The notes under the pieces are model-generated. The model was not told the origin of the DNA. It saw nothing but the letters and a program-made list of their open reading frames with translations, and ran no database searches. A stretch of DNA of 64,000 bases, taken from Chloroflexota bacterium (GTDB taxonomy: Bacteria > Chloroflexota > Anaerolineae > Aggregatilineales > Phototrophicaceae). The stretch lies in NCBI GenBank assembly GCA_028875245.1, contig JAPPEU010000019.1:62001-126000 (forward strand), written 5' to 3'. This document shows, one piece after another, positions 1 through 64,000 of the stretch (position 1 is the first letter of the stretch; each line of letters begins with the position of its first letter). The position numbers and the translations under genes were made by a program.

Positions 1-1
1 C

Positions 2-517
2 AAGCCGGGCGATGTGCTGGTGCTGACGGGAATCGGGCCGATGGGCACCGGCATGGAAGAGACCTACCAACTGACCTCGGCCTTGAAATTCATCCCCTGG
101 GGCAAACAGGTGCCGATCATCACCGACGCCCGTTTCTCCGGCGTATCGACCGGCGCTTGCATCGGCCATGTGGGGCCGGAGGGCTTGGCCGGCGGCCCTA
201 TCGGCAAGCTGCGCGATGGCGACCTGATCGCCATCGAGATCGACCGCGACGGCTTGAGCGGTTCCGTGGCATTGGCGGGCACGGCGGCCGGCGAGCTCAC
301 GGCGGCGGAAGCGGGGGCGCTGCTGGATGCGCGCGAGCCGCATCCAGCTTTGCAGCCGCATCCTGACTTGCCGGCGGACACGCGCTTGTGGGCGGCGCTG
401 CAGGCGGCCAGCGGCGGCGTCTGGGCCGGCAGCGTCTATGACGTGGACAAGATCACGGAAGCGCTGGAGGCTGGATTGCAAGCGGTAAAGGATAAAGAAA
501 CAGCGACAGAATCATGA
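2..517 (+). CDS. IlvD/Edd-family dehydratase, YjhG/YagF (D-xylonate dehydratase) type, C-terminal part
   Basis: The reading frame is open from the left edge, so only about the last 171 residues are present and the true start lies outside the window. The sequence [15 protein letters not shown], then [20 protein letters not shown] and [13 protein letters not shown], is the conserved C-terminal block of IlvD/Edd dehydratases. The tail ([24 protein letters not shown]) matches my memory of the E. coli YjhG/YagF xylonate dehydratases better than IlvD itself. These enzymes use an Fe-S cluster to dehydrate a sugar acid to its 2-keto-3-deoxy derivative in the cytoplasm. The substrate is inferred from family likeness only. 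The next gene begins 7 bases after the stop and probably belongs to the same transcript. Confidence 0.85.
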
Positions 518-524
518 TGGACGG

Positions 525-1613
525 ATGATGATGAACGCAGAGTTGAATCAAAAGAACAAAGAAGCCGTTTGGGACTTTTGGCAGAAGCTGAATTATGTCG
601 GCGCGGAAAATGTGGCGGAGACGGCGCGGGCGGCGCTTCACGCCGATGTCGACTGGAATGTATCGGCGCCGATCGATCAGCTGCTGGGCGCGGAAAACGC
701 GATTACGGGATTCTGGACGCCCCTGTTTCAGGCTTTCCCCGATCTCAAGCATGAGCCCTACGTCTTTATGGGCGGCATCGACGAAGGCTCCGAGCTCTAC
801 GCGACTGAGCCGAATGAAGAGTGGGTGAGCGGCTGCGGTTATCTGACCGGCAGCTTCGCGGACGATTGGTTGGGCATCCCCGCTACGGGGCGGAAGACTA
901 ATATCTGGTTCGGCGTTTTCTACGTCATGCGCGAAGGGCTGATCGCCGAAGCCTATCTTCAGCTTGATGTGCTGGCGGTGATGCGGCAGGCAGGTTATCA
1001 AGTGCTGCCGCCGGCGCCGGGCGCGGAGGGCGGGCTGATACCCGGGCCCGTCGCCAAAGACGGCTTGCTGCTGACCGAGCAGGATCCCTTAGAATCGCGC
1101 AAGAGCCAGCAGTTGGTGCAGGCGATGGGGCGGGGCATGCGCCGCTATCTGCGAAGTCGAGACGGCGGCGATTTGCGCTCGATGGAGCAGGACAAGTATT
1201 GGCATCCCGATATGAAATGGTATGGGCCCAGCGGCATCGGCGCATGTTTCAGCAAAGAAGAATATGAAGATTTCCATCAGCGGCCCTGGCTGGAGGGCTT
1301 CGGCGATCGCAATATCTCGCGCGCCGGCAGCGGGCGGCGGATGGGGCGCATCGGCGAGGGAAAGTATTGCGCCGGCGGCATTTGGGATACCGCTTACTCG
1401 CATCACAACGGCACATACGCTGGCGTCCCCGCGACGGGCAAGTTGATGACCCTGCGCGACTTTGACTGGTGGAAGCGCGAAGGCGAATACTTGATAGAGA
1501 ACTGGGTGCCGATCGATATGATTGACCTCTTCCGTCAGATGGGCGTCGATCTGATGAAGCGGCTGCGCAACCAGGTCGAGGCGAGGCGGCGGGGCGAAGT
1601 CGCTTGGTGGTAG
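525..1613 (+). CDS. Tandem SnoaL-like (NTF2-fold) domain protein
   Basis: A 362-residue protein with two SnoaL/ester-cyclase-like halves. The first (about residues 10-150) carries FWTPLFQAFPDLKHEPYVFMGG and the phrase GIPATGRK. The second (about 195-350) carries a parallel stretch ending GVPATGKLMTLRDFDWW. The repeated xxPATGK phrase after an aromatic-rich strand is typical of SnoaL-like polyketide cyclase folds. Three consecutive ATG codons (525, 528, 531) are possible starts; none has a strong ribosome site. It follows a sugar-acid dehydratase by 7 bases, so a role in sugar or small-acid catabolism is possible, but the substrate cannot be read from the sequence. Confidence 0.7.
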   Translation: MMMNAELNQKNKEAVWDFWQKLNYVGAENVAETARAALHADVDWNVSAPIDQLLGAENAITGFWTPLFQAFPDLKHEPYVFMGGIDEGSELYATEPNEEWVSGCGYLTGSFADDWLGIPATGRKTNIWFGVFYVMREGLIAEAYLQLDVLAVMRQAGYQVLPPAPGAEGGLIPGPVAKDGLLLTEQDPLESRKSQQLVQAMGRGMRRYLRSRDGGDLRSMEQDKYWHPDMKWYGPSGIGACFSKEEYEDFHQRPWLEGFGDRNISRAGSGRRMGRIGEGKYCAGGIWDTAYSHHNGTYAGVPATGKLMTLRDFDWWKREGEYLIENWVPIDMIDLFRQMGVDLMKRLRNQVEARRRGEVAWW

Positions 1614-1681
1614 ACCGGCGAGATTTTCCCGGAGAAAGCGGCCCCGTTCGCGCGCCAGCAGAGCGCAGTTGCGGCGGTTCG

Positions 1682-1710
1682 TTGGCAAACAAAGTCGATT
1701 TTGTTATTCT
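1682..1710 (+). promoter_or_regulatory. Sigma70-like promoter for the family-5 importer operon
   Basis: TTGGCA at 1682-1687 and TATTCT at 1705-1710 are separated by 17 bases. They lie about 155 bases before the start of the binding-protein gene, in a 250-base gap that otherwise holds nothing recognisable. Based on consensus match only. Confidence 0.45.
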
Positions 1711-1863
1711 ATGCAGGGGAGCTCGGCGTTGCTTGAATTGACGAGCGCCTTTGTGAGAGTGTGATGATGTGATGGTGAGTGACTCAGCGAGTGGAGGGAG
1801 GCGCGTAGACAATTGTCGCAGAAGAACGATCGCATACGAAGTAGAAGTTTTGCAGGAGAGATA

Positions 1864-3489
1864 ATGATGACGAAACGAATCCTGATTACAACGCTGCTCT
1901 TGCTTGCCTTCCTGGTGCTGGCAGTACCGGCGCAGCCGCAGGATGCAGTCGAAGGCGGTACGCTGATCATGATGCAGTCGGCCGATGTGATCGCCTGGGA
2001 TCAGACAAGAACGACCTGGCCCAGCATTCGCAACGTGCGGCCGCTGTATGACACCTTGCTGACAGTGGATGACAACGACAATCTGATGCCATTCTTGGCC
2101 ACTGACTGGGAGATTTCCGAGGATGGCTTGGAATACACCTTCCACTTGCGCGACGACGTGATGTTCCATGACGGGACGCCCTGGAACGCCGATGCGGTGA
2201 TCTTCAATTATCAGCGCCAGCTTGATGATCCCGATGCGCGCGGTCATGTGCGCTTGAGCAAAATACAACGGATGGAAGCCGTTGATGATCACACGGTCAA
2301 GATTTGGATCGACAAACCCAACGGCGACTTCATCTATGTCGCAGCGGTTGGCACCGATGCCTATCAGATCAGCCCAACGGCTTGGGGCGATGACGGCTCG
2401 ACCTTCCACGAGAATCCGGTCGGCACGGGCGCTTTTATGTTCAAATCGCATGAACCGCAGAGTGAGATCCAATATGTGGCCAATCCGAATTACTGGCAGG
2501 GCGCGCCGCTGCTTGACGGACTCACGATTCGCATTCACGGCGATACCACGGTGCGCTTGATCGAGGTTGAATCGGAAAACGTGCATTATGTCGATGGCAT
2601 CGAGCCGGAAGATGCGGTGCGCTTGCAGAATGAAGGCAGATTTGTGGTGAACACGCCTGTTGGTCCCGGTGTGACCATGATCAGCGTCAATACATCGCGC
2701 TATCCGATGACCGAGCTGTCGCTGCGCCAGGCGCTGGCCCACGCGATCGATTTCGATGCGATCATTGAAGAGATTCTCTTCGGCTTGCCACAGCGTTCGC
2801 GCGGCGGTGTTTCGCCGAATTCGCCCTATTGGACCGATGATCTGCCGCCGATTGCGCCCTATGATCCGGAGCGGGCGGGAGAGATTTTGGACGAAGCGGG
2901 TTGGCTGCAGGCCGATGACGGCTTCCGCTATCGCGATTGCAATGAGCGGACGGTAGAGTGTGTGGACGGCAAAGAGCGACTGGTCGTCAACATCATCTCC
3001 GCCGATTTCGTGCTCTGGGGGCTGTTCAACGAGATTTACCAGCAATACCTGACGGACATCGGCATCGACGCCCCGATCAAGACGGCGGAATGGAACGCCA
3101 TGCTGGATGAATGGCGGGAGAACCAGGGCAACTGGACCTTCGGCCACCACTCGCAGGGCTCGTTCTTCGCCGTAACATCGGCAATCGAAGCGGCCTGGGC
3201 GCCGGATTCATTCTGGTCGATATACCAGATTGACGACGCGACCGATCCCTATCTGGTTGAGGTGGCGGCGGAACTGCAAGCGACATTCGACGCCTTCTCC
3301 GCGACGACCGATCTGGAAGAGCGCAAGCGCTTGTCACACACGGCGCAGCGCATCTTCCTGGAGCAGCAGTTGACGATATGGGGCTGGCACTCGCCCTGGA
3401 TCAATGTCATCAATCCGGCGGTTGAGGGCATCGAATGGGAGTTGGGCGGGCGCATCCCGCTGTTCCACAAGGCCTGGCTCAGCGAGTAA
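1864..3489 (+). CDS. Family-5 extracellular solute-binding protein (peptide/nickel type)
   Basis: A 541-residue secreted protein. ATG 1864 (or 1867) is chosen because AGGAGAG lies just upstream at about 1853 and the protein then opens with a signal peptide: Met-Met-Thr-Lys-Arg followed by a Leu-rich core and AVPAQPQ. An in-frame start at 1813 would add a charged, unlikely leader. The mature part has family-5 hallmarks: GGTLIMMQSADV, then LATDWEISEDGLEYTFHLR and DDVMFHDGTPWNADAV, and later LSLRQALAHAIDFDAI. It captures peptides or similar ligands outside the cell and delivers them to the two permeases that follow. Two peptidase genes downstream suggest peptides, but family-5 proteins also bind sugars and metals. 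Confidence 0.92.
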   Translation: MMTKRILITTLLLLAFLVLAVPAQPQDAVEGGTLIMMQSADVIAWDQTRTTWPSIRNVRPLYDTLLTVDDNDNLMPFLATDWEISEDGLEYTFHLRDDVMFHDGTPWNADAVIFNYQRQLDDPDARGHVRLSKIQRMEAVDDHTVKIWIDKPNGDFIYVAAVGTDAYQISPTAWGDDGSTFHENPVGTGAFMFKSHEPQSEIQYVANPNYWQGAPLLDGLTIRIHGDTTVRLIEVESENVHYVDGIEPEDAVRLQNEGRFVVNTPVGPGVTMISVNTSRYPMTELSLRQALAHAIDFDAIIEEILFGLPQRSRGGVSPNSPYWTDDLPPIAPYDPERAGEILDEAGWLQADDGFRYRDCNERTVECVDGKERLVVNIISADFVLWGLFNEIYQQYLTDIGIDAPIKTAEWNAMLDEWRENQGNWTFGHHSQGSFFAVTSAIEAAWAPDSFWSIYQIDDATDPYLVEVAAELQATFDAFSATTDLEERKRLSHTAQRIFLEQQLTIWGWHSPWINVINPAVEGIEWELGGRIPLFHKAWLSE

Positions 3490-3496
3490 AACCCCT

Positions 3497-3590
3497 GCCC
3501 CCACCCTAAACCCCTCCCCCCACTTAGCGGGAGGGGCTTTACGGGTCTCGCATCCCTTCCCTCAATATGGGGGAGGGGCGGGGCGGCGCA
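3497..3590. repeat. C-rich/G-rich palindromic intergenic repeat
   Basis: Runs such as CCCCTCCCCCC...GCGGGAGGGGC and CCCTTCCCTC...GGGGGAGGGGCGG form two back-to-back hairpins between the binding-protein and permease genes. Similar C-rich palindromes occur near 22963, 32168 and 32236, and inside two coding regions. It could attenuate read-through into the permease genes, but this is inference. Confidence 0.65.
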
Positions 3591-3627
3591 GACCGCTGCG
3601 GGCAATGTAGGCGAGGATGATTGAGAT

Positions 3628-4560
3628 ATGCGCCAATATATCGTCAAGCGTCTGTTGCTGTCGATACCGACTATTTTGGGCGCGATCACACTGTTGTGGT
3701 TTTTGATGCAGCTGGCGCCGGGCGACCCGGCTTTGATGTTTGTGCCGCCGGACTTCCAGGGCGAAGAGGCGGAAGCCTACCTTGCGAAGGTCAACGAGTT
3801 ATACGGCTTCAACGATCCGCTGCCCGTGCAATATCTGCGTTACATGCGCAATACGCTTCAGTTCGATTTCGGCACATCCTTGCGCACGATGCGGCCGGTG
3901 TCGGAGGATCTGTTGCGCCGCATTCCCAATTCCTTGCGCCTGGGGGTGTCGGCCTTCATGGTGTCGACGGCCATGGGCATTGCCTTGGGCGTTCTGGCGG
4001 CGATCAAGCGCGGCACGTGGGTGGACAGCGCCTTGATGGTCTTCGCATTGGTGGGCGTCTCCATGCCCAATTTCTGGTTCGCTTATGTGCTGATATTGCT
4101 CTTCGGCTTGTATTTGCGCATTTTGCCGCCATCGGGGCTGGGCGGCCTCAAGCACATGATCTTGCCCACCATTGTCCTGGGTTATACCAGCGCCGGTTAT
4201 CTCACTCGCTATGTTCGTTCCAGCATGCTTGAGGTGATCAACCACGATTATGTGCGCACGGCGCGCGCCAAGGGCGTAGCCGAACGCAATGTGCTGATCA
4301 AACACGTCTTGCGCAATGGGCTATTGCCGGTGGTGAACGTGCTGGGCATTAATGTGGCTTTCATCTTGGCGGGTTCGGTCATCATAGAAACTTTGTTCGC
4401 CTGGCCCGGTGTCGGCTTGTACCTGATTGATGGCGTGGTCGGGCGCGATTTCCCGGTAGTGCAGGGAGCGGGATTGCTGATTGCCACATCTGTTGTCTTG
4501 GTCAATCTGCTCACGGATGTGATGCTCGTCTATGTCGATCCCCGCATTCGTTATGAATAA
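3628..4560 (+). CDS. ABC transporter permease, DppB/OppB type
   Basis: 310 residues. It opens with MRQYIVKRLLLSIPTILGAIT, the typical first membrane helix of DppB-like permeases, then a periplasmic loop with LAPGDPA, and about five further helices. The EAA-like cytoplasmic loop is seen as YVRTARAKGVAERNVLIKHVLRNGLLPV, which contacts the ATPase. It pairs with the DppC-type permease that follows and with the upstream binding protein. No ATPase genes are in this cluster, so the energising subunits must be encoded elsewhere or shared with another importer. Confidence 0.93.
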   Translation: MRQYIVKRLLLSIPTILGAITLLWFLMQLAPGDPALMFVPPDFQGEEAEAYLAKVNELYGFNDPLPVQYLRYMRNTLQFDFGTSLRTMRPVSEDLLRRIPNSLRLGVSAFMVSTAMGIALGVLAAIKRGTWVDSALMVFALVGVSMPNFWFAYVLILLFGLYLRILPPSGLGGLKHMILPTIVLGYTSAGYLTRYVRSSMLEVINHDYVRTARAKGVAERNVLIKHVLRNGLLPVVNVLGINVAFILAGSVIIETLFAWPGVGLYLIDGVVGRDFPVVQGAGLLIATSVVLVNLLTDVMLVYVDPRIRYE

Positions 4561-4611
4561 AATCAGTGCAGGTCCGTTTCGTTCTCCAATGGTTTGAAGG
4601 GGAACCATGTC

Positions 4612-5553
4612 ATGAGTATGGAGCAGCCGGTTCCAGATCCGGGTCTACAATTCGATAGCGCAGTCGATGTCGGGCTGGGCGTCGCCTATCTGGCGGATGA
4701 CGAGTTTCGCCGCATGTCGGGCAGCAAGCGCGCCTGGCTGGAATTCCGCCGCAACCGTTTCGCCCTGGTTGGCGCGGCGTTCATGATTTTCATCACCTTT
4801 ATGGGTGTCTTCGCCCCGATCGTCGCGACGCATGATCCCTACGCTCAGTCGCTGCGCAAGCGCATGAAGCCGCCGTCAGCGGAGCATTGGCTGGGCACGG
4901 ATGAAGTCGGCCGGGACTTTTACTCTCGCCTGGTCTATGGGGCAAGGGTCTCGCTCTTTGTCGGCATCGTCGGCACGGCGGCCGGCGTCACACTCGGCAC
5001 GATCGTCGGCTTGATTTCCGGGTTCTTTGGCGGCTGGACCGACACCTTGATCATGCGCGTGATCGACATCATGTATTCCTTCCCGGGCATTGTACTGGCA
5101 ATCGTCATGGTGGCGGCGCTGGGTCCAAGCTTGTTCAATTTGATCCTTGTGCTGGTGTTCTTTGCCATACCCACCCTGGCCAGAATTGTGCGCGGCAATA
5201 TCTTGTCGCTTAAGGAACTGGATTACGCCGAAGCCGCACGCGCTATGGGGGCGGGCCGGCTGCGCATCATGTTTCATCATCTGCTGCCGAATACGCTGGC
5301 GCCCATCATCGTCTACGCGACCTTGGCTGTGGCCGGTTCCATCCTGGTGACGGCGAGCTTGGGCTTCCTCGGCTTGGGCGTGCAGCCGCCGCAAGCGGAA
5401 TGGGGCAACATCCTCAGCAACGGGCGGCAATATCTACGCAAAGCCCCGATGCTGATGGTTTACCCGGGCGCGCTGATCTTCTTGACCGTGATGTCAATCA
5501 ACCTCATCGGCGACGCGCTGCGAGACGCGCTGGACCCCTATCTTCAAAGTTAG
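4612..5553 (+). CDS. ABC transporter permease, DppC/OppC type
   Basis: About 313 residues. ATG 4612 is preferred over the TTG at 4594 because AAGGGG at 4598-4602 sits about 9 bases before it. It has the N-terminal cytoplasmic segment typical of DppC (SKRAWLEFRRNRFALVG), a first helix, the periplasmic phrase HWLGTDEVGRDFYSRLVYGARVSL cut here into its recognisable parts HWLGTDEVGRD and YGARVSL, and an EAA loop containing DYAEAARAMGAGRLRIM. It forms the heterodimeric channel with the preceding permease. Confidence 0.93.
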   Translation: MSMEQPVPDPGLQFDSAVDVGLGVAYLADDEFRRMSGSKRAWLEFRRNRFALVGAAFMIFITFMGVFAPIVATHDPYAQSLRKRMKPPSAEHWLGTDEVGRDFYSRLVYGARVSLFVGIVGTAAGVTLGTIVGLISGFFGGWTDTLIMRVIDIMYSFPGIVLAIVMVAALGPSLFNLILVLVFFAIPTLARIVRGNILSLKELDYAEAARAMGAGRLRIMFHHLLPNTLAPIIVYATLAVAGSILVTASLGFLGLGVQPPQAEWGNILSNGRQYLRKAPMLMVYPGALIFLTVMSINLIGDALRDALDPYLQS

Positions 5554-5645
5554 CGCGGCGCGAGCGCAATGTGTGACTTGCAGGGTAGCGCTGCCAGGCG
5601 CTTTGACTCGACGTCTATGTTTGTTTGTTCTTATGAGGATTTAAG

Positions 5646-7952
5646 ATGGAAATCAAGCTGAATTTAGCGCGCGAGCAAGAGCCCGCCGCTTCGCAAGCTA
5701 TGTGGCAGCGTTACGTCCGCGCCGAAGGACTGCTGGCGGCCAATGCGCTGAACCTGACTTCCGATTTGCTGATCCGGCCGAACTGGATCGGCGAATCCGA
5801 TCGCTTTTGGTATCGCTGGAAATCGCTCGCGGGCGTCGAGTTCCTGCTGGTTGACCCGGCGGCGGGCGAACGAAAGCCGGCCTTCGATCACAGCCGGCTG
5901 GCGGCCGCGCTCAGTCAAGCGACCGGCTCGCCTTTTAATGCCGCGCAGCTGCCCTTCGGCGAGATCGAATTCGTTGACGATGGCGCGAAGATTCTCTTTG
6001 AGATTGAACTTGACGGAACGAGCGAGCGCTGGTCCTGTGATCTGGACAGCTACACCTGCGCGCGCATCGGCGAGCCAACTGCGAGAGCGGGCGATGGCCT
6101 GCGCTCCCCTGACGAAAAGTGGGAAGCCTTCACGCGGGGCCACAACATCTGGCTGCGCTCGCTGGGCTCCGGCGAAGAGCGCGCGATCACGACTGATGGG
6201 GCGGAAAAGAATGATTATGGCGAGAATCTGCCCTCGCCTTTGACCAACGCGGGCATTGACGATCCGCCGCCGTCTTTCATCAAGTGGTCGCCCGATAGCG
6301 GCAAGCTGCTGTTCTGCCGAGTTGACCAACGCGCGGCGCCGCAGTTTCATCTTGTGCAGTCGGCGCCAACGGACGGGAGCATTCGGCCGCGCTTGCATTC
6401 CTTCGCGTATCCCTTGCCCGGCGATGAGGTCCTTCCGCTAGCGTACCTGTACTGCGCCGATGTGAATTCGGGCGCGGTCACTGCGGTTGATATCGACCCC
6501 ATCGAAATTCAATATCATGGCCCGCCCGTGTATGGCGATGGCCTGTGGTGGTCGCCCGATTCCAAGACAGTCTATTTTGTACGGCAGGGGCGCGGTTATT
6601 TTCGCATTGATCTGCTCATAATTGACGCGGAGACGGGGGCGGCCCGCAGCGCCATTTCGGAGGAGAGCGGCACCGGCATTGATCCGTCAGTCTGGCGGGG
6701 CGCCTCGAATGTGCGCATTTTCGCCGATGAAACGCGCGTCATCTGGTATTCGCAGCGTGATGGCTGGGGACACCTTTATCTCTACGATGCCGAAAGTGGT
6801 TCTTTGATCCGCCAGCTCACCGCGGGCAGCTACGAAGTGAGCAATGTGGAATCCATCGATGAAGCGGCCGGGCAGCTCTACTTCACGGCGATGGGCCGCG
6901 AAGCCGAGCGTGATCCCTACTGCAAACATCTTTATCGCGTCAGTCTTGCAGGCGGGGAACCGGCGCTGCTGACGCCGGAGGACGCCGATCATACGGTCGC
7001 CTTCGCGCCGGGCGGCGGCTGCTTCATCGACAACTACTCGACCCTGGATCAGCCGCCGGTGGTTCTGTTGCGCGCCGCCGACGGCTCAACGATCTGCGAG
7101 CTTGAGCGCGCCGATATCAGCGCCTTGGAAGCGACCGGCTGGCGCAGCCCGGAGCGCTTCCAAGCCAAGGCTCGCCACGGCGGCAGCGACATTTACGGCG
7201 CGCTCTTCCGCCCTTCGGACCTGGACCCGGAAGCGCAGTATCCAGTCATTGACTACATTTACGGCGGTCCCCAGGCGATACAAGCGCCGGCCGCATTCGC
7301 CGACGCCGCGCGCGAACGCGAAAAGAATTTTTGGGAGGCGCAGTCGCTGGCGGAACTGGGATTCCTGGTCGTGATGATCGATGGCCTGGGCATGCCGGGC
7401 CGTTCTAAAGCGCAGCACGATCACAGTTATCGCAGGCTGCAGGACAATGGCTTGCCCGATCATATCGCCGCTATACGGCAGCTTGCCGACCGCTACGAAT
7501 ACCTTGATGTTTCGAGCGTCGGCATTTTCGGGCACTCGGCCGGCGGTTACGCCTCTTGTCGGGCGATGTTCGCCTATCCCGATTTTTTCAAAGTCGCCGT
7601 GTCGTCGGCCGGCAACCACGATCACCGGCTGGACAAAGCCACCTGGGTCGAGCGCTACATGGGGCTTCCGGTTGGCGAGCATTATGTCTTTTCCGCCAAT
7701 CAGAATCATGCGGGGAACCTGCAAGGCAAGCTGCTGCTGATCCACGGCGATATGGATGAGAATGTGCATGTGGCGTCAACGCTGGTTGTTGTCGACGCGC
7801 TGATCAAAGCCAACAAGGATTTTGACCTGCTTATCATGCCCAACCAGCCGCATTCTTGCACGGCGCATCCCTACTTTGTGCGCCGCCGCTGGGATTATTT
7901 TGTGCGGCATCTGCTCGGCGTCGAGCCGCCGGCGGGATATGAGATTCAGTAA
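5646..7952 (+). CDS. S9 family peptidase, dipeptidyl-peptidase IV-like
   Basis: 768 residues with an N-terminal beta-propeller (about 1-500) followed by an alpha/beta hydrolase domain. The nucleophile elbow is GHSAGG with Ser631; the acid is probably Asp704 in HGDMDENVH and the base His736 in NQPHSCT. The propeller has repeated SPDSK/SPDSG-type blades (WSPDSGKLLF, WSPDSKTVYFV). The C-terminus reads RRRWDYFVRHLLG, common in this family. It removes dipeptides from peptide N-termini. No signal peptide is visible, so it probably acts on imported peptides in the cytoplasm. The importer is directly upstream and a second S9 peptidase is directly downstream. Confidence 0.9.
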   Translation: MEIKLNLAREQEPAASQAMWQRYVRAEGLLAANALNLTSDLLIRPNWIGESDRFWYRWKSLAGVEFLLVDPAAGERKPAFDHSRLAAALSQATGSPFNAAQLPFGEIEFVDDGAKILFEIELDGTSERWSCDLDSYTCARIGEPTARAGDGLRSPDEKWEAFTRGHNIWLRSLGSGEERAITTDGAEKNDYGENLPSPLTNAGIDDPPPSFIKWSPDSGKLLFCRVDQRAAPQFHLVQSAPTDGSIRPRLHSFAYPLPGDEVLPLAYLYCADVNSGAVTAVDIDPIEIQYHGPPVYGDGLWWSPDSKTVYFVRQGRGYFRIDLLIIDAETGAARSAISEESGTGIDPSVWRGASNVRIFADETRVIWYSQRDGWGHLYLYDAESGSLIRQLTAGSYEVSNVESIDEAAGQLYFTAMGREAERDPYCKHLYRVSLAGGEPALLTPEDADHTVAFAPGGGCFIDNYSTLDQPPVVLLRAADGSTICELERADISALEATGWRSPERFQAKARHGGSDIYGALFRPSDLDPEAQYPVIDYIYGGPQAIQAPAAFADAAREREKNFWEAQSLAELGFLVVMIDGLGMPGRSKAQHDHSYRRLQDNGLPDHIAAIRQLADRYEYLDVSSVGIFGHSAGGYASCRAMFAYPDFFKVAVSSAGNHDHRLDKATWVERYMGLPVGEHYVFSANQNHAGNLQGKLLLIHGDMDENVHVASTLVVVDALIKANKDFDLLIMPNQPHSCTAHPYFVRRRWDYFVRHLLGVEPPAGYEIQ

Positions 7953-8028
7953 ATCGGGAAGTTGCTTTGTCGATGCATTCGCTAATCGCGCCGCTTGCGA
8001 GAACCGGTGATTGGAAGAGGACAGAACG

Positions 8029-10107
8029 ATGTTGGGAAAACTGAATTATCCCGTGACGCGCCGCGTCGACGTGGCGGATGACTTTTTCGGCACTTTGGTC
8101 GCAGACCCTTACCGCTGGCTGGAAGAGGCCGACGATCCCGAAGTGCTGGAATGGACGCGGCAGCAGCACGAACTGGCGATGGAAGCGCTGAATGGCTTGC
8201 CCGGGCGCGCTGCGTTTGAAGGTCGGCTGCGCGAGGTATGGGGCTATCCGCAACACGGCATCCCGCGCAAACGCGGCGACAAGCTCTTCTACATGCGCAA
8301 TGATGGCTTGCAGGCGCAGCCCGTCCTCTATGTGCAAGAGGGAGACAAGCCCGAACGCGCCCTGATCGACCCCAACACATTTAGCGAAGACGGCGCCGTG
8401 GCGATATTCGATTGGCAGCCGACGGGCGACGGGCGGCTGGTGATGTACGCCCTCTCGGATGGCGGGCTGGATTGGGTCCACTTTCGCTTTCGCGATGTAG
8501 AAAGCGGCGAAGATCTGGCGGACAAACTGGCCAGGCTGAAGTTCTCGTCGGTGGCCTGGCGCAAAGATGGCTCGGGCTTCTTCTACAGCCGATACACCGA
8601 CGGCGCGCCAGACGAAGGCCCCGAGAATCCAACCGTGTCTTACCAGGTCTACTACCACAAACTTGGGACGCAGCAGGCCGACGACAAACTGATCTATGCT
8701 GATCCGCGGCGCAAAGGCATCCAGTTGGCGGCCGCGGTCAGCTCGGATGATCGTTTTCTCATTCTCGATATCACATGGGAATCGCGGATTGCCAATCGCC
8801 TGTATTACCGACCGATTGACGATGAAGGCGATTTTGTTCGACTCTTTGACGAGCTGGATGCGGAATATCGTTTTATTGGCAACGATGGCGATATCTTTTA
8901 CATCCTGACGACGAATGGCGCGCTGAATTGGCGCGTGGTCGCGGTGGATATCAAGAATCCGGCGAGTGACAATTGGGTGGATGTGGTGCCGGAAAGCGAG
9001 GAAGCCATCGCCGGCGTTTCGATCGTTAATCAGCAGTTTGTGGTTACCGCGATGCGCCTCTCCCGACATGTGATCAAGATCTACCGCAAAGACGGCTCAC
9101 TTGATCGCGAGCTGCTCCCGCCGGGGATGGGCGCTGTGGCCGAGCGCGAGCAGGCCGGCGCTTTTGGCGGGGCTAAAGATGACAAGATGTTCATCGCCTG
9201 GACCTCGTTTTTGCAGCCGACGCAAATACTGCAATATGACTTTGCCACCGGCGATTTGGCGCCTTTTTTCAGCGCGACCGCGCCATCGTTCGATCCCGAG
9301 CAATACGAAACGCGGCAGGCATTCTGCCCGTCTCAAGATGGCGCGAAGGTTCCAATTTTCATCACCTGCAAAAGGGGGTTGGAGCTGAATGGCGACAATC
9401 CGGCCATCATGTATGCCTACGGCGGTTACAGCTTCAGTCAAACGCCGAGTTACCGCGAATGGCTGCCGGTCTGGTTGGAAAACGGCGGGATATTCGTCGT
9501 CGCCAATATCCGCGGCGGAGGCGAATACGGCGAAGCCTGGCACCGCGCCGGCATGTTCGCTGGCAGGCAGAGGACCTACGATGACATTCACGCGGCGGCG
9601 GAATGGCTGATCGAGAACAGATACACCTCGAACCGGAGGCTGGCGATTGAGGGCAGGAGCAATGGTGGCTTGCTGGTGGCCGTCTGCATGCTGCAGCGTC
9701 CCGACTTGTACGGCGCGATTCTCTGCCACGTGCCGACCATTGATATGCTGCGCTTCAAATACTTTACATCCGGGCGCTATTGGACGACCGAATATGGCGA
9801 CGCCGAAAAGAGCAAGGAAGCCTTCGAGTATCTGACCGCCTACGGTCCGCTGCACAACATCAAGGCCGGCCAAGCCTATCCGCCCATCCTGATTCTGACG
9901 GCCGATCATGATGATCGCGTTGTGCCGATGCACTCGAAGAAGCTCGCCGCCGCCTTGCAGCAGGCGGATGAGAGCGACAATGTCATTCTGCTGCGCGTCA
10001 CCACCAGAGCCGGCCACGCGCTGGGTAAAGCGACCTACAAGTTGATCGAAGAACAGGTGGATATCTTTGCTTTTCTCAATCACGTTTTTGATATGGGCGT
10101 GGAATAG
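8029..10107 (+). CDS. Prolyl oligopeptidase (S9A)
   Basis: 692 residues starting at ATG 8029, with GGAAGAGGA at 8013-8021 as ribosome site; a TTG at 8011 is less likely. The N-terminus (LNYPVTRRVDVADDFFG, then VADPYRWLEE) is the classic prolyl oligopeptidase opening. The central part is a seven-blade propeller. The catalytic domain has GGGEYGEAWHRAGM, the nucleophile Ser544 in EGRSNGG, Asp in TADHDDRVVPMHS and His in RAGHALGK. The enzyme cleaves short peptides after proline in the cytoplasm. It follows the DPP-IV-like gene by 77 bases and completes a peptide uptake and breakdown cluster. Confidence 0.95.
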   Translation: MLGKLNYPVTRRVDVADDFFGTLVADPYRWLEEADDPEVLEWTRQQHELAMEALNGLPGRAAFEGRLREVWGYPQHGIPRKRGDKLFYMRNDGLQAQPVLYVQEGDKPERALIDPNTFSEDGAVAIFDWQPTGDGRLVMYALSDGGLDWVHFRFRDVESGEDLADKLARLKFSSVAWRKDGSGFFYSRYTDGAPDEGPENPTVSYQVYYHKLGTQQADDKLIYADPRRKGIQLAAAVSSDDRFLILDITWESRIANRLYYRPIDDEGDFVRLFDELDAEYRFIGNDGDIFYILTTNGALNWRVVAVDIKNPASDNWVDVVPESEEAIAGVSIVNQQFVVTAMRLSRHVIKIYRKDGSLDRELLPPGMGAVAEREQAGAFGGAKDDKMFIAWTSFLQPTQILQYDFATGDLAPFFSATAPSFDPEQYETRQAFCPSQDGAKVPIFITCKRGLELNGDNPAIMYAYGGYSFSQTPSYREWLPVWLENGGIFVVANIRGGGEYGEAWHRAGMFAGRQRTYDDIHAAAEWLIENRYTSNRRLAIEGRSNGGLLVAVCMLQRPDLYGAILCHVPTIDMLRFKYFTSGRYWTTEYGDAEKSKEAFEYLTAYGPLHNIKAGQAYPPILILTADHDDRVVPMHSKKLAAALQQADESDNVILLRVTTRAGHALGKATYKLIEEQVDIFAFLNHVFDMGVE

Positions 10108-10136
10108 AGGGGGTGGGGACTCTTCAAAAGCTCAGG

Positions 10137-10907
10137 TCAGTTTCCTTTTCGCCAGTACCAATACTCGCGTAGATTCTTGTAGGGTACGCTAGAGTCTATG
10201 GCACGAGCCATATCCTTAGTCAAATAGTTTCTCCAGTAGTGATTGAAAATCGGCTCTCCCAGTTTCGCGAATACTCCATCGCCATTGACCAGAGCTTTTA
10301 TGTTCTTGATTGACCCGATATTCTTCGTATTTCCACTACCAAGTTTGTCAGAGGCAATTTTCCATTTTTCGTGCAGCAAAGTTTCAAAGTCATGCGCAAC
10401 GGATTGAATATTCTGCAATTCCTCAAGTTCAAAAATAGACTGCTCATCAATCCGGTCTTTGTTTCGCGAGTATATGATACCTAATACGTAATGATTCTTA
10501 TATTCGTGGTAAGGGAAAGATATGTTTTTGGTCGAGTCTCGTTCTCTAAAATATCCAGTAAATGCTCCTAGTGTTAGTCCGCTCACAGACCTCTTGTTGG
10601 CTCGGTAAGTACTTTTCAAGTCGAAAGCTATCATGTCTCCGCTAGATTCGATGAACGTAACGTCGGGATAGTGGTTCTGATGCTCAGCCAAATGCAGTTC
10701 ATAATCGTAGCGTCGTGCAAACTCTGAGATAAGCGGGAAAAGCATTAGCTCGATCAGTTTCGATATAACTTTGGTGTCAGCGGAGATAGTGTAGATGTTG
10801 CTATATGTATCAATGAATCCCTTTATGACCCAATCTCCGATGTCGTTTGCTAGAGTAGCTTCGATCATCGGCAGGTATTCGCGCATCTGACGTTCAAAAT
10901 CTGACAT
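10137..10907 (-). CDS. Type II restriction endonuclease, EcoRV family
   Basis: 256 residues with extended similarity to R.EcoRV as I recall its sequence. Shared features include DTKVISKLIEL (EcoRV DTKVLSTIFEL), QNHYPDVTF (QNHYPDFTL), FDLKSTY (IDIKTTY), TKNISFPYHEY and LGSGNTKNIGSI (AGSGNTTNIGSI). The PD-(D/E)xK residues are Asp82, Asp96 and Lys98. The recognition-loop residues Gly190-Ser-Gly-Asn-Thr194, which in EcoRV contact GATATC, are conserved, so the same or a very similar target is expected. The gene begins 3 bases after the methyltransferase stop and shares its strand. Base composition is visibly more AT-rich than the flanks, a sign of horizontal transfer. Confidence 0.93.
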   Translation of the reverse strand: MSDFERQMREYLPMIEATLANDIGDWVIKGFIDTYSNIYTISADTKVISKLIELMLFPLISEFARRYDYELHLAEHQNHYPDVTFIESSGDMIAFDLKSTYRANKRSVSGLTLGAFTGYFRERDSTKNISFPYHEYKNHYVLGIIYSRNKDRIDEQSIFELEELQNIQSVAHDFETLLHEKWKIASDKLGSGNTKNIGSIKNIKALVNGDGVFAKLGEPIFNHYWRNYLTKDMARAIDSSVPYKNLREYWYWRKGN

Positions 10908-10910
10908 TGG

Positions 10911-11987
10911 CTACTGACCTATCAAGAGGATCTCATTCGAGACCTTGTTCTTTGAAAGCGCATATTGGTAGTTGCGAAAGCGTTCAACTCGCACATCAGA
11001 TTTGTATCGCGCGAGAAGTCTTATCAATTCCGACTCGGATGGGATTCCATCACTCCTGTACGATACAACTAGAATGCTGTCCGCGTGCCTTTCAAACACA
11101 GTCTCAAATGCCCGGTAAATCCGACGTTTGTCAATCCAGTCGTTTGGTATTCGGATGAGCCGCCGGTGCTTAGATGACATGTCTATCATTTCCAACCATC
11201 GGTCATAATTTGCTAGACCTTCCAGAAAGTGATAAAAGTCTCGAAAATCCACGCCAACGCCCTTACCTGATATATACGGCGGATCAAAATAAACCAAGTC
11301 AAAATTGCCTTCAACACAGTACACATCTACATTTGTCGCCGCGCACGATTTTCCGCTAGAAAAAACTGCCTGATTGGCTTCCGTTACAAAGTGTCTGAAC
11401 CACGCTTCGAAGGGTCGATCCCAACTGGTTTTGTTGCCAAAGGAACGCTTTACATCGGCAGTACGGACATATAGATTCTTTCTATGAAAGAGATTGTAAG
11501 GCCTCTTAATGATGCAGGATTGGGCTAGGGCGAAAAACGCGAGCGATCGCTTATACTTATTCTCAAGTTTATGGATGTTTGTGATTATCTTGTCGAGCCA
11601 CTTGTTTTCCTCCTCCAGAAAGTAGATGTCCGCAAAGGTATCGGCGATTAACGTTGGATAAGATTTGTCGTATGAGTTGAGAATCCATTCAACGTCGTTG
11701 TCCTGCAACATGACATCTGAATTCTCTATAAGCGCCTGTCCAAACCAATAATTGAATTTGAGAGAATCGTTATAAGTTACTTGTTTGAATTCTCGCTTGA
11801 AACGATGTGAGATTGTCCCAGTACCACCGAAGGCATCAAGGCAGGTTTCGAATTCCAGATTTGAGATTTTCTCCCAAATCCAATTGCTTAGTTTCGCCTT
11901 GCTGCCCTGATACCTGGTTTTAGGGAATTTGGTCTGAACCTGTGGAAAGAGCGAGAGTTGGTCAGGCATAAGGCTGGTCTTCGACAT
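10911..11987 (-). CDS. DNA adenine-N6 methyltransferase, D12 (alpha) class, partner of the EcoRV-like nuclease
   Basis: 358 residues from ATG 11987; longer in-frame extension to 12110 would run into the promoter of the divergent gene. Motif X is RYQGSKAKL (25-33), motif I is LDAFGGTG (50-57) and motif IV is DPPY (235-238), the order of alpha-class D12 enzymes. A long target-recognition region lies between motifs I and IV. It should methylate an adenine in the site cut by the adjacent nuclease to protect host DNA. It does not look like a close relative of M.EcoRV (different length and flanking sequence as I recall it). The methyltransferase is first in the operon, which favours protection before restriction. 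AT-rich like its partner. Confidence 0.9.
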   Translation of the reverse strand: MSKTSLMPDQLSLFPQVQTKFPKTRYQGSKAKLSNWIWEKISNLEFETCLDAFGGTGTISHRFKREFKQVTYNDSLKFNYWFGQALIENSDVMLQDNDVEWILNSYDKSYPTLIADTFADIYFLEEENKWLDKIITNIHKLENKYKRSLAFFALAQSCIIKRPYNLFHRKNLYVRTADVKRSFGNKTSWDRPFEAWFRHFVTEANQAVFSSGKSCAATNVDVYCVEGNFDLVYFDPPYISGKGVGVDFRDFYHFLEGLANYDRWLEMIDMSSKHRRLIRIPNDWIDKRRIYRAFETVFERHADSILVVSYRSDGIPSESELIRLLARYKSDVRVERFRNYQYALSKNKVSNEILLIGQ

Positions 11988-12066
11988 CGCTTGAGAACGA
12001 TACAAGTATAGCAACAAGTCACAATTTCTCGCAGTTGCACGTGCGATTCTCGTCTTCGCCTCCACG

Positions 12067-12095
12067 TTGTCAGGGCGGGGCATATCTTCTATACT
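12067..12095 (+). promoter_or_regulatory. Sigma70-like promoter for the PhyH gene
   Basis: TTGTCA at 12067-12072 and TATACT at 12090-12095 with a 17-base spacer, 33 bases before the ATG at 12128. The position, between divergent genes, supports it. Confidence 0.6.
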
Positions 12096-12127
12096 CTGCT
12101 CCAAATTCACGTGAGGGGCGCCGAATT

Positions 12128-12985
12128 ATGTTAACAGCGGAAGAGGTCGACTTTTATCACGAGAACGGCTATATCGTGGTCGAGGATGTGCTCAGTGATG
12201 AGGAACTGGCGGCGCTGCGGCGCGTCACCGACGAATTCGTCGAGCGCTCGCGCGGGATCAGCCAGAGCGACGATGTCTTCGACCTGGAGTCAAACCACAG
12301 CGCTGAGCGGCCGCGTCTGCGGCGCATCAAAAATCCCATCATGCAGCATGAAGTGTACGATCAAATCTTCCGGCATGATGGCATCCTGGACATCGTCGAG
12401 CAGCTCATCGGTCCCGGCCTCCGGCGCAACACGACCAAGCTGAACATGAAAGAGCCCGACCATGGCAGCGCGGTGGAATGGCATCAGGATTGGGCTTTCT
12501 ATCCGCACACCAATGACGATGTTTTGGCGGTCGGCGTATGCCTGGACGACATGACCGAAGAGAACGGCTGCATGTTGATGGCGCCCGGTTCACACAAAGG
12601 CAAGCTGTACAGCCATCATGAGAACGGCGTCTTCGTCGGCGCGGTGAGCGAGCCGGGTTTCCAACCGGGGGAGACGGCCAAGTGCCTGGTCAAGGCGGGC
12701 GGCATCACCATCCATCACGCCCGCACGCTGCACGCCTCGACGCCCAATCACTCGGCGAACCCGCGACGTCTGCTGCTCTTTGAATACTGCTCGCTTGATT
12801 CCTGGCCGCTGATGAATGGGCCGACCTTTGAAGAATACAGCGCCACCGTCGTGCGCGGCGAGCCGGGTGTAGCGCCCCGGCAAGAGGCGGTGCCGGTGAT
12901 CATCCCCTTGCCCAAGCCGGAAAATGCCGGCTCCATCTTCGAGATTCAGGAGTCCCTGAAGAACAGGGAGATGGCGAGGCGATAA
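12128..12985 (+). CDS. Phytanoyl-CoA dioxygenase (PhyH) family protein
   Basis: 285 residues from ATG 12128, which has GAGGGG at 12113-12118 at good spacing; the frame is open further upstream but that would cross the promoter. The opening LTAEEVDFYHENGYIVVEDVLSD, shown here by EEVDFYHENGYIVVEDVL, is the standard PhyH start. The iron ligands appear as His-x-Asp in EWHQDWAFYPH and a distal His in ITIHHARTLHAS, followed by an Arg (PRRLL) that would bind 2-oxoglutarate. PhyH proteins are Fe(II)/2-oxoglutarate oxygenases acting on varied small molecules. The substrate is unknown. Confidence 0.9.
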   Translation: MLTAEEVDFYHENGYIVVEDVLSDEELAALRRVTDEFVERSRGISQSDDVFDLESNHSAERPRLRRIKNPIMQHEVYDQIFRHDGILDIVEQLIGPGLRRNTTKLNMKEPDHGSAVEWHQDWAFYPHTNDDVLAVGVCLDDMTEENGCMLMAPGSHKGKLYSHHENGVFVGAVSEPGFQPGETAKCLVKAGGITIHHARTLHASTPNHSANPRRLLLFEYCSLDSWPLMNGPTFEEYSATVVRGEPGVAPRQEAVPVIIPLPKPENAGSIFEIQESLKNREMARR

Positions 12986-13039
12986 CCCCGCCGAGCCGCT
13001 CGCCAGCTCCGGCGGCGAACGTAAACTGAGCCCGCCTCC

Positions 13040-16000
13040 ATGTCGCCGTTTCTCCGTCACAAGCTGCGCGCCGCCTTGCGCATTGGCGCTTTCCTGGCGG
13101 GCATGACCTGCCTCTGTCTGGTCGCGATCCAGCCATTTGCGCGTAATCAGATGCCGTATTCGGCCGATGGCCTGCTGCAGCTGTATCGCAGCGCCGCCCT
13201 CGAGCATTCGCTGCGCGTCGATCACCCGTTTTGGCCGCGTTTCTCATCCGGGCTCGTCCACGGCTATGGCGCGCCCCTTTTCAATTATTTTCCGCCGCTG
13301 GCTTATTTTCCGGCCGTTCTCGCCCATCATCTGGGTTTGAGCTTCCTCAGCGGCTGGCTGTTGACGATGAGCTTGTACACCGTCATGGCGGGGGCGGGCA
13401 TGTATCTGCTGGGGCAGCTATGGACGCGTTCCGCTTTGGGCGGCTGGATGGCCGCGGCCGCTTATGTTTATTCGCCTTATTGGCTGTTTGACAGCCTGGC
13501 GCGGGGCGCGACCGCCGAGTTAGCGGCTTTGGCGGCGCTGCCTTTCGCCTTTTATGGGCTGACGCGCCTGGCATTCAGCGGTCGTCGGCGGGACTTTTAC
13601 TGCGCGCTGGTCGCCTTCACGCTCTTTATTCCCTTGCACACGGTGGTCACGCTGCATGGCACGGCGCTCTTGGCGCTCTACTGCCTCTTCTTGGTCTGGC
13701 GCGCCCCCGAAAGACGAGCGGCATGCATTCGCCTCGCGCTGGCGGCGGCGCTCAGCCTGCTCTTGACCGCCTTTTATTGGCTGCCGGCCTTGGCGGAACG
13801 CGACGCCATCAAGCTGCCGCTAATCGCCGAGCAGTTGGGCCATATTGATGTCACGCGCCATCTGCGTCCGCTCGCGGAAGTCCTCGCCCCGCCGCAAACC
13901 GCCGACCCAAGTCAGCAGAATCAAGCGCTGCCCATCAGTCTCGGTTGGCCCCAACTGATCCTGGCGGCGATTGGCACAGCGTTCAGCTGGCGCGCTCGAT
14001 ACCGCGGATATCGCTCGCTCATGCTCCTGTCCTGGCTCGCCATCGCCTTTTTCATATTTCTCAATACGGGGCCCTCAGCCTGGTTATGGCGGAACATTCC
14101 GCTAATCGGCTTTACGCAGTTTCCCTGGCGGACGCTGGGCTTGGCCAGTCTGTTGCTCGCGCTGATGGCTGCGGTGGGCGCGCGGCTGCTCTGGCTCAGC
14201 CTGGGCGGCGGGAAACTCTCAATGGCTGCCGTCGGCGCATTTGCCTTGGCGCTGCTGCTCTATGGGCTGCCCTGGACTTATACGCTGTATCTTGACGATG
14301 TCGCTCTGCGGGACATCCGCGAGGTGCTGCGCTTCGAGCGCGAGGGCGGTCAACTGGCGCTGTCCTCCTATGCCGAGTATTTGCCGGTCATCGCCGATGC
14401 GGGTCAGCTCGACGCGAACAAATTGCTGCCGCGCTTCGACGATAGGGATAGTATTGCGCGCCTCCTTCCTTCGGAGACATTGGACATCATTGCTCAAGAG
14501 TGGCGCGGCACGTCCGCGGCGCTGCGCCTGGCGTCGGTGGAAGCGCAGACGCTTATATTCGACTGGTTGTATACGCCGGGCTGGGCGGCTTATCTGGACG
14601 GGCGGCCGATCGATCTGTTTCCGGCCGCGCCGGCTGGATTGCTTGCGCTGGAGATTCCAGCGGGCGAATTCGATTTGCGCGTGACGCTTGAGCCGACGGC
14701 GGCGCAGCGGCTGGCCCATGTGTTGAGCGGGCTTGGCCTGGCCGCTGCCATCGCGCTCCTGCTGCTCTGGCGCAGGCTGGCATTCGACTCGGATTTGCCG
14801 CCGCCATCACTTGAGCCCGAGCCGACCTGGCTGGTCGCCGTTGCGCTGGCGGGCGTCTTTGCCCTCCTGCTGAAATCGGCCGCGCTGGATGCAGCGAACA
14901 CGCCTTTGAAGCGCGCTCGCTTCGGAACCGTTGAACAATCGGCGTCGGTCGCGAACTTCGGCGACCGGATCGACTTGCTCGCCTTTGAATTGCCGGGCGC
15001 CGAAAGCGGCGGGCCGGTTCTGATCTTCAAGCTCTATTGGCGCTTGCGTGGCGCCCCCCTAGAACGCGATTACGCAAGCATCATTCGCATGCGGGATTCT
15101 CAAGGCCTGGTCCTGGCGGAAGCGAGTTCCTTCGCGCCGGGCGGCCTGGCGACGAGCAACTGGCTGCCGGGCGCCTACATTGAAGACCTGATAATGCTTG
15201 AGGCGCCGTCCTTTACGCCACGGTCGCCACAGCCATACGCTTTCGATGTCGGCTTGTACGATGTTGAATCGCTGCGCGCCTTGAGCCTGATGAATGCGGC
15301 GGGCGACCCACATGATGTGAAATTCCCGCTCGGGGCGTTCCCGCTCCGCTGGAGCAATGAAGCGGTCGACGCGCCACCCATGCGGGCTGCCGATGAGGCG
15401 GACCTGGCGCTGCTGGTTGCGGCGCCTGCTTTGCCGCCTTCAGCGACCGCTGGCGACAGTCTGCAATTCAGTTGGGTCTGGCAGAAGCTGGAGGAGAGCG
15501 CTGGGGAGGCGCTGGCGCAAGTGATCTGGCTCGATGAAGCCGGCGCTGAAGCCGCCGCCGCGGACGCGTTGCCACTGGTCTTCGGTTATGACTTTGCCGA
15601 GTGGCGCATCGGCGAAGTGAATCGCGGTCATCACCGCCTGATTGTGCCGCCGACCCTGCCAGCCGGCGCCTACCGCCTGGGCATTCGTCCGCCGGGCGAA
15701 AGTGGCGGGCGGCAGGCAGCCATCGCGCATCTTGAACAAGCCATGACCGTCGCCGTCCCCCCGCGTGATTTCCGCGCGCCCGTGCTTGCTTATGAATCAG
15801 GGGCGGAGTGGGGCAACGGCATCATCCTGCATGGCTACGATTTGCGGGCGAGTGGCGACATTGTCCTGGTCTGGGGCGTCAAGCGGCGCCAGAAGGAGAG
15901 CCTGCGTCTCTTCCTGCACGCCCTGGACGGCGAAGGCAAGATCGCCGCGCAGTGGGATGGCGTTCCGGTTGATTGGACGCGGCCGACGACCGGCTGGCTC

Positions 16001-16153
16001 GAGGGCGAATACGTGAGCACGGCGCACCGCTTTTCCCTCTCCCCGGGCGAATATCGCCTGCGCATGGGTTGGTACGGGCCGGCGACGGGAGAACGGATCA
16101 GCGTGGCGGGGTCTGACGCGCTGGAAATCGAGCCCATGTTTGTGATCGAGTAA
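13040..16153 (+). CDS. Large multi-pass membrane protein, YfhO/PMT-like
   Basis: 1037 residues. About the first 410 residues contain a dozen hydrophobic helices with a first extracytoplasmic loop (GYGAPLFNYFPPLAYFP) reminiscent of membrane glycosyltransferase-fold proteins and of the 6-pyruvoyl-tetrahydropterin-synthase-related membrane family common in Chloroflexota. A soluble section (about 420-555) follows, then two more helices (about 560-620) and a soluble C-terminal region of about 400 residues rich in beta-type sequence. It may transfer sugars from lipid carriers in the cell envelope, but no catalytic motif is certain. It begins 54 bases after the PhyH gene. Confidence 0.65.
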   Translation: MSPFLRHKLRAALRIGAFLAGMTCLCLVAIQPFARNQMPYSADGLLQLYRSAALEHSLRVDHPFWPRFSSGLVHGYGAPLFNYFPPLAYFPAVLAHHLGLSFLSGWLLTMSLYTVMAGAGMYLLGQLWTRSALGGWMAAAAYVYSPYWLFDSLARGATAELAALAALPFAFYGLTRLAFSGRRRDFYCALVAFTLFIPLHTVVTLHGTALLALYCLFLVWRAPERRAACIRLALAAALSLLLTAFYWLPALAERDAIKLPLIAEQLGHIDVTRHLRPLAEVLAPPQTADPSQQNQALPISLGWPQLILAAIGTAFSWRARYRGYRSLMLLSWLAIAFFIFLNTGPSAWLWRNIPLIGFTQFPWRTLGLASLLLALMAAVGARLLWLSLGGGKLSMAAVGAFALALLLYGLPWTYTLYLDDVALRDIREVLRFEREGGQLALSSYAEYLPVIADAGQLDANKLLPRFDDRDSIARLLPSETLDIIAQEWRGTSAALRLASVEAQTLIFDWLYTPGWAAYLDGRPIDLFPAAPAGLLALEIPAGEFDLRVTLEPTAAQRLAHVLSGLGLAAAIALLLLWRRLAFDSDLPPPSLEPEPTWLVAVALAGVFALLLKSAALDAANTPLKRARFGTVEQSASVANFGDRIDLLAFELPGAESGGPVLIFKLYWRLRGAPLERDYASIIRMRDSQGLVLAEASSFAPGGLATSNWLPGAYIEDLIMLEAPSFTPRSPQPYAFDVGLYDVESLRALSLMNAAGDPHDVKFPLGAFPLRWSNEAVDAPPMRAADEADLALLVAAPALPPSATAGDSLQFSWVWQKLEESAGEALAQVIWLDEAGAEAAAADALPLVFGYDFAEWRIGEVNRGHHRLIVPPTLPAGAYRLGIRPPGESGGRQAAIAHLEQAMTVAVPPRDFRAPVLAYESGAEWGNGIILHGYDLRASGDIVLVWGVKRRQKESLRLFLHALDGEGKIAAQWDGVPVDWTRPTTGWLEGEYVSTAHRFSLSPGEYRLRMGWYGPATGERISVAGSDALEIEPMFVIE

Positions 16154-16424
16154 TGCCCTTTGCCAGATCGGTTTTGCCGCCGGCAAAATCAATTTTGGCG
16201 GACGATTCGCAGAGCCGCCCCCACATGGCTCCAAAATAAGGCGAAGGCGAAAAGCCGGTAGACGCTAACCCAAGATCTAGGTTGTCCGAAGGCGGGATTG
16301 TTGGTTACCATAGCCAAAATTCAGCGCTCTCGCATACCTGCTGAATGGGCGTTTCGCTGAGTCAGGCGCGAAATCATGCAAGTTTGTTGCCAGCATCTTC
16401 TGTTCATTTGATGAGAGATGTCGC

Positions 16425-16817
16425 ATGAGTATCATTTTGAGAAGTTTCCGCACTTGGTGGCAGCGGCCGCGCAATATCAGCGAGCGTTCTGAACATCGGC
16501 AGGTCTCTTTCTTGGAGTTGTTTTATGATCTCGTGTATGTGGTTTTGATTGCCGAATTGACCCACGCGCTCGCCGCTCATATTGATTTGCAGCATATCGC
16601 GGAATTCTCTTTTCTGTTCATTATTACCTGGTGGGCTTGGTTAAACGGGACGGCTTATCATGATCTTCATGGCAACAATGACATCCGCACCCGCGCATTC
16701 ACCTTTCTGCAAATGTTCACCGTAGCGGCGATGGCGGTGTTCGCTCATGACGCGCTGGGCGAGACTTCTTCGGGATTTGCTTTATCGTATGCCGGCTTTC
16801 AACTCATCTTAACTTTT
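16425..16817 (+). pseudogene. ltrA-like gene, 5' part (interrupted by the IS)
   Basis: The first 131 codons of a low-temperature-requirement A family membrane protein: SFLELFYDLVYVVLIAELTHAL, recognisable by FLELFYDLVYVV, then FSFLFIITWWAWLNGTAYHD. The frame runs into the insertion element after LILTF and stops 21 bases inside it. Joining 16817 to 19363 restores an uninterrupted frame (LILTF then LWWRTGVHDP) of about 404 residues. LtrA proteins are multi-pass membrane proteins of unknown biochemical role. Confidence 0.93.
16810..16817 (+). repeat. 8-bp target-site duplication, left copy
   Basis: TAACTTTT immediately outside the left end of the IS; the same 8 bases occur at 19355-19362 immediately outside the right end. 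Confidence 0.95.
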
Positions 16818-16853
16818 GGCGATTATATCGCAAACTAAACAGGCGCTTGAAAA

Positions 16854-17036
16854 TCACCTGCGCTTCTGCGGCTTGTCTGCATCCTTGAGGTACTGCCACT
16901 CGAAGCCCGGCTTGTTGGGATTCAGCTTAAATGCCGCCTTAGCTACATCCGCAGGGTCAGCGTCTATCAGATCGGGAAACTGGAGCGGCGGACGACCTAC
17001 CGGCCGCTTCGACTTAGGCTTCTTGCCTTCGCTCAT
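16854..17036 (-). CDS. 60-residue basic protein with AT-hook-like motif (IS passenger)
   Basis: A very basic small protein beginning MSEGKKPKSKRPVGRPPLQ; KRPVGRPP resembles the AT-hook DNA minor-groove motif. The rest (DADPADVAKAAFKLNPNKPG) has no known domain I can name. Its ATG overlaps the stop of the methyltransferase in an ATGA arrangement (17033-17036), so translation is probably coupled. The end lies only 12 bases inside the left inverted repeat. Role unknown; DNA binding is inferred from the motif. Confidence 0.7.
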   Translation of the reverse strand: MSEGKKPKSKRPVGRPPLQFPDLIDADPADVAKAAFKLNPNKPGFEWQYLKDADKPQKRR

Positions 17037-17971
17037 TGTTGTAACCTCTTGTTGCGAATAACGATACGAGAATACTTCTCTTTACCAGCAATCCAAAAAC
17101 AACTTACCTTGCCGGTTAATTTGGTCATTATAGGTCGGTCCAGCCCAATAATCTCAAATTGTTCTGGGCTATGTTTGTCTAAGAAACTAATCGGTACGCC
17201 CATTTCGCCAGTCCAATCCATCGGAATCTCAGCAATCTTCGACACCTCAATCGCGTCGTAGTTGTCGTAATGAGGATATTCACCAAAAGAATATCGCTTG
17301 TATAAAATCAAGTCTTCATGTCTTTGCCTATAGTCAAGATTCGTAAACCACCTAGCATTGCCCATCTTGCTAGGTACGCCCGCAGGTGTATCAAATTGCA
17401 TGACACCTCTATTAACACCAAGCCAAAGCATCGAGTTCTCTATCACTGGGAAAATATCCCGATACTTTACGGCGTTCAAAGGGGCAATAACCAAAAATTG
17501 TTTCTCGTACTCAACCAGTTGCGCGACATATTCGCGGAAGAGCGAAAAGGGCGGATTCGTCACAACTATGTCTGCTTGCTTCAATAACTCAACACATTCT
17601 GCACTTCTGAAATCTCCATCGCCTTCGAGATAGTGAATGCCGATGTCCTCGACTGAGGGTACGCCGGTCTCGTTCTCCGTCCCATCGTATTCCAGCCAGA
17701 TCGCTCGCTCACTATCATGCTGGCTAAACATATCTATTTGCTGATTCTTGTAGCAGGTGGTAATTAGCTTCTTCAATCCGAGGACGCGAAAGTTATAGGC
17801 GAAGTAATGAAAGAAGTTGCTCACTCGCGGGTCATCACAGTTGCAGTAGACGACCTTTCCGCGAAAGTGGGCGGTGTAATGGCGGAGTTCATTTTCAATA
17901 TCGACAAGCTGCGTATAGAACTCGTCTCGCTTGTTTGCTTTGGCTTTATGCAAGTTTTGATTCGCTGACAT
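17033..17971 (-). CDS. Adenine-specific DNA methyltransferase, EcoRI type (IS passenger)
   Basis: 312 residues of the EcoRI-methylase family (N6-adenine). Features: HKAKANKRDEFYTQL near the start, the cofactor-binding region VVYCNCDDPRVSNFF (about 40-54) and the catalytic motif IV NPPF (139-142) in VVTNPPFSLFREY, followed by APLNAVKYRDIFP. No EcoRI-like endonuclease is nearby, so it is an orphan carried by the IS. Its ATG at 17971 lies 3 bases after the transposase stop, and its own stop overlaps the next gene. It may protect the element or host from restriction, or mark DNA for transposition; both are guesses. Confidence 0.9.
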   Translation of the reverse strand: MSANQNLHKAKANKRDEFYTQLVDIENELRHYTAHFRGKVVYCNCDDPRVSNFFHYFAYNFRVLGLKKLITTCYKNQQIDMFSQHDSERAIWLEYDGTENETGVPSVEDIGIHYLEGDGDFRSAECVELLKQADIVVTNPPFSLFREYVAQLVEYEKQFLVIAPLNAVKYRDIFPVIENSMLWLGVNRGVMQFDTPAGVPSKMGNARWFTNLDYRQRHEDLILYKRYSFGEYPHYDNYDAIEVSKIAEIPMDWTGEMGVPISFLDKHSPEQFEIIGLDRPIMTKLTGKVSCFWIAGKEKYSRIVIRNKRLQQ

Positions 17972-17974
17972 AAC

Positions 17975-18910
17975 CTAGTCCGCAATCAAGTCCTCGTAAC
18001 GCAACCGCTTGCCTGCGCCATTCCGAGCAATGCTCGCCATCTGATGCCGCGTATCCAAGCTCCGCGCATTATGCCGCCCAGAAAACTCATTCACGTACCT
18101 TTGCAGGTGTTTATCGCTCATTTTGTGGTAAGTGCCATGATAGCCGCGCTTCATCAGGCTCCAAAATGATTCCAGCCCGTTTGTGTGCGCTTGCTGACGA
18201 ACATACTCGCCGACTGAATGGCTAACCGCCCTGTGCTTGCGAGCCATGCCCTTATATGCCCGCGCTTCGTCTGTGTAAACGATAGCGTTCTCGGTCGTGT
18301 TGTCTTCGATTATGCTGTGCAAGGTCGGGCGGTCTACCGCTTCTACCACCTGCGCTTGCACATTGCCACTGTCGCGGCCTAGGACACCGACTACAGCCGT
18401 CTTGCCGACAGTGCCACGTCCGGCGTGCAACTTCTTGTGCGCGTGCTTGTTACCCTCTTTGCCACCGATATAGGTTTCATCTACCTCGACTTCACCATAG
18501 AATGGCTCGCTGTCCAAGTTCCACGCTTCGCGTATCCGGTGCGCCATGTGCCAAGCCGTCTTCTGCGTTACGCCAATATCCCTGTGCAACTTCATGCTGG
18601 ATACGCCCTTGATGCCAGTTGTCATTAGGTAAATCGCTATCAGCCACTTTTGATAGCCGACTTTGGAACTGTGCATGAATGAGTTGGTCTTGACACTGAA
18701 ATGCTTGCGACAATCGCGGCAATGAAAGGGCATTTGCGGATGCGTGGATTCGCTGACATTATCGCCTTCGCAATGGGCGCAACGGATGTTGTCGCCCCAT
18801 CGGTTCTCGATAAACCATGCCTCGGCGGTCTTGTCGTCAGGGAATTGCTGAAACAATTGCATCAACGTAATGCCCTTGCGGAAGTGCTTGCCCGGTGCGT
18901 TCTGTGCCAT
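17975..18910 (-). CDS. IS1595-family transposase (ISXO2-like DDE)
   Basis: 311 residues. A zinc ribbon is formed by Cys44, Cys47, Cys64 and Cys67 (CAHC...CRDC). A helical segment follows (GIKGVSSMKLHRDIGVTQ). The DDE/N-type core shows Asp144 in VEVDETYIGG, Asp214 in VYTDEARAY and Glu247 in NGLESFWS, then KRGYHGTYH and the C-terminal RYVNEFSGRHN, all standard in the IS1595 family. It appears intact. It is the second gene of the element's minus-strand operon. Confidence 0.96.
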   Translation of the reverse strand: MAQNAPGKHFRKGITLMQLFQQFPDDKTAEAWFIENRWGDNIRCAHCEGDNVSESTHPQMPFHCRDCRKHFSVKTNSFMHSSKVGYQKWLIAIYLMTTGIKGVSSMKLHRDIGVTQKTAWHMAHRIREAWNLDSEPFYGEVEVDETYIGGKEGNKHAHKKLHAGRGTVGKTAVVGVLGRDSGNVQAQVVEAVDRPTLHSIIEDNTTENAIVYTDEARAYKGMARKHRAVSHSVGEYVRQQAHTNGLESFWSLMKRGYHGTYHKMSDKHLQRYVNEFSGRHNARSLDTRHQMASIARNGAGKRLRYEDLIAD

Positions 18911-18978
18911 TGCTAATCCCTATCGCTTAATATATGAACAATACTAAACGATTTCGCAGGGATTGTCAAGCGCGAGTT

Positions 18979-19194
18979 TTACTGATTTTCGAGGCGCTCT
19001 AAGCGTTTGATGATCTCTTTATGCGCTGTAGCTGACGCATTCAATACCTCATCAAAGCGCTCATTAAGTTGCGGCATGATTTCATCCTCGAATACTTCGC
19101 GCACAACTTGCTTGGTGTTATACCTTTGCCTTTCAAGGAACTCCTTAACTTCGACGTCAGACAGCTTCTTGCCGGGGCCGCCAATGTTTTGCAT
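18979..19194 (-). CDS. 71-residue predicted coiled-coil protein (IS passenger)
   Basis: Starts at ATG 19194, chosen because AAAGGAG lies about 7 bases upstream on the minus strand; a longer frame to 19224 lacks one. The N-terminal MQNIGGPGKKLSDVEVKEFL is followed by a charged amphipathic region (VREVFEDEIMPQLNERFDEV, then EIIKRLERLENQ) likely to form helices or a coiled coil. No family recognised. It is the first gene inside the right end of the element, upstream of the transposase. Confidence 0.65.
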   Translation of the reverse strand: MQNIGGPGKKLSDVEVKEFLERQRYNTKQVVREVFEDEIMPQLNERFDEVLNASATAHKEIIKRLERLENQ

Positions 19195-19354
19195 ATCTAG
19201 CTCCTTTCGGATTAGACTTGTCAAGATTGTAACCGTTTTGAGATCGGGCGGCTAATAAAATCGTCTATAGTGTTTCTCAAGTATGTCAATCCTTAGACGA
19301 GATTACCTGTCGCCAGTTTCATCCTCCCGCTGTTTAGTTTGCGATATAATCGCC

Positions 19355-19362
19355 TAACTTTT
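19355..19362 (+). repeat. 8-bp target-site duplication, right copy
   Basis: TAACTTTT directly after the right inverted repeat, matching 16810-16817. Confidence 0.95.
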
Positions 19363-20184
19363 TTATGGTGGCGCACCGGCGTCCATGATCCGGATCATCG
19401 GCCCTTGTCGCGCCCCTACGCGCTTGCCTTTCTCATCACCACGCTGTTATTTGTCGCCTCCGTCTTTATTGAGCCGCCCCACAGATTTTACATCTGGATT
19501 GCCGCTACCTTGATATCCGTTGTGCTGCCGCTATATCTCCTCCGTTTGGGGCGCAAAACTCCGGCCGTGCAAACGCAGATTGAATTGAGCATGACGGTGA
19601 CCGCGTCATTGGTGGAGCGTTTTGGGCTTTTTACGATCATTGTGCTTGGCGAGGTCATTGTTGGCGTTGTTCACGGGCTGGCGGGGCGCCACGACTTACA
19701 TTGGCGGGCAGGCGGCATTGGCGCCTTGGGCATGACGATCGCCTTCGGCACATGGTGGCTGTATTTTGACTTTGTATCTCATCGCATTCCGCGTCGAGGT
19801 ACGATGTGGGTTTATTTATGGTCTTACGCGCATTTACCGGTGACGGCCGGCATCGCTATGGTTGGGGCTGCTATCGTGAATGTCGTCGAACAGGCCACCG
19901 AGCCACTGCCGGTTGAGGTCCGCTGGCTGCTGGTCTGCGCGATTGGCATGGTGCTTGTCGGCATCACGCTGATGATCCGCTCGCTGCGACCGCCGCAAAC
20001 GGGTTTTGAGCAATTGCGCCGGCTGAGCCAAATGGTGATTTTCCTGGTCGCCATCGTCATTTTCGCTCTGGGTTTCTCGACGCTGGGGACGATTCCTCTG
20101 CTCGCTGCCATTGCCGTTTTGATGCTGGCGCCGGTCGCATTCGGTCTCATTCACTGGATAAAACGCATTGAGCCGTCTTCTTGA
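19363..20184 (+). pseudogene. ltrA-like gene, 3' part
   Basis: The remaining 273 codons of the LtrA-family protein, beginning LWWRTGVHDPDHRPLSRPY and including about seven hydrophobic helices and the conserved HDLHWRAGGIGALGM region. It continues exactly in frame from 16817 once the element and one copy of the duplication are removed. A TTG inside the IS right end (19339) could start a truncated product, but there is no reason to think one is made. Confidence 0.93.
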
Positions 20185-20244
20185 TCATCGGCCAGCTCGG
20201 CTTCGGCGGCGCAAACAGAGGGCTGCGGAAATAGCGCCCTGCCA

Positions 20245-20273
20245 TTGACAAGTCAGCGGCTTGCGCTTAGCAT
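20245..20273 (+). promoter_or_regulatory. Sigma70-like promoter for the VOC gene array
   Basis: TTGACA at 20245-20250 (perfect -35) and TAGCAT at 20268-20273 with a 17-base spacer, 37 bases before the first VOC gene's ATG. Confidence 0.55.
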
Positions 20274-20309
20274 ACGTGATTGAACAGATTTTCTATAGGA
20301 GCGAGCTAC

Positions 20310-21101
20310 ATGTACAAGGTGAGCAAGTACCCGGCGGGGACCTTCAGCTGGGCGGATAACACATCAACAAATGCCGACGCAGCAAAAGCCTTTTATATGG
20401 ATCTGTTCGGCTGGGGCGCGCTGGACATGCCGATCGGCGAAGACATGTTCTATACCATGTTTCAGAATCAAGGCGAGCATGCGGCCGGCTTCGCCGCGAT
20501 GATGCCTGATATGCAGGCGCAGGGCATGCCTTCGCATTGGACGAACTACGTGTCGGTCGACGATGTGGATGCGCTTGCTGAAGTCGTCACCGCGAATGGC
20601 GGGACGATCTTGTTTGGTCCCATGGACGTATTCGACAGCGGCCGCATGCTGCAATTTATGGACCCGACTGGCGCGGCGCTCGGCTTGTGGCAGGCGAAGA
20701 ATCATATCGGCGCGGGCATCGTCAATACGGTCGGCGCCATGTGTTGGAACGAGCTGCTCACGCGGGACGCGGAAGCCGCCAAAGCCTTTTACAGCGCGCT
20801 CTTCGGCTGGGAATACATCACTGACGAGAATGGCTACATCATGATTCAGAATCGGGGCCGCAACAATGGCGCCATGATGCAGATGGATGAGAGCTTCGGC
20901 GAGATGCCATCGATGTGGCAGCCCTATTTCACCGTTGGCGACATTGACGAATCGATCGGGCGCGCGGCAGAATTGGGCGCGCCTATCATCATTCCGAAGA
21001 CGGAAGCGCCCGGCGCCGGGCACTTCGCCTATATGGCTGACCCGGCCGGCGCTCACTTTTATATCATTCAGCTGATCCAGGCTGAGCCTTGGGGCGAGTA
21101 G
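20310..21101 (+). CDS. VOC-family protein, paralogue 1 of 4
   Basis: 263 residues from ATG 20310, supported by AGGAG at 20297-20301. Two vicinal-oxygen-chelate domains (about 1-125 and 135-262), each with the pattern AAKAFYMDLFGW / AAKAFYSALFGW, a xxHWTNYVSVDDVDAL strand and a closing xDPxGAxxxLxQ strand (MDPTGAALGLWQ, ADPAGAHFYIIQ). The family includes glyoxalase-like enzymes, extradiol dioxygenases and drug-binding proteins. Bacterial double-VOC proteins of this size are usually annotated only as VOC family. First of four tandem paralogues on the same strand. Confidence 0.9.
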   Translation: MYKVSKYPAGTFSWADNTSTNADAAKAFYMDLFGWGALDMPIGEDMFYTMFQNQGEHAAGFAAMMPDMQAQGMPSHWTNYVSVDDVDALAEVVTANGGTILFGPMDVFDSGRMLQFMDPTGAALGLWQAKNHIGAGIVNTVGAMCWNELLTRDAEAAKAFYSALFGWEYITDENGYIMIQNRGRNNGAMMQMDESFGEMPSMWQPYFTVGDIDESIGRAAELGAPIIIPKTEAPGAGHFAYMADPAGAHFYIIQLIQAEPWGE

Positions 21102-21135
21102 GGGGCGGTTTGTCGGCGTGACCAAGTTGGCGCCA

Positions 21136-21162
21136 AAGGGCGAGTCACCGCCTCGCCCCTAC
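21136..21162. repeat. GGGGCGA...CGCCCCT palindrome
   Basis: AAGGGCGAG and CTCGCCCCT form a short hairpin between VOC genes 1 and 2. It belongs to the dispersed GTAGGGGCG-type palindromes found about ten times in the window. Confidence 0.7.
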
Positions 21163-21203
21163 GAAAGCTAGCAATTGCGACGCCCGCGTGGCAGGAGAGC
21201 GAC

Positions 21204-21992
21204 TTGTACACAGTAAGCAAATATCCTCACGGTACATTTAGCTGGGCGGATAACTCTTCAACCGACTCGGCGGCCGCCGGGCAGTTTTATATGGATCTCT
21301 TCGGTTGGGGAAAGATCGATATCCCCATCGGCGAAGGCATGACCTACACCATGTTCCAGCACCAGGGCCAGCATGTGGCCGCGCTGAGCCATGCGACGCC
21401 GGCGGCGCTCGCGCAGAACATCCCCTCGCACTGGTCATGCTATGTGGCTGTCGATGACGTCGATGCGCTGCTGCCGCAGGTCACGGCGAATGGCGGCCAG
21501 ATCGTGTACGGGCCGATGGATGTCTTCGACAGCGGACGCATGGCTTTCTTGCTGGATCCCGAAGGAGCGGCGCTGGGCTTGTGGCAGGCGCGCAATCACA
21601 TCGGCGCGGGCATTGTCAACACGGTCGGCGCCATGTGCTGGAACGAGCTGCTCACGCGCGACGCCGAGGCCGCCAAAGCCTTCTACGCCGCCGTCTTCGG
21701 CTGGGAGTTCCATGACCATGAGCATTACATCGACATCCGCAACCAGGGCCGCGGCAACGGTGGCATCATGCAAATGGATGACAGCTTTGGCGATACGCCG
21801 GTCTGCTGGATGCCCTATTTCAACATCGGCGACATCAAGGCGGGCATCGCGCGGGTCAATGAGTTGGGCGGGGCTGTGCATACAGGACCGCATGAAGTGC
21901 CGGGCACGGGTTATTGGGCGCTGGCGACAGACCCGGCCTGCGCGCACTTTTATATTTTGCAGCCCTTCAAAATCGACCCTTGGGAAGAATAG
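21204..21992 (+). CDS. VOC-family protein, paralogue 2 of 4
   Basis: 262 residues beginning at TTG 21204, with GCAGGAGAG just upstream; the encoded start (YTVSKYPHGTFSWADNSS) aligns with its neighbours, so the TTG is credible. Two VOC domains as in paralogue 1. Its central DNA (about 21290-21690) is nearly identical to that of paralogue 3, which implies recent duplication or gene conversion, while the 3' end differs (HEHYIDIRNQGRGNGGIMQ). Confidence 0.9.
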   Translation: MYTVSKYPHGTFSWADNSSTDSAAAGQFYMDLFGWGKIDIPIGEGMTYTMFQHQGQHVAALSHATPAALAQNIPSHWSCYVAVDDVDALLPQVTANGGQIVYGPMDVFDSGRMAFLLDPEGAALGLWQARNHIGAGIVNTVGAMCWNELLTRDAEAAKAFYAAVFGWEFHDHEHYIDIRNQGRGNGGIMQMDDSFGDTPVCWMPYFNIGDIKAGIARVNELGGAVHTGPHEVPGTGYWALATDPACAHFYILQPFKIDPWEE

Positions 21993-22020
21993 CTGGCGCC
22001 ACCGCAAAACTTAATCTTTG

Positions 22021-22045
22021 CAGGGGCGAGCCGGTGTCTCGCCCG
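22021..22045. repeat. GGGGCGAG...CTCGCCC palindrome
   Basis: CAGGGGCGAGCC and GTCTCGCCCGC pair across a short loop between VOC genes 2 and 3. Confidence 0.6.
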
Positions 22046-22112
22046 CAGCCGGGACAGAGAATTCGCAATTGTGAGTCTAGCATCGCGCCGTCAGATTATC
22101 AGGAGACAAAAT

Positions 22113-22901
22113 ATGTACACGGTAACGAAGTATCCTCATGGCACATTTAATTGGGCCGATTCCAGCTCGACAAATTCGGAGGCAGCCAGGCAGTTTTACA
22201 TGGATCTCTTCGGCTGGGGCAAGATCGATATCCCCATCGGCGAAGGCATGACCTACACGATGTTCCAGCACCAGGGCCAGCACGTCGCCGCGCTGAGCGA
22301 CGCGACGCCGGAGGCGCTCGAGCAGAACATCCCTTCGCACTGGTCATGCTATGTGGCTGTCGATGACGTCGATGCGCTGCTGCCGCAGGTCACGGCGAAT
22401 GGCGGCCAGATCATCTATGGACCCACGGATGTCTTCGACAGCGGACGCATGGCTTTCTTGATGGATCCGGAGGGCGCGGCGCTGGGCTTGTGGCAGGCGC
22501 GCGACCACATCGGCGCGGGCATTGTCAACACGGTCGGCGCCATGTGCTGGAATGAGCTGCTCACGCGTGACGCCGAGGCCGCCAAAGCCTTCTACAGCAA
22601 ACTACTGGGCTGGGAATATTACGGCGATGAGCATTACATCCACATCAGCAATCGCGGCCGCAACAATGGCGGCATGATCGAGATGGACGAGAACTTCGGC
22701 GAGATGCCGCCCATGTGGATGCCCTATTTCCATGTCGCGGATATCGACGCGGCGATGAAACGGGTCGAGGAGTTGGGCGGGCGCGTCGTCACACAGAAGA
22801 TGGAAGCGCCCGATACCGGCTGGTTCACCGTCGTCGAAGATCCGGCCGGCGCCGTCTTCTATATCATGCAGCTCGTCAAGGCGGATCCCTGGGAAGAATA
22901 G
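22113..22901 (+). CDS. VOC-family protein, paralogue 3 of 4
   Basis: 262 residues from ATG 22113 with AGGAGA about 8 bases before it. Two VOC domains; the sequence FNWADSSSTNSEAARQFYMDLFGW differs from paralogue 2 mainly at the ends, seen in ADSSSTNSEAARQ. Second domain retains EAAKAFYSKLLGWEYY and EDPAGAVFYIMQ. Same strand and regular spacing (about 120 bases) as the other copies. Confidence 0.9.
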   Translation: MYTVTKYPHGTFNWADSSSTNSEAARQFYMDLFGWGKIDIPIGEGMTYTMFQHQGQHVAALSDATPEALEQNIPSHWSCYVAVDDVDALLPQVTANGGQIIYGPTDVFDSGRMAFLMDPEGAALGLWQARDHIGAGIVNTVGAMCWNELLTRDAEAAKAFYSKLLGWEYYGDEHYIHISNRGRNNGGMIEMDENFGEMPPMWMPYFHVADIDAAMKRVEELGGRVVTQKMEAPDTGWFTVVEDPAGAVFYIMQLVKADPWEE

Positions 22902-22962
22902 GCCGAGACCGATCAGTATAACGTAATTTGACGGAAAACGCCCCGTTAACTTTGCGTTTGCT

Positions 22963-23003
22963 CCCCTCCCTGACTTGTCGGCTGAGGGGCCGGGGCTGGG
23001 GTT
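22963..23003. repeat. C-rich/G-rich palindromic intergenic repeat
   Basis: CTCCCCTCCC ... GAGGGGCCGGGGCTGGGG between VOC genes 3 and 4; same class as the repeat at 3497. Confidence 0.6.
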
Positions 23004-23029
23004 TGGCGCGCTTTCAGGAAGCGTCTCGA

Positions 23030-23806
23030 ATGTACACAGTGACAAAGTATCCGCACGGGACCTTCAGCTGGGCCGATAACAGCTCGAGCGAGCCGGACGC
23101 GGCCAAAGCCTTTTATATGGCGCTTTTCGGCTGGGGGGTGACGGAGTTCCCCCTCGGCGGCGGCATGACCTACACCATTTTTAATCTGGCGGGTCATGAC
23201 TGCGCGGCTTTGAGCGGCATGGCGCCGGATCAGTTGGGGGCGGGCGTCCCCTCTCAATGGAACAACTTTGTCACTGTGGATGATGTGGATGCCCTGGTTG
23301 ATGTGCTGCGTGCCAATGGCGGCGAGGTCATCTATGGTCCGGAGGATGTCTTCGATAGCGGGCGCATGCTGCATATTCAGGATCCAACCGGGGCCCGGCT
23401 CAATTTGTGGCAGCCCTATGACACGATCGGCGCCGAGATAGTCAACACGGTCGGCGCGATGAGCTTGAATGAGCTTTGGACGCCCGATGTCGCCCGGGCG
23501 AAAGTTTTCTACCATGCCCTCTTCGGCTGGGAATACGAGTTGGATGGCGTCTTCACACGTATCTTCAATCGCGGGCGCTTCAACGGCGGCATGCTTGAAC
23601 TGACGGACGTCGAGCCGATCTGGCTGCCGCATTTCCACGTCGCCGATGCCGGCGCCGCCATGAATCGCGTCAAAGCCCTCGGCGGCGCGATCGAAATCCC
23701 GCTGCAAGTCGACCCCGACGGGGCGCGCTGGTCTGTTGTGGCGGACCCGGCCGGCGCTCTCTTCTACGTCATGCAGCTCGTAAAGGCCGATCCCTGGCTG
23801 GAGTAA
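23030..23806 (+). CDS. VOC-family protein, paralogue 4 of 4
   Basis: 258 residues from ATG 23030, with CAGGAAG at about 23014-23020 as ribosome site; the frame is open upstream through a palindromic repeat that is not expected to be coding. Two VOC domains (DAAKAFYMALFGW; RAKVFYHALFGWEYEL; ADPAGALFYVMQ). It is the most diverged of the four, with shortened loops, so it is likely an older duplicate. Confidence 0.9.
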   Translation: MYTVTKYPHGTFSWADNSSSEPDAAKAFYMALFGWGVTEFPLGGGMTYTIFNLAGHDCAALSGMAPDQLGAGVPSQWNNFVTVDDVDALVDVLRANGGEVIYGPEDVFDSGRMLHIQDPTGARLNLWQPYDTIGAEIVNTVGAMSLNELWTPDVARAKVFYHALFGWEYELDGVFTRIFNRGRFNGGMLELTDVEPIWLPHFHVADAGAAMNRVKALGGAIEIPLQVDPDGARWSVVADPAGALFYVMQLVKADPWLE

Positions 23807-23949
23807 TGTTAGCGTCAGCTAACCTTGGCGATCGACCGGAAGCTGTTGAAGAACCGCCCAATGTCGAGAATCGCGCAAATTGCGCAACCACCCCTCGCCG
23901 GTCACGACTTGGCTCACGCAAAATAACGAGCGCGCTACAACAGAGGTTT

Positions 23950-23997
23950 GTAGGGGCGTTTGACCCGCAGTGTCTACGCGCGGCGCTGAGACGCCCT
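23950..23997. repeat. 47-bp GTAGGGGCGTTTGA repeat (copy 1)
   Basis: GTAGGGGCGTTTGACCCGCA then GTGTCTACGCGCGGCGCTGA and GACGCCC. The outer arms can pair. Near-copies occur at 49844-49890 and 55632-55678 and a related one at 55768-55812. It lies in the 300-base gap between the convergent VOC and zwf genes, which holds no gene. Confidence 0.75.
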
Positions 23998-24113
23998 TTC
24001 TTGCGATAGCGCGCTTTAGGATGATTCGCCGAGTCGCCCCTGTTTACGTTGCGGGCAGTCAACCAGCACAGACTACCAAGCCACCCTTACATGTCGACAG
24101 TTGGAGAGTTGTT

Positions 24114-25559
24114 CTAATGCAAACAGCTGAGCCGCCAGATATGCTCCTCGCGCTCGAGCAATTCGTCAGCGGCCGCGGGGCCCCATGAGCCTTGGCGGTA
24201 GCTGTGCATGGGCGGCGCGGCTGGATCGCAAGCCCAGCCGTCGATGACGGGGTCGACGATTTTCCAGGCGCTCTCGATCTCATCGCCGCGGATGAAGAGG
24301 GCGGCGTCGCCATTGATCGCATCCAGCAAGAGACGCTCGTAGGCATCGGGCAGGTCTTCCGCCACGAAGGCGTTTTCGTAGTGCAATTCCATATCGACGG
24401 ACTTGGCGATCTGCTGGTCAGGGATTTTCGCTTCAATGGTGAGGTGAATGCCCTCGTCGGGCTGAATGCAGATCGAGAGCATATTGCGCGAATAATCGCC
24501 GCTTTCGGTGAGCTCGAAGATGCTGTTCGGCGGCCGTTTGAACTGGATATTGACCTGGGTGGTTTTCTGGCGCATCGCCTTGCCCGAGCGCAGATAAAAG
24601 GGGATGTCCTTCCAGCGCCAATTGTCAATGAAGAGCTTGAGCGCGGCGAAGGTCGGCGTTGCGGAATCGGGCGCGACGCCCTCGGCCCGGCGGTAGCCAT
24701 CGTACTGACCGCGCACCGTATCTTCGAGCTTGACGGCGCGCGCGGCTTGCAAGACCTTGACCTTTTCGTTGCGCAGGGCATCGGCGTCGAATGCCGACGG
24801 CGGCTCCATGGCAATCAGCGAGAGCAGCTGCAGCAGGTGATTCTGCACCATATCGCGCATCACGCCGGAACTGTCATAGTAGCCGGCGCGCGTTCCCACA
24901 TCGACCGTCTCGGCGACAGTGACCTGGACATTGCTGATATGGCTGCGGTTCCAGATCGGCTCAAATATCGTGTTGGCGAAGCGCATGAAAAGGATGTTCT
25001 GGGCTGTTTCCTTGCCCAGGTAGTGATCGATCCGATAGACTTGCGATTCGTTGAAGACTGAGTGCACAGTCCGATTCAGCGATTGCGCGGTCTCCAGGTT
25101 GTAGCCGAAGGGTTTCTCGATGACGGCGCGGCGCCAGCCCCCGTTTTCGCGCGCCATCCCCAGCGCGCCCAGGTTGCAGATGACATCCTGGTAAAACTCT
25201 GGCGCGATCGACAGATAATAGAGACGGTTGCTGTTTCCCTTGTCCAGCGCATCCAGGTCGTCTTTGAGGTTGGGGTAGGTTTCCGGCTGCGGCAGGTTCA
25301 CTTTGCTGTAGGACAGCGCTTGACGGAAGCAGTCCCAGGACCGCTCGTCATATATCGGCGCGGCGTAATTCTTCAGTGACTGATGCGCGTGGTCGATGAG
25401 GGTGGCGTCGGTCCAATCGCGCCGGCCGACGCCGACGATCCGCAGCGGCTCGGGCGTACGGCCCTTGATGAAGTTGCTGTAAAGCGCGGGGATGAGCTTG
25501 CGGCGCGCCAAGTCGCCGGTTACGCCGAAAATGGCAATTACAGTGGGTCGATCGCTCAT
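24114..25559 (-). CDS. zwf: Glucose-6-phosphate 1-dehydrogenase
   Basis: 481 residues, normal length for the family. The Rossmann motif is IFGVTGDLARRKLIPALY (10-27) and the substrate-binding/catalytic segment is RIDHYLGKE (about 173-181). Other conserved parts are EKPFGYNLETAQSLN and the C-terminal DAINGDAALFIRGDEIESAW. It oxidises glucose-6-phosphate to 6-phosphogluconolactone, producing NADPH at the entry of the oxidative pentose phosphate pathway. ATG 25559 follows GGAGGG. It stands alone on the minus strand, divergent from a toxin-antitoxin pair. Confidence 0.97.
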   Translation of the reverse strand: MSDRPTVIAIFGVTGDLARRKLIPALYSNFIKGRTPEPLRIVGVGRRDWTDATLIDHAHQSLKNYAAPIYDERSWDCFRQALSYSKVNLPQPETYPNLKDDLDALDKGNSNRLYYLSIAPEFYQDVICNLGALGMARENGGWRRAVIEKPFGYNLETAQSLNRTVHSVFNESQVYRIDHYLGKETAQNILFMRFANTIFEPIWNRSHISNVQVTVAETVDVGTRAGYYDSSGVMRDMVQNHLLQLLSLIAMEPPSAFDADALRNEKVKVLQAARAVKLEDTVRGQYDGYRRAEGVAPDSATPTFAALKLFIDNWRWKDIPFYLRSGKAMRQKTTQVNIQFKRPPNSIFELTESGDYSRNMLSICIQPDEGIHLTIEAKIPDQQIAKSVDMELHYENAFVAEDLPDAYERLLLDAINGDAALFIRGDEIESAWKIVDPVIDGWACDPAAPPMHSYRQGSWGPAAADELLEREEHIWRLSCLH

Positions 25560-25705
25560 CGTCCCTCCTGCTGCATTAGGAATTGGCGGGTATTGTAGCG
25601 TATATTCGCCGCTGCAACGAATTTGGAGAGGCTGGCGCAGGCGATGTGGAATTGACGGCGTTGCAGATGGTAGAATAGTGGCAGCGAGGGACGGAGAATG
25701 GGATC

Positions 25706-25906
25706 GTGACAGTATACGAACTGCTGGAGAAAGCGAAGAAGCTCGATCAGCCGCAGCAGATAGAGTTGATCAAGCTGCTGGTCGACCATTTGGCCAGCCA
25801 GCCGTCAAAGCCGAAGCGCAGCTTATCAGAACTTCAGGGTTTGGGTAAAGAAATCTGGGAAGGCGTTGATGCGCAAGAATACATCAACGAATTGCGCGGC
25901 AAGTAG
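25706..25906 (+). CDS. Small antitoxin-like protein (VapB position)
   Basis: 66 residues from GTG 25706. It opens MTVYELLEKAKKLDQPQQIELIKLL, shown by YELLEKAKKLDQPQQ, and ends EIWEGVDAQEYINELRGK, a pattern seen in short antitoxins of PIN toxins whose C-terminal tail fills the toxin active site. It lies 11 bases upstream of a PIN-domain gene. The assignment rests on size, context and tail resemblance; no clear DNA-binding fold is visible. Confidence 0.7.
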   Translation: MTVYELLEKAKKLDQPQQIELIKLLVDHLASQPSKPKRSLSELQGLGKEIWEGVDAQEYINELRGK

Positions 25907-25917
25907 GATAAGCGGCT

Positions 25918-26367
25918 TTGAAGCGCATAGAAACAGAACTTTTGGTAGTACAACGGCTGTATGTAGATACTGCGCCGCTCATCTATTATGTGGAAGAGAA
26001 CTCAGCTTACGTGGAAATGATGCGCAAAATCGTAAGAACTATTGATGAGACCGATCTGGTTGCGTACAGTTCTGTACTCACATTGGCTGAGGTCCTTGTG
26101 ATGCCGTTTAGAGAGGGAGATCAGCGCCTCATCCGCGCATATCAAGAGATTCTAATCGCAGGCGATGACTATGAGCTCGTTGCCGTTACACCTGAAATTG
26201 CTGTTACAGCAGCGGAGACTCGCGCGCGATACGGTCTGGGCACACCGGACTCACTTCATGTCGCCACGGCAATCGCTACCCATTGCGATGCCATGCTCAC
26301 CAATGACAGCGACATGAAGCGCATAAGTGAGCTTTCGATTCTAATGCTTGATGACCTTGAGCCTTAG
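25918..26367 (+). CDS. PIN-domain ribonuclease toxin (VapC-like)
   Basis: About 149 residues from TTG 25918; no ATG precedes the first active-site residue, so the exact start is uncertain. PIN acidic residues: Asp17 in YVDTAPLIYYVE, Glu58 in TLAEVLV, Asp111 in GTPDSLHVATA and Asp130/Asp132 in LTNDSDMKR. Such toxins cut RNA (often tRNA) when their antitoxin is lost. It forms an operon with the preceding small gene. Confidence 0.88.
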   Translation: MKRIETELLVVQRLYVDTAPLIYYVEENSAYVEMMRKIVRTIDETDLVAYSSVLTLAEVLVMPFREGDQRLIRAYQEILIAGDDYELVAVTPEIAVTAAETRARYGLGTPDSLHVATAIATHCDAMLTNDSDMKRISELSILMLDDLEP

Positions 26368-27395
26368 CCGCTACTTGGTCTGCCTTTCAAATTCTTGAAG
26401 GCGGTCGATTCGAGCATACCTGGGCCATCATTCCCGCCCCAGCGCGCCGGAATTGCGACGACTTCCCGCTCCAGCATTTGATGCGTCTCCATGTCAACAT
26501 GCTGCACGATGTAGCTGCCGCCCGCGCGGGAAGTCAGGCCGACATGTTCGCCAGCGCTGTCGAGCGCGATCAGGTTCATGCCGCCGATATAATCGCCGCC
26601 CAAATCACGCAGATCGAGCATGGCCTGGCGCGCCGCTTCAGCGAGGGGCATGCCCATCTTGAGGTAGAGCACGAGGCTGCGCGCGGTGCCGGCGCGGATC
26701 GCCATTTCGCCCATGCCGGTGCAGCAGCAGGCGCCGTAGCGGTTGTCGGCGTAATTGCCGGCGCCGATGATGGGCGAATCGCCAATGCGCCCCGGATACT
26801 TCCAGGCCCAGCCGCTGGTGCTAACGCCCGAGGCGATGTCGCCGGCGCTGTCGATGGCGATGAAGTTGACCGTGCCCGCGACGCGCTCCGGATCGGTGGC
26901 CAGCTTGACCAGATCGAGCATGGGCGACTCGTCGGTCAACTCAGGGATGTCGTCGGACCGGCGGGCGGCCGACTGCGTAGCCCCTACAGCCGCCAGGCGT
27001 TCACGCCATACCGCCCTGATTTCCTCCGTCAGCATTTCATCCCAGGCTTCCGCGCCGACCTCGCGGGCGAAACGCTCAGCGCCGGCGCCAGCCAGCAGCA
27101 CATGCGGCAGCTTTCGCTCCATGACCTGGCGGGCGACGGAAATGGCGTAGGGGAAGCCGCGCAGCAACGCGACCGCGCCGGAGTTGAGCGCGCTGCCGTC
27201 CATGATGCTGGCGTCTAGCTCGAGCTCGCCCATGATATTTGGGTAGCCGTTGTAACCGACGCTGTGTTCTGCGGGATTGGCTTCGACCGCGCGGATGCCG
27301 ATTTCGACGGCGTCGAGCGCGCTGCCGCCCGCTTTCAAGGTTTGCAGCGCCCGGTCAATGCCAATGGCGCCGTTGCTGCTGGCGATGATCAGCAT
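26364..27395 (-). CDS. N4-(beta-N-acetylglucosaminyl)-L-asparaginase / isoaspartyl peptidase family
   Basis: 343 residues of the Ntn-hydrolase T2 family. The autocleavage site is Gly-Thr at Thr175 in AGTVNFIAID; Thr175 becomes the N-terminal nucleophile of the beta subunit. Conserved stretches include VGYNGYPNIMGELELD, STSGWAWKYPGRIGDSPI (seen as GWAWKYPGRIGDSP) and GNYADNRYGACCCTGMGE. This pattern fits glycosylasparaginase, which releases the sugar from glycosylated asparagine. GGAGG precedes ATG 27395. It lies downstream of the GH116 gene on the same strand, consistent with glycoconjugate scavenging. Its 3' end overlaps the convergent PIN gene by 4 bases. Confidence 0.9.
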   Translation of the reverse strand: MLIIASSNGAIGIDRALQTLKAGGSALDAVEIGIRAVEANPAEHSVGYNGYPNIMGELELDASIMDGSALNSGAVALLRGFPYAISVARQVMERKLPHVLLAGAGAERFAREVGAEAWDEMLTEEIRAVWRERLAAVGATQSAARRSDDIPELTDESPMLDLVKLATDPERVAGTVNFIAIDSAGDIASGVSTSGWAWKYPGRIGDSPIIGAGNYADNRYGACCCTGMGEMAIRAGTARSLVLYLKMGMPLAEAARQAMLDLRDLGGDYIGGMNLIALDSAGEHVGLTSRAGGSYIVQHVDMETHQMLEREVVAIPARWGGNDGPGMLESTAFKNLKGRPSSG

Positions 27396-27490
27396 CGGGG
27401 GCGACCTCCGTATTTGCTCATGTCACCGCAACCCCGCGCGAGTCACAATTCGGCTCGCACAAAATAATGAACTCTGCACAGCGAGAACGT

Positions 27491-27566
27491 GTAAGGGCGA
27501 CCAACCTGGTCGCCCGTCGCAGCTAAAGGATGCGCTTTCGGGCGACTTGATAAGTCGCCCCTACAA
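27491..27566. repeat. Pair of GGGCGA...TCGCCC palindromes
   Basis: AAGGGCGACCAACCTGGTCGCCC (27493-27515) and GGGCGACTTGATAAGTCGCCC (about 27540-27560, ending CTAC) are two adjacent perfect hairpins in the gap between the glycosylasparaginase and GH116 genes; arms are GGGCGACC/GGTCGCCC and GGGCGACTT/AAGTCGCCC. Confidence 0.75.
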
Positions 27567-27624
27567 ATATCGCAATGATTGCAGATGAAATTTGGCAGGT
27601 TCATAAATAAGAGAACGCAGAGAG
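27563..27624. repeat. 60-bp dispersed repeat (copy 1)
   Basis: Contains ATGATTGCAGATG, AATTTGGCAGGTTCAT and AATAAGAGAACGCAGAGA. An inverted near-copy lies at 55703-55767. It abuts a GTAGGGGCG-type palindrome in both places. Confidence 0.75.
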
Positions 27625-27644
27625 CGCGGAGAACTGCGCGTCCT

Positions 27645-30284
27645 TTATGCGCTCACTTGGAATTGAAGCGCGTCGCCCTTTTTGAGGGTCCGCCCCTGCG
27701 CAAATGAGACCGCGCCCAAGCCAGTCAAGGCGAATTCGCGGAAGCTGATTTCGCCGCCCGCAACAGAAAAGGCCACATCGCAACCGCCATCGTCGGTCGG
27801 GCTGAGCGCGCAAGTTCCCCAAGCATAGCCGCTTGACCAAAAGTGTTGGCGGCTTTCGCTGGGCGCGGCAAAGCGGATCCTCCGGTCGACGGCGGAGAAG
27901 TGGAAACCCGTCAGCGCCAGGATGGCCGCCCAGCTCGCCATCGCGCGCGCATAGTGGTGGCCGCATTCGGCTTCGTCGAAGGGGTTGCGACGTTTGCCAT
28001 CGTAGCGGTCGCGTATGGCGCTGATGCACTTCAGCCCGTTGTCGATATCGCCTTCGTAGAGCATGCCGACGGCGGCGGTGTATTCGAAGCCGGTCATCAC
28101 CTCGTTATAGTAGGGGAAGGGCCGGGCCGGCCTGTCCCCGCGCGGATAGGTGGCCATCAGCAGGGCTGATTCATCGTTGAGCACGTAGGAGCGCATGTGG
28201 TTGAAATGACCGTACATATTTTCCTTGAAGTTGAAGCGCATGATGCTGCCCAGGGTCTGCTTGACATTATTTTCGTCCAAGAGATAGCCGAGGCCGCAGA
28301 CGTGGGCCAGGAATTGCCCGACCAGTTGATCAACCAGGCAGCCGGCGCCCAGTTGGAGAACGGGCTCGCTCGGGTCGGCGGCGCCCATCGTGCTCATCAA
28401 CATGCCGAGCACGGCATCGACGCCTGAGGCCGGGCGAATCTCGTGCTCATAATAATCGCCGTTGAAGAGATTGGCGTCGATCCAGGCGCTGCCTTGTTCA
28501 TAGAGACGGCGGCAGTCAGCGGCGAAATCGCCGTCGTCCAGGTGGCGCGCCATCTCTTCCATCGCTCGCAAGGCGCCCAGATACCAGATGCCCATCTGCG
28601 GGTTCGGGCCATAATACTCGACATCCATCGTATTGTGCTGGCAGCCTTCCATGACGCCGTCTTTATCGGCGTCCCAGCCGCCGGGCAGCCAACAGAATTC
28701 CAGCGCTTTGCGCGCGTTGGGCCAGATCCGCCGCAGCCCCTCGCTATCGCCGGAGAGCTGCCAATCGCGGTAGAGCTTCATGATGCAGCCCATCTGCCCG
28801 TCGGCGGCCGCCAGCGACCAGGATTGCGCATGTTCCAGCGGCAGGTCGACGCGAAAGCTCATGCCGCCGTCGCCGCGCGTGGCATAGTTGAATTCGACCT
28901 CGCGCATGCCCAGCGCCAGGTCCCCAAAGAGGAAGCCGGTGGCTTGCTCATAATTCCATACATGTGTGCAGGAACCGAAGCAGCAGCCCGCTGTATCGTC
29001 ACAGCCTTCCCAGCCGAACATGAAGCCGTCCGGCGTGCGGAAAACCGTCTGCGAGCGCAGCGTGCTCAGGTTGAAGAGGGCGGCTTCCTTGACCACGGCC
29101 GGCAGGTCGCTCTCGCAGACGCCGTTCACAAAGGCCTTGGTATCCGCCTCCAGCCAGTTGAGATTCTTGGCGGTATAGGCGGCCGCTTCCCAGGCATCGG
29201 CGTATTGCGTCGCGTAATAATTGCCGATGCGCGCACCGGTTTGAATCGGGCTTTGCGGGTGATTGACGCCGGCTTCTTTCCAGGTTGTGCGATTGGGGAA
29301 ATGCCAGCTGAGGAAGAATGTCACCGATGCGGCGCCATTTGCCGGGACGCGCAGGGAGACGCAAAGTGAGCCGGTCGGGTCGTCCTTGTTGTCGCGTTCT
29401 CGTTCTTCCAGCCGCCCGTCTTCGCTGAAGTCGTCCCAGAAATCAAGCAGGGAGTCTCCCCAGCTGTAATTAGCCCAAGCGGTGCGATGGGTGATGCCAT
29501 CCTCCCCATCGGGATGGGGAACGACACCCCCCTCAGTCCCCCCATCGGGATGGGGAACGACACCCCCCTCAGTCCCCCCATCGGGATGGGGGGAAGCTTG
29601 ACTTCCGCGCGGGCGAGGTGTTGTCAAGGCGAGCGTGCCCCATTGCGGCGCGTCGGCGTCGACGCCGGCTGAGGCCATGAGGATGCCGGCCAGCCCGTCC
29701 GCCTCGCGATAGCTGTTGTGATTGTCCTTGGCTTGGCCGCTCGTGCCGTCGGCGCCGATGAAGTTCTGCAGGTTGCCACAGACAGCCGCTTCGATGTCGG
29801 CGTCGCTGTCATTGATCAAGCTGTAGCGCAAAATGGCGACCGGGATGCCGCTGTTGTCGCTGTCCGCCGGGATCAAAGGGTTAAAGGCTTGCAGCTTGAT
29901 GTTGAGCGGGACGTCTTCGTCGCTGAGCGTGACCTGGCCAAAGGGGTAAGCCGCTTCAAAGCTGCACTGCCGGAAGCGGGGCAGGCCGTGATTAGGCATG
30001 GTGGCGCCGCGCGCGCCCTCATAATCCGCCGGTGGAATGACCCCCTCAAGCGCGTGAGCCGTCTTGGTCCCGTCAGCCGACCGCGTGTACAGGCAGAAGA
30101 ATGTCTGCTGCAAATCGAAGCCCTTGGCTGGGCGGTTGACGATCTCCCAGTCATGCAGGTTGCCGCGCCCGCCCAATGAGACGACGCCGGCGCCGATGCC
30201 GCCGAGTGGCAGGCCGATCTGGCGCAGATGATCTTGATCGTACTTAACTAACGAGGGATAGTCAGCGCCGTTCAGTTCTGTCAT
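27645..30284 (-). CDS. GH116 glycosidase (non-lysosomal glucosylceramidase / GBA2-like)
   Basis: 879 residues. The N-terminal half has the GBA2 beta-sandwich opening (LGGIGAGVVSLGGRGNLHDWEIVNRP, recognisable by PLGGIGAGVVSLG). The C-terminal (alpha/alpha)6 half shows WEGCDDTAGCCFGSCTHVWN, where CTHVWNYEQA is a family hallmark, and later CQHNTMDVEYYGPNPQMG. It hydrolyses beta-glucosides such as glucosylceramide. No signal peptide is visible. It is last in a minus-strand cluster of binding protein and two permeases, so the imported sugar conjugate is probably its substrate. Oddity: residues about 230-262 consist of a 12-residue direct repeat (PHPDGGTEGGVV) encoded by a C-rich DNA repeat. Confidence 0.92.
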   Translation of the reverse strand: MTELNGADYPSLVKYDQDHLRQIGLPLGGIGAGVVSLGGRGNLHDWEIVNRPAKGFDLQQTFFCLYTRSADGTKTAHALEGVIPPADYEGARGATMPNHGLPRFRQCSFEAAYPFGQVTLSDEDVPLNIKLQAFNPLIPADSDNSGIPVAILRYSLINDSDADIEAAVCGNLQNFIGADGTSGQAKDNHNSYREADGLAGILMASAGVDADAPQWGTLALTTPRPRGSQASPHPDGGTEGGVVPHPDGGTEGGVVPHPDGEDGITHRTAWANYSWGDSLLDFWDDFSEDGRLEERERDNKDDPTGSLCVSLRVPANGAASVTFFLSWHFPNRTTWKEAGVNHPQSPIQTGARIGNYYATQYADAWEAAAYTAKNLNWLEADTKAFVNGVCESDLPAVVKEAALFNLSTLRSQTVFRTPDGFMFGWEGCDDTAGCCFGSCTHVWNYEQATGFLFGDLALGMREVEFNYATRGDGGMSFRVDLPLEHAQSWSLAAADGQMGCIMKLYRDWQLSGDSEGLRRIWPNARKALEFCWLPGGWDADKDGVMEGCQHNTMDVEYYGPNPQMGIWYLGALRAMEEMARHLDDGDFAADCRRLYEQGSAWIDANLFNGDYYEHEIRPASGVDAVLGMLMSTMGAADPSEPVLQLGAGCLVDQLVGQFLAHVCGLGYLLDENNVKQTLGSIMRFNFKENMYGHFNHMRSYVLNDESALLMATYPRGDRPARPFPYYNEVMTGFEYTAAVGMLYEGDIDNGLKCISAIRDRYDGKRRNPFDEAECGHHYARAMASWAAILALTGFHFSAVDRRIRFAAPSESRQHFWSSGYAWGTCALSPTDDGGCDVAFSVAGGEISFREFALTGLGAVSFAQGRTLKKGDALQFQVSA
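29500..29592. repeat. 36-bp tandem repeat inside the GH116 gene
   Basis: CATCGGGATGGGGAACGACA followed by CCCCCCTCAGTCCCCC recurs at positions 29507, 29543 and 29579, a period of 36 bp (12 codons), with the third copy partial. The DNA resembles the C-rich intergenic palindromes rather than the surrounding coding sequence. Confidence 0.85.
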
Positions 30285-30320
30285 TTCGTCCAGACCTCTA
30301 TTGTGAATGAAGCGATTTTC

Positions 30321-31208
30321 TTAGCCTTTCAATCCGCTGCGCGTCAATGCCTCGATGATCCAGCGCTGGGCCGCGAGGAAAACGAAAAGCACCGGCAGGA
30401 TCGCCATGGTGACGGCCGCCATGACCACTGATGGATTGCCCGAGCCCATGTAGCCGGTCAAGAGGGCGATGCCTTGGGGCAGGGTCATCTTGTGCCATGA
30501 ATTCAGGAAAACCAGCGGCAGAAAATAAGCGTTCCAGGTCGCGTTGAAGGTGATGATGCCGAGTGTGGCCATCGCCGGGCCCGCCAGCGGCAGGGCGATT
30601 TGGAAGAAGGAGCGGACATGACCGGCGCCGTCGACGCGGGCCGCGTCGAAGAGTTCCTGCGGCATCTGCTTGAAAAACTGCCGCATCAGGAAGACGCCGA
30701 ATGCGCTGATGAGCCCGGGCAAAATGATCGCCAGCGGGTTGTCAATCAAGTTCAGATCGCGCATCAGCAGGAAAATAGGAATGATTGTCACCTGAAATGG
30801 CACCATCAGCGAGCCAAGCAATAGCAGGAAGAGCAGGTCGCGCCCCGGAAAGCGCAAGCGGGCGAAGGCGTAACCGGCGAGCGAGCAGGTGACAAGCTGG
30901 CCGACTGTGACCGCCACGGTGATGCGCATGCTGTTGATGAAGAGGTCAACAAAAGGCACGCTCGATTCAAAAGGCGCGACATAATTCTCCCAGCTGAATT
31001 TTGTCGGCAACCAGGCGGGCGGCAGTTGGAAGCTTTCGTGCGTCGGGCGCAGGGAGGTGGAAAACATCCAAGCCAGCGGCATCAAGACCAGGATGGCGGC
31101 GATGGTCAGAATCGCGTAAGAGAAGATATCGCCGATATTGACAGGTTTCCTGCCTTTTGCCGGCGATGGCTTCGCTTGCTTGAAGGCGGGCGCTTGCGTC
31201 TGTGCCAT
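30321..31208 (-). CDS. Carbohydrate ABC transporter permease, MalG type
   Basis: 295 residues, six helices. The first helix follows a polar leader (ILVLMPLAWMFSTSLRP). The EAA loop reads ELFDAARVDGAGHVRSFFQIALPLAGPA, identified by FDAARVDGAGHVRSF. The C-terminus IEALTRSGLKG is typical of CUT1 permeases. It forms the channel with the MalF-type protein encoded 12 bases upstream. Confidence 0.94.
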   Translation of the reverse strand: MAQTQAPAFKQAKPSPAKGRKPVNIGDIFSYAILTIAAILVLMPLAWMFSTSLRPTHESFQLPPAWLPTKFSWENYVAPFESSVPFVDLFINSMRITVAVTVGQLVTCSLAGYAFARLRFPGRDLLFLLLLGSLMVPFQVTIIPIFLLMRDLNLIDNPLAIILPGLISAFGVFLMRQFFKQMPQELFDAARVDGAGHVRSFFQIALPLAGPAMATLGIITFNATWNAYFLPLVFLNSWHKMTLPQGIALLTGYMGSGNPSVVMAAVTMAILPVLFVFLAAQRWIIEALTRSGLKG

Positions 31209-31220
31209 AGTTCAGTCCAC

Positions 31221-32129
31221 CTATTCGTAATGAACCCAGCGGCGGCTGATCCAGAATTGCAGGGCGGTCAATATCAGGATGATGGCGAAGAGGGTCATGG
31301 ATACGGCGGCGGCGTAACCCATATTGAAGGTTCGGAATGCGATTTCGTATACGTAGAGCACGACGCTTCTGGTGGCGTCGCCGGGGCCGCCTTGGGTGAG
31401 CACGATGATCGTATCGAAGACTTGCAGCGCGCCGATCATGAAAATGACGAGGATGAAGAAAATGGTCGGGCTTAGCAAGGGAATGGTGATGCGGAAGAAG
31501 AGCTGGCGTTCGTTGGCGCCGTCGAGCTGCGCCGCTTCGTAGTATTCGTTGGGGATGCTCTGCAAGCCGGCCAGGAAAACCAGCATGGCGAAGCCGGTAT
31601 TCTTCCAGACATCGAGGATGATGATGGCCGCCATCGCCCAATGCGCGTTGCTCAGCCAGGGTATCGGCTCGACGCCAAAAACGCCGAGGTAATAATTGAT
31701 GACGCCGGTATCCTGCTGATAGAGGAAGCGCCAGATGACCGCGATGTAGGTATGCGCGATGAGCACGGGGAAGAAAAAGACCGAGCGATACAGGTTGCGC
31801 ATCAATATGGGCAGACGCCGGTTGAGCATAACGGCCAGGATCAAACCGATGCCGGCGTTGAAGAAGACGGCGAAGAGGGTGAAGATGATGGTATTGATAT
31901 AGGCGATCCGCAGGCGGGCATCGGCGAACATCTGGACATAATTTTCCAGGCCGACGTAGGTCGAGCCGCGCAACAGGCTGAATTCCTGAAAACTGATGCG
32001 CACGGATTCGATCAGGGGATAGAGTATGAAAATGCTGAAGCCGATATAAGTAGGCAATATGAACATGTAGCCCACGAAAGCCTCGCGGCGCTTGGGCGTC
32101 AATTCGGGCAAGAGACCGCTCTTTTGCAT
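31221..32129 (-). CDS. Carbohydrate ABC transporter permease, MalF type
   Basis: About 302 residues from ATG 32129 (a TTG two codons earlier is less likely). Six helices with the opening FVGYMFILPTYIGFSIFILYPLI, identified by YMFILPTYIGF, and the EAA loop NEYYEAAQLDGANERQLFFRITIPLL, identified by YYEAAQLDGANERQ. Second gene of the binding protein-MalF-MalG-GH116 cluster. Confidence 0.94.
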   Translation of the reverse strand: MQKSGLLPELTPKRREAFVGYMFILPTYIGFSIFILYPLIESVRISFQEFSLLRGSTYVGLENYVQMFADARLRIAYINTIIFTLFAVFFNAGIGLILAVMLNRRLPILMRNLYRSVFFFPVLIAHTYIAVIWRFLYQQDTGVINYYLGVFGVEPIPWLSNAHWAMAAIIILDVWKNTGFAMLVFLAGLQSIPNEYYEAAQLDGANERQLFFRITIPLLSPTIFFILVIFMIGALQVFDTIIVLTQGGPGDATRSVVLYVYEIAFRTFNMGYAAAVSMTLFAIILILTALQFWISRRWVHYE

Positions 32130-32167
32130 ATTCAATCTGTCGTTCGCGCGAATTCAGCGCGACCTTT

Positions 32168-32310
32168 CCCCATCCCCGGCCCCTTCCCCCATGAGAAGGA
32201 AGGGGCTGCCATCAACTGTCGTCAATAATGCAACGAAAGCCCCTCCCTCTCAATGGGTCGCGTAGACCAGACCGCCGACACTGACCGCCGGGGAGGGCTA
32301 AGGGGTGGGG
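32168..32310. repeat. C-rich/G-rich palindromic intergenic repeats
   Basis: CCCCATCCCCGGCCCCTTCC ... GAAGGAAGGGGC (32168-32210) and AAGCCCCTCCCTCTC ... GGGGAGGGCTAAGGGGTGGG (32236-32308) lie in the 200-base gap between the permease and binding-protein genes. Same class as 3497 and 22963. Confidence 0.65.
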
Positions 32311-32337
32311 GTGTTGTGGTCGATTTCGTCGGTTGCT

Positions 32338-33666
32338 CTATCCGTCGGCCAGGCGTTCAGCCAGCTTGTCCATCGCGGCGGACAACTCGATATGAGCCGC
32401 TTCGAGACCCTGCTCGGCGGTCACGGAGTTGGCCATGATCTGACTCATGTGCCGCATGAAGATACTTTCGACCTCGGCGAAGTTCGCCGGCGACGGCACG
32501 GGCTTGATGTCTTCCAGGCTGCCGAAGAAACGGTGGGCGTTGGCCGGGAAGCTGTTGAAGAGCTCGTTCTCGGTGGCGCTGCGGCGCGCGGGCAGGGATG
32601 TGCCGACGGCGACCGCTTCCAGATCCGTTTCGAAAGCGGCCAGATCCTTGATCAATTCGAGCGCCAGCGGGACGTTCTCGGTCGTCTTGGAGACGGCCCA
32701 GCCGCCGGAACCGAAGACGGTCGTGCCCTTCCTGTTGCGCGGCCAAGGCGTGATATCGACATCTTTGTAGCCGGTGGTGACGTAAGTGTCGAAGGGCCAG
32801 CGCCCGGCGCCGGTCATGGCGATTGTGCCGGCCGGGAAGAGCTCGTAAGGGTTGACGCCTTCGACCGACGGGGCGACGCCATGCTCATGCACCAGCGAGT
32901 GCACGAACTTGACCGATTCCAGCATCTTGGGGTCGTCCAGGTTGGATTGCGACCAATCCGCTGTCAAGGTTGATGTATCGTTGGTGTGCCACCAGGGCGT
33001 CAGACCGAAGTTAAAGAAAGGAATGGCGAAGCCGAATTGTTTGTCGCCGCCTTCACCTGTGGTGAGGATGGATGCGGTCTCCAGGAAGTCTTCCCAGGTC
33101 CAATCCACCGCTGGCGGATCCAGGCCCGCTTCTTCAAACTTCACCGGATTGTAGTGGATGATCATATTGTTCCACTCGCGGGTGAAGTAGTAAGTCTGGC
33201 CGTCCGCGCCTTTGAGCGCGTTATGCAGCACCGGCTCCACCTCATCGACGATCGCCGCCAGCTCTTCATCGGCCGCGATGGCGTCGTCCATCGGCAGGAC
33301 GAGGTCTTCAAATATCGTTTCGCGCGTGCCTTCGATGGCGATGGCGATGATATCGGTTTTCAGGCCGCTGGCGGCGCGCAGCTTCAGGTTGGTGATGTAG
33401 TGGCCCCAGCCTTCGGGCCAGGGAATGTAGAGGTCTTCAACGAGGACGTTGGGGTAACGCTCGTTGAAGCGGGCGATAGCGTTGCCGAACATGCGCTGCT
33501 GCTCGGTTCCGCCGAAGTTGTAGATGACCAGGTGGCCGGCGGTATCGCCTGGCGGCGCTTGCGCGAGCGCCGTACCGAGCGGCATGCCGTAAGTGGCGGC
33601 AAAGGCGGCGGCGCTGCCCATGCCGGTGTACTTCAAAAAGTCTCGCCGAGAAAGCTTGCCCGACAT
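32338..33666 (-). CDS. Extracellular sugar-binding protein with Tat leader
   Basis: 442 residues from ATG 33666, chosen for the AGGGAG just upstream and because it starts MSGKLSRRDFLKYTG, a twin-arginine export signal, followed by a hydrophobic stretch to about residue 37. The mature protein has family-1 binding-protein features (HLVIYNFGGTEQQRMFGNAI; REWNNMIIHYNPVKFEEAGL; GTIAMTGAGRWPFDTYV). It supplies ligand to the MalF/MalG-type permeases downstream. The ligand is likely a glycoside, judged from the GH116 gene in the cluster. Confidence 0.93.
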   Translation of the reverse strand: MSGKLSRRDFLKYTGMGSAAAFAATYGMPLGTALAQAPPGDTAGHLVIYNFGGTEQQRMFGNAIARFNERYPNVLVEDLYIPWPEGWGHYITNLKLRAASGLKTDIIAIAIEGTRETIFEDLVLPMDDAIAADEELAAIVDEVEPVLHNALKGADGQTYYFTREWNNMIIHYNPVKFEEAGLDPPAVDWTWEDFLETASILTTGEGGDKQFGFAIPFFNFGLTPWWHTNDTSTLTADWSQSNLDDPKMLESVKFVHSLVHEHGVAPSVEGVNPYELFPAGTIAMTGAGRWPFDTYVTTGYKDVDITPWPRNRKGTTVFGSGGWAVSKTTENVPLALELIKDLAAFETDLEAVAVGTSLPARRSATENELFNSFPANAHRFFGSLEDIKPVPSPANFAEVESIFMRHMSQIMANSVTAEQGLEAAHIELSAAMDKLAERLADG

Positions 33667-33758
33667 ATCTTTACTCCCTCTTGCTAATAGAAAACGATGA
33701 TAAGCGTACTCTCGCAATTATATCGCGGCGATAGCATGTTGCAAGCAACTCATTCTGC

Positions 33759-33895
33759 GGAAGTGTATCCCTTTCGGTGGAAACAAAAAAACTTTACCAC
33801 CGAGGACACCGAGAAACGTAGACTATATGCAATTTCTTTGTGTCCTTCTTTCCTTTGTGGTGAAAATGAATTTCAACCGAATTCGATACACTACC
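33759..33895. mobile_element. 137-bp MITE, copy 1
   Basis: Ends are 11-bp imperfect inverted repeats, GGAAGTGTATC and GATACACTACC (10 of 11 pair). It is flanked by the 8-bp direct repeat CATTCTGC at 33751-33758 and 33896-33903. The interior is a long imperfect hairpin built around ACCACCGAGGACACCGAGAAA-like and TTTCTTTGTGTCCTTC-like arms. Copy 2 at 54074-54210 has the same length with two mismatches. It lies in the gap between the divergent binding-protein and acetyl-CoA synthetase genes and contains no gene. Confidence 0.92.
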
Positions 33896-33943
33896 CATTC
33901 TGCGATTGCCCTGTCCTGTCATCAATTTGAAGCAAGGCGCGGG

Positions 33944-33973
33944 TTTCGAGATGAGAGGCCTATCGTCTATAAT
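33944..33973 (+). promoter_or_regulatory. Possible promoter for the acetyl-CoA synthetase gene
   Basis: A perfect TATAAT at 33968-33973 with a weak TTTCGA 18 bases upstream, 56 bases before the ATG at 34030. Confidence 0.4.
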
Positions 33974-34029
33974 AGCGGCGTGAAAAGGAATCGGGCGCGA
34001 CCCTAATGCCTGACTTGAAGGAGCTAATG

Positions 34030-35937
34030 ATGGCTGAACAAGGTTTTACCCCCCCGACCAGCGAATGGTATCGCCCGGCGGCTGACATCGTGGAAAAGGC
34101 AAACCAGCCGGATTATGACGCGGTCTACAACCTGGCGCGGCAAGACCCGCAAGCCTTCTGGGCGACCCAGGCCGACAAGTTGGATTGGTACCAGAAGTGG
34201 GACAAGGTGCTCGACGATAGCAACAAACCCTTCTACAAGTGGTTCGTCGGCGGCAAGACCAACATCGCCCTCAACGCCCTTGATCGCCATGTGACGACCT
34301 GGCGGCGCAACAAGCTGGCCATCATCTGGGAGGGTGAAGACGGCGAAAAAATTACCATGTCCTACTGGCGGCTCTGGCAAGAGACCAACAAGTTCGCCAA
34401 CGTCTTGCGCGCGATGGGCGTCAAGAAGGGCGACCGCGTCACCATCTATATGGGGCGCGTGCCGGAAATCGCGATTGCCATGCTCGCTTGCGCCAAGGTG
34501 GGCGCGGCGCACAGCGTCGTTTATGGCGGCTTCTCGGAGCAGGCCCTGGCCAGCCGCATTGAAGACGCCCAGAGCAAAGTCTTGATCACCTGCGACGGCG
34601 CCTGGCTGCGCGGCAAGATCGTCCCGCTCAAAGACACGGTCGACGAGGCGGTGATGCGCTCGCCGGTTGTGGAGACGGTGATCGTCGTCAAGCGCACGGG
34701 GCATGACATCAGCATGGAGCAGGGGCGCGATTACTGGTATCACGATCTGATGACGCTGCCCATCGCGAGGCCGATGGCCGAGACGGAAGTGATGGATGCG
34801 GAAGACCCGCTCTTCATCCTCTACACCAGCGGCACAACGGGACGCCCCAAGGGCGTTCTGCATACGCATGGCGGTTATCAGGTTTATACATCGACCACGC
34901 TGTCCTGGGCTTTTGACATCAAGGAAGAAGACCGCTGGTGGTGCGCGGCTGATCCCGGCTGGATCACCGGGCACAGCTATATCGTGTACGCCCCGCTGAT
35001 CCTGGGCGCGACGAGCATCATCTACGAAGGCGCGCCGACTTACCCCTACCCCGACCGCTGGTGGCAGATCGTGGCCGAATATGGCGTGACGATCCTGTAC
35101 ACGGCGCCGACCGCCATCCGCGGTTTGATGCGCTTCGGCGAAGCCTGGCCCGCGCGGCACGACCTAAGCGGCCTGCGCCTGCTGGGTTCGGTGGGCGAGC
35201 CGATCAATCCGGAAGCCTGGCGCTGGTATCACCGCGTCATCGGGGGAGAGCGTTGCCCGATCATCGATACCTGGTGGCAGACGGAGACGGGCGGTTTCAT
35301 GATCACGCCATTGCCGTCGGTCGCCTTGAAGCCGGGCAGCGCCACCCGTCCCTTCCCCGGCATTGAAGTCGATATCGTCGATGACGATGGCGAACCGGTC
35401 GGCGCCAATGAAGACGGCAACCTGGTCATCAAGAGCCCCTGGCCCAGCATGATCCGCACCGTCTACGGCGATGACGAGCGCTTCATCAGCCAATACTGGC
35501 AGAAGTACCGCGACAAGGGCTGGTATCTGGCCGGCGATACCGCGCGCCGCGATGACGACGGTTACCTCTGGGTCATCGGCCGCAATGACGATGTGCTGAA
35601 AGTCAGCGGTTATCGACTGGGCACGGCGGAGGTCGAATCGGGCCTGGTCAGCCACAGCGCGGTGGCCGAGTCAGCCGTGATCGGCGTGCCGGACGAGCTG
35701 CGGGGCAACAAGATCTTCGCTTATTGCATTCTGGTGGAAGGCGTCGATGGCTCGGACGCGCTCGAGGCGGAGCTCAAAGCGCACGTGCGACATGAGGTGG
35801 GGCCGATCGCGGTGCCGGCGCAGATCGAGTTTGTGGACAACCTGCCCAAGACGCGCAGTGGCAAGATCATGCGGCGCGTGCTGAAGGCGCAGGCCCTGGG
35901 TCAGCCGCTGGGGGATTTGAGCACGCTGGAGGATTAG
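34030..35937 (+). CDS. Acetyl-CoA synthetase-like acyl-CoA synthetase
   Basis: 635 residues from ATG 34030, which is 6 bases after GAAGGAG; ATGs at 34006 and 34027 are in frame but badly spaced. Adenylate-forming motifs: YTSGTTGRPKGVLHTHGGY (P-loop), DTWWQTETGGF, YLAGDTARRDDDGY and the C-terminal TRSGKIMRR whose Lys is the usual site of acetylation control. WWCAADPGWITGHSYIVYAP, seen as ADPGWITGHSY, places it with acetate/propionate ligases. It makes acetyl-CoA from acetate, ATP and CoA through acetyl-AMP. Confidence 0.93.
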   Translation: MAEQGFTPPTSEWYRPAADIVEKANQPDYDAVYNLARQDPQAFWATQADKLDWYQKWDKVLDDSNKPFYKWFVGGKTNIALNALDRHVTTWRRNKLAIIWEGEDGEKITMSYWRLWQETNKFANVLRAMGVKKGDRVTIYMGRVPEIAIAMLACAKVGAAHSVVYGGFSEQALASRIEDAQSKVLITCDGAWLRGKIVPLKDTVDEAVMRSPVVETVIVVKRTGHDISMEQGRDYWYHDLMTLPIARPMAETEVMDAEDPLFILYTSGTTGRPKGVLHTHGGYQVYTSTTLSWAFDIKEEDRWWCAADPGWITGHSYIVYAPLILGATSIIYEGAPTYPYPDRWWQIVAEYGVTILYTAPTAIRGLMRFGEAWPARHDLSGLRLLGSVGEPINPEAWRWYHRVIGGERCPIIDTWWQTETGGFMITPLPSVALKPGSATRPFPGIEVDIVDDDGEPVGANEDGNLVIKSPWPSMIRTVYGDDERFISQYWQKYRDKGWYLAGDTARRDDDGYLWVIGRNDDVLKVSGYRLGTAEVESGLVSHSAVAESAVIGVPDELRGNKIFAYCILVEGVDGSDALEAELKAHVRHEVGPIAVPAQIEFVDNLPKTRSGKIMRRVLKAQALGQPLGDLSTLED

Positions 35938-35943
35938 GGGGAA

Positions 35944-35973
35944 TTCACCACAGAGGCACGGAGGGCACAGAGA
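35944..35973 (+). repeat. CACAGAG-type repeat, left of GmrSD gene
   Basis: TTCACCACAGAGGCACGGAG followed by GGCACAGAG. An inverted relative lies at 37943-37973, so the two bracket the restriction gene. The same motif forms the arms of the 137-bp MITE. Confidence 0.65.
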
Positions 35974-35977
35974 TAAT

Positions 35978-36003
35978 GTAGGGGCGTCTCGCTGAGACGT
36001 CCG
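35978..36003. repeat. GTAGGGGCGTCTCGCTGAGACG palindrome
   Basis: GGGGCGTCTC and GAGACGTCC pair over a GCT loop, directly downstream of the CACAGAG repeat and upstream of the GmrSD gene. Confidence 0.7.
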
Positions 36004-36028
36004 ATTTGTCGCACGCAGAGAGGGATAA

Positions 36029-37894
36029 ATGAGGAAAGTTCAAGCGCAGACCAAGTCCGTTCGTGAACTGCTATCCGGAGTCAAATATGGAATTGACTTC
36101 TATCAGCGCGAGTATGTTTGGACACGGCGTAACATTGAAGAACTGCTCAATGACTTCGAGGGCAGATTTCTAGCCTGCTATGATGAATCGCATGAGCGGA
36201 CCGAGGTGAGCAAGTATCGGCATTACTTTCTCGGCAGTATCATCACTATCGTCGAAAGCGGCATGCGCTACGTCGTTGATGGGCAGCAGAGGCTGACTAC
36301 ACTTACGCTTTTGCTCATTCATTTGCAGCATGAGCTTGAAGATATTGATGATGTCATGCAGGTTCGCCCATTGGTGTTCTCAACCAAGTACGGCGTGAAA
36401 GCTTTCAATCTGGATATCCCCGAACGACGTGATTGCATGGATGCGCTCTTTAGCGGAAAAGGCGCTGGCGCAATCGAAAGCAATGATGCGTCCGTAAACA
36501 ATCTCATCGAATGTTACGGCGACATTGAAGAGCTCTTCCCTGATACGCTGAAAGGGAAGGCCCTTCCCATTTTCGTTGACTGGCTCATCGAGAATGTCAA
36601 CCTAGTGGAAATCGAAGCGCAGACCGATGATGACGCCTTTACGATATTCGAGACAATGAATGATCGCGGCGTAAACTTGAGCCAGGCCGACATGCTGAAA
36701 GGTTATCTGCTAGCGCATATCAACGAGACTGATGCGCAGTCGATGCACAAACGGAAGGCAAGCGCGAACAGCGACTGGCGCCGGCTGACAGGAGATCTGA
36801 ACCAACTGTGGCATGGCGAAGACGAAGTCTTCCTCAAGCTGTGGCTAAGAGCCAAATATGCCGAGACGATCCGCGACCGCAAGAAAGGCGCGACCAACCG
36901 CGACTTCGAAAATATCGACAAGTTCCACCGCTGGGTGCGCGACAATCGCGCGCGCCTTGGGCTGAACGGCTCTGACGACTTTTACGATTTCATCACGCGC
37001 CAGTTCGGCTATTACTCCAAGCATTATATCGCCATGCACCGCGCGGCTTGGAACTTCACCCCCGGCCGCGAGGAACTCTATTACAACATGTACAACAGCT
37101 TCTCTTTGCAGTACTTGCTTGCGCTGGCGCCGTTGACGCTGGAAGATGATAAGGAATCGGCGCGGGAGAAAATCCGCCTTGTCACGACATTCGCCGACAT
37201 CTTTCTTGCGCGGCGCATGGTGAACTTCCGACGCAATGGCTACAGCACGCTGGCATACGGCATGTTTAACCTGGCGAAACGCATACGCGACAAAGACGTC
37301 GCCGCTTTGCGGGAGTGTCTCATTGACGAATTAGCGAAGATGGGCGATACCTTCGCTGGGATAACAGGTGAAGGGCAGTGGGGGCAGCCATACACCTTGA
37401 ACAGCTTCACCGGCCGTTCTATCAAGTATCTGCTCGCGCGCATGACGGCGTGGATTGATAAGCGATCAGGGATCAACACAGATTTCGATACCTACGCGCG
37501 CGCAAAAAATGAATCATTCGATATTGAGCACATCTGGTCAGCCAACAGCTACCCAGAGCATAGAAACGATTTCGCCAGCGAAGATGACTTTCACCGCGAG
37601 CGCAATCTGTTCGGGGGGTTGCTTCTCCTGCCGAGATCGGTCAACAGAAGTTTGAGTGATAAACCCTATGAGCACAAAATGAAGAAATATGTTCAGCAGA
37701 ATCTCTTGGCGGCTTCGCTCAATGAAGCGAAATACCTCAATGAGCCCAGTTTCAAACGATTCCGCGAGATTAGCGGCCTCCCCTTCAAGCCACACGAGCA
37801 GTTCAAGAAAGCCGACCTGCTGGAGCGCCAAGAACTCTACCGCCAAATCTGCGAGCAAATCTGGAGTCCCGACCGCCTCTTGGCAGACAACTAG
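36029..37894 (+). CDS. GmrSD-type (DUF262-DUF1524) modification-dependent restriction protein
   Basis: 621 residues with both halves in one chain. DUF262 (GmrS-like): FYQREYVW (24-31) and the nucleotide-binding DGQQRLTTL (84-92), then ETMNDRGVNLSQADMLKGYL, seen as NDRGVNLSQADMLK. DUF1524 (GmrD-like) His-Me nuclease region: FDIEHIW with His501, then NLFGGLLLLPRSVNRSLSDK. Members cleave phage DNA with modified cytosine in an NTP-dependent way; the exact target here is unknown. AGAGGGA precedes ATG 36029. Codon use is less GC-rich than the neighbours, and the gene is bracketed by inverted repeats, suggesting acquisition. Confidence 0.9.
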   Translation: MRKVQAQTKSVRELLSGVKYGIDFYQREYVWTRRNIEELLNDFEGRFLACYDESHERTEVSKYRHYFLGSIITIVESGMRYVVDGQQRLTTLTLLLIHLQHELEDIDDVMQVRPLVFSTKYGVKAFNLDIPERRDCMDALFSGKGAGAIESNDASVNNLIECYGDIEELFPDTLKGKALPIFVDWLIENVNLVEIEAQTDDDAFTIFETMNDRGVNLSQADMLKGYLLAHINETDAQSMHKRKASANSDWRRLTGDLNQLWHGEDEVFLKLWLRAKYAETIRDRKKGATNRDFENIDKFHRWVRDNRARLGLNGSDDFYDFITRQFGYYSKHYIAMHRAAWNFTPGREELYYNMYNSFSLQYLLALAPLTLEDDKESAREKIRLVTTFADIFLARRMVNFRRNGYSTLAYGMFNLAKRIRDKDVAALRECLIDELAKMGDTFAGITGEGQWGQPYTLNSFTGRSIKYLLARMTAWIDKRSGINTDFDTYARAKNESFDIEHIWSANSYPEHRNDFASEDDFHRERNLFGGLLLLPRSVNRSLSDKPYEHKMKKYVQQNLLAASLNEAKYLNEPSFKRFREISGLPFKPHEQFKKADLLERQELYRQICEQIWSPDRLLADN

Positions 37895-37942
37895 GCGAAG
37901 TGGCAAATTACGGCGACATGAGCACTCCGCCGCGAAGAAAAA

Positions 37943-37973
37943 CCTTTGTGCTCTCTGTGTTCTCTGTGGTGAA
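37943..37973 (-). repeat. CACAGAG-type repeat, right of GmrSD gene (inverted)
   Basis: On the minus strand this reads TTCACCACAGAGAACACAGA then GAGCACAAAGG, an inverted relative of 35944-35973. Confidence 0.65.
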
Positions 37974-38150
37974 AAAAACCTATGCTGTGTTCGATAAAGG
38001 GAATATATCCCCGATGCTTACAGTCCGCATTTTGGCAAGTTTCCCGCCAAGTCCTCCGCTTTGCGCTATAATCTGCAATTGTGTGCGCAGCCGCCGCAGT
38101 AGAGCGGGGCGCATCTATTCTCACTTAGTGATATAGAAAGGAACAGTCTC

Positions 38151-39452
38151 ATGTCGAAGTTAAGTCGTAGAGATTTCTTGAAGGGCGTCGCCGCATCGGG
38201 CACGGTCGCGGGCATGGGCGGCTTGCTCACTTCTCTGCCCCTGGCCGCCGCGCAGGATGTGGCCCAAGTGACATACGCCACGCCCGGCGGCGCCGTGGAA
38301 GACGCCGCCTGGGAGCCGGTTTGGGAGGCCTTCAACGAAGAGAACGACGCGATCCAGGCCAATTATCTCGCCGTCGGCGGTGGCTATGGACCGCAGTATT
38401 TGCAGCTGCTCCAAGCCCAGTTGGCGGCCGGCACAGGCCCCGACGTCTTCTTTGTCATGGACGGCTTCACCGTCGGATTTGCCGCTCGCGGTGTCCTGGT
38501 GCCGATCGACAGCTATGTAGACGCGAACCCGGATGTCGACCTGGAAGACAATTATCCGGGTCATATCGCGGCGCTCCGCTGGCAGGACCAGCTTTGGGGT
38601 TTGCCGCGTGATGGCGCGCCCTACGCCACCTGGTTCAATGCCGATATCTATGACGAAGCGGGCATTGATCATCCACATGGTTTGACCTGGGACGAGTATC
38701 TGGAACAAGCCATCGCGTTAACTGACCGCGATGATCGCGGGCGCGCGCGCGTCATCGGCGGCGGTCGCGGCGCCTGGATCGATTGGATCTGGCAAGCGGG
38801 CGGCGATGTGCTGAACGAAGAAGGCACCGCGTGTCTGATGGGCGAGCCGGAAGCGATCGAAGGCTTGCGTTTTGCGCAGAGCCTGGTTATTGAACACGAG
38901 TGCGCGCCATCCGCGTCGGACTTGGCGGACCAGAGCGAAGGCGCGCTATTCACTTCCGGACGCATGGCCAGCTTCACGATTGCGCGTGGCTTCCTGGGCG
39001 CGGTCTGCAACACGCCATTCCGCTTTGACGCCGCGCTGCCGCCGGCGGGCGCCGTCCGCGTGGGGCGCACCAACGTTGGGCCGACGGTCATGTCGTCGGA
39101 TACAGCCGACAGGGACGCCGCCTGGGAGTTGCTCAAGTTCATCAATAGCAGCCGTGGTCAGACATTGAAGATCAGCTCTGGTTACGCCTATCCCTCGCGC
39201 CGTTCGGTCGTGCAGGAAGACTGGTATGTGAACTTCACTTGCGGCAATGCCATCGGGACTGGGCTCAACACGGTCTTCAACGACATCATGGAGAACGGCT
39301 GGGCGCGCACCTGGCCGCAACACCCACGGTGGCCCGAGATCAGCACTGTGATCAACAGCGAGCTGGACGCGCTTTACAGCGGCGACAAGTCGGCGGAAGC
39401 CGTCGGCACGGAAATTGCCGCCCAAGTCAACGCGATTCTGGGCGCTGAGTGA
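38151..39452 (+). CDS. Extracellular sugar-binding protein with Tat leader
   Basis: 433 residues. AAAGGA precedes ATG 38151. It begins MSKLSRRDFLKGVAASGTVA, a twin-arginine signal, with a probable cleavage after LPLAAA (about residue 35). Binding-protein family-1 features: GPQYLQLLQAQLAAGTGPDVFFV, seen as LLQAQLAAGTGPDV, and YATWFNADIYDEAGIDHPHGLTWDEY, seen as WFNADIYDEAGID. A TATAAT lies at 38067-38072, though without a convincing -35. It delivers sugar to the two permeases that follow. Confidence 0.93.
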   Translation: MSKLSRRDFLKGVAASGTVAGMGGLLTSLPLAAAQDVAQVTYATPGGAVEDAAWEPVWEAFNEENDAIQANYLAVGGGYGPQYLQLLQAQLAAGTGPDVFFVMDGFTVGFAARGVLVPIDSYVDANPDVDLEDNYPGHIAALRWQDQLWGLPRDGAPYATWFNADIYDEAGIDHPHGLTWDEYLEQAIALTDRDDRGRARVIGGGRGAWIDWIWQAGGDVLNEEGTACLMGEPEAIEGLRFAQSLVIEHECAPSASDLADQSEGALFTSGRMASFTIARGFLGAVCNTPFRFDAALPPAGAVRVGRTNVGPTVMSSDTADRDAAWELLKFINSSRGQTLKISSGYAYPSRRSVVQEDWYVNFTCGNAIGTGLNTVFNDIMENGWARTWPQHPRWPEISTVINSELDALYSGDKSAEAVGTEIAAQVNAILGAE

Positions 39453-39493
39453 TTTCGACCCCTCCCCGGGTCCAACTCGTTGCACATTCGATT

Positions 39494-39519
39494 TAGGGGC
39501 GGCCTATCAGGTCGCCCGT
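39494..39519. repeat. GGGGCGGCC...GGTCGCCC palindrome
   Basis: AGGGGCGGCC and GGTCGCCCG pair between the binding-protein and permease genes. Confidence 0.55.
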
Positions 39520-39529
39520 TGATTGCCTG

Positions 39530-40447
39530 ATGCAAATCCAAAATGTCTTCAAACCCAAACGCCTCAGCTTCTGGGAATCGCTGAACGCCTGGATATTTGT
39601 GTTTCCCTGGATATTGGGTTTCTTTTTGTTCACTGGCGGGCCAATCCTCGCCTCGCTGGTGATCTCCTTCACCCATTGGGATATCGTCAATCCGCCGCAA
39701 TGGGCGGGCCTCACCAACTACGAGACGATGTTTAGCGATCCGCTATTTTTCCAATCGCTGAAGGTGACCACCATTTACGCCCTGGTGGCCGTGCCGCTGC
39801 AAATTGTGGTGGGGCTGTTCATCGCGATTCTGCTGAACACAAAGATACGGCTCATCGGCTTGTATCGCACATTATTCTACCTGCCGGCCGTGCTGCCCAT
39901 CGTATCGGTGGCGGTGATGTGGCGTTGGATCCTTTCGCGCGACTGGGGATTGGTCAACTGGTTCTTGTCGCTCTTCGGCGTTTATGGGCCCGGCTGGCTC
40001 TCCGAGCCGGAATGGGCGCTGCCGGCGCTGATATTGATGAGCCTTTGGGGCGTCGGCGCGGGCATGCTGATTTATCTGGCCGGCTTGCAGGGCATTCCCA
40101 CTGATTTGTATGAAGCGGCCAAGGTCGATGGCGCCGGCCGCTGGGCGCAATTCCTCTATGTCACCTTGCCCATGATTTCGCCCGTGATCCTCTTTCAACT
40201 GGTCGTCGGGTTGATCGCCGCCTTTCAAGTCTTCGCCCAGCCCTTCATCATGACGCAGGGCGGGCCGCAAAACGCCACGCTCTTCTACCTGTTGCATCTC
40301 TTCCGCAACGCATTTGAATTTTTCCGCATGGGTTACGCCTCAGCTTTGTCCTGGGTGCTCTTCATGTACATCGCTATTTTGACGCTGCTGATATTCCGTT
40401 TTTCCGCCGCCTGGGTCTTTTATGAAGGTGAAGTCAGGAATGAGTGA
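39530..40447 (+). CDS. Carbohydrate ABC transporter permease, MalF type
   Basis: 305 residues. The first helix region is WIFVFPWILGFFLFTGGPIL, the EAA loop is TDLYEAAKVDGAGRWAQFLY, and the last helix is near FRFSAAWVFYEG. No good ribosome site precedes ATG 39530, so translation may depend on coupling or an alternative start. Works with the MalG-type protein encoded next, whose start overlaps this gene's end. Confidence 0.93.
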   Translation: MQIQNVFKPKRLSFWESLNAWIFVFPWILGFFLFTGGPILASLVISFTHWDIVNPPQWAGLTNYETMFSDPLFFQSLKVTTIYALVAVPLQIVVGLFIAILLNTKIRLIGLYRTLFYLPAVLPIVSVAVMWRWILSRDWGLVNWFLSLFGVYGPGWLSEPEWALPALILMSLWGVGAGMLIYLAGLQGIPTDLYEAAKVDGAGRWAQFLYVTLPMISPVILFQLVVGLIAAFQVFAQPFIMTQGGPQNATLFYLLHLFRNAFEFFRMGYASALSWVLFMYIAILTLLIFRFSAAWVFYEGEVRNE

Positions 40448-41333
40448 AGGCGCTATGACGGCGGCAGGGCAGCCGCTCCATGCCAAGCGAAAGGGGTCCC
40501 GGGCGGCGGGCATTGACTGGGTCAAGGTTTTGGCTCACATCATTCTCCTGGCCGGCTCGGTCATGTTTCTGATGCCCTTCATTTACGTCCTGTCGACCTC
40601 GCTGAAGACGGCCGGCGATGTTTATACCTTCCCGCCGGAGTTCATCCCCGATCCCTTCGCCTGGGAGAATTACCCCGATGCGCTGACGGCCATGCCCTTT
40701 GATGTCTTTTTCATCAACACGATACTGTTGGCGGTGGGGCGCATCGCCGGCCTGACCTTGAGCTGTTCCCTTGCCGGTTTCGCCTTCGCCAAATTGCGCT
40801 GGCGCGGGCGTAACACGCTCTTTTTCATCGTGTTGCTCACCTTGATGATCCCCACCGAAGTCACGCTGATTCCCCGATATATTCTGTTTGCCAAGCTGGG
40901 TTGGGTCGGTTCTTTCGCGCCCTTGCTGGTGCCTGGCTTCTTCGCCGAGAACGCTTTCTTTGTATTTCTGTTTCGGCAGTTTTTCATGACGATGGGTCAA
41001 GATCTCATTGATTCGGCGCGCATCGACGGCTGCAGCTTCGTTGGTCTGTTCTGGCGCATTATCGTGCCGAACGCCAAGCCGGTCTTCGCCGTGGTCGCGA
41101 TTTACATCATACAGAACAACTGGAATTCCTTCCTGCTGCCCATGATTTATTTGACCGATCGGGCGAAGTATACGCTGGCGCTGGGCCTGCGCCTTTTTAA
41201 TGAGCAGTATTATTCGCAGACGCATCTGTTGATGGCGGCATCGGTCTTCGTGGTCGTGCCCATTGTCATCCTGTTCTTCTTTATGCAGCGTTACTTCATT
41301 CAAGGCGTCGTCTTCACAGGGTCGAAGGGCTAG
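40440..41333 (+). CDS. Carbohydrate ABC transporter permease, MalG type
   Basis: About 297 residues. ATG 40440 is preferred (AAGGTG 9 bases upstream), overlapping the previous gene by 8 bases; 40422 and 40455 are alternatives. Six helices, with the EAA-like loop DLIDSARIDGCSFVGLFWRI and the C-terminus RYFIQGVVFTGSKG, standard for CUT1 MalG-like permeases. Confidence 0.92.
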   Translation: MSEGAMTAAGQPLHAKRKGSRAAGIDWVKVLAHIILLAGSVMFLMPFIYVLSTSLKTAGDVYTFPPEFIPDPFAWENYPDALTAMPFDVFFINTILLAVGRIAGLTLSCSLAGFAFAKLRWRGRNTLFFIVLLTLMIPTEVTLIPRYILFAKLGWVGSFAPLLVPGFFAENAFFVFLFRQFFMTMGQDLIDSARIDGCSFVGLFWRIIVPNAKPVFAVVAIYIIQNNWNSFLLPMIYLTDRAKYTLALGLRLFNEQYYSQTHLLMAASVFVVVPIVILFFFMQRYFIQGVVFTGSKG

Positions 41334-41338
41334 CGCCA

Positions 41339-42769
41339 GTGCCGGAAAGCAGACCGCCTATCATCCTCATCACCTGTGACGAGCTGCGGGCGGATGCGCT
41401 TGGCTGCTATGGCAATCGCGTGATCAAGACGCCGAACCTGGATGCGCTGGCGGCGGGCGGGACGCGTTTCCAACGCGCCTATACAAACAGCCCCTGGTGC
41501 TTGCCGAGCCGCTGCTCGCTGGCGACCGGCCTCTACCCCCACCGGAACGGCTCCTACAGCAACTTCCGCGATATCCCGCTGGACCCTGACATGCCGAATA
41601 TCTACTCACTGCTGCGCGGCGCGGGTTATCACAGCGCGCATATCGGCAAATGCCACTACAAGCCAGTGCCTTATGAGCAAACGCGCCCCGATGCAACATT
41701 GCCCTACGATGAATTCCGCGATTATTACCTCAGTTTGGGCATTGATCATCTGGCGCTGCAGGATGACAAGCAGGTATCGGTTTGGTTCATGGATGACTAC
41801 GCGCGCGAGCTCGACGCGGCTGGTTACCTGGGGGCTTATCGCGACGCGACCTGGGACCGAAGCAGAGCCAAGGTCTTCGCGTTTCCCGGCCCGGCGGAGT
41901 GGCATCCCGACAGCTGGGTCGGCATGAAAGCCGCCGATTATGTCGCTGAGTACCGGGGCGACCAGCCGCTTTTTCTCTGGGCCTCCTTCAGCGGACCGCA
42001 TTATCCCTTTGACGCGCCGGCGGAATACTACGACAGCGTGGATATGTCCGTCGATGCGCGCTTCCATGACGCAAGCGAGTTTGACGACCCATCGCGGATT
42101 CATGCGGCCGCTTTTCACGGCCGACCGACCGGCGCTATAGATGGCCTGGGCGCCGCGCCCGGCGGGGCGACGAAGCATTTCAGCGAAGCATACTGGCGTG
42201 AACTTAGACGAAACTACTTCGCGAATGTCGCGCAGATTGACGCCTATATCGGGCGCATCTTGACCGAGGTTGAGCGGCGATTCGGTCAGGATGTTCTCGT
42301 TATCTTCACGGCCGACCACGGTGAGATGCTGGGCAACCACGGTTTGTGGGGGAAGAACAACTGCGCTTATGAGGATGTTTGGAAGGTGCCGCTCATCGTC
42401 AAGTACCCCGGCGAGGGTCAGGCGCGGGTGAGCGATGCGTTGACCATGCTGGTCGATCTGCTGCCGACCTGTCTCGATGCCGCCGGCCTGGGGCATGACT
42501 TCTGCGATGGCCTGCCGCTGCGCGAGCGAGAGGCGACCGGGGGCGCCGCCTGTGTTTTCGCCGAGGGCGAAGGTTTTCTGGCGGTCAGCGACGGTCGGCA
42601 CAAGCTGACGCGCGTGGCGCAGGCTGAACGCCGGCATGCCGAATTGATCGACCTTGAGGCGGACCCGCATGAGCTGGTGAACCGGATCGACGACCCGGCA
42701 TGTCAGGCTGAGTCAGCGCGGCTCAGCGCTCAACTGCTGGATCATTTGATGAGCCATAGCTTGAAATAG
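41339..42769 (+). CDS. Sulfatase (formylglycine-dependent)
   Basis: 476 residues from GTG 41339, 5 bases after the permease stop with AAGGG upstream. The sulfatase signature is Cys54 in CLPSRCSLATG, where Cys54 should be converted to formylglycine. Metal ligands include Asp14 in ITCDELRADALG and the Asp-His of FTADHGEMLGNHG. No signal peptide is present, so it acts in the cytoplasm on imported sulfated sugars, consistent with its place in a sugar-import operon. It needs a formylglycine-generating enzyme, which is not in this window. Confidence 0.93.
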   Translation: MPESRPPIILITCDELRADALGCYGNRVIKTPNLDALAAGGTRFQRAYTNSPWCLPSRCSLATGLYPHRNGSYSNFRDIPLDPDMPNIYSLLRGAGYHSAHIGKCHYKPVPYEQTRPDATLPYDEFRDYYLSLGIDHLALQDDKQVSVWFMDDYARELDAAGYLGAYRDATWDRSRAKVFAFPGPAEWHPDSWVGMKAADYVAEYRGDQPLFLWASFSGPHYPFDAPAEYYDSVDMSVDARFHDASEFDDPSRIHAAAFHGRPTGAIDGLGAAPGGATKHFSEAYWRELRRNYFANVAQIDAYIGRILTEVERRFGQDVLVIFTADHGEMLGNHGLWGKNNCAYEDVWKVPLIVKYPGEGQARVSDALTMLVDLLPTCLDAAGLGHDFCDGLPLREREATGGAACVFAEGEGFLAVSDGRHKLTRVAQAERRHAELIDLEADPHELVNRIDDPACQAESARLSAQLLDHLMSHSLK

Positions 42770-42888
42770 GTCGGCGGCGAGGGCGCTGTGCCAAGTGCAG
42801 TTTTCTGACGATTTGCAGAATCTTCGCCGATTCCGCGTTATAATTCAGCATAGGCGCAAATCGCTTTGCCAACCGGAAAGGCCGAGCC

Positions 42889-44430
42889 ATGATCGCAGCC
42901 CCGCCCGTGCTTGAAGTACGGGGCATCAGCAAGCGCTTCCCCGGCGTGCTCGCCAACGACAACGTCAATCTAACCCTGCGCAAGGGCGAGGTTCTGGGCT
43001 TGCTGGGCGAAAACGGCGCCGGCAAGAGTACGCTGATGAATATGATCTACGGGCTGTACAAGCCGGATGAAGGCGACATCCTGGTGAACGGCGAGGCGGC
43101 TGATATCGCCGGACCCAAAGACGCCATCGAACTCGGCATCGGCATGGTGCATCAGCATTTCCAACTGGTGGATGTTTTGACCGTCACCGAGAATGTCATG
43201 CTCGGCAATGAGAGCGTCAGTGGTCCCTTCTTGCGGCGCGATACGGCGCGGCGCGAGATTGAGGCGCTGTCGCGCGAATACGGCCTCGATGTCGATCCGG
43301 ACGCCTTGATTTCGGATCTGCCGGTCGGCATTCAGCAGCGGGTGGAGATCATCAAGGCGCTTTATCGCCATGCCGACATTCTCATCCTCGACGAGCCGAC
43401 GGCGGTGCTCACGCCGCAGGAGACCCGCGGTCTCTTCAAGATCATGCGCACGCTGCTGGACAAGGGCGTCAGCATCATTTTCATCAGCCACAAACTCAAG
43501 GAAGTGCTGGAAATCTGCGATGATGTGGTTGTGCTGCGGCGCGGGAAAGTGGCCGGCCATGCCGACCCGAAGCAGTCCACCGAGCAGTCGCTGGCTTCGC
43601 TGATGGTCGGCCGCGATGTCATCCTCGAAGTCGACAAGGCGGCGGCCAGCCCGGGCGACGAAATCCTCAATATCGTCAACCTGCATGTGCATGACGATCG
43701 CGGCTTGCCGGCGGTGGAAGGCCTGAGCTTCGGCTTGCAGCGCGGCGAAATCCTGGGCGTGGCCGGCGTGCAGGGCAATGGCCAGACGGAGCTGGTCGAG
43801 GCGCTGACGGGCATGCGCCCGGTTGCGGAGGGCCGCTTCTACATCAAAGGCGAAGACTTGACGGATGCCTCGCCGCGCCGGGTCACGGAACGAGGCGTCG
43901 GGCATGTGCCGGAAGACAGGCAGCGCGACGGCCTGGTGGCGAGCTTCACCGTGATGCACAATCTCGTGCTCTGCACCTACTACCAGGGCGCCTTTTCCAG
44001 CTCTATCGTGGTGGATGATCGAGCGATTGCGGATAACGCGCGCGAATTGGTCGAGCAGTACGATGTGCGGCCGCCGATCATCAACAATATCGCGGGCGGA
44101 TTATCGGGCGGCAATCAGCAGAAGGTGATCGTGGCGCGCGAGTTTTCCCGCGATGTCGACCTGCTGATCGCCTCGCAGCCGACGCGCGGCCTCGATGTCG
44201 GCTCCATCGAATTCATCCATCGGCAGATCATCCGCATGCGCGACGCCGGCGCCGGCATTCTGTTGGTGTCGTCGGAATTGGACGAAGTGCTCAGCTTGGC
44301 CGATCGGGTGGCGGTCATGTTTGAAGGCGAGATCATCGACATTTTGGATATTGACGAGGCCGATCGCGACACGGTCGGTCTGCGCATGGCCGGGGTGCGC
44401 GAAGGCGGCCAAACGGTTGGCGCGCCATGA
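42889..44430 (+). CDS. ABC transporter ATP-binding protein, nucleoside/BMP type (NupO/YufO-like)
   Basis: 513 residues with two ABC domains. Domain 1 has Walker [10 protein letters not shown] (40-48), [20 protein letters not shown] (the QHF phrase is typical of BMP-type importers), [11 protein letters not shown] and Walker [12 protein letters not shown]. Domain 2 has the degenerate [10 protein letters not shown] in place of Walker A and a normal [14 protein letters not shown], as in sugar/nucleoside importers. GGAAAGG precedes the ATG; a TATAAT lies at 42839-42844 without a good -35. Its stop overlaps the next start (ATGA). Confidence 0.95.
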
Positions 44431-46718
44431 ACGAATCGCCTGAGACGCGGCGGCGCGGCGGTTTCATCGGCTTGTGGGCGGGCGTCTCGCCCAGCCTGGT
44501 GCCGCTATTGGCGGTGATCACCGCTTTTCTGGCCGGCATCCCCTTAATCACGATTACCGTCAGTGATAACGCGCTGCAGCCGAATATCGCCGAAGGCTTG
44601 CGCGTCTCATCAACGGCTTATGTGGCCTTGGTCGAGTCGATCACCGGTTTGACGATCAACGATGTCGCCGGCGTCGATGACTTCGGTGAAATGCGCGCTT
44701 ATGCGGCGCAGCACGAGATTACTATGCGGCGCAGCCTTTCGCGGCAGGCGCGGCCCTTCGAGCGTGTGCTTGAAGTTGGCAGGGAAGAGGCGCGCGCCTT
44801 TGGCGATTTCTTCGCCCGCGTCGATATCAGTGAAGAAGCGGCGACCGCCATCAGCGAACGCATCCCGACGATCATTGAAGTGGGCGAAGAGACCCTGCGC
44901 GCGCTCAAGCCGCTGCTGGATGAAGTGGGCGAGCTCAGGCGCTCCGATGCGCGCGCCCTGACGGAATTGGCTGCTGCCACCCCCCATCCCCCGGCCTCTT
45001 CCCCCACAAGCAGGGAAGAGGAGGACCAAAGCGCAGATGTGGAAGACGATGCCGAGTTTGTCACCTTCGTTTTGGGAGATGAAAGTCCCTCCCTCATTTT
45101 GGGCGAGGGATTTCGGGTGGGGGAACGCGCCCTGGCCGGCTTGAAGCTGGTCGACGATTACGGCCAGGTCACGCTGCTGCGCAGTCACGGCGCTTTGATG
45201 CAGCTGGACGCGCTGGGGATTGCCCCCGACAGCCCGGAAGCCGCGACGATACAGGACATCGTGGCCGCCGACTATGAAGATGTGCGCGAAGCGATTGAAA
45301 CGCTGGCTGCCCTTGACGCGCTTGGCATCAAGGATCCGGCCGCGCTGGGCGCGCAATTCCGCATTGTCGGCAGCATGTATGAATCGGAATATCTGAGTGG
45401 CGCCTCGGTGAATGCCGCGCTCGACGAGCAACTTGACGCGGCGCTGCGGCAGCATCTCGTGATCCGCCGGCCCGGCAATCGTGTGCTGAACGCTGATGAC
45501 CTCGGCGGCGTGACCTTCGGCATCCTCAAGAACGACCAAGACCTGGAGGTGCTTTTCCTGCGTCTGGGCGATCGGGTGCTGCTGTTCATCCCTTCGAACC
45601 TGGAGAAGACGATCGTCCGCGCCATTCCTTTCATCATCGCCGGCCTGGCGGTGGGCTTGGGTTTCAAGGCGGGCTTGTTCAACATCGGCGCTGAGGGGCA
45701 GCTTTATGCCGGCGCGATCGCTGTGGCCGCTTTGGGCGCTTTCGCCCCGCCGGCGAGCTCGCCGCTCTTCCTGCTGCCGGCGGTGATATTCTTCGGCATC
45801 CTGGGCGGCTTCTTATGGGGCGCCATACCGGGCGCGCTCAAGGCATTCACCGGCGCGCACGAGGTCATCACCACGATCATGTTGAACTTCATCGCTATCC
45901 TGTTCGTCGACTGGTTGATCAAATCGGTCGATCCGGTCATCCTGGGCGATGTGAACGCCAGCGTGCCCAAGACGCCGGTCATCCTGCCCGCGGCCATGCT
46001 GCCGACGATGGACACGATCAGGACGCCGCTCGCCTTGATCCTGATGATGGCGGCGGTAGCGGTCGTCGCTTTCCTGCTCAACTACTTGCCCGCCCGGCGC
46101 GATAATCCGCGGGCGGCAATGCGCGGCGGCCTCATCTGGGCAGCGGTCATGAGCGCGCTGCAGCTCTTCCTGGTGCTGATCGCGGTCGGCGACCAATCCA
46201 AGCTGCATTTTGGCTTCTGGCTGATGATCGCGGCTGTCTGGCTGACGGACTGGTTCCTGACGCGAACGACGCTCGGTTTCGAGTTGCGCACGGTGGGCGC
46301 CAATCAGAACGCGGCCAAATACGCCGGCATGAGCGTGCCGCGCAATGTCGTGCTGGCGATGGCGCTCAGCGGCATGTTAGCCGGCTTGGCGGGCGCCATC
46401 GAAATCAGCGGCGTCGAGCATGAGATGCTGCCGCGCTTCTTCGCCGGCGTCGGCTTTGACGCGATTGCTGTGGCGCTGCTGGCGCGCAACAACCCCAAAG
46501 GCATGGTCTGGGCCGGGCTGCTTTGGGGCGGGCTGCTGAGCGGCGCCGCCTTGATGCAGATTCGCGCTGATATCTCCATTGATCTGGTGAAGATCGTGCA
46601 AGCGCTGATCATCATGTTTGTGGCGGCCGATCAGATCATACGCTTCCTCTGGCGCGTTCCCAAACGCAGCGCCGAAGAAGAGGGCGAGCTGGTCTTCTCG
46701 ACCGGGTGGGGCAGCTGA
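44427..46718 (+). CDS. ABC permease, NupP/YufP-like, with a large N-terminal extracytoplasmic extension
   Basis: 763 residues, about twice the usual size. After a first helix ([20 protein letters not shown]) comes a soluble, mostly acidic region to about residue 385, then the normal permease core starting [27 protein letters not shown], recognisable by [14 protein letters not shown], with [16 protein letters not shown] and AAKYAGMSV. Within the extension, residues about 187-232 ([15 protein letters not shown] ... [10 protein letters not shown]) are encoded by C-rich/G-rich repeat DNA and look like an in-frame insertion. Overlaps the ATPase gene by 4 bases. Confidence 0.92.
44983..45125. repeat. 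C-rich/G-rich palindromic repeat inside the permease gene
   Basis: CACCCCCCATCCCCCGGCCT ... GCAGGGAAGAGG and CCCTCCCTCATTTTGGGCGA ... GGTGGGGG resemble the intergenic repeats at 3497, 22963 and 32168, but here they are translated. Confidence 0.6.
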
Positions 46719-46720
46719 TC

Positions 46721-48025
46721 ATGACCGCAGCGGGCAAGACGAAATCCGCGCGCCGGCTGGCTTTCAAGCTGACGCGAAAACGCATTATCGCGATCCTGCT
46801 ATTGATTTTGGGCGGCTTTATTTTCTTTGAGTCGGGCAGGCTGGACAGCGAGCTCGTCACCACCTTGACATTCGAATCCAGGTCGACCGGCGAGGCACCT
46901 TCCGTCGCCGATATCCCGGTGCCGACTGCGGCTTATCTGCTGCTCGTCGGGCTGCTGTTCATCGTCAGCGGCGCGCTTAATTTGTATGAGTTTGAGGCGG
47001 TCCGCTGGCGTCGGGGCAGCCTGGTCTTGTTGGCGCTCTGTGGCGCGCTGTTCATCCCGACAGTGATCATCGCGGCGGCGGCCGGCAACGACACCAATCT
47101 GACGACGATCGTCGCTGAAAGCCTGCGCCTGGCGACGCCCCTGGCCATCGGCGCTTTCGCCGGCATCTGGTGCGAGCGCGCCGGCGTCGTCAATATCGCC
47201 ATCGAAGGCATGATGCTCTTCGCCGCTTGCTTTGGCTTCACGACGCTCTTCTTCCTGCGCGGCACGGCGCTGCCACTGGAGACGGCGCAGCTGCTGGCGG
47301 TGATCATCGGGCTGCTCGCCGGTGGGTGCATTGCGCTGCTGCATGGCTGGCTGTCGATCACCTTCCGCACCGATCAGATCGTCAGCGGCACGGTGATCAA
47401 TATCCTGGCGGTCGGCGTGACAAGCTTTGTGCGCCGCGAGTATCTGCTATCAACCGAGGCGGGCGCCGCCAAGCTGGGCAACTTCGCCATCCCGATTCTG
47501 AGCGACCTGCCGGTGGTGGGCGAGGCGATTTTCACCAATCAGCCGATCTTCTTCATGATGTTCGTCATGCTCGCTTTCACGCATATCGTGATGTTCTATA
47601 CGCGCTGGGGCCTGCGGACGCGGGCGGTGGGAGAACATCCGCACGCCGCCGATACGCTGGGCATCAACGTCAATCGGACGCGCTGGATCAACGTATTCAT
47701 CAGCGGCATGATCGCCGGTTTGGCGGGGGCCTGGTTTTCGCTGGAAGCGACCGGCAGCTTCAACGATGGCATGACGCGCGGCGCCGGCTTCATTGCGCTG
47801 GCGGCGATGATCTTCGGCAAGTGGACGCCCATCGGCGCATTTGGCGCGGCCTTGCTCTTCGGCTTTTCCGACTCACTGGGCATCCGCTTGCAGATGGTCG
47901 GCGTCGGTTTCCCGGTGCAATTCTTGCAGATGGTGCCTTACGCCGTGACACTGGTCGTGCTGGCCGGTTTCATCGGGCGCGCCTCGCCACCCAAGGCGGT
48001 CGGCCAGCCTTATGTCAAGGAGTGA
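46721..48025 (+). CDS. ABC permease, NupQ/YufQ-like
   Basis: 434 residues from ATG 46721, 2 bases after the previous stop. Three N-terminal helices precede the core, which has the family phrase GIWCERAGVVNIAIEGMML, then FRTDQIVSGTVINILAVG and GLRTRAVGEHPHAADTLGINV, seen as VGEHPHAADTLGI. With NupO- and NupP-like partners it makes a nucleoside or BMP-type importer; no BMP-family binding protein is encoded nearby. Its last 74 bases plus 2 following bases are duplicated downstream (48846-48921, and diverged at 49693-49752). Confidence 0.93.
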   Translation: MTAAGKTKSARRLAFKLTRKRIIAILLLILGGFIFFESGRLDSELVTTLTFESRSTGEAPSVADIPVPTAAYLLLVGLLFIVSGALNLYEFEAVRWRRGSLVLLALCGALFIPTVIIAAAAGNDTNLTTIVAESLRLATPLAIGAFAGIWCERAGVVNIAIEGMMLFAACFGFTTLFFLRGTALPLETAQLLAVIIGLLAGGCIALLHGWLSITFRTDQIVSGTVINILAVGVTSFVRREYLLSTEAGAAKLGNFAIPILSDLPVVGEAIFTNQPIFFMMFVMLAFTHIVMFYTRWGLRTRAVGEHPHAADTLGINVNRTRWINVFISGMIAGLAGAWFSLEATGSFNDGMTRGAGFIALAAMIFGKWTPIGAFGAALLFGFSDSLGIRLQMVGVGFPVQFLQMVPYAVTLVVLAGFIGRASPPKAVGQPYVKE

Positions 48026-48026
48026 G
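47951..48026 (+). repeat. Permease 3'-end repeat, original copy
   Basis: 76 bases at the end of the NupQ-like gene (starting CTGGTCGTGCTGGCCGGTTT) that recur exactly at 48846-48921 and with about three changes at 49693-49752. Confidence 0.92.
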
Positions 48027-48073
48027 CTCGACTATACTAGAATGGGACTATTGTAGCATTTGGAACGTCTGCC

Positions 48074-48427
48074 ATGATGATTGATATTCCTAATGATGTC
48101 GCCTCTCGCTTGCAAGGCCTCGCCGAAGAACGCGGCTGTTCAATTGGCGAACTGCTAGAAAACCTGCTTGATCGCGGCGCAACAGAATCTGGAGGCGCGA
48201 ATCCGGGCAATACTGTGGCAAGAGAGCGGAAAGACGCGAGTCTGAAGGTAGCGCCTGCCGATGATGACGACGCGGATTGGCCGCCACCGGGGTCCTTGGC
48301 TGCGCTTGCATTAAACGCCCACAAAGCGAATCTGGGCGGAGGCAAGTTCACCGATACTGCCGCGCGTAGCCGCGAGATCCTCAAAGCGGAATTCCCTGAC
48401 TACATCCGGCGGCATCAAGCCGAATGA
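48074..48427 (+). CDS. Antitoxin-like protein (VapB position)
   Basis: 117 residues. The N-terminus (MMIDIPNDVASRLQGLAEER, then GCSIGELLENLLDRG) looks like a ribbon-helix-helix DNA-binding domain. A flexible acidic middle (ADDDDADWPPPGS) and a C-terminal tail (SREILKAEFPDYIRRH) follow, as in VapB-type antitoxins. Its stop overlaps the PIN toxin start (ATGA at 48424). A TATACT box at 48033-48038 could drive the pair. Confidence 0.78.
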   Translation: MMIDIPNDVASRLQGLAEERGCSIGELLENLLDRGATESGGANPGNTVARERKDASLKVAPADDDDADWPPPGSLAALALNAHKANLGGGKFTDTAARSREILKAEFPDYIRRHQAE

Positions 48428-48837
48428 GCATCATTGCGGATACGAGCTTTGTCTTTGCGCTGTACAATCCCATCGACGCCTATCATCAGCGGGCAATGGC
48501 GTTCGCGTCGGACGTCGCCGAGTCTGTATTATTGCCGTCCGTTATTCTGCCTGAGTTGGGATTTCTTTTCGAACGCGATCTGGGTTATGCAGGTGTGGTA
48601 CAGTTTTTCCAACAATTTAGATATACAGAATCGCACCTTGAACCACTTCTGAATTCTGACCTGGCGCGCGTATTTGAAATAGCGCAACAGTACGCGAACG
48701 CCGAATTTGATGTGGTGGATTGTTGCATTATGGCTTTAGCGGAGCGCCTGCAAATCACAAAGATTGCGACATTTGACCGGCGGGATTTCCACATCGTTCG
48801 GCCGGTCCATACGGACTATTTTGAGATTGTCCCCTAA
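48424..48837 (+). CDS. PIN-domain ribonuclease toxin (VapC-like)
   Basis: 137 residues beginning MSIIADTSFVFALYNP. Acidic active-site residues: Asp6, Glu44 in ILPELGFLFE, Asp99 in FDVVDCCIMALAE and Asp118/Asp121 in TFDRRDFHIV. Translation is coupled to the antitoxin by a 4-base overlap. It belongs to a different PIN lineage from the toxin at 25918. Confidence 0.9.
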   Translation: MSIIADTSFVFALYNPIDAYHQRAMAFASDVAESVLLPSVILPELGFLFERDLGYAGVVQFFQQFRYTESHLEPLLNSDLARVFEIAQQYANAEFDVVDCCIMALAERLQITKIATFDRRDFHIVRPVHTDYFEIVP

Positions 48838-48845
48838 GGCTAACG

Positions 48846-48921
48846 CTGGTCGTGCTGGCCGGTTTCATCGGGCGCGCCTCGCCACCCAAGGCGGTCGGCC
48901 AGCCTTATGTCAAGGAGTGAG
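48846..48921 (+). repeat. Permease 3'-end repeat, copy 2
   Basis: Identical over 76 bases to the end of the NupQ-like gene; it directly follows the VapBC-like pair, so the pair is bracketed by direct repeats. Confidence 0.95.
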
Positions 48922-49177
48922 GGGCGCAATATTCACCAAAATAGCGGGAACGCGGCTATTGCTGCTGCTTGAAGAACTGCGCTGCATCCACAAAGCCCAC
49001 TATCTCCTTGATTGACTTGGATATTCTGTGCTGGTAGCGTTCTGTGAAAGGAACTGCGCGCTTGTTGTTGAGAGTTGACCTTGATCAGTGATATAGTGGG
49101 GATATGGGATTGCAGTTAACGTGGCGCTGGCAGCGACCCAGCTCGCGAAACCAACGCGGAATACCAGGCAGGTGGCG

Positions 49178-49600
49178 ATGAATAATGAGACGGAAGCGCA
49201 GGTAACAGGCAGGGGCGGCATCAGTATGTTGCGTGGCGGCTCGGCGCTTTCGAGCAGCAATGTCGATGCTAAAGGCATTTCGATGAAACTCGCTGTCATC
49301 TCGCCCGGCGCCGTTATTCCCGCCCATCTCCACGTCGATTTTGAGACGATGATCTATATTCTCGAGGGGACTGTGCGGCATGAGTATGGAGACGGATGCA
49401 AACTGGTCATGGAGAACCAAGCGGGCGATTTTCTCTTTATCCAGCCCGGCGTGCCGCACGAGGTATTCAATTTAAGCGATACCGAGCCTGCTGTGGCGGT
49501 TATCGCGCGTTCGGCGTCGGACGAACGGGAGCAAACCATACCCTATGATCGTGCTGCCGCGACGGGGGCGGCGGCGGAGGAGTCAGCAGAAGAATCCTAG
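49178..49600 (+). CDS. Small cupin-domain protein
   Basis: 140 residues from ATG 49178 (AGGTGG upstream, tight spacing). The cupin barrel shows GAVIPAHLHVDFETMIYILE with metal-ligand His residues in HLH, a Glu, and GDFLFIQPGVPHEVFN with the second-motif His. Small single-domain cupins bind a metal and can be isomerases, dioxygenases or sensors; the function here is unknown. It lies between copies 2 and 3 of the permease 3'-end repeat. Confidence 0.85.
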   Translation: MNNETEAQVTGRGGISMLRGGSALSSSNVDAKGISMKLAVISPGAVIPAHLHVDFETMIYILEGTVRHEYGDGCKLVMENQAGDFLFIQPGVPHEVFNLSDTEPAVAVIARSASDEREQTIPYDRAAATGAAAEESAEES

Positions 49601-49692
49601 CGGCGCAGTAGGGGGCGGTTCGCTGAAATCGTTTATTCACCCATGTCTAATTGCGCTTTCCGGCATGAATTCGCAATCTTCATTTGGCTTGG

Positions 49693-49752
49693 TTCTTCGG
49701 GCGCGCCTCGCCACCCAAAGCGGTCGGCCAGCCTTGTGTCAAGGAATGAGCT
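49693..49752 (+). repeat. Permease 3'-end repeat, diverged copy 3
   Basis: TCGGGCGCGCCTCGCCACCC, then AAAGCGGTCGGCCAGCCTTG and TGTCAAGGAATGAGCT, with about three changes from the other copies and shorter on the left. Confidence 0.85.
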
Positions 49753-49843
49753 GCCCGCTGCAATCCCTGCCCGGCAATCCTCGATAGCGATGGCCAAGAG
49801 CCATTTACGCGAAACGCCAAGTTCCGACGCCTTCATGAAATCT

Positions 49844-49890
49844 GTAGAGGCGTTTGACCGGCAGTGTCTACGCGCGGCGCCGAAAAGCCC
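49844..49890. repeat. 47-bp GTAGGGGCGTTTGA repeat (copy 2)
   Basis: GTAGAGGCGTTTGACCGGCA then GTGTCTACGCGCGGCGCCGA. Related to 23950 and 55632. The 440-base gap here otherwise holds only the diverged permease repeat. Confidence 0.7.
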
Positions 49891-50039
49891 ACAGAATCTG
49901 GCTCCGAAGCGCGGGCATCTCAACGAGAGGCCTCTGCAATGTGCCTTGTTGTGGCGAAAAAACTGTGCGGCGGCGGGCGAAAGTGTTAAAGTTTGGCATG
50001 CGCAATTGAGAAGATTTTGCAATAGAAGGAGAGCTAAAA

Positions 50040-50906
50040 ATGGTACGCGCCGGATTATCCAGTTTTTCTTTGCATTTGCCGGATGTCTTCCTGGGGGACC
50101 CCTGGTTTGAATTGGACGAGGGCGGCAAGAGCGTCTCCGGCTCCTTCCGTGGCGCGCCGGCGCTCGATCTGCTTGATTTCCCGGCCAAAGTCGCCGCGCT
50201 CGGGATCCACTGCGTCGACCTCTGCATCCAGCATATTCCCAATATCGAGCCGGGTTACCTGGCCGAACTGCGCTCCGCCTTCGAATCGGCCGATGTGGAG
50301 TTGTATCAATTGCTGATCGATCTGGGCGAGGTCGCCAGTTCCGACCCCGCCGAGCGCGACGCCAGCATCGCCCTGACCAAGCGCTGGATGGAAATCGCCG
50401 CTGAACTGGGGTCGAGCGGCGTTCGCTACGTCCCGGGCGATAGCAAACCCAATCCCGAGAATACCCGCGCGGCCGGCGACGCCTTCCGCGAGTTGTACGA
50501 CTACAGCATTGCCTGCGGCGTTGAGCCGGCCACGGAAAACTACAAAGCCTTCAACAGCGAGGCCGATGATCTCTTGGGCGTGCTCGATATCGCCGAGCGC
50601 GATTATGGCGTTGTCGCCGATTTTGGCAACGCCAAAGGTCCCGGCAAATACGACAACCTGGAGAAGCTGATGCCGCGCGCGACCGCCATTCACCAATGGG
50701 TCATGGTCGACGAAGCGGGGACGATCAATCTCGATGATTCCAGGCGCTGCTTGAATATGGCGCGCGACAATGGCTTTGAAGGGCCTGTCATGCTCCTGGG
50801 CGGGCACCCCTACGATGTCTACCGCGGCAGTCGCGATCTTGGCGCGGCTGTCGACGAATTGCGCGGCCAAGTGCGCTTTGTGTTTGGCGCCGATCTTGAC
50901 GGCTGA
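50040..50906 (+). CDS. Sugar phosphate isomerase/epimerase-like TIM-barrel protein
   Basis: 288 residues; GAAGGAGAG precedes ATG 50040. The AP-endonuclease-2/xylose-isomerase-like barrel is suggested by SFSLHLPDVFLGDP near the start, KVAALGIHCVDLCIQHI, TKRWMEIAAELGSSGVRYVPGD, GVEPATENYKAFNSE (a Glu on a central strand) and VVADFGNAKGPGKY followed by AIHQWVMVDEAG. Such proteins isomerise or epimerise sugars or inositols. Nearby SDR and monooxygenase genes on the same strand may share a pathway. Confidence 0.8.
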   Translation: MVRAGLSSFSLHLPDVFLGDPWFELDEGGKSVSGSFRGAPALDLLDFPAKVAALGIHCVDLCIQHIPNIEPGYLAELRSAFESADVELYQLLIDLGEVASSDPAERDASIALTKRWMEIAAELGSSGVRYVPGDSKPNPENTRAAGDAFRELYDYSIACGVEPATENYKAFNSEADDLLGVLDIAERDYGVVADFGNAKGPGKYDNLEKLMPRATAIHQWVMVDEAGTINLDDSRRCLNMARDNGFEGPVMLLGGHPYDVYRGSRDLGAAVDELRGQVRFVFGADLDG

Positions 50907-51004
50907 GCGGGCGCCGTCCAATGGCTCGGCGTCTCGTTCGTTCCGCTGGCGATCGCTTCAGCCGCGCTATGAGACCACGCTCCTAAGGCAAAACAGAGGC
51001 GTTA

Positions 51005-51835
51005 ATGGAGATCAAAGGCAAGACCGTCATCGTGACCGGCGCTGCCCGCGGCATCGGGCGGGGCATAGCGGGGGCATTCGCCCGGGAAGGCGCCAACATC
51101 GTGCTGGCGGATCTGGGAGGGCTGGCGGATAAAACGGCGGGGGATTGGAATTACGCGCTGGCCGCCGAAGCCGACTTGACAAGCGCGGAAAAAGATATCA
51201 AAGCGCATGGCGGGAAAACAATGACGATTGAAGTCGATGTCTCCGACCGCGCTTCCTGTCAAAATCTCGTTGACAAATCGATTGCGGCGTTCGGGCGTTT
51301 GGATGTCATTGTGAATAATGCCGGCATCATTCAGACGGGACCGCTGGTGGGCTTTGCCGAGCGCGATTGGGACCGCATTTTCGCGGTTAACGTCAAGGGC
51401 ATTTTCTTGCTGTCGCAAGCGGCGCTTCCCTATTTGATGGGAAATGGCGGCGTCATCATCAATATTGCCTCCGTCGCCGGCAAGAGAGGCTTCCCTCACA
51501 TGGGCGCCTACTGCGCGTCGAAATTCGCCGCGATCGGCTTAACCCAGTCGATGGCGGCTGAGCTTGCCGAATACGCTATCAGAGTCAATGCCATCTGCCC
51601 GGGCAATGTCGATACCGCCATGTGGTTTGATCATTTATCCAAGGCCGAGCGGCAGCGGCATTTGCACAGTACAAATACTGTTGAAGACACTTTTAATGCC
51701 GTCATTGATGCTACTGTCCCTTTAGGTCGTGAACAGAGCCCCGACGATATGGCGGAAGCGGCGCTGTATCTGGCGCGCGCCGAGAATGTGACCGGCATAT
51801 CACTGACCGTAGCGGGCGGCTTTGTGATGAATTAA
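51005..51835 (+). CDS. Short-chain dehydrogenase/reductase
   Basis: 276 residues. The NAD(P) motif is VTGAARGIGRGIA (about 10-22), the structural NNAG is in DVIVNNAGIIQTG, and the catalytic Tyr-x3-Lys is YCASK, with Ser in INIASVAGKRG. The insert after ADLGGLADKT and the Val-Asp-Val-Ser-Asp segment recall SDRs acting on sugars or steroids. Oxidises or reduces an alcohol/ketone; substrate unknown. Followed 34 bases later by a flavin monooxygenase gene. Confidence 0.92.
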   Translation: MEIKGKTVIVTGAARGIGRGIAGAFAREGANIVLADLGGLADKTAGDWNYALAAEADLTSAEKDIKAHGGKTMTIEVDVSDRASCQNLVDKSIAAFGRLDVIVNNAGIIQTGPLVGFAERDWDRIFAVNVKGIFLLSQAALPYLMGNGGVIINIASVAGKRGFPHMGAYCASKFAAIGLTQSMAAELAEYAIRVNAICPGNVDTAMWFDHLSKAERQRHLHSTNTVEDTFNAVIDATVPLGREQSPDDMAEAALYLARAENVTGISLTVAGGFVMN

Positions 51836-51869
51836 CCGGGTATGGACAAAAAGCTGTCTGGAGCTGTCA

Positions 51870-53468
51870 ATGCAATCAGCAGATGAATTTGATGTCATCA
51901 TCGTTGGCGCCGGCATCTCCGGCCTGTACATGCTTTATCGCATGAGGCGGCTCGGCTTGTCGGTCCGCGTCATTGAGGCCGGGGGCGGCCTTGGCGGCAC
52001 CTGGTATTGGAATCGCTATCCCGGCGCGCGTTGCGATACGGACACCTTGGAGTATTCCTACAGCTTTGATGAAGATCTCCAGCAGGAGTGGGAGTGGCCC
52101 GAGCGCTACCCCACCCAGCCCGAAATACTCAAGTACCTCAATCATGTCGCCGATCGCTTTGAGCTGCGCCGCGATATTGTTTTCGACACCCGGGTCGAAG
52201 CGGCGCATTATGATGAAGCCGGCAGCCGTTGGCGGGTCGCCACCGATGACGGCGCTGAAATGGCGGCCCGATTTCTGGTGATGGCCACGGGCAGCATTTC
52301 CGCGCCCAACATACCGGCCATCGACGGGATGGACAGCTTCCGCGGGCCCATCCACCATACCGCGCGCTGGCCGCATGAAGGCGTAGACTTGAGCGGCAAG
52401 CGGGTGGGCATCATTGGCACCGGCTCGTCTGCGGTACAGGCGATTCCGGTCATCGCCGAGCAGGCGGCGCAGTTGACGGTTTTTCAGCGCTCGCCGCAAT
52501 GGTCTGTGCCGGCGCATAATCGCCCGTCTGATCCCGAAATGGTGGCCGAGATCAAAGCCGATTATGCCGGCTTTCGCGCGCGCAATCGGCTGGAATCGGG
52601 CGCGCAATTGTCGCACATCCCCGCCAATGATTTTTCGGCGCTGGAGCTGAGCGAGGAAGAACGGGAGCGCGTTTTAGAGGAGCGTTGGGAGCTGGGGGGC
52701 TTTCCCTTCTTCGGCGCCTTCAATGACATTACGGTCAATCCTGACAGCAACAAAGCGACAGCGGACTTCGTGCGCGGCAAAATCCGCGCGATTGTGAAAG
52801 ATCCCTCTCTTGTTGAAATGCTAACCCCCGACTATACGATTCATTGCAAACGCCCCGTGCTCGATAGCGGTTACTTCGAGACATACAATCGAGCCAATGT
52901 GTTGCTCGTCGATATTAATGCCGCGCCCATTCAGGCGATCACGCCTGATGGCATCCGAACCTCTGACGCTGATTATGACCTCGACCTCATCGTGCTCGCC
53001 ACCGGCTTCGACGCTATGACCGGCGCCTTGCTTCGGATTGACATCCGCGGTCGCAATGGGCGGCCCCTCAGCGAAACATGGGCGGCCGGGCCGGTCAATT
53101 ACCTCGGCCTGCAAGTGTCCGGCTTTCCTAACCTCTTTACGATAACGGGGCCGGGCAGCCCGTCGGTGTTGACGAATATGGTGGTGGCCATTGAGCAGCA
53201 CGTCGAATGGGTGACGGACTGCATTGCCTTTATGGTCGAAAACGCCCATGCCAGCATCGAGGCGACCGAGGAAGCGCAGAATGCTTGGGTCGCGCATGTC
53301 AATGAGGTGGCGAATGCGACCTTGTGGGTGTCCTGCCAGAATTGGTATCAGGGCTATAACATTCCCGGCAAGCCGCGGGTTTTCATGCCATTGCCCGGCT
53401 TCCCGCCCTATGTTGAAAAGTGTGAGGAGGTCGCTGCCAAGGGCTACGAGGGCTTTACTTTGTCCTAG
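51870..53468 (+). CDS. FAD-dependent Baeyer-Villiger-type monooxygenase
   Basis: 532 residues. FAD-binding GAGISGLYMLYRMRRLG near the start, then GGTWYWNRYPGARCDTDTLE, seen as GGTWYWNRYPGARCD. The Baeyer-Villiger fingerprint FxGxxxHxxxWP is present as FRGPIHHTARWP, and the NADPH site is GKRVGIIGTGSSAVQ. The C-terminal half has LIVLATGFDAMTG. Full length for a cyclohexanone-monooxygenase-like enzyme, which inserts oxygen next to a ketone using NADPH and O2. The preceding SDR could supply the ketone. Confidence 0.94.
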   Translation: MQSADEFDVIIVGAGISGLYMLYRMRRLGLSVRVIEAGGGLGGTWYWNRYPGARCDTDTLEYSYSFDEDLQQEWEWPERYPTQPEILKYLNHVADRFELRRDIVFDTRVEAAHYDEAGSRWRVATDDGAEMAARFLVMATGSISAPNIPAIDGMDSFRGPIHHTARWPHEGVDLSGKRVGIIGTGSSAVQAIPVIAEQAAQLTVFQRSPQWSVPAHNRPSDPEMVAEIKADYAGFRARNRLESGAQLSHIPANDFSALELSEEERERVLEERWELGGFPFFGAFNDITVNPDSNKATADFVRGKIRAIVKDPSLVEMLTPDYTIHCKRPVLDSGYFETYNRANVLLVDINAAPIQAITPDGIRTSDADYDLDLIVLATGFDAMTGALLRIDIRGRNGRPLSETWAAGPVNYLGLQVSGFPNLFTITGPGSPSVLTNMVVAIEQHVEWVTDCIAFMVENAHASIEATEEAQNAWVAHVNEVANATLWVSCQNWYQGYNIPGKPRVFMPLPGFPPYVEKCEEVAAKGYEGFTLS

Positions 53469-53502
53469 ATTGGGCAGCGGTCTTGAACAGGTTCACGCTG
53501 AG

Positions 53503-53778
53503 TCAATCCGCCTTATTCTCGCTTGCTTGATCGTCTGCCTTGTCAGATAGGCGAACTAAAGTTTCGCGTTGATCCCGATTTTGCAGGAGACGTACGCTGT
53601 CTAATTCTAACAGTGCCTTGTAAATCTCCGCCCGCACTTCGTTACTAATGTCTCGACGAAGCTGTTCGTGCTTGGCGTTGTCCTGATCTTCAGCCCACTT
53701 GTAAAATACAAACAGCGCTGACAGAAATGCGGCAATGGATCCGACCAAAGCTGCGAGTGTGCCAAGATCTAAGTTCAT
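53503..53778 (-). CDS. Small membrane-anchored coiled-coil protein
   Basis: 91 residues with one N-terminal helix (LAALVGSIAAFLSALFVFY) and a charged helical tail (HEQLRRDISNEVRAEIYKAL). Its ATG directly abuts the stop (TAA) of the upstream small gene, so the two are probably cotranscribed. No family recognised. Confidence 0.65.
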   Translation of the reverse strand: MNLDLGTLAALVGSIAAFLSALFVFYKWAEDQDNAKHEQLRRDISNEVRAEIYKALLELDSVRLLQNRDQRETLVRLSDKADDQASENKAD

Positions 53779-53913
53779 TTAACCTGTCAGCCGGACCACT
53801 ACAACGCTCATCAGGAATAAAGCGATGATAAGCATTGTACTTGCCCACACCAACACAAAAGCAGTTGAGAATAAACGACGCCGCCCTGGTGAAGCCTTTT
53901 CAGAGTTTTTCAT
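53779..53913 (-). CDS. Very small single-helix membrane protein
   Basis: 44 residues from ATG 53913, chosen for AAGGAAG 8 bases upstream. Basic N-terminus (KNSEKASPGRRRLF) then one membrane helix (VLVWASTMLIIALFLMSVVV). Abuts the 91-residue gene. Function unknown. Confidence 0.6.
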   Translation of the reverse strand: MKNSEKASPGRRRLFSTAFVLVWASTMLIIALFLMSVVVVRLTG

Positions 53914-54073
53914 TGTGTGACTTCCTTTCAGGATACGGAACCACACGACGCCTCGCAGAACGATTGCATGGCATGTGAGAATAGCCTGCAGTGCTGTACT
54001 CAATGCTGTCTGTGTCATCTCTGCACCACTACAATATCATAACGACACTGTTTGTTCAAGAATTCGCTGCTGT

Positions 54074-54210
54074 GGAAGTGTATCCCTTTCGGTGGAAACA
54101 AAAAAACTTTACCACCGAGGACACCGAGAAACGTAGACTATATGCAATTTCTTTGTGTCCTTCTTTCCTTTGTGGTGAAAATGAATTTCCACCGACTTCG
54201 ATACACTACC
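54074..54210. mobile_element. 137-bp MITE, copy 2
   Basis: 135 of 137 bases match copy 1 at 33759. Ends GGAAGTGTATC and GATACACTACC. Flanked by the 8-bp direct repeat GCTGCTGT at 54066-54073 and 54211-54218, a different target from copy 1, which shows independent insertion. Confidence 0.94.
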
Positions 54211-54298
54211 GCTGCTGTTTCCCCACTAACAGGCCAGCAGCCAGGCAATAAAGGTGTATAGTTCCAAAAAGCTAACCGGCAGATCCGAGATAGAGTAT

Positions 54299-55588
54299 AT
54301 GATCGAACAGACAACCCCCGAAGATGTCGGCTTATGCGCCGAACGCCTGGGCAGAATCGCCGCTCATTTCAAGCGCTACGTCGATGACGGGCGGCTGCCA
54401 GGTTATCTCGTCCTCGTCGCGCGGCGGGGCAAAGCGGCATATCTGCATCATTATGGCGCCCGCGATGTCGAAGCCGGGCTTCCGGTCGAAGAAGACAGCA
54501 TCTTCCGCATCTATTCCATGACGAAGCCGATCGTGTCGGTCGGCCTGCTGCTGCTCTACGAGCGCGGCCTGCTGCAGTTGGATGATCCGGCGTCCGAGTA
54601 CTTGCCGGCGCTCGCGCAGCTGGATGTATTCGAATCGGGCGACGCAGATCGTTACCAGACGGTCCCGGCCGAGCGCGAGATGACCATCCGCGACTTGCTG
54701 ACGCATACGGCCGGCTTGACCTATGGTCATTTGCATGCGCATCCAGTCGACGCCATGTATCGGCAGCGCAATTTCTTCGCCGATCCGGCCATGACCCGGG
54801 CTGATTTCATCGGCCAGCTTGCTGAGCTGCCGCTTTTGTTTTCGCCGGGAACGCGCTGGAATTACAGCGTGGCGACCGATGTGCTCGGCTGCATCATTGA
54901 GGTCGTCTCGGGTCAATCGCTGGCTCGCTTTTTGACTGACGAGATCTTCGCGCCGCTGGGCATGGCCGATAGCGGCTTTTCTGTTTCGCCTGCGCAAGTC
55001 GGACGCTTCGCCGCCAATTACGAGCGCGATAGCGCCGGCTTCCGCCTCATTGACAAGCCCAGCGAAAGCACATACCTGAGGCAGCCAGCGCTCTGTTCCG
55101 GCGGCGGCGGGCTGGTCTCGACGGCGAGCGATTACCTCCGCTTCAGCCAGATGCTGCTCAACGAGGGCGAGCTCGATGGCGCGCGCATTCTGGGGCGCAA
55201 AACGGTCGAGTTGATGACCGGCAATCACCTGCCCGGCAACTGTGATCTGTCCGGCATGGGTTACCTGCTAGCCAGCGAAACGCGGCCCGAAGGCATTGGC
55301 ATGGGTCTCGGCGCGCGTTACAATTTGCGCCGTGGCGGCCGCCGCGCGCGGACAGTTCACGATGGCGTCGGCTTCGGCTTGGGCGGCTACGTCTTGCTCG
55401 ACGCGGCCGCGGCTCAGATCCTGGGCTCGCCCGGCGAGTTCGGCTGGGGCGGCGCGGCCAGTACAACCTTCTGGATCGACGCGCGCGAAGAGTTGACAGC
55501 CATTTTCCTGACTCAACTGATGCCCTCGTCATCCTATCCTATAAGGCGCGAGCTGCGCGTACTGGTGAATCAGGCGGTCGTCGATTGA
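54299..55588 (+). CDS. Serine hydrolase, beta-lactamase class C / esterase family
   Basis: 429 residues from ATG 54299 (GTG 54254 is a possible longer start). The Ser-x-x-Lys motif is SMTK in FRIYSMTKPIVS, the Tyr motif is YSV in WNYSVATDVLG, and GFGLGGYV stands near the third motif. The family includes beta-lactamases, D-aminopeptidases and EstB-type esterases; large stand-alone members of this kind are usually esterases. No clear signal peptide. Preceded by the MITE. Confidence 0.9.
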   Translation: MIEQTTPEDVGLCAERLGRIAAHFKRYVDDGRLPGYLVLVARRGKAAYLHHYGARDVEAGLPVEEDSIFRIYSMTKPIVSVGLLLLYERGLLQLDDPASEYLPALAQLDVFESGDADRYQTVPAEREMTIRDLLTHTAGLTYGHLHAHPVDAMYRQRNFFADPAMTRADFIGQLAELPLLFSPGTRWNYSVATDVLGCIIEVVSGQSLARFLTDEIFAPLGMADSGFSVSPAQVGRFAANYERDSAGFRLIDKPSESTYLRQPALCSGGGGLVSTASDYLRFSQMLLNEGELDGARILGRKTVELMTGNHLPGNCDLSGMGYLLASETRPEGIGMGLGARYNLRRGGRRARTVHDGVGFGLGGYVLLDAAAAQILGSPGEFGWGGAASTTFWIDAREELTAIFLTQLMPSSSYPIRRELRVLVNQAVVD

Positions 55589-55631
55589 GCAGCTCAAAGT
55601 AAGCATTTGAGATCTTGCTATTCAGCGAATT

Positions 55632-55678
55632 GTAGGGGCGTTTGATCCGCTGTGTCTACGCGCGGCGCTGAAACGCCC
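55632..55678. repeat. 47-bp GTAGGGGCGTTTGA repeat (copy 3)
   Basis: GTAGGGGCGTTTGATCCGCT then GTGTCTACGCGCGGCGCTGA and AACGCCC; close to the copies at 23950 and 49844. Confidence 0.75.
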
Positions 55679-55702
55679 AAAGGGTAGATAGATCTGATTG
55701 GG

Positions 55703-55767
55703 CTTTCTCTGTGTTCTCTTATTTAATGAACCTGCCAAATTCCATCTGCAATCATAGCGAAATTTGT
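55703..55767 (-). repeat. 60-bp dispersed repeat (copy 2, inverted)
   Basis: On the minus strand it reads ATGATTGCAGATGGAATTTG, GCAGGTTCATTAAATAAGAG and AACACAGAGA, matching 27563-27624 with a few changes. Confidence 0.75.
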
Positions 55768-55859
55768 GAGGGCGAGAGACGGTCAGTGTCTACGCGACCC
55801 TTGTCTCGCCCTAAACCTCGCGCTATCGCATGGACGGGCGTTTCAGCGAAACGCCCCTG
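55768..55859. repeat. Two GGGCGA/GGGCGT palindromes
   Basis: GAGGGCGAGA ... TGTCTCGCCCT (55768-55812) and ACGGGCGTTTCAGCGAAACG followed by CCCCTG (55833-55859). They follow the 60-bp repeat directly. Confidence 0.7.
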
Positions 55860-55869
55860 TTTTCTTTGC

Positions 55870-56590
55870 CAAGATGCACATTTGAGTCTAACTTTAAGCT
55901 CGCCACTGTGCAAAATTGACGAGATTCCTTGTGAGTTGTCACGAGATTCATTAGACTCATGTTGGCAGTGGAGAACACCTCTCGCTCCTTGAGATGCCGA
56001 TGAAACTGAAGCGGCAAGCTCCTTCTGTAGACTGTGTCATCCGGAGAATTGTCGTCACGCATGCGGCTGAGACCGCCCAAAACAGGTTAAGCCATTGAGC
56101 TGACAAAGCCGGTGCGCTGCCATATCTAAAGTCGTGACGGGAAGTGCCAGAATGGATAGCAACCAGCGTGTCAGCGCTGCGGCATTGTTCGTCGATGAGG
56201 TGACGTACGAGGTAACTGCTGGTTGTGATGTCGACAACGGGCCGGGTACAAACGCGCCACGAATGCGCTCGCCCATAAGATCGCAAGTCGCTGTGGTACA
56301 TGGGGCGGGCTGGCGGTCAAATGTATTCTCCTCACGGACTCGCTCAGATACCGAACGCATCCACCGAACAAAGCCACAAGTGAAACAGGCAAAGGCTTTT
56401 GCGTGGGCGGCGGCATCGTCGCGCGTGTGTCTACAGATTCCTGTTTTTGAGGGTTCGTAATTTTGTGTGAGCCGAGTTGTCACTCGCGAGCGGCTGTAGC
56501 TAGTTTTGGCGCATGACTAACCTGCAACCACTTGACTTCTACTATTTATCAACGCGAAATAGATCTTTGTCAGCTTTGCACTGGAGAAAA
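55870..56590. other. Gene-poor stretch, nothing recognised
   Basis: About 700 bases between repeats and the enolase-superfamily gene. Open frames exist on both strands (for example 56055-56483 minus) but none starts with a ribosome site, shows a family motif or has the codon pattern of neighbouring genes. It may be decayed coding DNA. Confidence 0.5.
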
Positions 56591-56594
56591 AACG

Positions 56595-57719
56595 ATGAAA
56601 GTTACCGGCCTTGAAACCATCCTCGTTCGCAATATCGAGCCCTACATCGGCGGGCGATACTGGTTGTTTGTACAGCTCAAGACCGATGAAGGCATCATCG
56701 GCTTGGGCGAACGGCCGACGATGCACGCCGTCGACCTGGGCCCGCAGATCAGCATGATCGAAGACCTCTGCGAGCAGTTTGTCATCGGTCAGAATCCTTT
56801 TGACATCGAACGGATTTGGCAGACGATCTACGCGTCGCGGCATGACTGGCGGCATCCCGGCCTGTATATGACGCCGGGCCTCAGCGCCATCGAAATGGCA
56901 TTGTGGGATATCGTCGGCAAAGCGACGGATCAACCTATTTACAATCTCTTGGGCGGGAAAATGCGCGATCGGCTGCGCGCTTATGCTTATATGCCGACCG
57001 AAGGCGTTTGGGAGAATCCGGAAAAAGCGGGCGAGATCGCCATCAAGCTGGTGGAAGACGGCAACAGCGCTTGCAAGCTCGATCCTTTCACGCCGCTCTT
57101 TCCGCAGCCGCGCGATTTCTCGCTGAAGACGATTCGCCATGTCGCCAAGATCTTCCGCGCGATACGCGATGCCGTCGGCGATGAATTGGAAGTTGGCATC
57201 GGGACGCACGGGCAGTTCAGCACCGCCGTCGCCATCCGCGTCGCCAAAGAGCTGGAGGAATTCAGCCCCTTCTGGTTTGAGGAGCCGGTCCCGCCGGAGA
57301 ATATCGATGAGATGGCGCGCGTGGCCGCGCATACCAGCATTCCAATCGCCACTGGTGAACGGCTGGTCACCAAATTCGAATTTGCCGAGCTGCTCAAAAA
57401 ACAGGCGGCGCAGATTCTGCAGCTTGATGTGGGGCAGTGTGGCGGCATCCTGGAGGCGAAGAAAATCGCGGGCATGGCCGAGGCCCATTACGCCATGATC
57501 GCGCCCCACATGTATTGCGGGCCGGTCGCCGCCGCCGCTGCCGTGCAGCTTGACACCTGCTCGCCCAACTTCCTCATTCAGGAGTACAACGGCGCGGGGC
57601 TGCACAGCGATATCCTCAAAGAGCCGATTCGCTTTGAGAAGGGCTTCATCACGCCGCCGACCGGGCCGGGCTTGGGCATCGAATTGGACGAGGCGGTTGT
57701 CAAGAAGCGACTGGCTTAA
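56595..57719 (+). CDS. Mandelate racemase/muconate lactonizing enzyme family dehydratase
   Basis: 374 residues from ATG 56595, with GGAG 10 bases upstream. Enolase-superfamily features: PGLSAIEMALWDIVGKA and PIYNLLGG in the capping/barrel region, Lys/Asp in SACKLDPF, EVGIGTHGQFSTAVA, FWFEEPVPPENI (metal Glu), IPIATGERL (metal Glu) and IAPHMYCGPVA (His base). These fit acid-sugar dehydratases such as galactonate-type enzymes, but the sugar is uncertain. Followed 29 bases later by an SDR, a common pairing in sugar-acid catabolism. Confidence 0.93.
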   Translation: MKVTGLETILVRNIEPYIGGRYWLFVQLKTDEGIIGLGERPTMHAVDLGPQISMIEDLCEQFVIGQNPFDIERIWQTIYASRHDWRHPGLYMTPGLSAIEMALWDIVGKATDQPIYNLLGGKMRDRLRAYAYMPTEGVWENPEKAGEIAIKLVEDGNSACKLDPFTPLFPQPRDFSLKTIRHVAKIFRAIRDAVGDELEVGIGTHGQFSTAVAIRVAKELEEFSPFWFEEPVPPENIDEMARVAAHTSIPIATGERLVTKFEFAELLKKQAAQILQLDVGQCGGILEAKKIAGMAEAHYAMIAPHMYCGPVAAAAAVQLDTCSPNFLIQEYNGAGLHSDILKEPIRFEKGFITPPTGPGLGIELDEAVVKKRLA

Positions 57720-57748
57720 GCCATGCCGAGGGGAAACCGCGGGAAGCA

Positions 57749-58510
57749 ATGATGTTTGCTGACAGATTTCAAGGACAGGCCGCCATCGTAACGGGCAGCG
57801 GCAGCGGGATTGGCCTGGCTGTCGGCACGCGGTTAGCGCGAGAAGGCGGCAGCGTCCTGTTGGCGGATAAGGACGAGGCGGCGCTCGCGCTGGCCGAAGC
57901 GGCCTTGGGCGGTGTCCCCGGCCGGGTCGAAATGATGCGGGCTGATATCACCGAAGAAGCCGATGTGCGCGGCTTGGTTGAGACCGCTGTCGACCGGTTT
58001 GGCGGCTTGGATGTGGTCGTGAACAGCGCCGGCATCACGGGGAAGACCGGCGTCGACATCCTGGATTATGATTTGCCGTCTTTCCGCGCGGTCCTTGATG
58101 TCAATTTGATCGGTTCCTTTCTGGTCACAAAATATGCGCTGGGAGCGATGTTGCCGCGTGGCTATGGGCGCATCCTGCTGCTCGCCTCCATCGCCGGTAA
58201 AGAAGGCAATCCAGGCATGGCTGGCTACTCGGTCTCCAAAGCGGGCGTCATTGGCTTGGCGAAGGCCATCGGCAAGGAATACGCCCATACGGCGATTACG
58301 GTCAACGCATTGGCCCCGGCCCTCATCGCCACCCCGCTGATTTTGGGCGCGGCTGAAGAGTCGCTCAATTATATGACCAGCAAGATCCCGATGGGACGCT
58401 TGGGAACTGTGGAGGAAGCGGCGGCCATCGCCTGCTGGATTGTCTCCGGCGAAGCTTCGTTCAACACGGGCGCCGTGTTTGATCTTTCCGGCGGCCGCGC
58501 GACCTATTAG
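57749..58510 (+). CDS. Short-chain dehydrogenase/reductase
   Basis: 253 residues, classical SDR. VTGSGSGIGLAVG is the cofactor motif, VVNSAGITGK the NNAG equivalent (Asn-Ser-Ala-Gly), Ser in LLASIAGKEG and the catalytic YSVSKAG. C-terminal DLSGGRATY. GGGAAG precedes two adjacent ATGs (57749, 57752). It probably oxidises the product of the preceding dehydratase or a related sugar. Confidence 0.92.
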   Translation: MMFADRFQGQAAIVTGSGSGIGLAVGTRLAREGGSVLLADKDEAALALAEAALGGVPGRVEMMRADITEEADVRGLVETAVDRFGGLDVVVNSAGITGKTGVDILDYDLPSFRAVLDVNLIGSFLVTKYALGAMLPRGYGRILLLASIAGKEGNPGMAGYSVSKAGVIGLAKAIGKEYAHTAITVNALAPALIATPLILGAAEESLNYMTSKIPMGRLGTVEEAAAIACWIVSGEASFNTGAVFDLSGGRATY

Positions 58511-58557
58511 CCGCCTGTTTAGACGCGCTCACCCGCCCGCTTCCATTAGCGATCCCA

Positions 58558-59025
58558 CAGGCCGTGCTCGGGCCGTCGATCTTGGCCGCCTCGATCAGCT
58601 CGGCCGGGATGTTCTGCAGACCGGTGTAAAGCACCGGAGCGACGAAGGATGTCGTCAGCCAGATATTGGCAAAGCCACCGAAAATAGCACGATATCCCGA
58701 TCGTCCAGCCAGGAAATATCGCTCGCGTCGGCGATGATGCCCAGCGTCTCCAGTATGTGATTGACGATGCCGATGTTGTCGATCAGCATGAAGCGCCAGA
58801 GCAAGCCGGCGACGATCGGCGGGATTATCAGCGGGAAGGCGAAGATCGTGCGCAAGATTTCGGAGCGCCGCCCCAGCGCGTTGAAAAGCAGCGCCGCGCC
58901 GAAACCCAGGACGAATTCCGCGCCCAAAGCCATGATCGTGTAGTTGAGCGTCCGCCCGGCGGTCGCGCGCACGCGAGAGGAAGACAGCGCCTTGGCGTAG
59001 ATGCTCGGCGGATAATACTGAGCGA
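58558..59025 (-). pseudogene. Remnant of a sugar ABC permease (MalF type)
   Basis: Minus strand. A piece reading YYPPSIYAKALSSSRVRATA then TLNYTIMALGAEFVLGFG and IFAFPLIIPPIVAGLLWRFM runs to DIVLFSVALPISG and a stop at 58655. In another frame, translation continues GFANIWLTTSFVAPVLYTGL and QNIPAELIEAAKIDGPS, the EAA loop. A frameshift near 58670, an in-frame stop near 59030 and abrupt loss of the C-terminal third show it is dead. Confidence 0.88.
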
Positions 59026-59163
59026 ATCAGTGGCGATCCCGAGTTAGGATGGGAGCGCAGCGGGCTGGGGCAGGTTGTAATTCGACGTGATGGCGCGGCG
59101 GCCCGCGCGAACTATGCGTTTGAGGGGAGTGGTGAATATTGCGGATATGAATAGACTGGGTTT

Positions 59164-59343
59164 ATGATTAAATGTCCGCATTGCCAAGATACAGAGCAGC
59201 AAGTCAAAGCAGGCTTCAATCGATCAGGCAGCCAACTTTACAAATGCAAGCCCTGCAATCGTCGGTATACACCTGCCCCCTACGTGCCAATACCAGTCAA
59301 CTGCATATCCTGCAAAATAAGCGTCATAAGGTATGTCGTCTGA
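59164..59343 (+). pseudogene. Zinc-ribbon fragment of an IS transposase
   Basis: 59 codons: MIKCPHCQDTEQQVKAGFNR, then SGSQLYKCKPCNRRYTP. The CxxC...CKPC ribbon followed by RRYTP is the N-terminus typical of IS1/InsA-like or related transposases. The helix-turn-helix and catalytic parts are missing; the frame ends shortly after. A broken IS left-over. Confidence 0.7.
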
Positions 59344-59621
59344 AATTGAAAGTCGAATTCCACGCTGTCTGCCCACAAGACGCGGTCGCCACCTGGCGCC
59401 ATTAGCTAAACGGTCGCGGTGTGTACGCGCCTCTCGGCCTCGAACTCCGCCGTCCAGTGAGACACTAAGAGAGCTGGAGGATCAAAGAGAACCGACTCTG
59501 TATCCTCAAAACGACCAAAAGGGCTCGTCACTTGTAAGGTCGAAAATACATTTTCCAATCCAATCTCGCCGGAGTCATGAGGATGAACCTCAGTACATAG
59601 CAACGTCCAGTCATGACGCAT
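59290..59621 (-). pseudogene. Broken small protein gene, family uncertain
   Basis: Minus strand from ATG 59621. It reads MRHDWTLLCTEVHPHDSGEI and on to EFEAERRVHTATV, then TAG, then continues in the same frame LMAPGGDRVLWADSVEFDFQ and LTGIGT. The pattern (LLC...V, later PGG..LWADSVEFDF) resembles small DUF6941-like proteins, from memory and unverified. A single in-frame stop and overlap with the IS fragment suggest a decayed gene. Confidence 0.5.
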
Positions 59622-59720
59622 CGGTGTCGTCCCCGTCGGCTCAGGTCATCGTTGCCGTTCAAGTTTACTTGAGTATGAAGATTCCCGGCAAATTAGACAG
59701 CAAATCGCAAACCAGCCCAC

Positions 59721-61490
59721 TCATTCGCGCAGATTCCGATAATAGATTTCGGCGTACAAGCCCGATTTCCGCAGCAGCTCCTCATGCGTGCCGGCGGCGG
59801 CGACGCGGCCACCTTGCAGCACGAGCACCCTGTCCGCCATCCGCACCGTGCTCAAGCGCTGCGCGATGATAAAGGACGTGCGGCCCAGCATCAGACGCTC
59901 CAGCGCGATCTGAATCAAGCGCTCCGTCTCGGTGTCGACGCTCGATGTCGCGTCGTCCAGCAGCAGGATGCGCGGGTTCTTCAACAAGGCGCGCGCGATG
60001 GCGATGCGCTGCTTCTGCCCGCCGGAGAGGGTCACGCCCCGTTCGCCGACTTCGGTGTCATAACCCTCCGGCATCGCCATGATGAAATCATGCGCCTGCG
60101 CCGCCTTTGCCGCTTCAATCACCGCGTTGTCATTCACATCTTCCAGCCCGAAGGCGATATTCTCGCGGATGCTCGCGGCGAAGAGCACCGTCTCCTGCAG
60201 CACGATGCCGATCTGGTCGCGCAGGGAGTTCAGCGTCACGTCGCGCAGGTCTATGCCATCCACGCTGATCCGCCCGTTCGTGACATCATAAAAACGCGGG
60301 ATCAGGTTGATGATGGTGGATTTGCCGGAGCCGGTCGCGCCCAGCAGCGCCACCACTTCGCCCGGCTCCGCCTCGAAATTGAGCTTGTCCAGCACGACGC
60401 GTTGATTGAAATAAGAGAAGGATACATCCTCAAAGCGGACGCGCCCGCTAATCGGCGGAAGTTCAGTCGCGTCGGGCGAGGCAGTAACTTCCGACTGCGC
60501 GTCCAGGATGGAAAAGATGCGCTCGCCCGCCGCCGACGCCATCGCCACAGCGGGCACGATCACGCCCAGGCGCCGGACGGGCGTAATCAGTTGACCCAAA
60601 TATGTGGTGAAGGCGACCAGTTCCCCAAGCGTCAGGCCCTTTTCGATGACGAGACGCCCGCCCAGCCAGATGATGAACACCGTACTCAAGCTGGCGATGA
60701 AATCGAGCAGCGGAATATGCTTCGTCGATGCGACAACCTGCGCCTGCGCCAGCTCAAACCACTTTCCATTCTCTTTTTCGAAACGCTCGATCTCGGCGTC
60801 TTCCTGGGCGAAAGCTTTGACAATTTTGGCGCCGCGCAGATTCTGTTCCAGCACACTGGTCATCTCGGCCAATTGATGCTGCAGGTCAAGCGACAGCGGC
60901 CGATAAATGCGCCCGAAGCGATAAGCGATATAAAGCAGCAGCGGTATCAGCATCATCGAGAGCAAAGCCAGCTGCGCGTTCATCAAGAGCAGCGCGACAA
61001 AGGTCAACAGCAACAGCGTGGAATGTTGAAAGAGGCGCAGGATCCCGCGCCCGGTCAAGAAGCGGATCCGTTCCACATCGGATATCGAACGGGCCAGCAG
61101 CTGGCCAGTCTGGGCCCGGTCGTGATAAGAAAATGACAGGGCGCTCAGTTTTTCGTAAATGGCGTTTCTTATGTCATAGGCGACGCCCTGCGACGCCATT
61201 TCCGTCCCGCGGCCCAGCACAAAATCGACCAAGCCTTTCATCACCGTCAGCCCAAGCAGACCCAGTAATGAAGCCCCCAGAATGTGCATATTCTGCTGGA
61301 TGATGCCCGCGTCAACGATCCAGCGAATCGTCTGTGGAATGAAGACCGCCAGGCCGTTGCTCGCCAAAGCCAGCACATAAACGCCGGCGGCGATGTGACG
61401 GTATTTTTTCAGGAAGGAAAGACTGCGCAGGAGGGAACTGCTGGGCGCGCCTTTCTGAGAGAGCGGAATCCTTGCTGCGATTTTTACCAT
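59721..61490 (-). CDS. ABC transporter, fused permease-ATPase (ABCB/MsbA-like exporter)
   Basis: 589 residues. Six-helix membrane domain (about 20-320), then the ATPase with Walker A GATGSGKST, the Q-loop region GIVLQETVLFAASIRENIAFG, the signature LSGGQKQRIAIARAL and Walker B ILLLDDATSSVD, ending with a His switch region (FIIAQRLSTV, where Gln replaces the usual His). The His-to-Gln change at the H-loop (IAHR to IAQR) is notable and could slow hydrolysis. It probably works as a homodimer exporting lipid or drugs, as no partner gene is adjacent. Confidence 0.93.
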   Translation of the reverse strand: MVKIAARIPLSQKGAPSSSLLRSLSFLKKYRHIAAGVYVLALASNGLAVFIPQTIRWIVDAGIIQQNMHILGASLLGLLGLTVMKGLVDFVLGRGTEMASQGVAYDIRNAIYEKLSALSFSYHDRAQTGQLLARSISDVERIRFLTGRGILRLFQHSTLLLLTFVALLLMNAQLALLSMMLIPLLLYIAYRFGRIYRPLSLDLQHQLAEMTSVLEQNLRGAKIVKAFAQEDAEIERFEKENGKWFELAQAQVVASTKHIPLLDFIASLSTVFIIWLGGRLVIEKGLTLGELVAFTTYLGQLITPVRRLGVIVPAVAMASAAGERIFSILDAQSEVTASPDATELPPISGRVRFEDVSFSYFNQRVVLDKLNFEAEPGEVVALLGATGSGKSTIINLIPRFYDVTNGRISVDGIDLRDVTLNSLRDQIGIVLQETVLFAASIRENIAFGLEDVNDNAVIEAAKAAQAHDFIMAMPEGYDTEVGERGVTLSGGQKQRIAIARALLKNPRILLLDDATSSVDTETERLIQIALERLMLGRTSFIIAQRLSTVRMADRVLVLQGGRVAAAGTHEELLRKSGLYAEIYYRNLRE

Positions 61491-61578
61491 AAATCAACAA
61501 TGACGGGCCTAGCGCTCCTGAAATCCACTTAGAGACCTCTGTTGTTCCCGGTATGTTAGAGCAAAACAGCAGGAACAT

Positions 61579-61649
61579 TGCAGGGGCGCCTCGCTGAGAC
61601 CCCGCCGTTAGAGTTACATTTTACGGGCGTTTCGCCAAAACGCCCCTAC
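61579..61649. repeat. Two GGGGCG-type palindromes
   Basis: GCAGGGGCGCCTCGCTGAGA then CCCCGCC (61580-61605) and ACGGGCGTTTCGCCAAAACG followed by CCCCTACC (61624-61650). They fill the gap between the exporter and GH127 genes, together with about 140 bases in which I see nothing else. Confidence 0.65.
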
Positions 61650-61788
61650 CGACCTCATTTGCATGACCAACTGGGCATTACTGCCGCTTACCATACTGCT
61701 TTTTTCAGGCGCGAAAAAGTGCGAGTTCAAATCCGCGGCCGCTCAACTGCCATCAATCGCGGTCGCCCTTCGTCTATCTCAGGCGATC

Positions 61789-63720
61789 TTAATACCGGCG
61801 CGGCAGCCAGACGGTCATCTCGTTAATGCCGCGGTTGTTCCAGGCGTAGTAGGGAATCAGCGTGATCTCTAGATCTTCCTCCCGCTCCTGCCCGGCTTCC
61901 ATATAGAGGGCTGGCGACCCGTTTCGCTCGGTGATGTGGCGGGCGACGCCTTTGATCGCCATGACGCCGCCCAGCATATCTTCTTCCAGGCTCGCGGTCA
62001 AAGCCATGTCGTCGGGCGCGTAAACATCCAGAATTGAAACCTCGGCGGGCAGGTCAAGGCCTTCCAGGCAGTAGACGATCGGTCCGCGCATTACAGCGAC
62101 ATGATTGCGGATCTCTTCCGCTTTGGGGTGCGCCTTGATCAAGCGCGGGCGCATGGGCAGGCTCAACTCGATGACATCCCCCGCCTTCCAGCCACGCTTG
62201 AGTTCAACATAAGTCCCGGGGGGCGGCGGCTCCTCCCGCGGCTCGCCGTTGATAGCCAGGCCGGCGGCGTCGCACCAGCCGGGAATCCGCAGCATCAAAG
62301 CGACATCATGCGCCGGCGCCGCGTCCACCGTGATGCGGACCGCATCATCCCAGGGGTACTCGGTCCGCTGCGTCAGCGCGATTGCCGAGCCATCGACCAA
62401 GGTCGTCTTAACGCTGTTGCCGCTGTATAGATGCAGCCACAAACCTTCATCGGATATGCTGTAGAGCCAGTTGTGCAGCAGGGCGATAGTGCGCGCGGTG
62501 TTGGTCGGGCAGCAGTAACAATACAAGAGATACCAGCGTTCATAGGTGTCTTGACTCAGGAGCGGGTGCTCCGCGCCATACCAGCGCAGGGGATTGGTAT
62601 AGCAAAATTTGATTCCGTCCAGGCTCATGGACGAGAGCATGCTGTTGTAAATCACAAGTTCCACGATGTCGCTGTATTTGGCGTCGCCCGATAGATTCAG
62701 CATCCGCCAGTTCCACATGGCATGGGCGATGTTGGCGCAGGTTTCGTTGTAGGCGGTGGCGTTGGGCAAGGAATACTCATAACCGAAGGCCTCGTGCACT
62801 TCGCCGGCGCGCCCGCCGAACTCGGGCCGCTGGGAAGCGCCATGATGCTGCGCCGAGGTGCCGCCGGTGATGTACATCTTGCTCTGCACGGCGTTGTCCC
62901 AGATGCGCCGCAAGCCGGCCAGCAACTCCTCATCGCCCGTCTCCGCCACAACATCGGCGGCGCCGCAATACAAATAGCCGGCGGTCACCGCATGGCCCAC
63001 CGCCCGCGTCTCCTCCCGCAGCGACACCAACGACTGATTCAAGTCCTTCCCGCCCGGCTGGGAGCCGCGCATGTCGACGAAGGTCTGCGCCAGCTCCAGG
63101 TATCTGGCGTCGCCCGTGACGCGGTACAGATCGACAGCGCCCATGGTATTTGACGGGTTGAAGCCGAAATGCGCCAATTCCGGCGGGCAGGGAACAAACA
63201 CCTCGCAGAGATAATCGGCGAGCTTGATCGCGACAGCCAGGAAGTTGCGCTTCCCCGTGATGCGATGATGCACTGACGCCGCCGTGAGCAGATGCCCCAT
63301 ATTGTAGAGTTCGTGGTCATGCAGATTGCTCCAGCGTGCTTTGTCGGCACTCAATTGCATCGGCGTGCTGATATAGCCGTCATCCTCTTGCGCCGCCGCG
63401 ATCTGGTTGATCAACTCGTCCAACTGCTCCAGGATGGCGCCTTCCTTGGTAAGGCCATAAATATGCGTCAGCGCTTCCATGTACTTGTAACAATCGCCAT
63501 CGCTCCACATCGTGCCCTTGCGCTCGCCATTGGTCCGGCCGGCCGCGATAGCGAAGTTGCTGAAGACGGCGCCGTTCTCCGGCTCGTCCAGCGCCCGCCG
63601 CATGCTCGGCAGGATCGTCTCGCGGCACAGCTTGTGCAGCCGGCCCCAGAAGCCATCCCCCCAGGTTACGGCGTCGTATTCGAGCGAATGAAGTTTCTGA
63701 TGCTTTGACATGGTATGCAT
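61789..63720 (-). CDS. GH127 glycosidase (beta-L-arabinofuranosidase-like, DUF1680)
   Basis: 643 residues. The opening FWGRLHKLCRETILPSM and the (alpha/alpha)6 barrel phrases DGYISTPMQ and HELYNMGHLLTAASVHHRIT are typical. Zinc/catalytic residues of GH127 are present: Glu and Cys in AYNETCANIAH and the paired Cys in YCYCCPTNTAR, where one is the nucleophile. Removes beta-L-arabinofuranose or related sugars from short glycans. No signal peptide, so it acts on imported sugars. A sugar permease gene lies upstream on the same strand, probably its importer. Confidence 0.94.
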   Translation of the reverse strand: MHTMSKHQKLHSLEYDAVTWGDGFWGRLHKLCRETILPSMRRALDEPENGAVFSNFAIAAGRTNGERKGTMWSDGDCYKYMEALTHIYGLTKEGAILEQLDELINQIAAAQEDDGYISTPMQLSADKARWSNLHDHELYNMGHLLTAASVHHRITGKRNFLAVAIKLADYLCEVFVPCPPELAHFGFNPSNTMGAVDLYRVTGDARYLELAQTFVDMRGSQPGGKDLNQSLVSLREETRAVGHAVTAGYLYCGAADVVAETGDEELLAGLRRIWDNAVQSKMYITGGTSAQHHGASQRPEFGGRAGEVHEAFGYEYSLPNATAYNETCANIAHAMWNWRMLNLSGDAKYSDIVELVIYNSMLSSMSLDGIKFCYTNPLRWYGAEHPLLSQDTYERWYLLYCYCCPTNTARTIALLHNWLYSISDEGLWLHLYSGNSVKTTLVDGSAIALTQRTEYPWDDAVRITVDAAPAHDVALMLRIPGWCDAAGLAINGEPREEPPPPGTYVELKRGWKAGDVIELSLPMRPRLIKAHPKAEEIRNHVAVMRGPIVYCLEGLDLPAEVSILDVYAPDDMALTASLEEDMLGGVMAIKGVARHITERNGSPALYMEAGQEREEDLEITLIPYYAWNNRGINEMTVWLPRRY

Positions 63721-63857
63721 GATTTCTGTTCGTCCTTTTCAATCGGCCTTCTACTGACCGGGTAAACCAAGTAACTGCAATAGTGTCTTGCAAAGGATAA
63801 AGAACATTGTAGGGCTTGAGACGACAAGCCCGACAAGCCGGAGTAGCGCGCCCGCCA

Positions 63858-64000
63858 TTACTTGTACCCCGTGAAGACCACGCCCTGGATGAAGATCTTC
63901 TGCGTGAAGAAAAAGACGACGATCAAGGGCAGCATGACCACCAGCGACACCGCCATCAGTGAATTCCACTCCGTGCCATAGGTGCCCTGAAAGAAGCGCA
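63858..64000 (-). CDS. Carbohydrate ABC transporter permease, MalG type, C-terminal end
   Basis: The gene enters from beyond the right edge. The visible last 47 residues read FFQGTYGTEWNSLMAVSLVV, MLPLIVVFFFTQKIFIQGVV, FTGYK and a stop. The FIQGVVFTGxK ending is standard for CUT1 MalG-like permeases and matches the permease at 40440. Upstream of the GH127 gene on the same strand, with a 137-base gap that contains nothing recognisable. Confidence 0.9.
   Translation of the reverse strand, partial: RFFQGTYGTEWNSLMAVSLVVMLPLIVVFFFTQKIFIQGVVFTGYK

Follow-up and report, generated by a model that had tools for sequence, protein, structure and literature searches.

An IS1595-family transposon carrying a methyltransferase, and the restriction-modification cargo of its relatives

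Introduction

A gene for a DNA methyltransferase, encoded with no nuclease beside it and lying inside a small transposon that interrupts an ltrA gene, raises the question of what such an enzyme does for the element that carries it and whether the arrangement recurs. The question has a wider setting: restriction-modification (R-M) systems turn over fast although few are found on plasmids or in phages, and the source of their turnover has been left open (PMC4176335). Here we follow one such element, found in a 64,000-nucleotide stretch of the genome of a Chloroflexota bacterium (the whole stretch is called the window below), from its termini to the cargo of its relatives. The methyltransferase of a system is written M and its nuclease R.

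The element and its target site

Direct sequence inspection places an element of the IS1595 family at positions 16818-19354 of the window, a length of 2,537 bp (Table 1). The original prediction had delimited it to the base, describing a complete IS1595-type element whose matching ends enclose a methyltransferase gene, and these boundaries hold, as does the family assignment from profiles, ends and duplication. By simple arithmetic, a perfect 25-bp pair within 2.8 kb would be expected by chance with a probability of about 3e-9; the end pair is no chance event. The hallmarks of the family are present in the form of ends of about 25 bp that begin with GG (those of relatives read GG(G/C)..TTATAT) and an 8-bp target duplication, the length also seen in most bounded relatives. 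A non-transposition gene, that for the methyltransferase, lies inside the ends, as in the insertion sequences with passenger genes termed tIS. The transposase domain is matched along its whole length in a profile search, with scores of 194.2 bits for NF033547 (cut-off 75), 124.5 for PF12762 (cut-off 27) and 27.3 for PF12760 (cut-off 25.4).

Table 1. Features of the element and of the interrupted ltrA gene (positions in the window)
Feature	Position	Strand	Evidence or remark
ltrA 5′ part, with the left duplication copy at its end	16425..16817	+	PF06772 E=5e-28; in frame with 19363-20184, giving 405 aa
Left 8-bp target-site duplication, TAACTTTT	16810..16817		identical to 19355-19362
Terminal inverted repeat IRL, GGCGATTATATCGCAAACTAAACAG, distal to the transposase gene	16818..16842		perfect 25-bp match to 19330-19354
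orfA, 60 aa, basic N-terminus, AT-hook-like GRPP motif	16854..17036	-	start overlaps methyltransferase stop by 4 nt
M.EcoRI-like adenine methyltransferase, 312 aa, without nuclease partner	17033..17971	-	PF13651 E=1.4e-121, full length; PADLOC MTase_II 4e-114
IS1595-family transposase, 311 aa	17975..18910	-	stop 3 nt before methyltransferase start; NF033547, PF12762, PF12760
orfB, up to 81 aa (TTG start; in-frame ATG about 30 nt further in)	18979..19224	-	no family above cut-off
Terminal inverted repeat IRR, transposase-proximal end	19330..19354		perfect 25-bp match to 16818-16842
Right 8-bp target-site duplication, TAACTTTT	19355..19362		identical to 16810-16817
ltrA 3′ part	19363..20184	+	PF06772 E=6e-38

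The target site can be read equally closely. Deleting the element and one duplication copy in silico leaves a single LtrA frame of 405 aa, so the ltrA frame is restored on excision as had been claimed, and the two halves of the gene cover complementary positions of PF06772 (2-105 and 104-353). The empty sites that had been suggested as a check exist in two genomes of the same genus, G415 and G445, where ltrA is uninterrupted and the joined flanks are matched at 83% and 77% identity, respectively; at the G415 site TGACTTTT is present once. The companion check gave nothing, as a search of the 4.2-Mb assembly with up to three mismatches allowed found no further copies of these ends, and the element is thus single-copy in its assembly. 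A transposase search did find one other IS1595 element in the host genome, on contig C7, with a different cargo and its own perfect ends. The description of the insertion as fresh agrees with the intact ends, duplication and genes but draws no help from the single copy in the assembly.

Genes inside the element

The transposase, methyltransferase and orfA genes look like one operon, judging from the 3-nt gap between the first two and the 4-nt overlap between the last two. orfB may or may not be a gene. No nuclease gene or relic of one was found in the element, where only the 60-aa frame of orfA follows M, and the methyltransferase is an orphan as originally described. Measured against type II R-M systems, the locus has the DNA methyltransferase (PF13651, PADLOC MTase_II) and no adjacent cognate endonuclease; measured against the EcoRI system, it has a full-length M.EcoRI homologue, and an EcoRI-fold endonuclease is absent from the element.

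The methyltransferase is probably active. Among 90 columns that are at least 95% conserved in 87 relatives it departs at two, both times conservatively (I161V and G163A), and its NPPF motif is kept, so that a catalytically dead enzyme, which would have told against a role for methylation, is not what the sequence suggests. It does lack a run of about 25 residues from a variable region, where all members of the family differ from one another, and its specificity may for this reason differ from that of a related pair elsewhere in the host genome (contig C49, below) or be altered. A sequence search returned no relative of solved structure.

One role proposed for such an enzyme is that it tunes the element's own transposition by methylating the ends or the transposase promoter, as Dam does on IS10 and IS50. 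Dam is known to control IS10, IS50 and IS903 (PMC9296519), and in the majority of methyltransferase-bearing elements M is closely coupled to the transposase. We nevertheless regard this role as highly improbable here: there is no GAATTC site in the element, so an enzyme of M.EcoRI specificity could not act there, and self-regulation would leave the unrelated methyltransferase families and R partners of sister elements unexplained. Across the window GAATTC is not avoided, with 30 sites observed against 26 expected.

The methyltransferase family and its nuclease partner

When 84,980 species genomes were scanned at the protein level for relatives of the window M, at least 577 came back, of which the best 80 were kept. 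In 74 of the 87 loci examined, a gene for a GmrSD_N (DUF262)-HNH protein lies near M, mostly immediately 3′ of it, and PADLOC scores this partner as REase_II (PDLC03418) at 1e-142. This recurrent neighbor and its score mark the PF13651 family here as the methyltransferase half of a type II R-M pair with a nuclease unlike EcoRI. The suggestion that the element protects its host against EcoRI-type systems therefore finds no support in the form given, the usual partner being GmrSD_N-HNH and not an EcoRI-fold enzyme. The host itself carries a complete M and GmrSD_N-HNH pair on contig C49 (locus L110), together with a third M near the end of contig C39 (locus L111) that is truncated by the contig. 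In the M tree, the window copy belongs to a 26-row clade supported at 99%; the other named genomes there are Chloroflexota, and the C49 copy is nearest to it by path.

Members of this family have entered transposons elsewhere. Along the M.EcoRI-like tree there are five changes in whether M is IS-borne, and transposons therefore captured the family more than once. A transposase, an M.EcoRI-like M and the GmrSD_N-HNH nuclease are found together inside IS1595 ends in four elements: L075, from Gammaproteobacteria and with perfect ends of 27 bp; L050, from Rhodothermaceae; L251, another element of the L050 genome; and L303. At a further locus, L102, a transposase fragment lies directly upstream of M. 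Target-site duplications of L075 and L050 were looked for and not found, and these two are for that reason taken as old or rearranged copies. A methyltransferase within matching termini is thus no peculiarity of the window, since these four elements hold one of the same family and about 20 more carry other methyltransferases. The window element is, on this comparison of sequences, one case of a recurrent pattern and not a lone curiosity.

The M-and-R elements bring up a second explanation, that the window M is the remnant of a transposon-borne R-M module that has lost its nuclease, has no selected role now and will decay. Complete versions of such a module do exist in the four elements just named, and decay is visible among relatives in the frameshifted methyltransferase genes of L160, L168 and L182. 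The window gene, however, is intact and keeps nearly all conserved residues; the nuclease gene left no trace; M is fitted tightly between the transposase gene and orfA; and its nearest relatives are chromosomal Chloroflexota pairs, not other IS-borne copies. A pan-genome survey also found that solitary methyltransferases rarely come from the decay of complete systems (PMC4176335). Taken together, these points make a remnant unlikely.

Cargo of the IS1595 relatives

To see the element among its relatives, searches were made with the transposase only, in 400 genomes of the host's phylum, 299 of the phylum of L075 and 297 of the phylum of L050. After the surroundings of each transposase were fetched, elements were delimited by inverted ends and mostly by 8-bp duplications. 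Most delimited relatives are elements of 2-5 kb with cargo, not bare insertion sequences. A DNA methyltransferase is present in 17 of 50 bounded elements (10/27 in the host phylum, 1/5 in that of L075 and 6/18 in that of L050) and lacking in the other 33. Fifteen of the 17 calls were made by Pfam, PADLOC or clear homology to such a match; the call for L305 is an NPPW motif only, PADLOC having found nothing, and that for L303 is homology to the window M. The cargos include at least six unrelated methyltransferase types, most of them with a nuclease domain or gene (Table 2).

Table 2. Methyltransferase cargo of IS1595-family elements
Cargo	Elements
N6/N4 methyltransferase fused to Mrr_cat	L154, L300
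N6/N4 methyltransferase with HNH, some frameshifted	L160, L163, L164, L168, L169, L182, L301, L307
N6/N4 methyltransferase with PADLOC REase_II protein (4.5e-44)	L180
D12 (Dam-like) methyltransferase with PDDEXK_11	L185
C5 methyltransferase with GIY-YIG	L157
C5 methyltransferase with NgoFVII-type nuclease	L246
C5 methyltransferase alone, viral contigs	L148, L150
Type I-like M with HSDR_N and specificity domains	L244, L298
Type I-like M alone	L259
M.EcoRI-like M with its nuclease	L075, L050, L251, L303
M.EcoRI-like M without its nuclease	window element

Whether this cargo is anything more than chance is a fair concern. A methyltransferase could be a chance passenger, the pattern reflecting the general mobility of R-M systems and their abundance in these genomes. 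Other cargo certainly exists, in the form of Panacea-domain, trypsin-like, PIN and DUF3800 genes, and genomes can be rich in methyltransferases, as the host is with 36 matches to PF01555. Correcting for density argues strongly the other way. Against a background of 140 PF01555 matches in 46 Mb from 14 source genomes, the 54 kb of cargo in the host-phylum sample should hold 0.16 matches and holds eight (P ~1e-11). The association is also confined to one branch: on a tree of 62 transposases, methyltransferase cargo occurs in 24 of 44 elements in the branch of the window element versus 1 of 18 outside it (Fisher p=4e-4), a count that is somewhat inflated by elements from genomes picked because the M family is present in them; the figure of 17 of 50 given above is free of that choice. 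Finally, the same-strand coupling of M to the transposase gene recurs. A chance passenger is accordingly a quite improbable account.

That coupling is close. The two genes run in the same direction in 21 cases, and in 16 of these the start of M is no more than 3 nt from the transposase stop or overlaps with it, 4 nt being a common overlap; this suggests that the two are translationally coupled. The cargo itself changes readily, with 16 changes of cargo class on the transposase tree. A well-supported clade of five elements, the window copy included, holds an M.EcoRI-like M, a C5 and NgoFVII pair, a type I-like M with a specificity subunit, an N6/N4 methyltransferase and one unrelated cargo. Among viral sequences, IMG/VR holds five transposase relatives, two of them with C5 methyltransferase cargo. 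In named plasmid records, the best transposase relatives have at most 46% identity and no methyltransferase adjoins the transposase in the three that were inspected, a result that agrees with the methyltransferase association being limited to one transposase branch.

The small protein OrfA accompanies many of these cargos. Homologues occur in 14 of 34 bounded elements whose cargos differ, and a profile search of 201 genomes from the host's phylum gave matches at 13 places. At least nine of these share a contig with an IS1595 transposase that is no more than about 3 kb away, and one further place adjoins a PF01555 methyltransferase. From these neighborhoods, OrfA appears nearly confined to IS1595 elements of this kind. 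Its basic start bears KRGRPP, which we read as an AT-hook-like motif, and on this ground OrfA may serve as an accessory factor that binds DNA at AT-rich ends or targets.

A proposed role for the carried enzymes

The reading that we favor, and consider probable, is that the window element is an autonomous IS1595 transposon with passengers, from a branch that repeatedly captures and mobilises methyltransferases and whole R-M modules, and that the window copy is an M-only, antidote-like derivative. Behind it stand the anatomy of the element, the intactness of the enzyme, the recurrence in three phylum samples of a transposase followed by M, with or without R and often with OrfA, the coupling of the genes, and the swapping of cargo among close transposases. 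The transposase would move the whole cassette by its ends, and M made from the same transcript would protect host DNA. In versions with both M and R, the nuclease would stabilise the transposon, whose loss would be punished, and would restrict incoming DNA; the pair would then serve as an addiction and restriction module through post-segregational killing, as established for other R-M systems (PMC3031569). The window copy, with M alone, would most likely shield its host and itself from nucleases that belong to the same R-M family, for example that of the C49 pair, and would in this way be a transposon-borne antidote.

A bolder form of this proposal we hold only tentatively, as less likely than not to be right in full. 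This IS1595 branch might be a specialised, wide-ranging carrier of R-M systems that swaps unrelated M and R modules behind a coupled transposase gene, retains an AT-hook-like protein as a dedicated accessory and accounts for much of the R-M turnover that lacks an explanation, with the M-only copies being mobile antidotes against R-M addiction.

The small elements look like vehicles that move R-M systems between bacteria. Having defined ends, duplications and empty sites, as well as cargo that can be exchanged, they make a concrete and testable vehicle for R-M turnover. A transposon that bears its own addiction module would alter models of how insertion sequences persist, and versions with M alone would be antidotes of natural origin. 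For enzyme discovery, the elements offer candidate R-M pairs of compact size.

Comparison with known systems

The IS1595 family and its passengers are reportedly defined in a 2009 paper by Siguier et al. (Res Microbiol). Our literature search found nothing on IS1595 elements with interchangeable R-M cargo, an earlier mention of a methyltransferase passenger being possible in that paper. The two halves of the picture were already known separately, passengers of IS1595 elements (PMC5704250) on the one hand and transposon- or IS-borne R-M systems (PMC3031569) on the other. Like tISSag10/MTnSag1 and tISCpe8 (PMC5704250), the element has an IS1595-type transposase, 25-bp inverted ends and a passenger inside them; those elements are mobilizable and tISCpe8 carries lincomycin resistance, whereas here methyltransferases and R-M modules recur together with a small AT-hook-like protein. 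R-M genes are known to travel with transposable DNA in the PluTI putative mobile element, a transposon-like R-M system of Rhizobium leguminosarum and the IS-linked movement of PaeR7I (PMC3031569, its references 20 and 21). In the systems of that paper, chromosomal IS1 and IS5 moved a plasmid-borne R-M system and composites with flanking insertion sequences are described; here, in contrast, a single IS-sized unit holds the transposase and R-M genes in a tight row and draws on many methyltransferase families. With the type II pair of an M.EcoRI-like M (PF13651) and a GmrSD_N-HNH nuclease (REase_II, PDLC03418), the window element shares the methyltransferase family while carrying M only. Tn7-like transposons (PMC8649781) likewise carry defense systems, R-M among them, as cargo, but they do so with a multi-gene transposition machinery and much larger cargo, where the elements described here use one transposase and 2-5 kb.

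A second IS1595 element and OrfA

The host genome contains a second IS1595 element, bounded by ends that are perfect over 25 bp (GGGGCTTATATCGCAAAGTGCCACT) and flanked by the duplication AAATGAAA. Its transposase is 67% identical to that of the window element and its cargo is different. The second element also encodes a homologue of OrfA. OrfA is small and basic, contains a GRPP motif resembling an AT-hook, and matches no entry among the Pfam, NCBIfam, and PADLOC families. Homologues of the window OrfA were found in 14 of 34 elements, and their occurrence is almost limited to IS1595 transposons of the window element's kind.

Coordinates of the features discussed
Feature	Sequence	Position
Second IS1595 element	L117 (host contig C7)	6739-9503 (C7, about 119738-122502)
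OrfA gene	window	16854-17036
Third M.EcoRI-like gene of the host	L111 (near end of host contig C39)	5298-7394
Repeated nuclease gene starts	L037	8204-11885 (pieces at 8204, 8868, 9861; full gene at 10794)
Three methyltransferases, one nuclease	L053	4978-9048
Three methyltransferases, one nuclease	L098	1152-5430
Four similar genes adjoining ltrA	window	20280-23806

Three assembly contigs (L303, 3315 bp; L246, 3200 bp; L298, 4714 bp) each consist, end to end, of a single R-M-carrying element, as expected if collapsed multi-copy repeats or circular forms gave rise to them. Beside ltrA, four successive, highly alike genes encode proteins of about 260-290 aa that share the sequence MYKVSKYPxGTFSWADN... 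and by eye resemble glyoxalase/VOC proteins; the set is an apparent tandem family expansion.

Methyltransferases of the host and unusual loci

The 4.2-Mb host genome has 36 PF01555 methyltransferase matches, more than any of the 13 other genomes searched alongside (range 1 to 19).

At two loci, three consecutive M.EcoRI-like methyltransferases accompany one GmrSD_N-HNH nuclease. At another, N-terminal pieces of the nuclease gene recur between methyltransferase and nuclease, ahead of the full gene, which looks like the product of serial insertions in which the gene's start was duplicated. The host's third M.EcoRI-like gene is interrupted by the contig end and is followed, in place of the usual nuclease, by a 438-aa ORF without family assignment.
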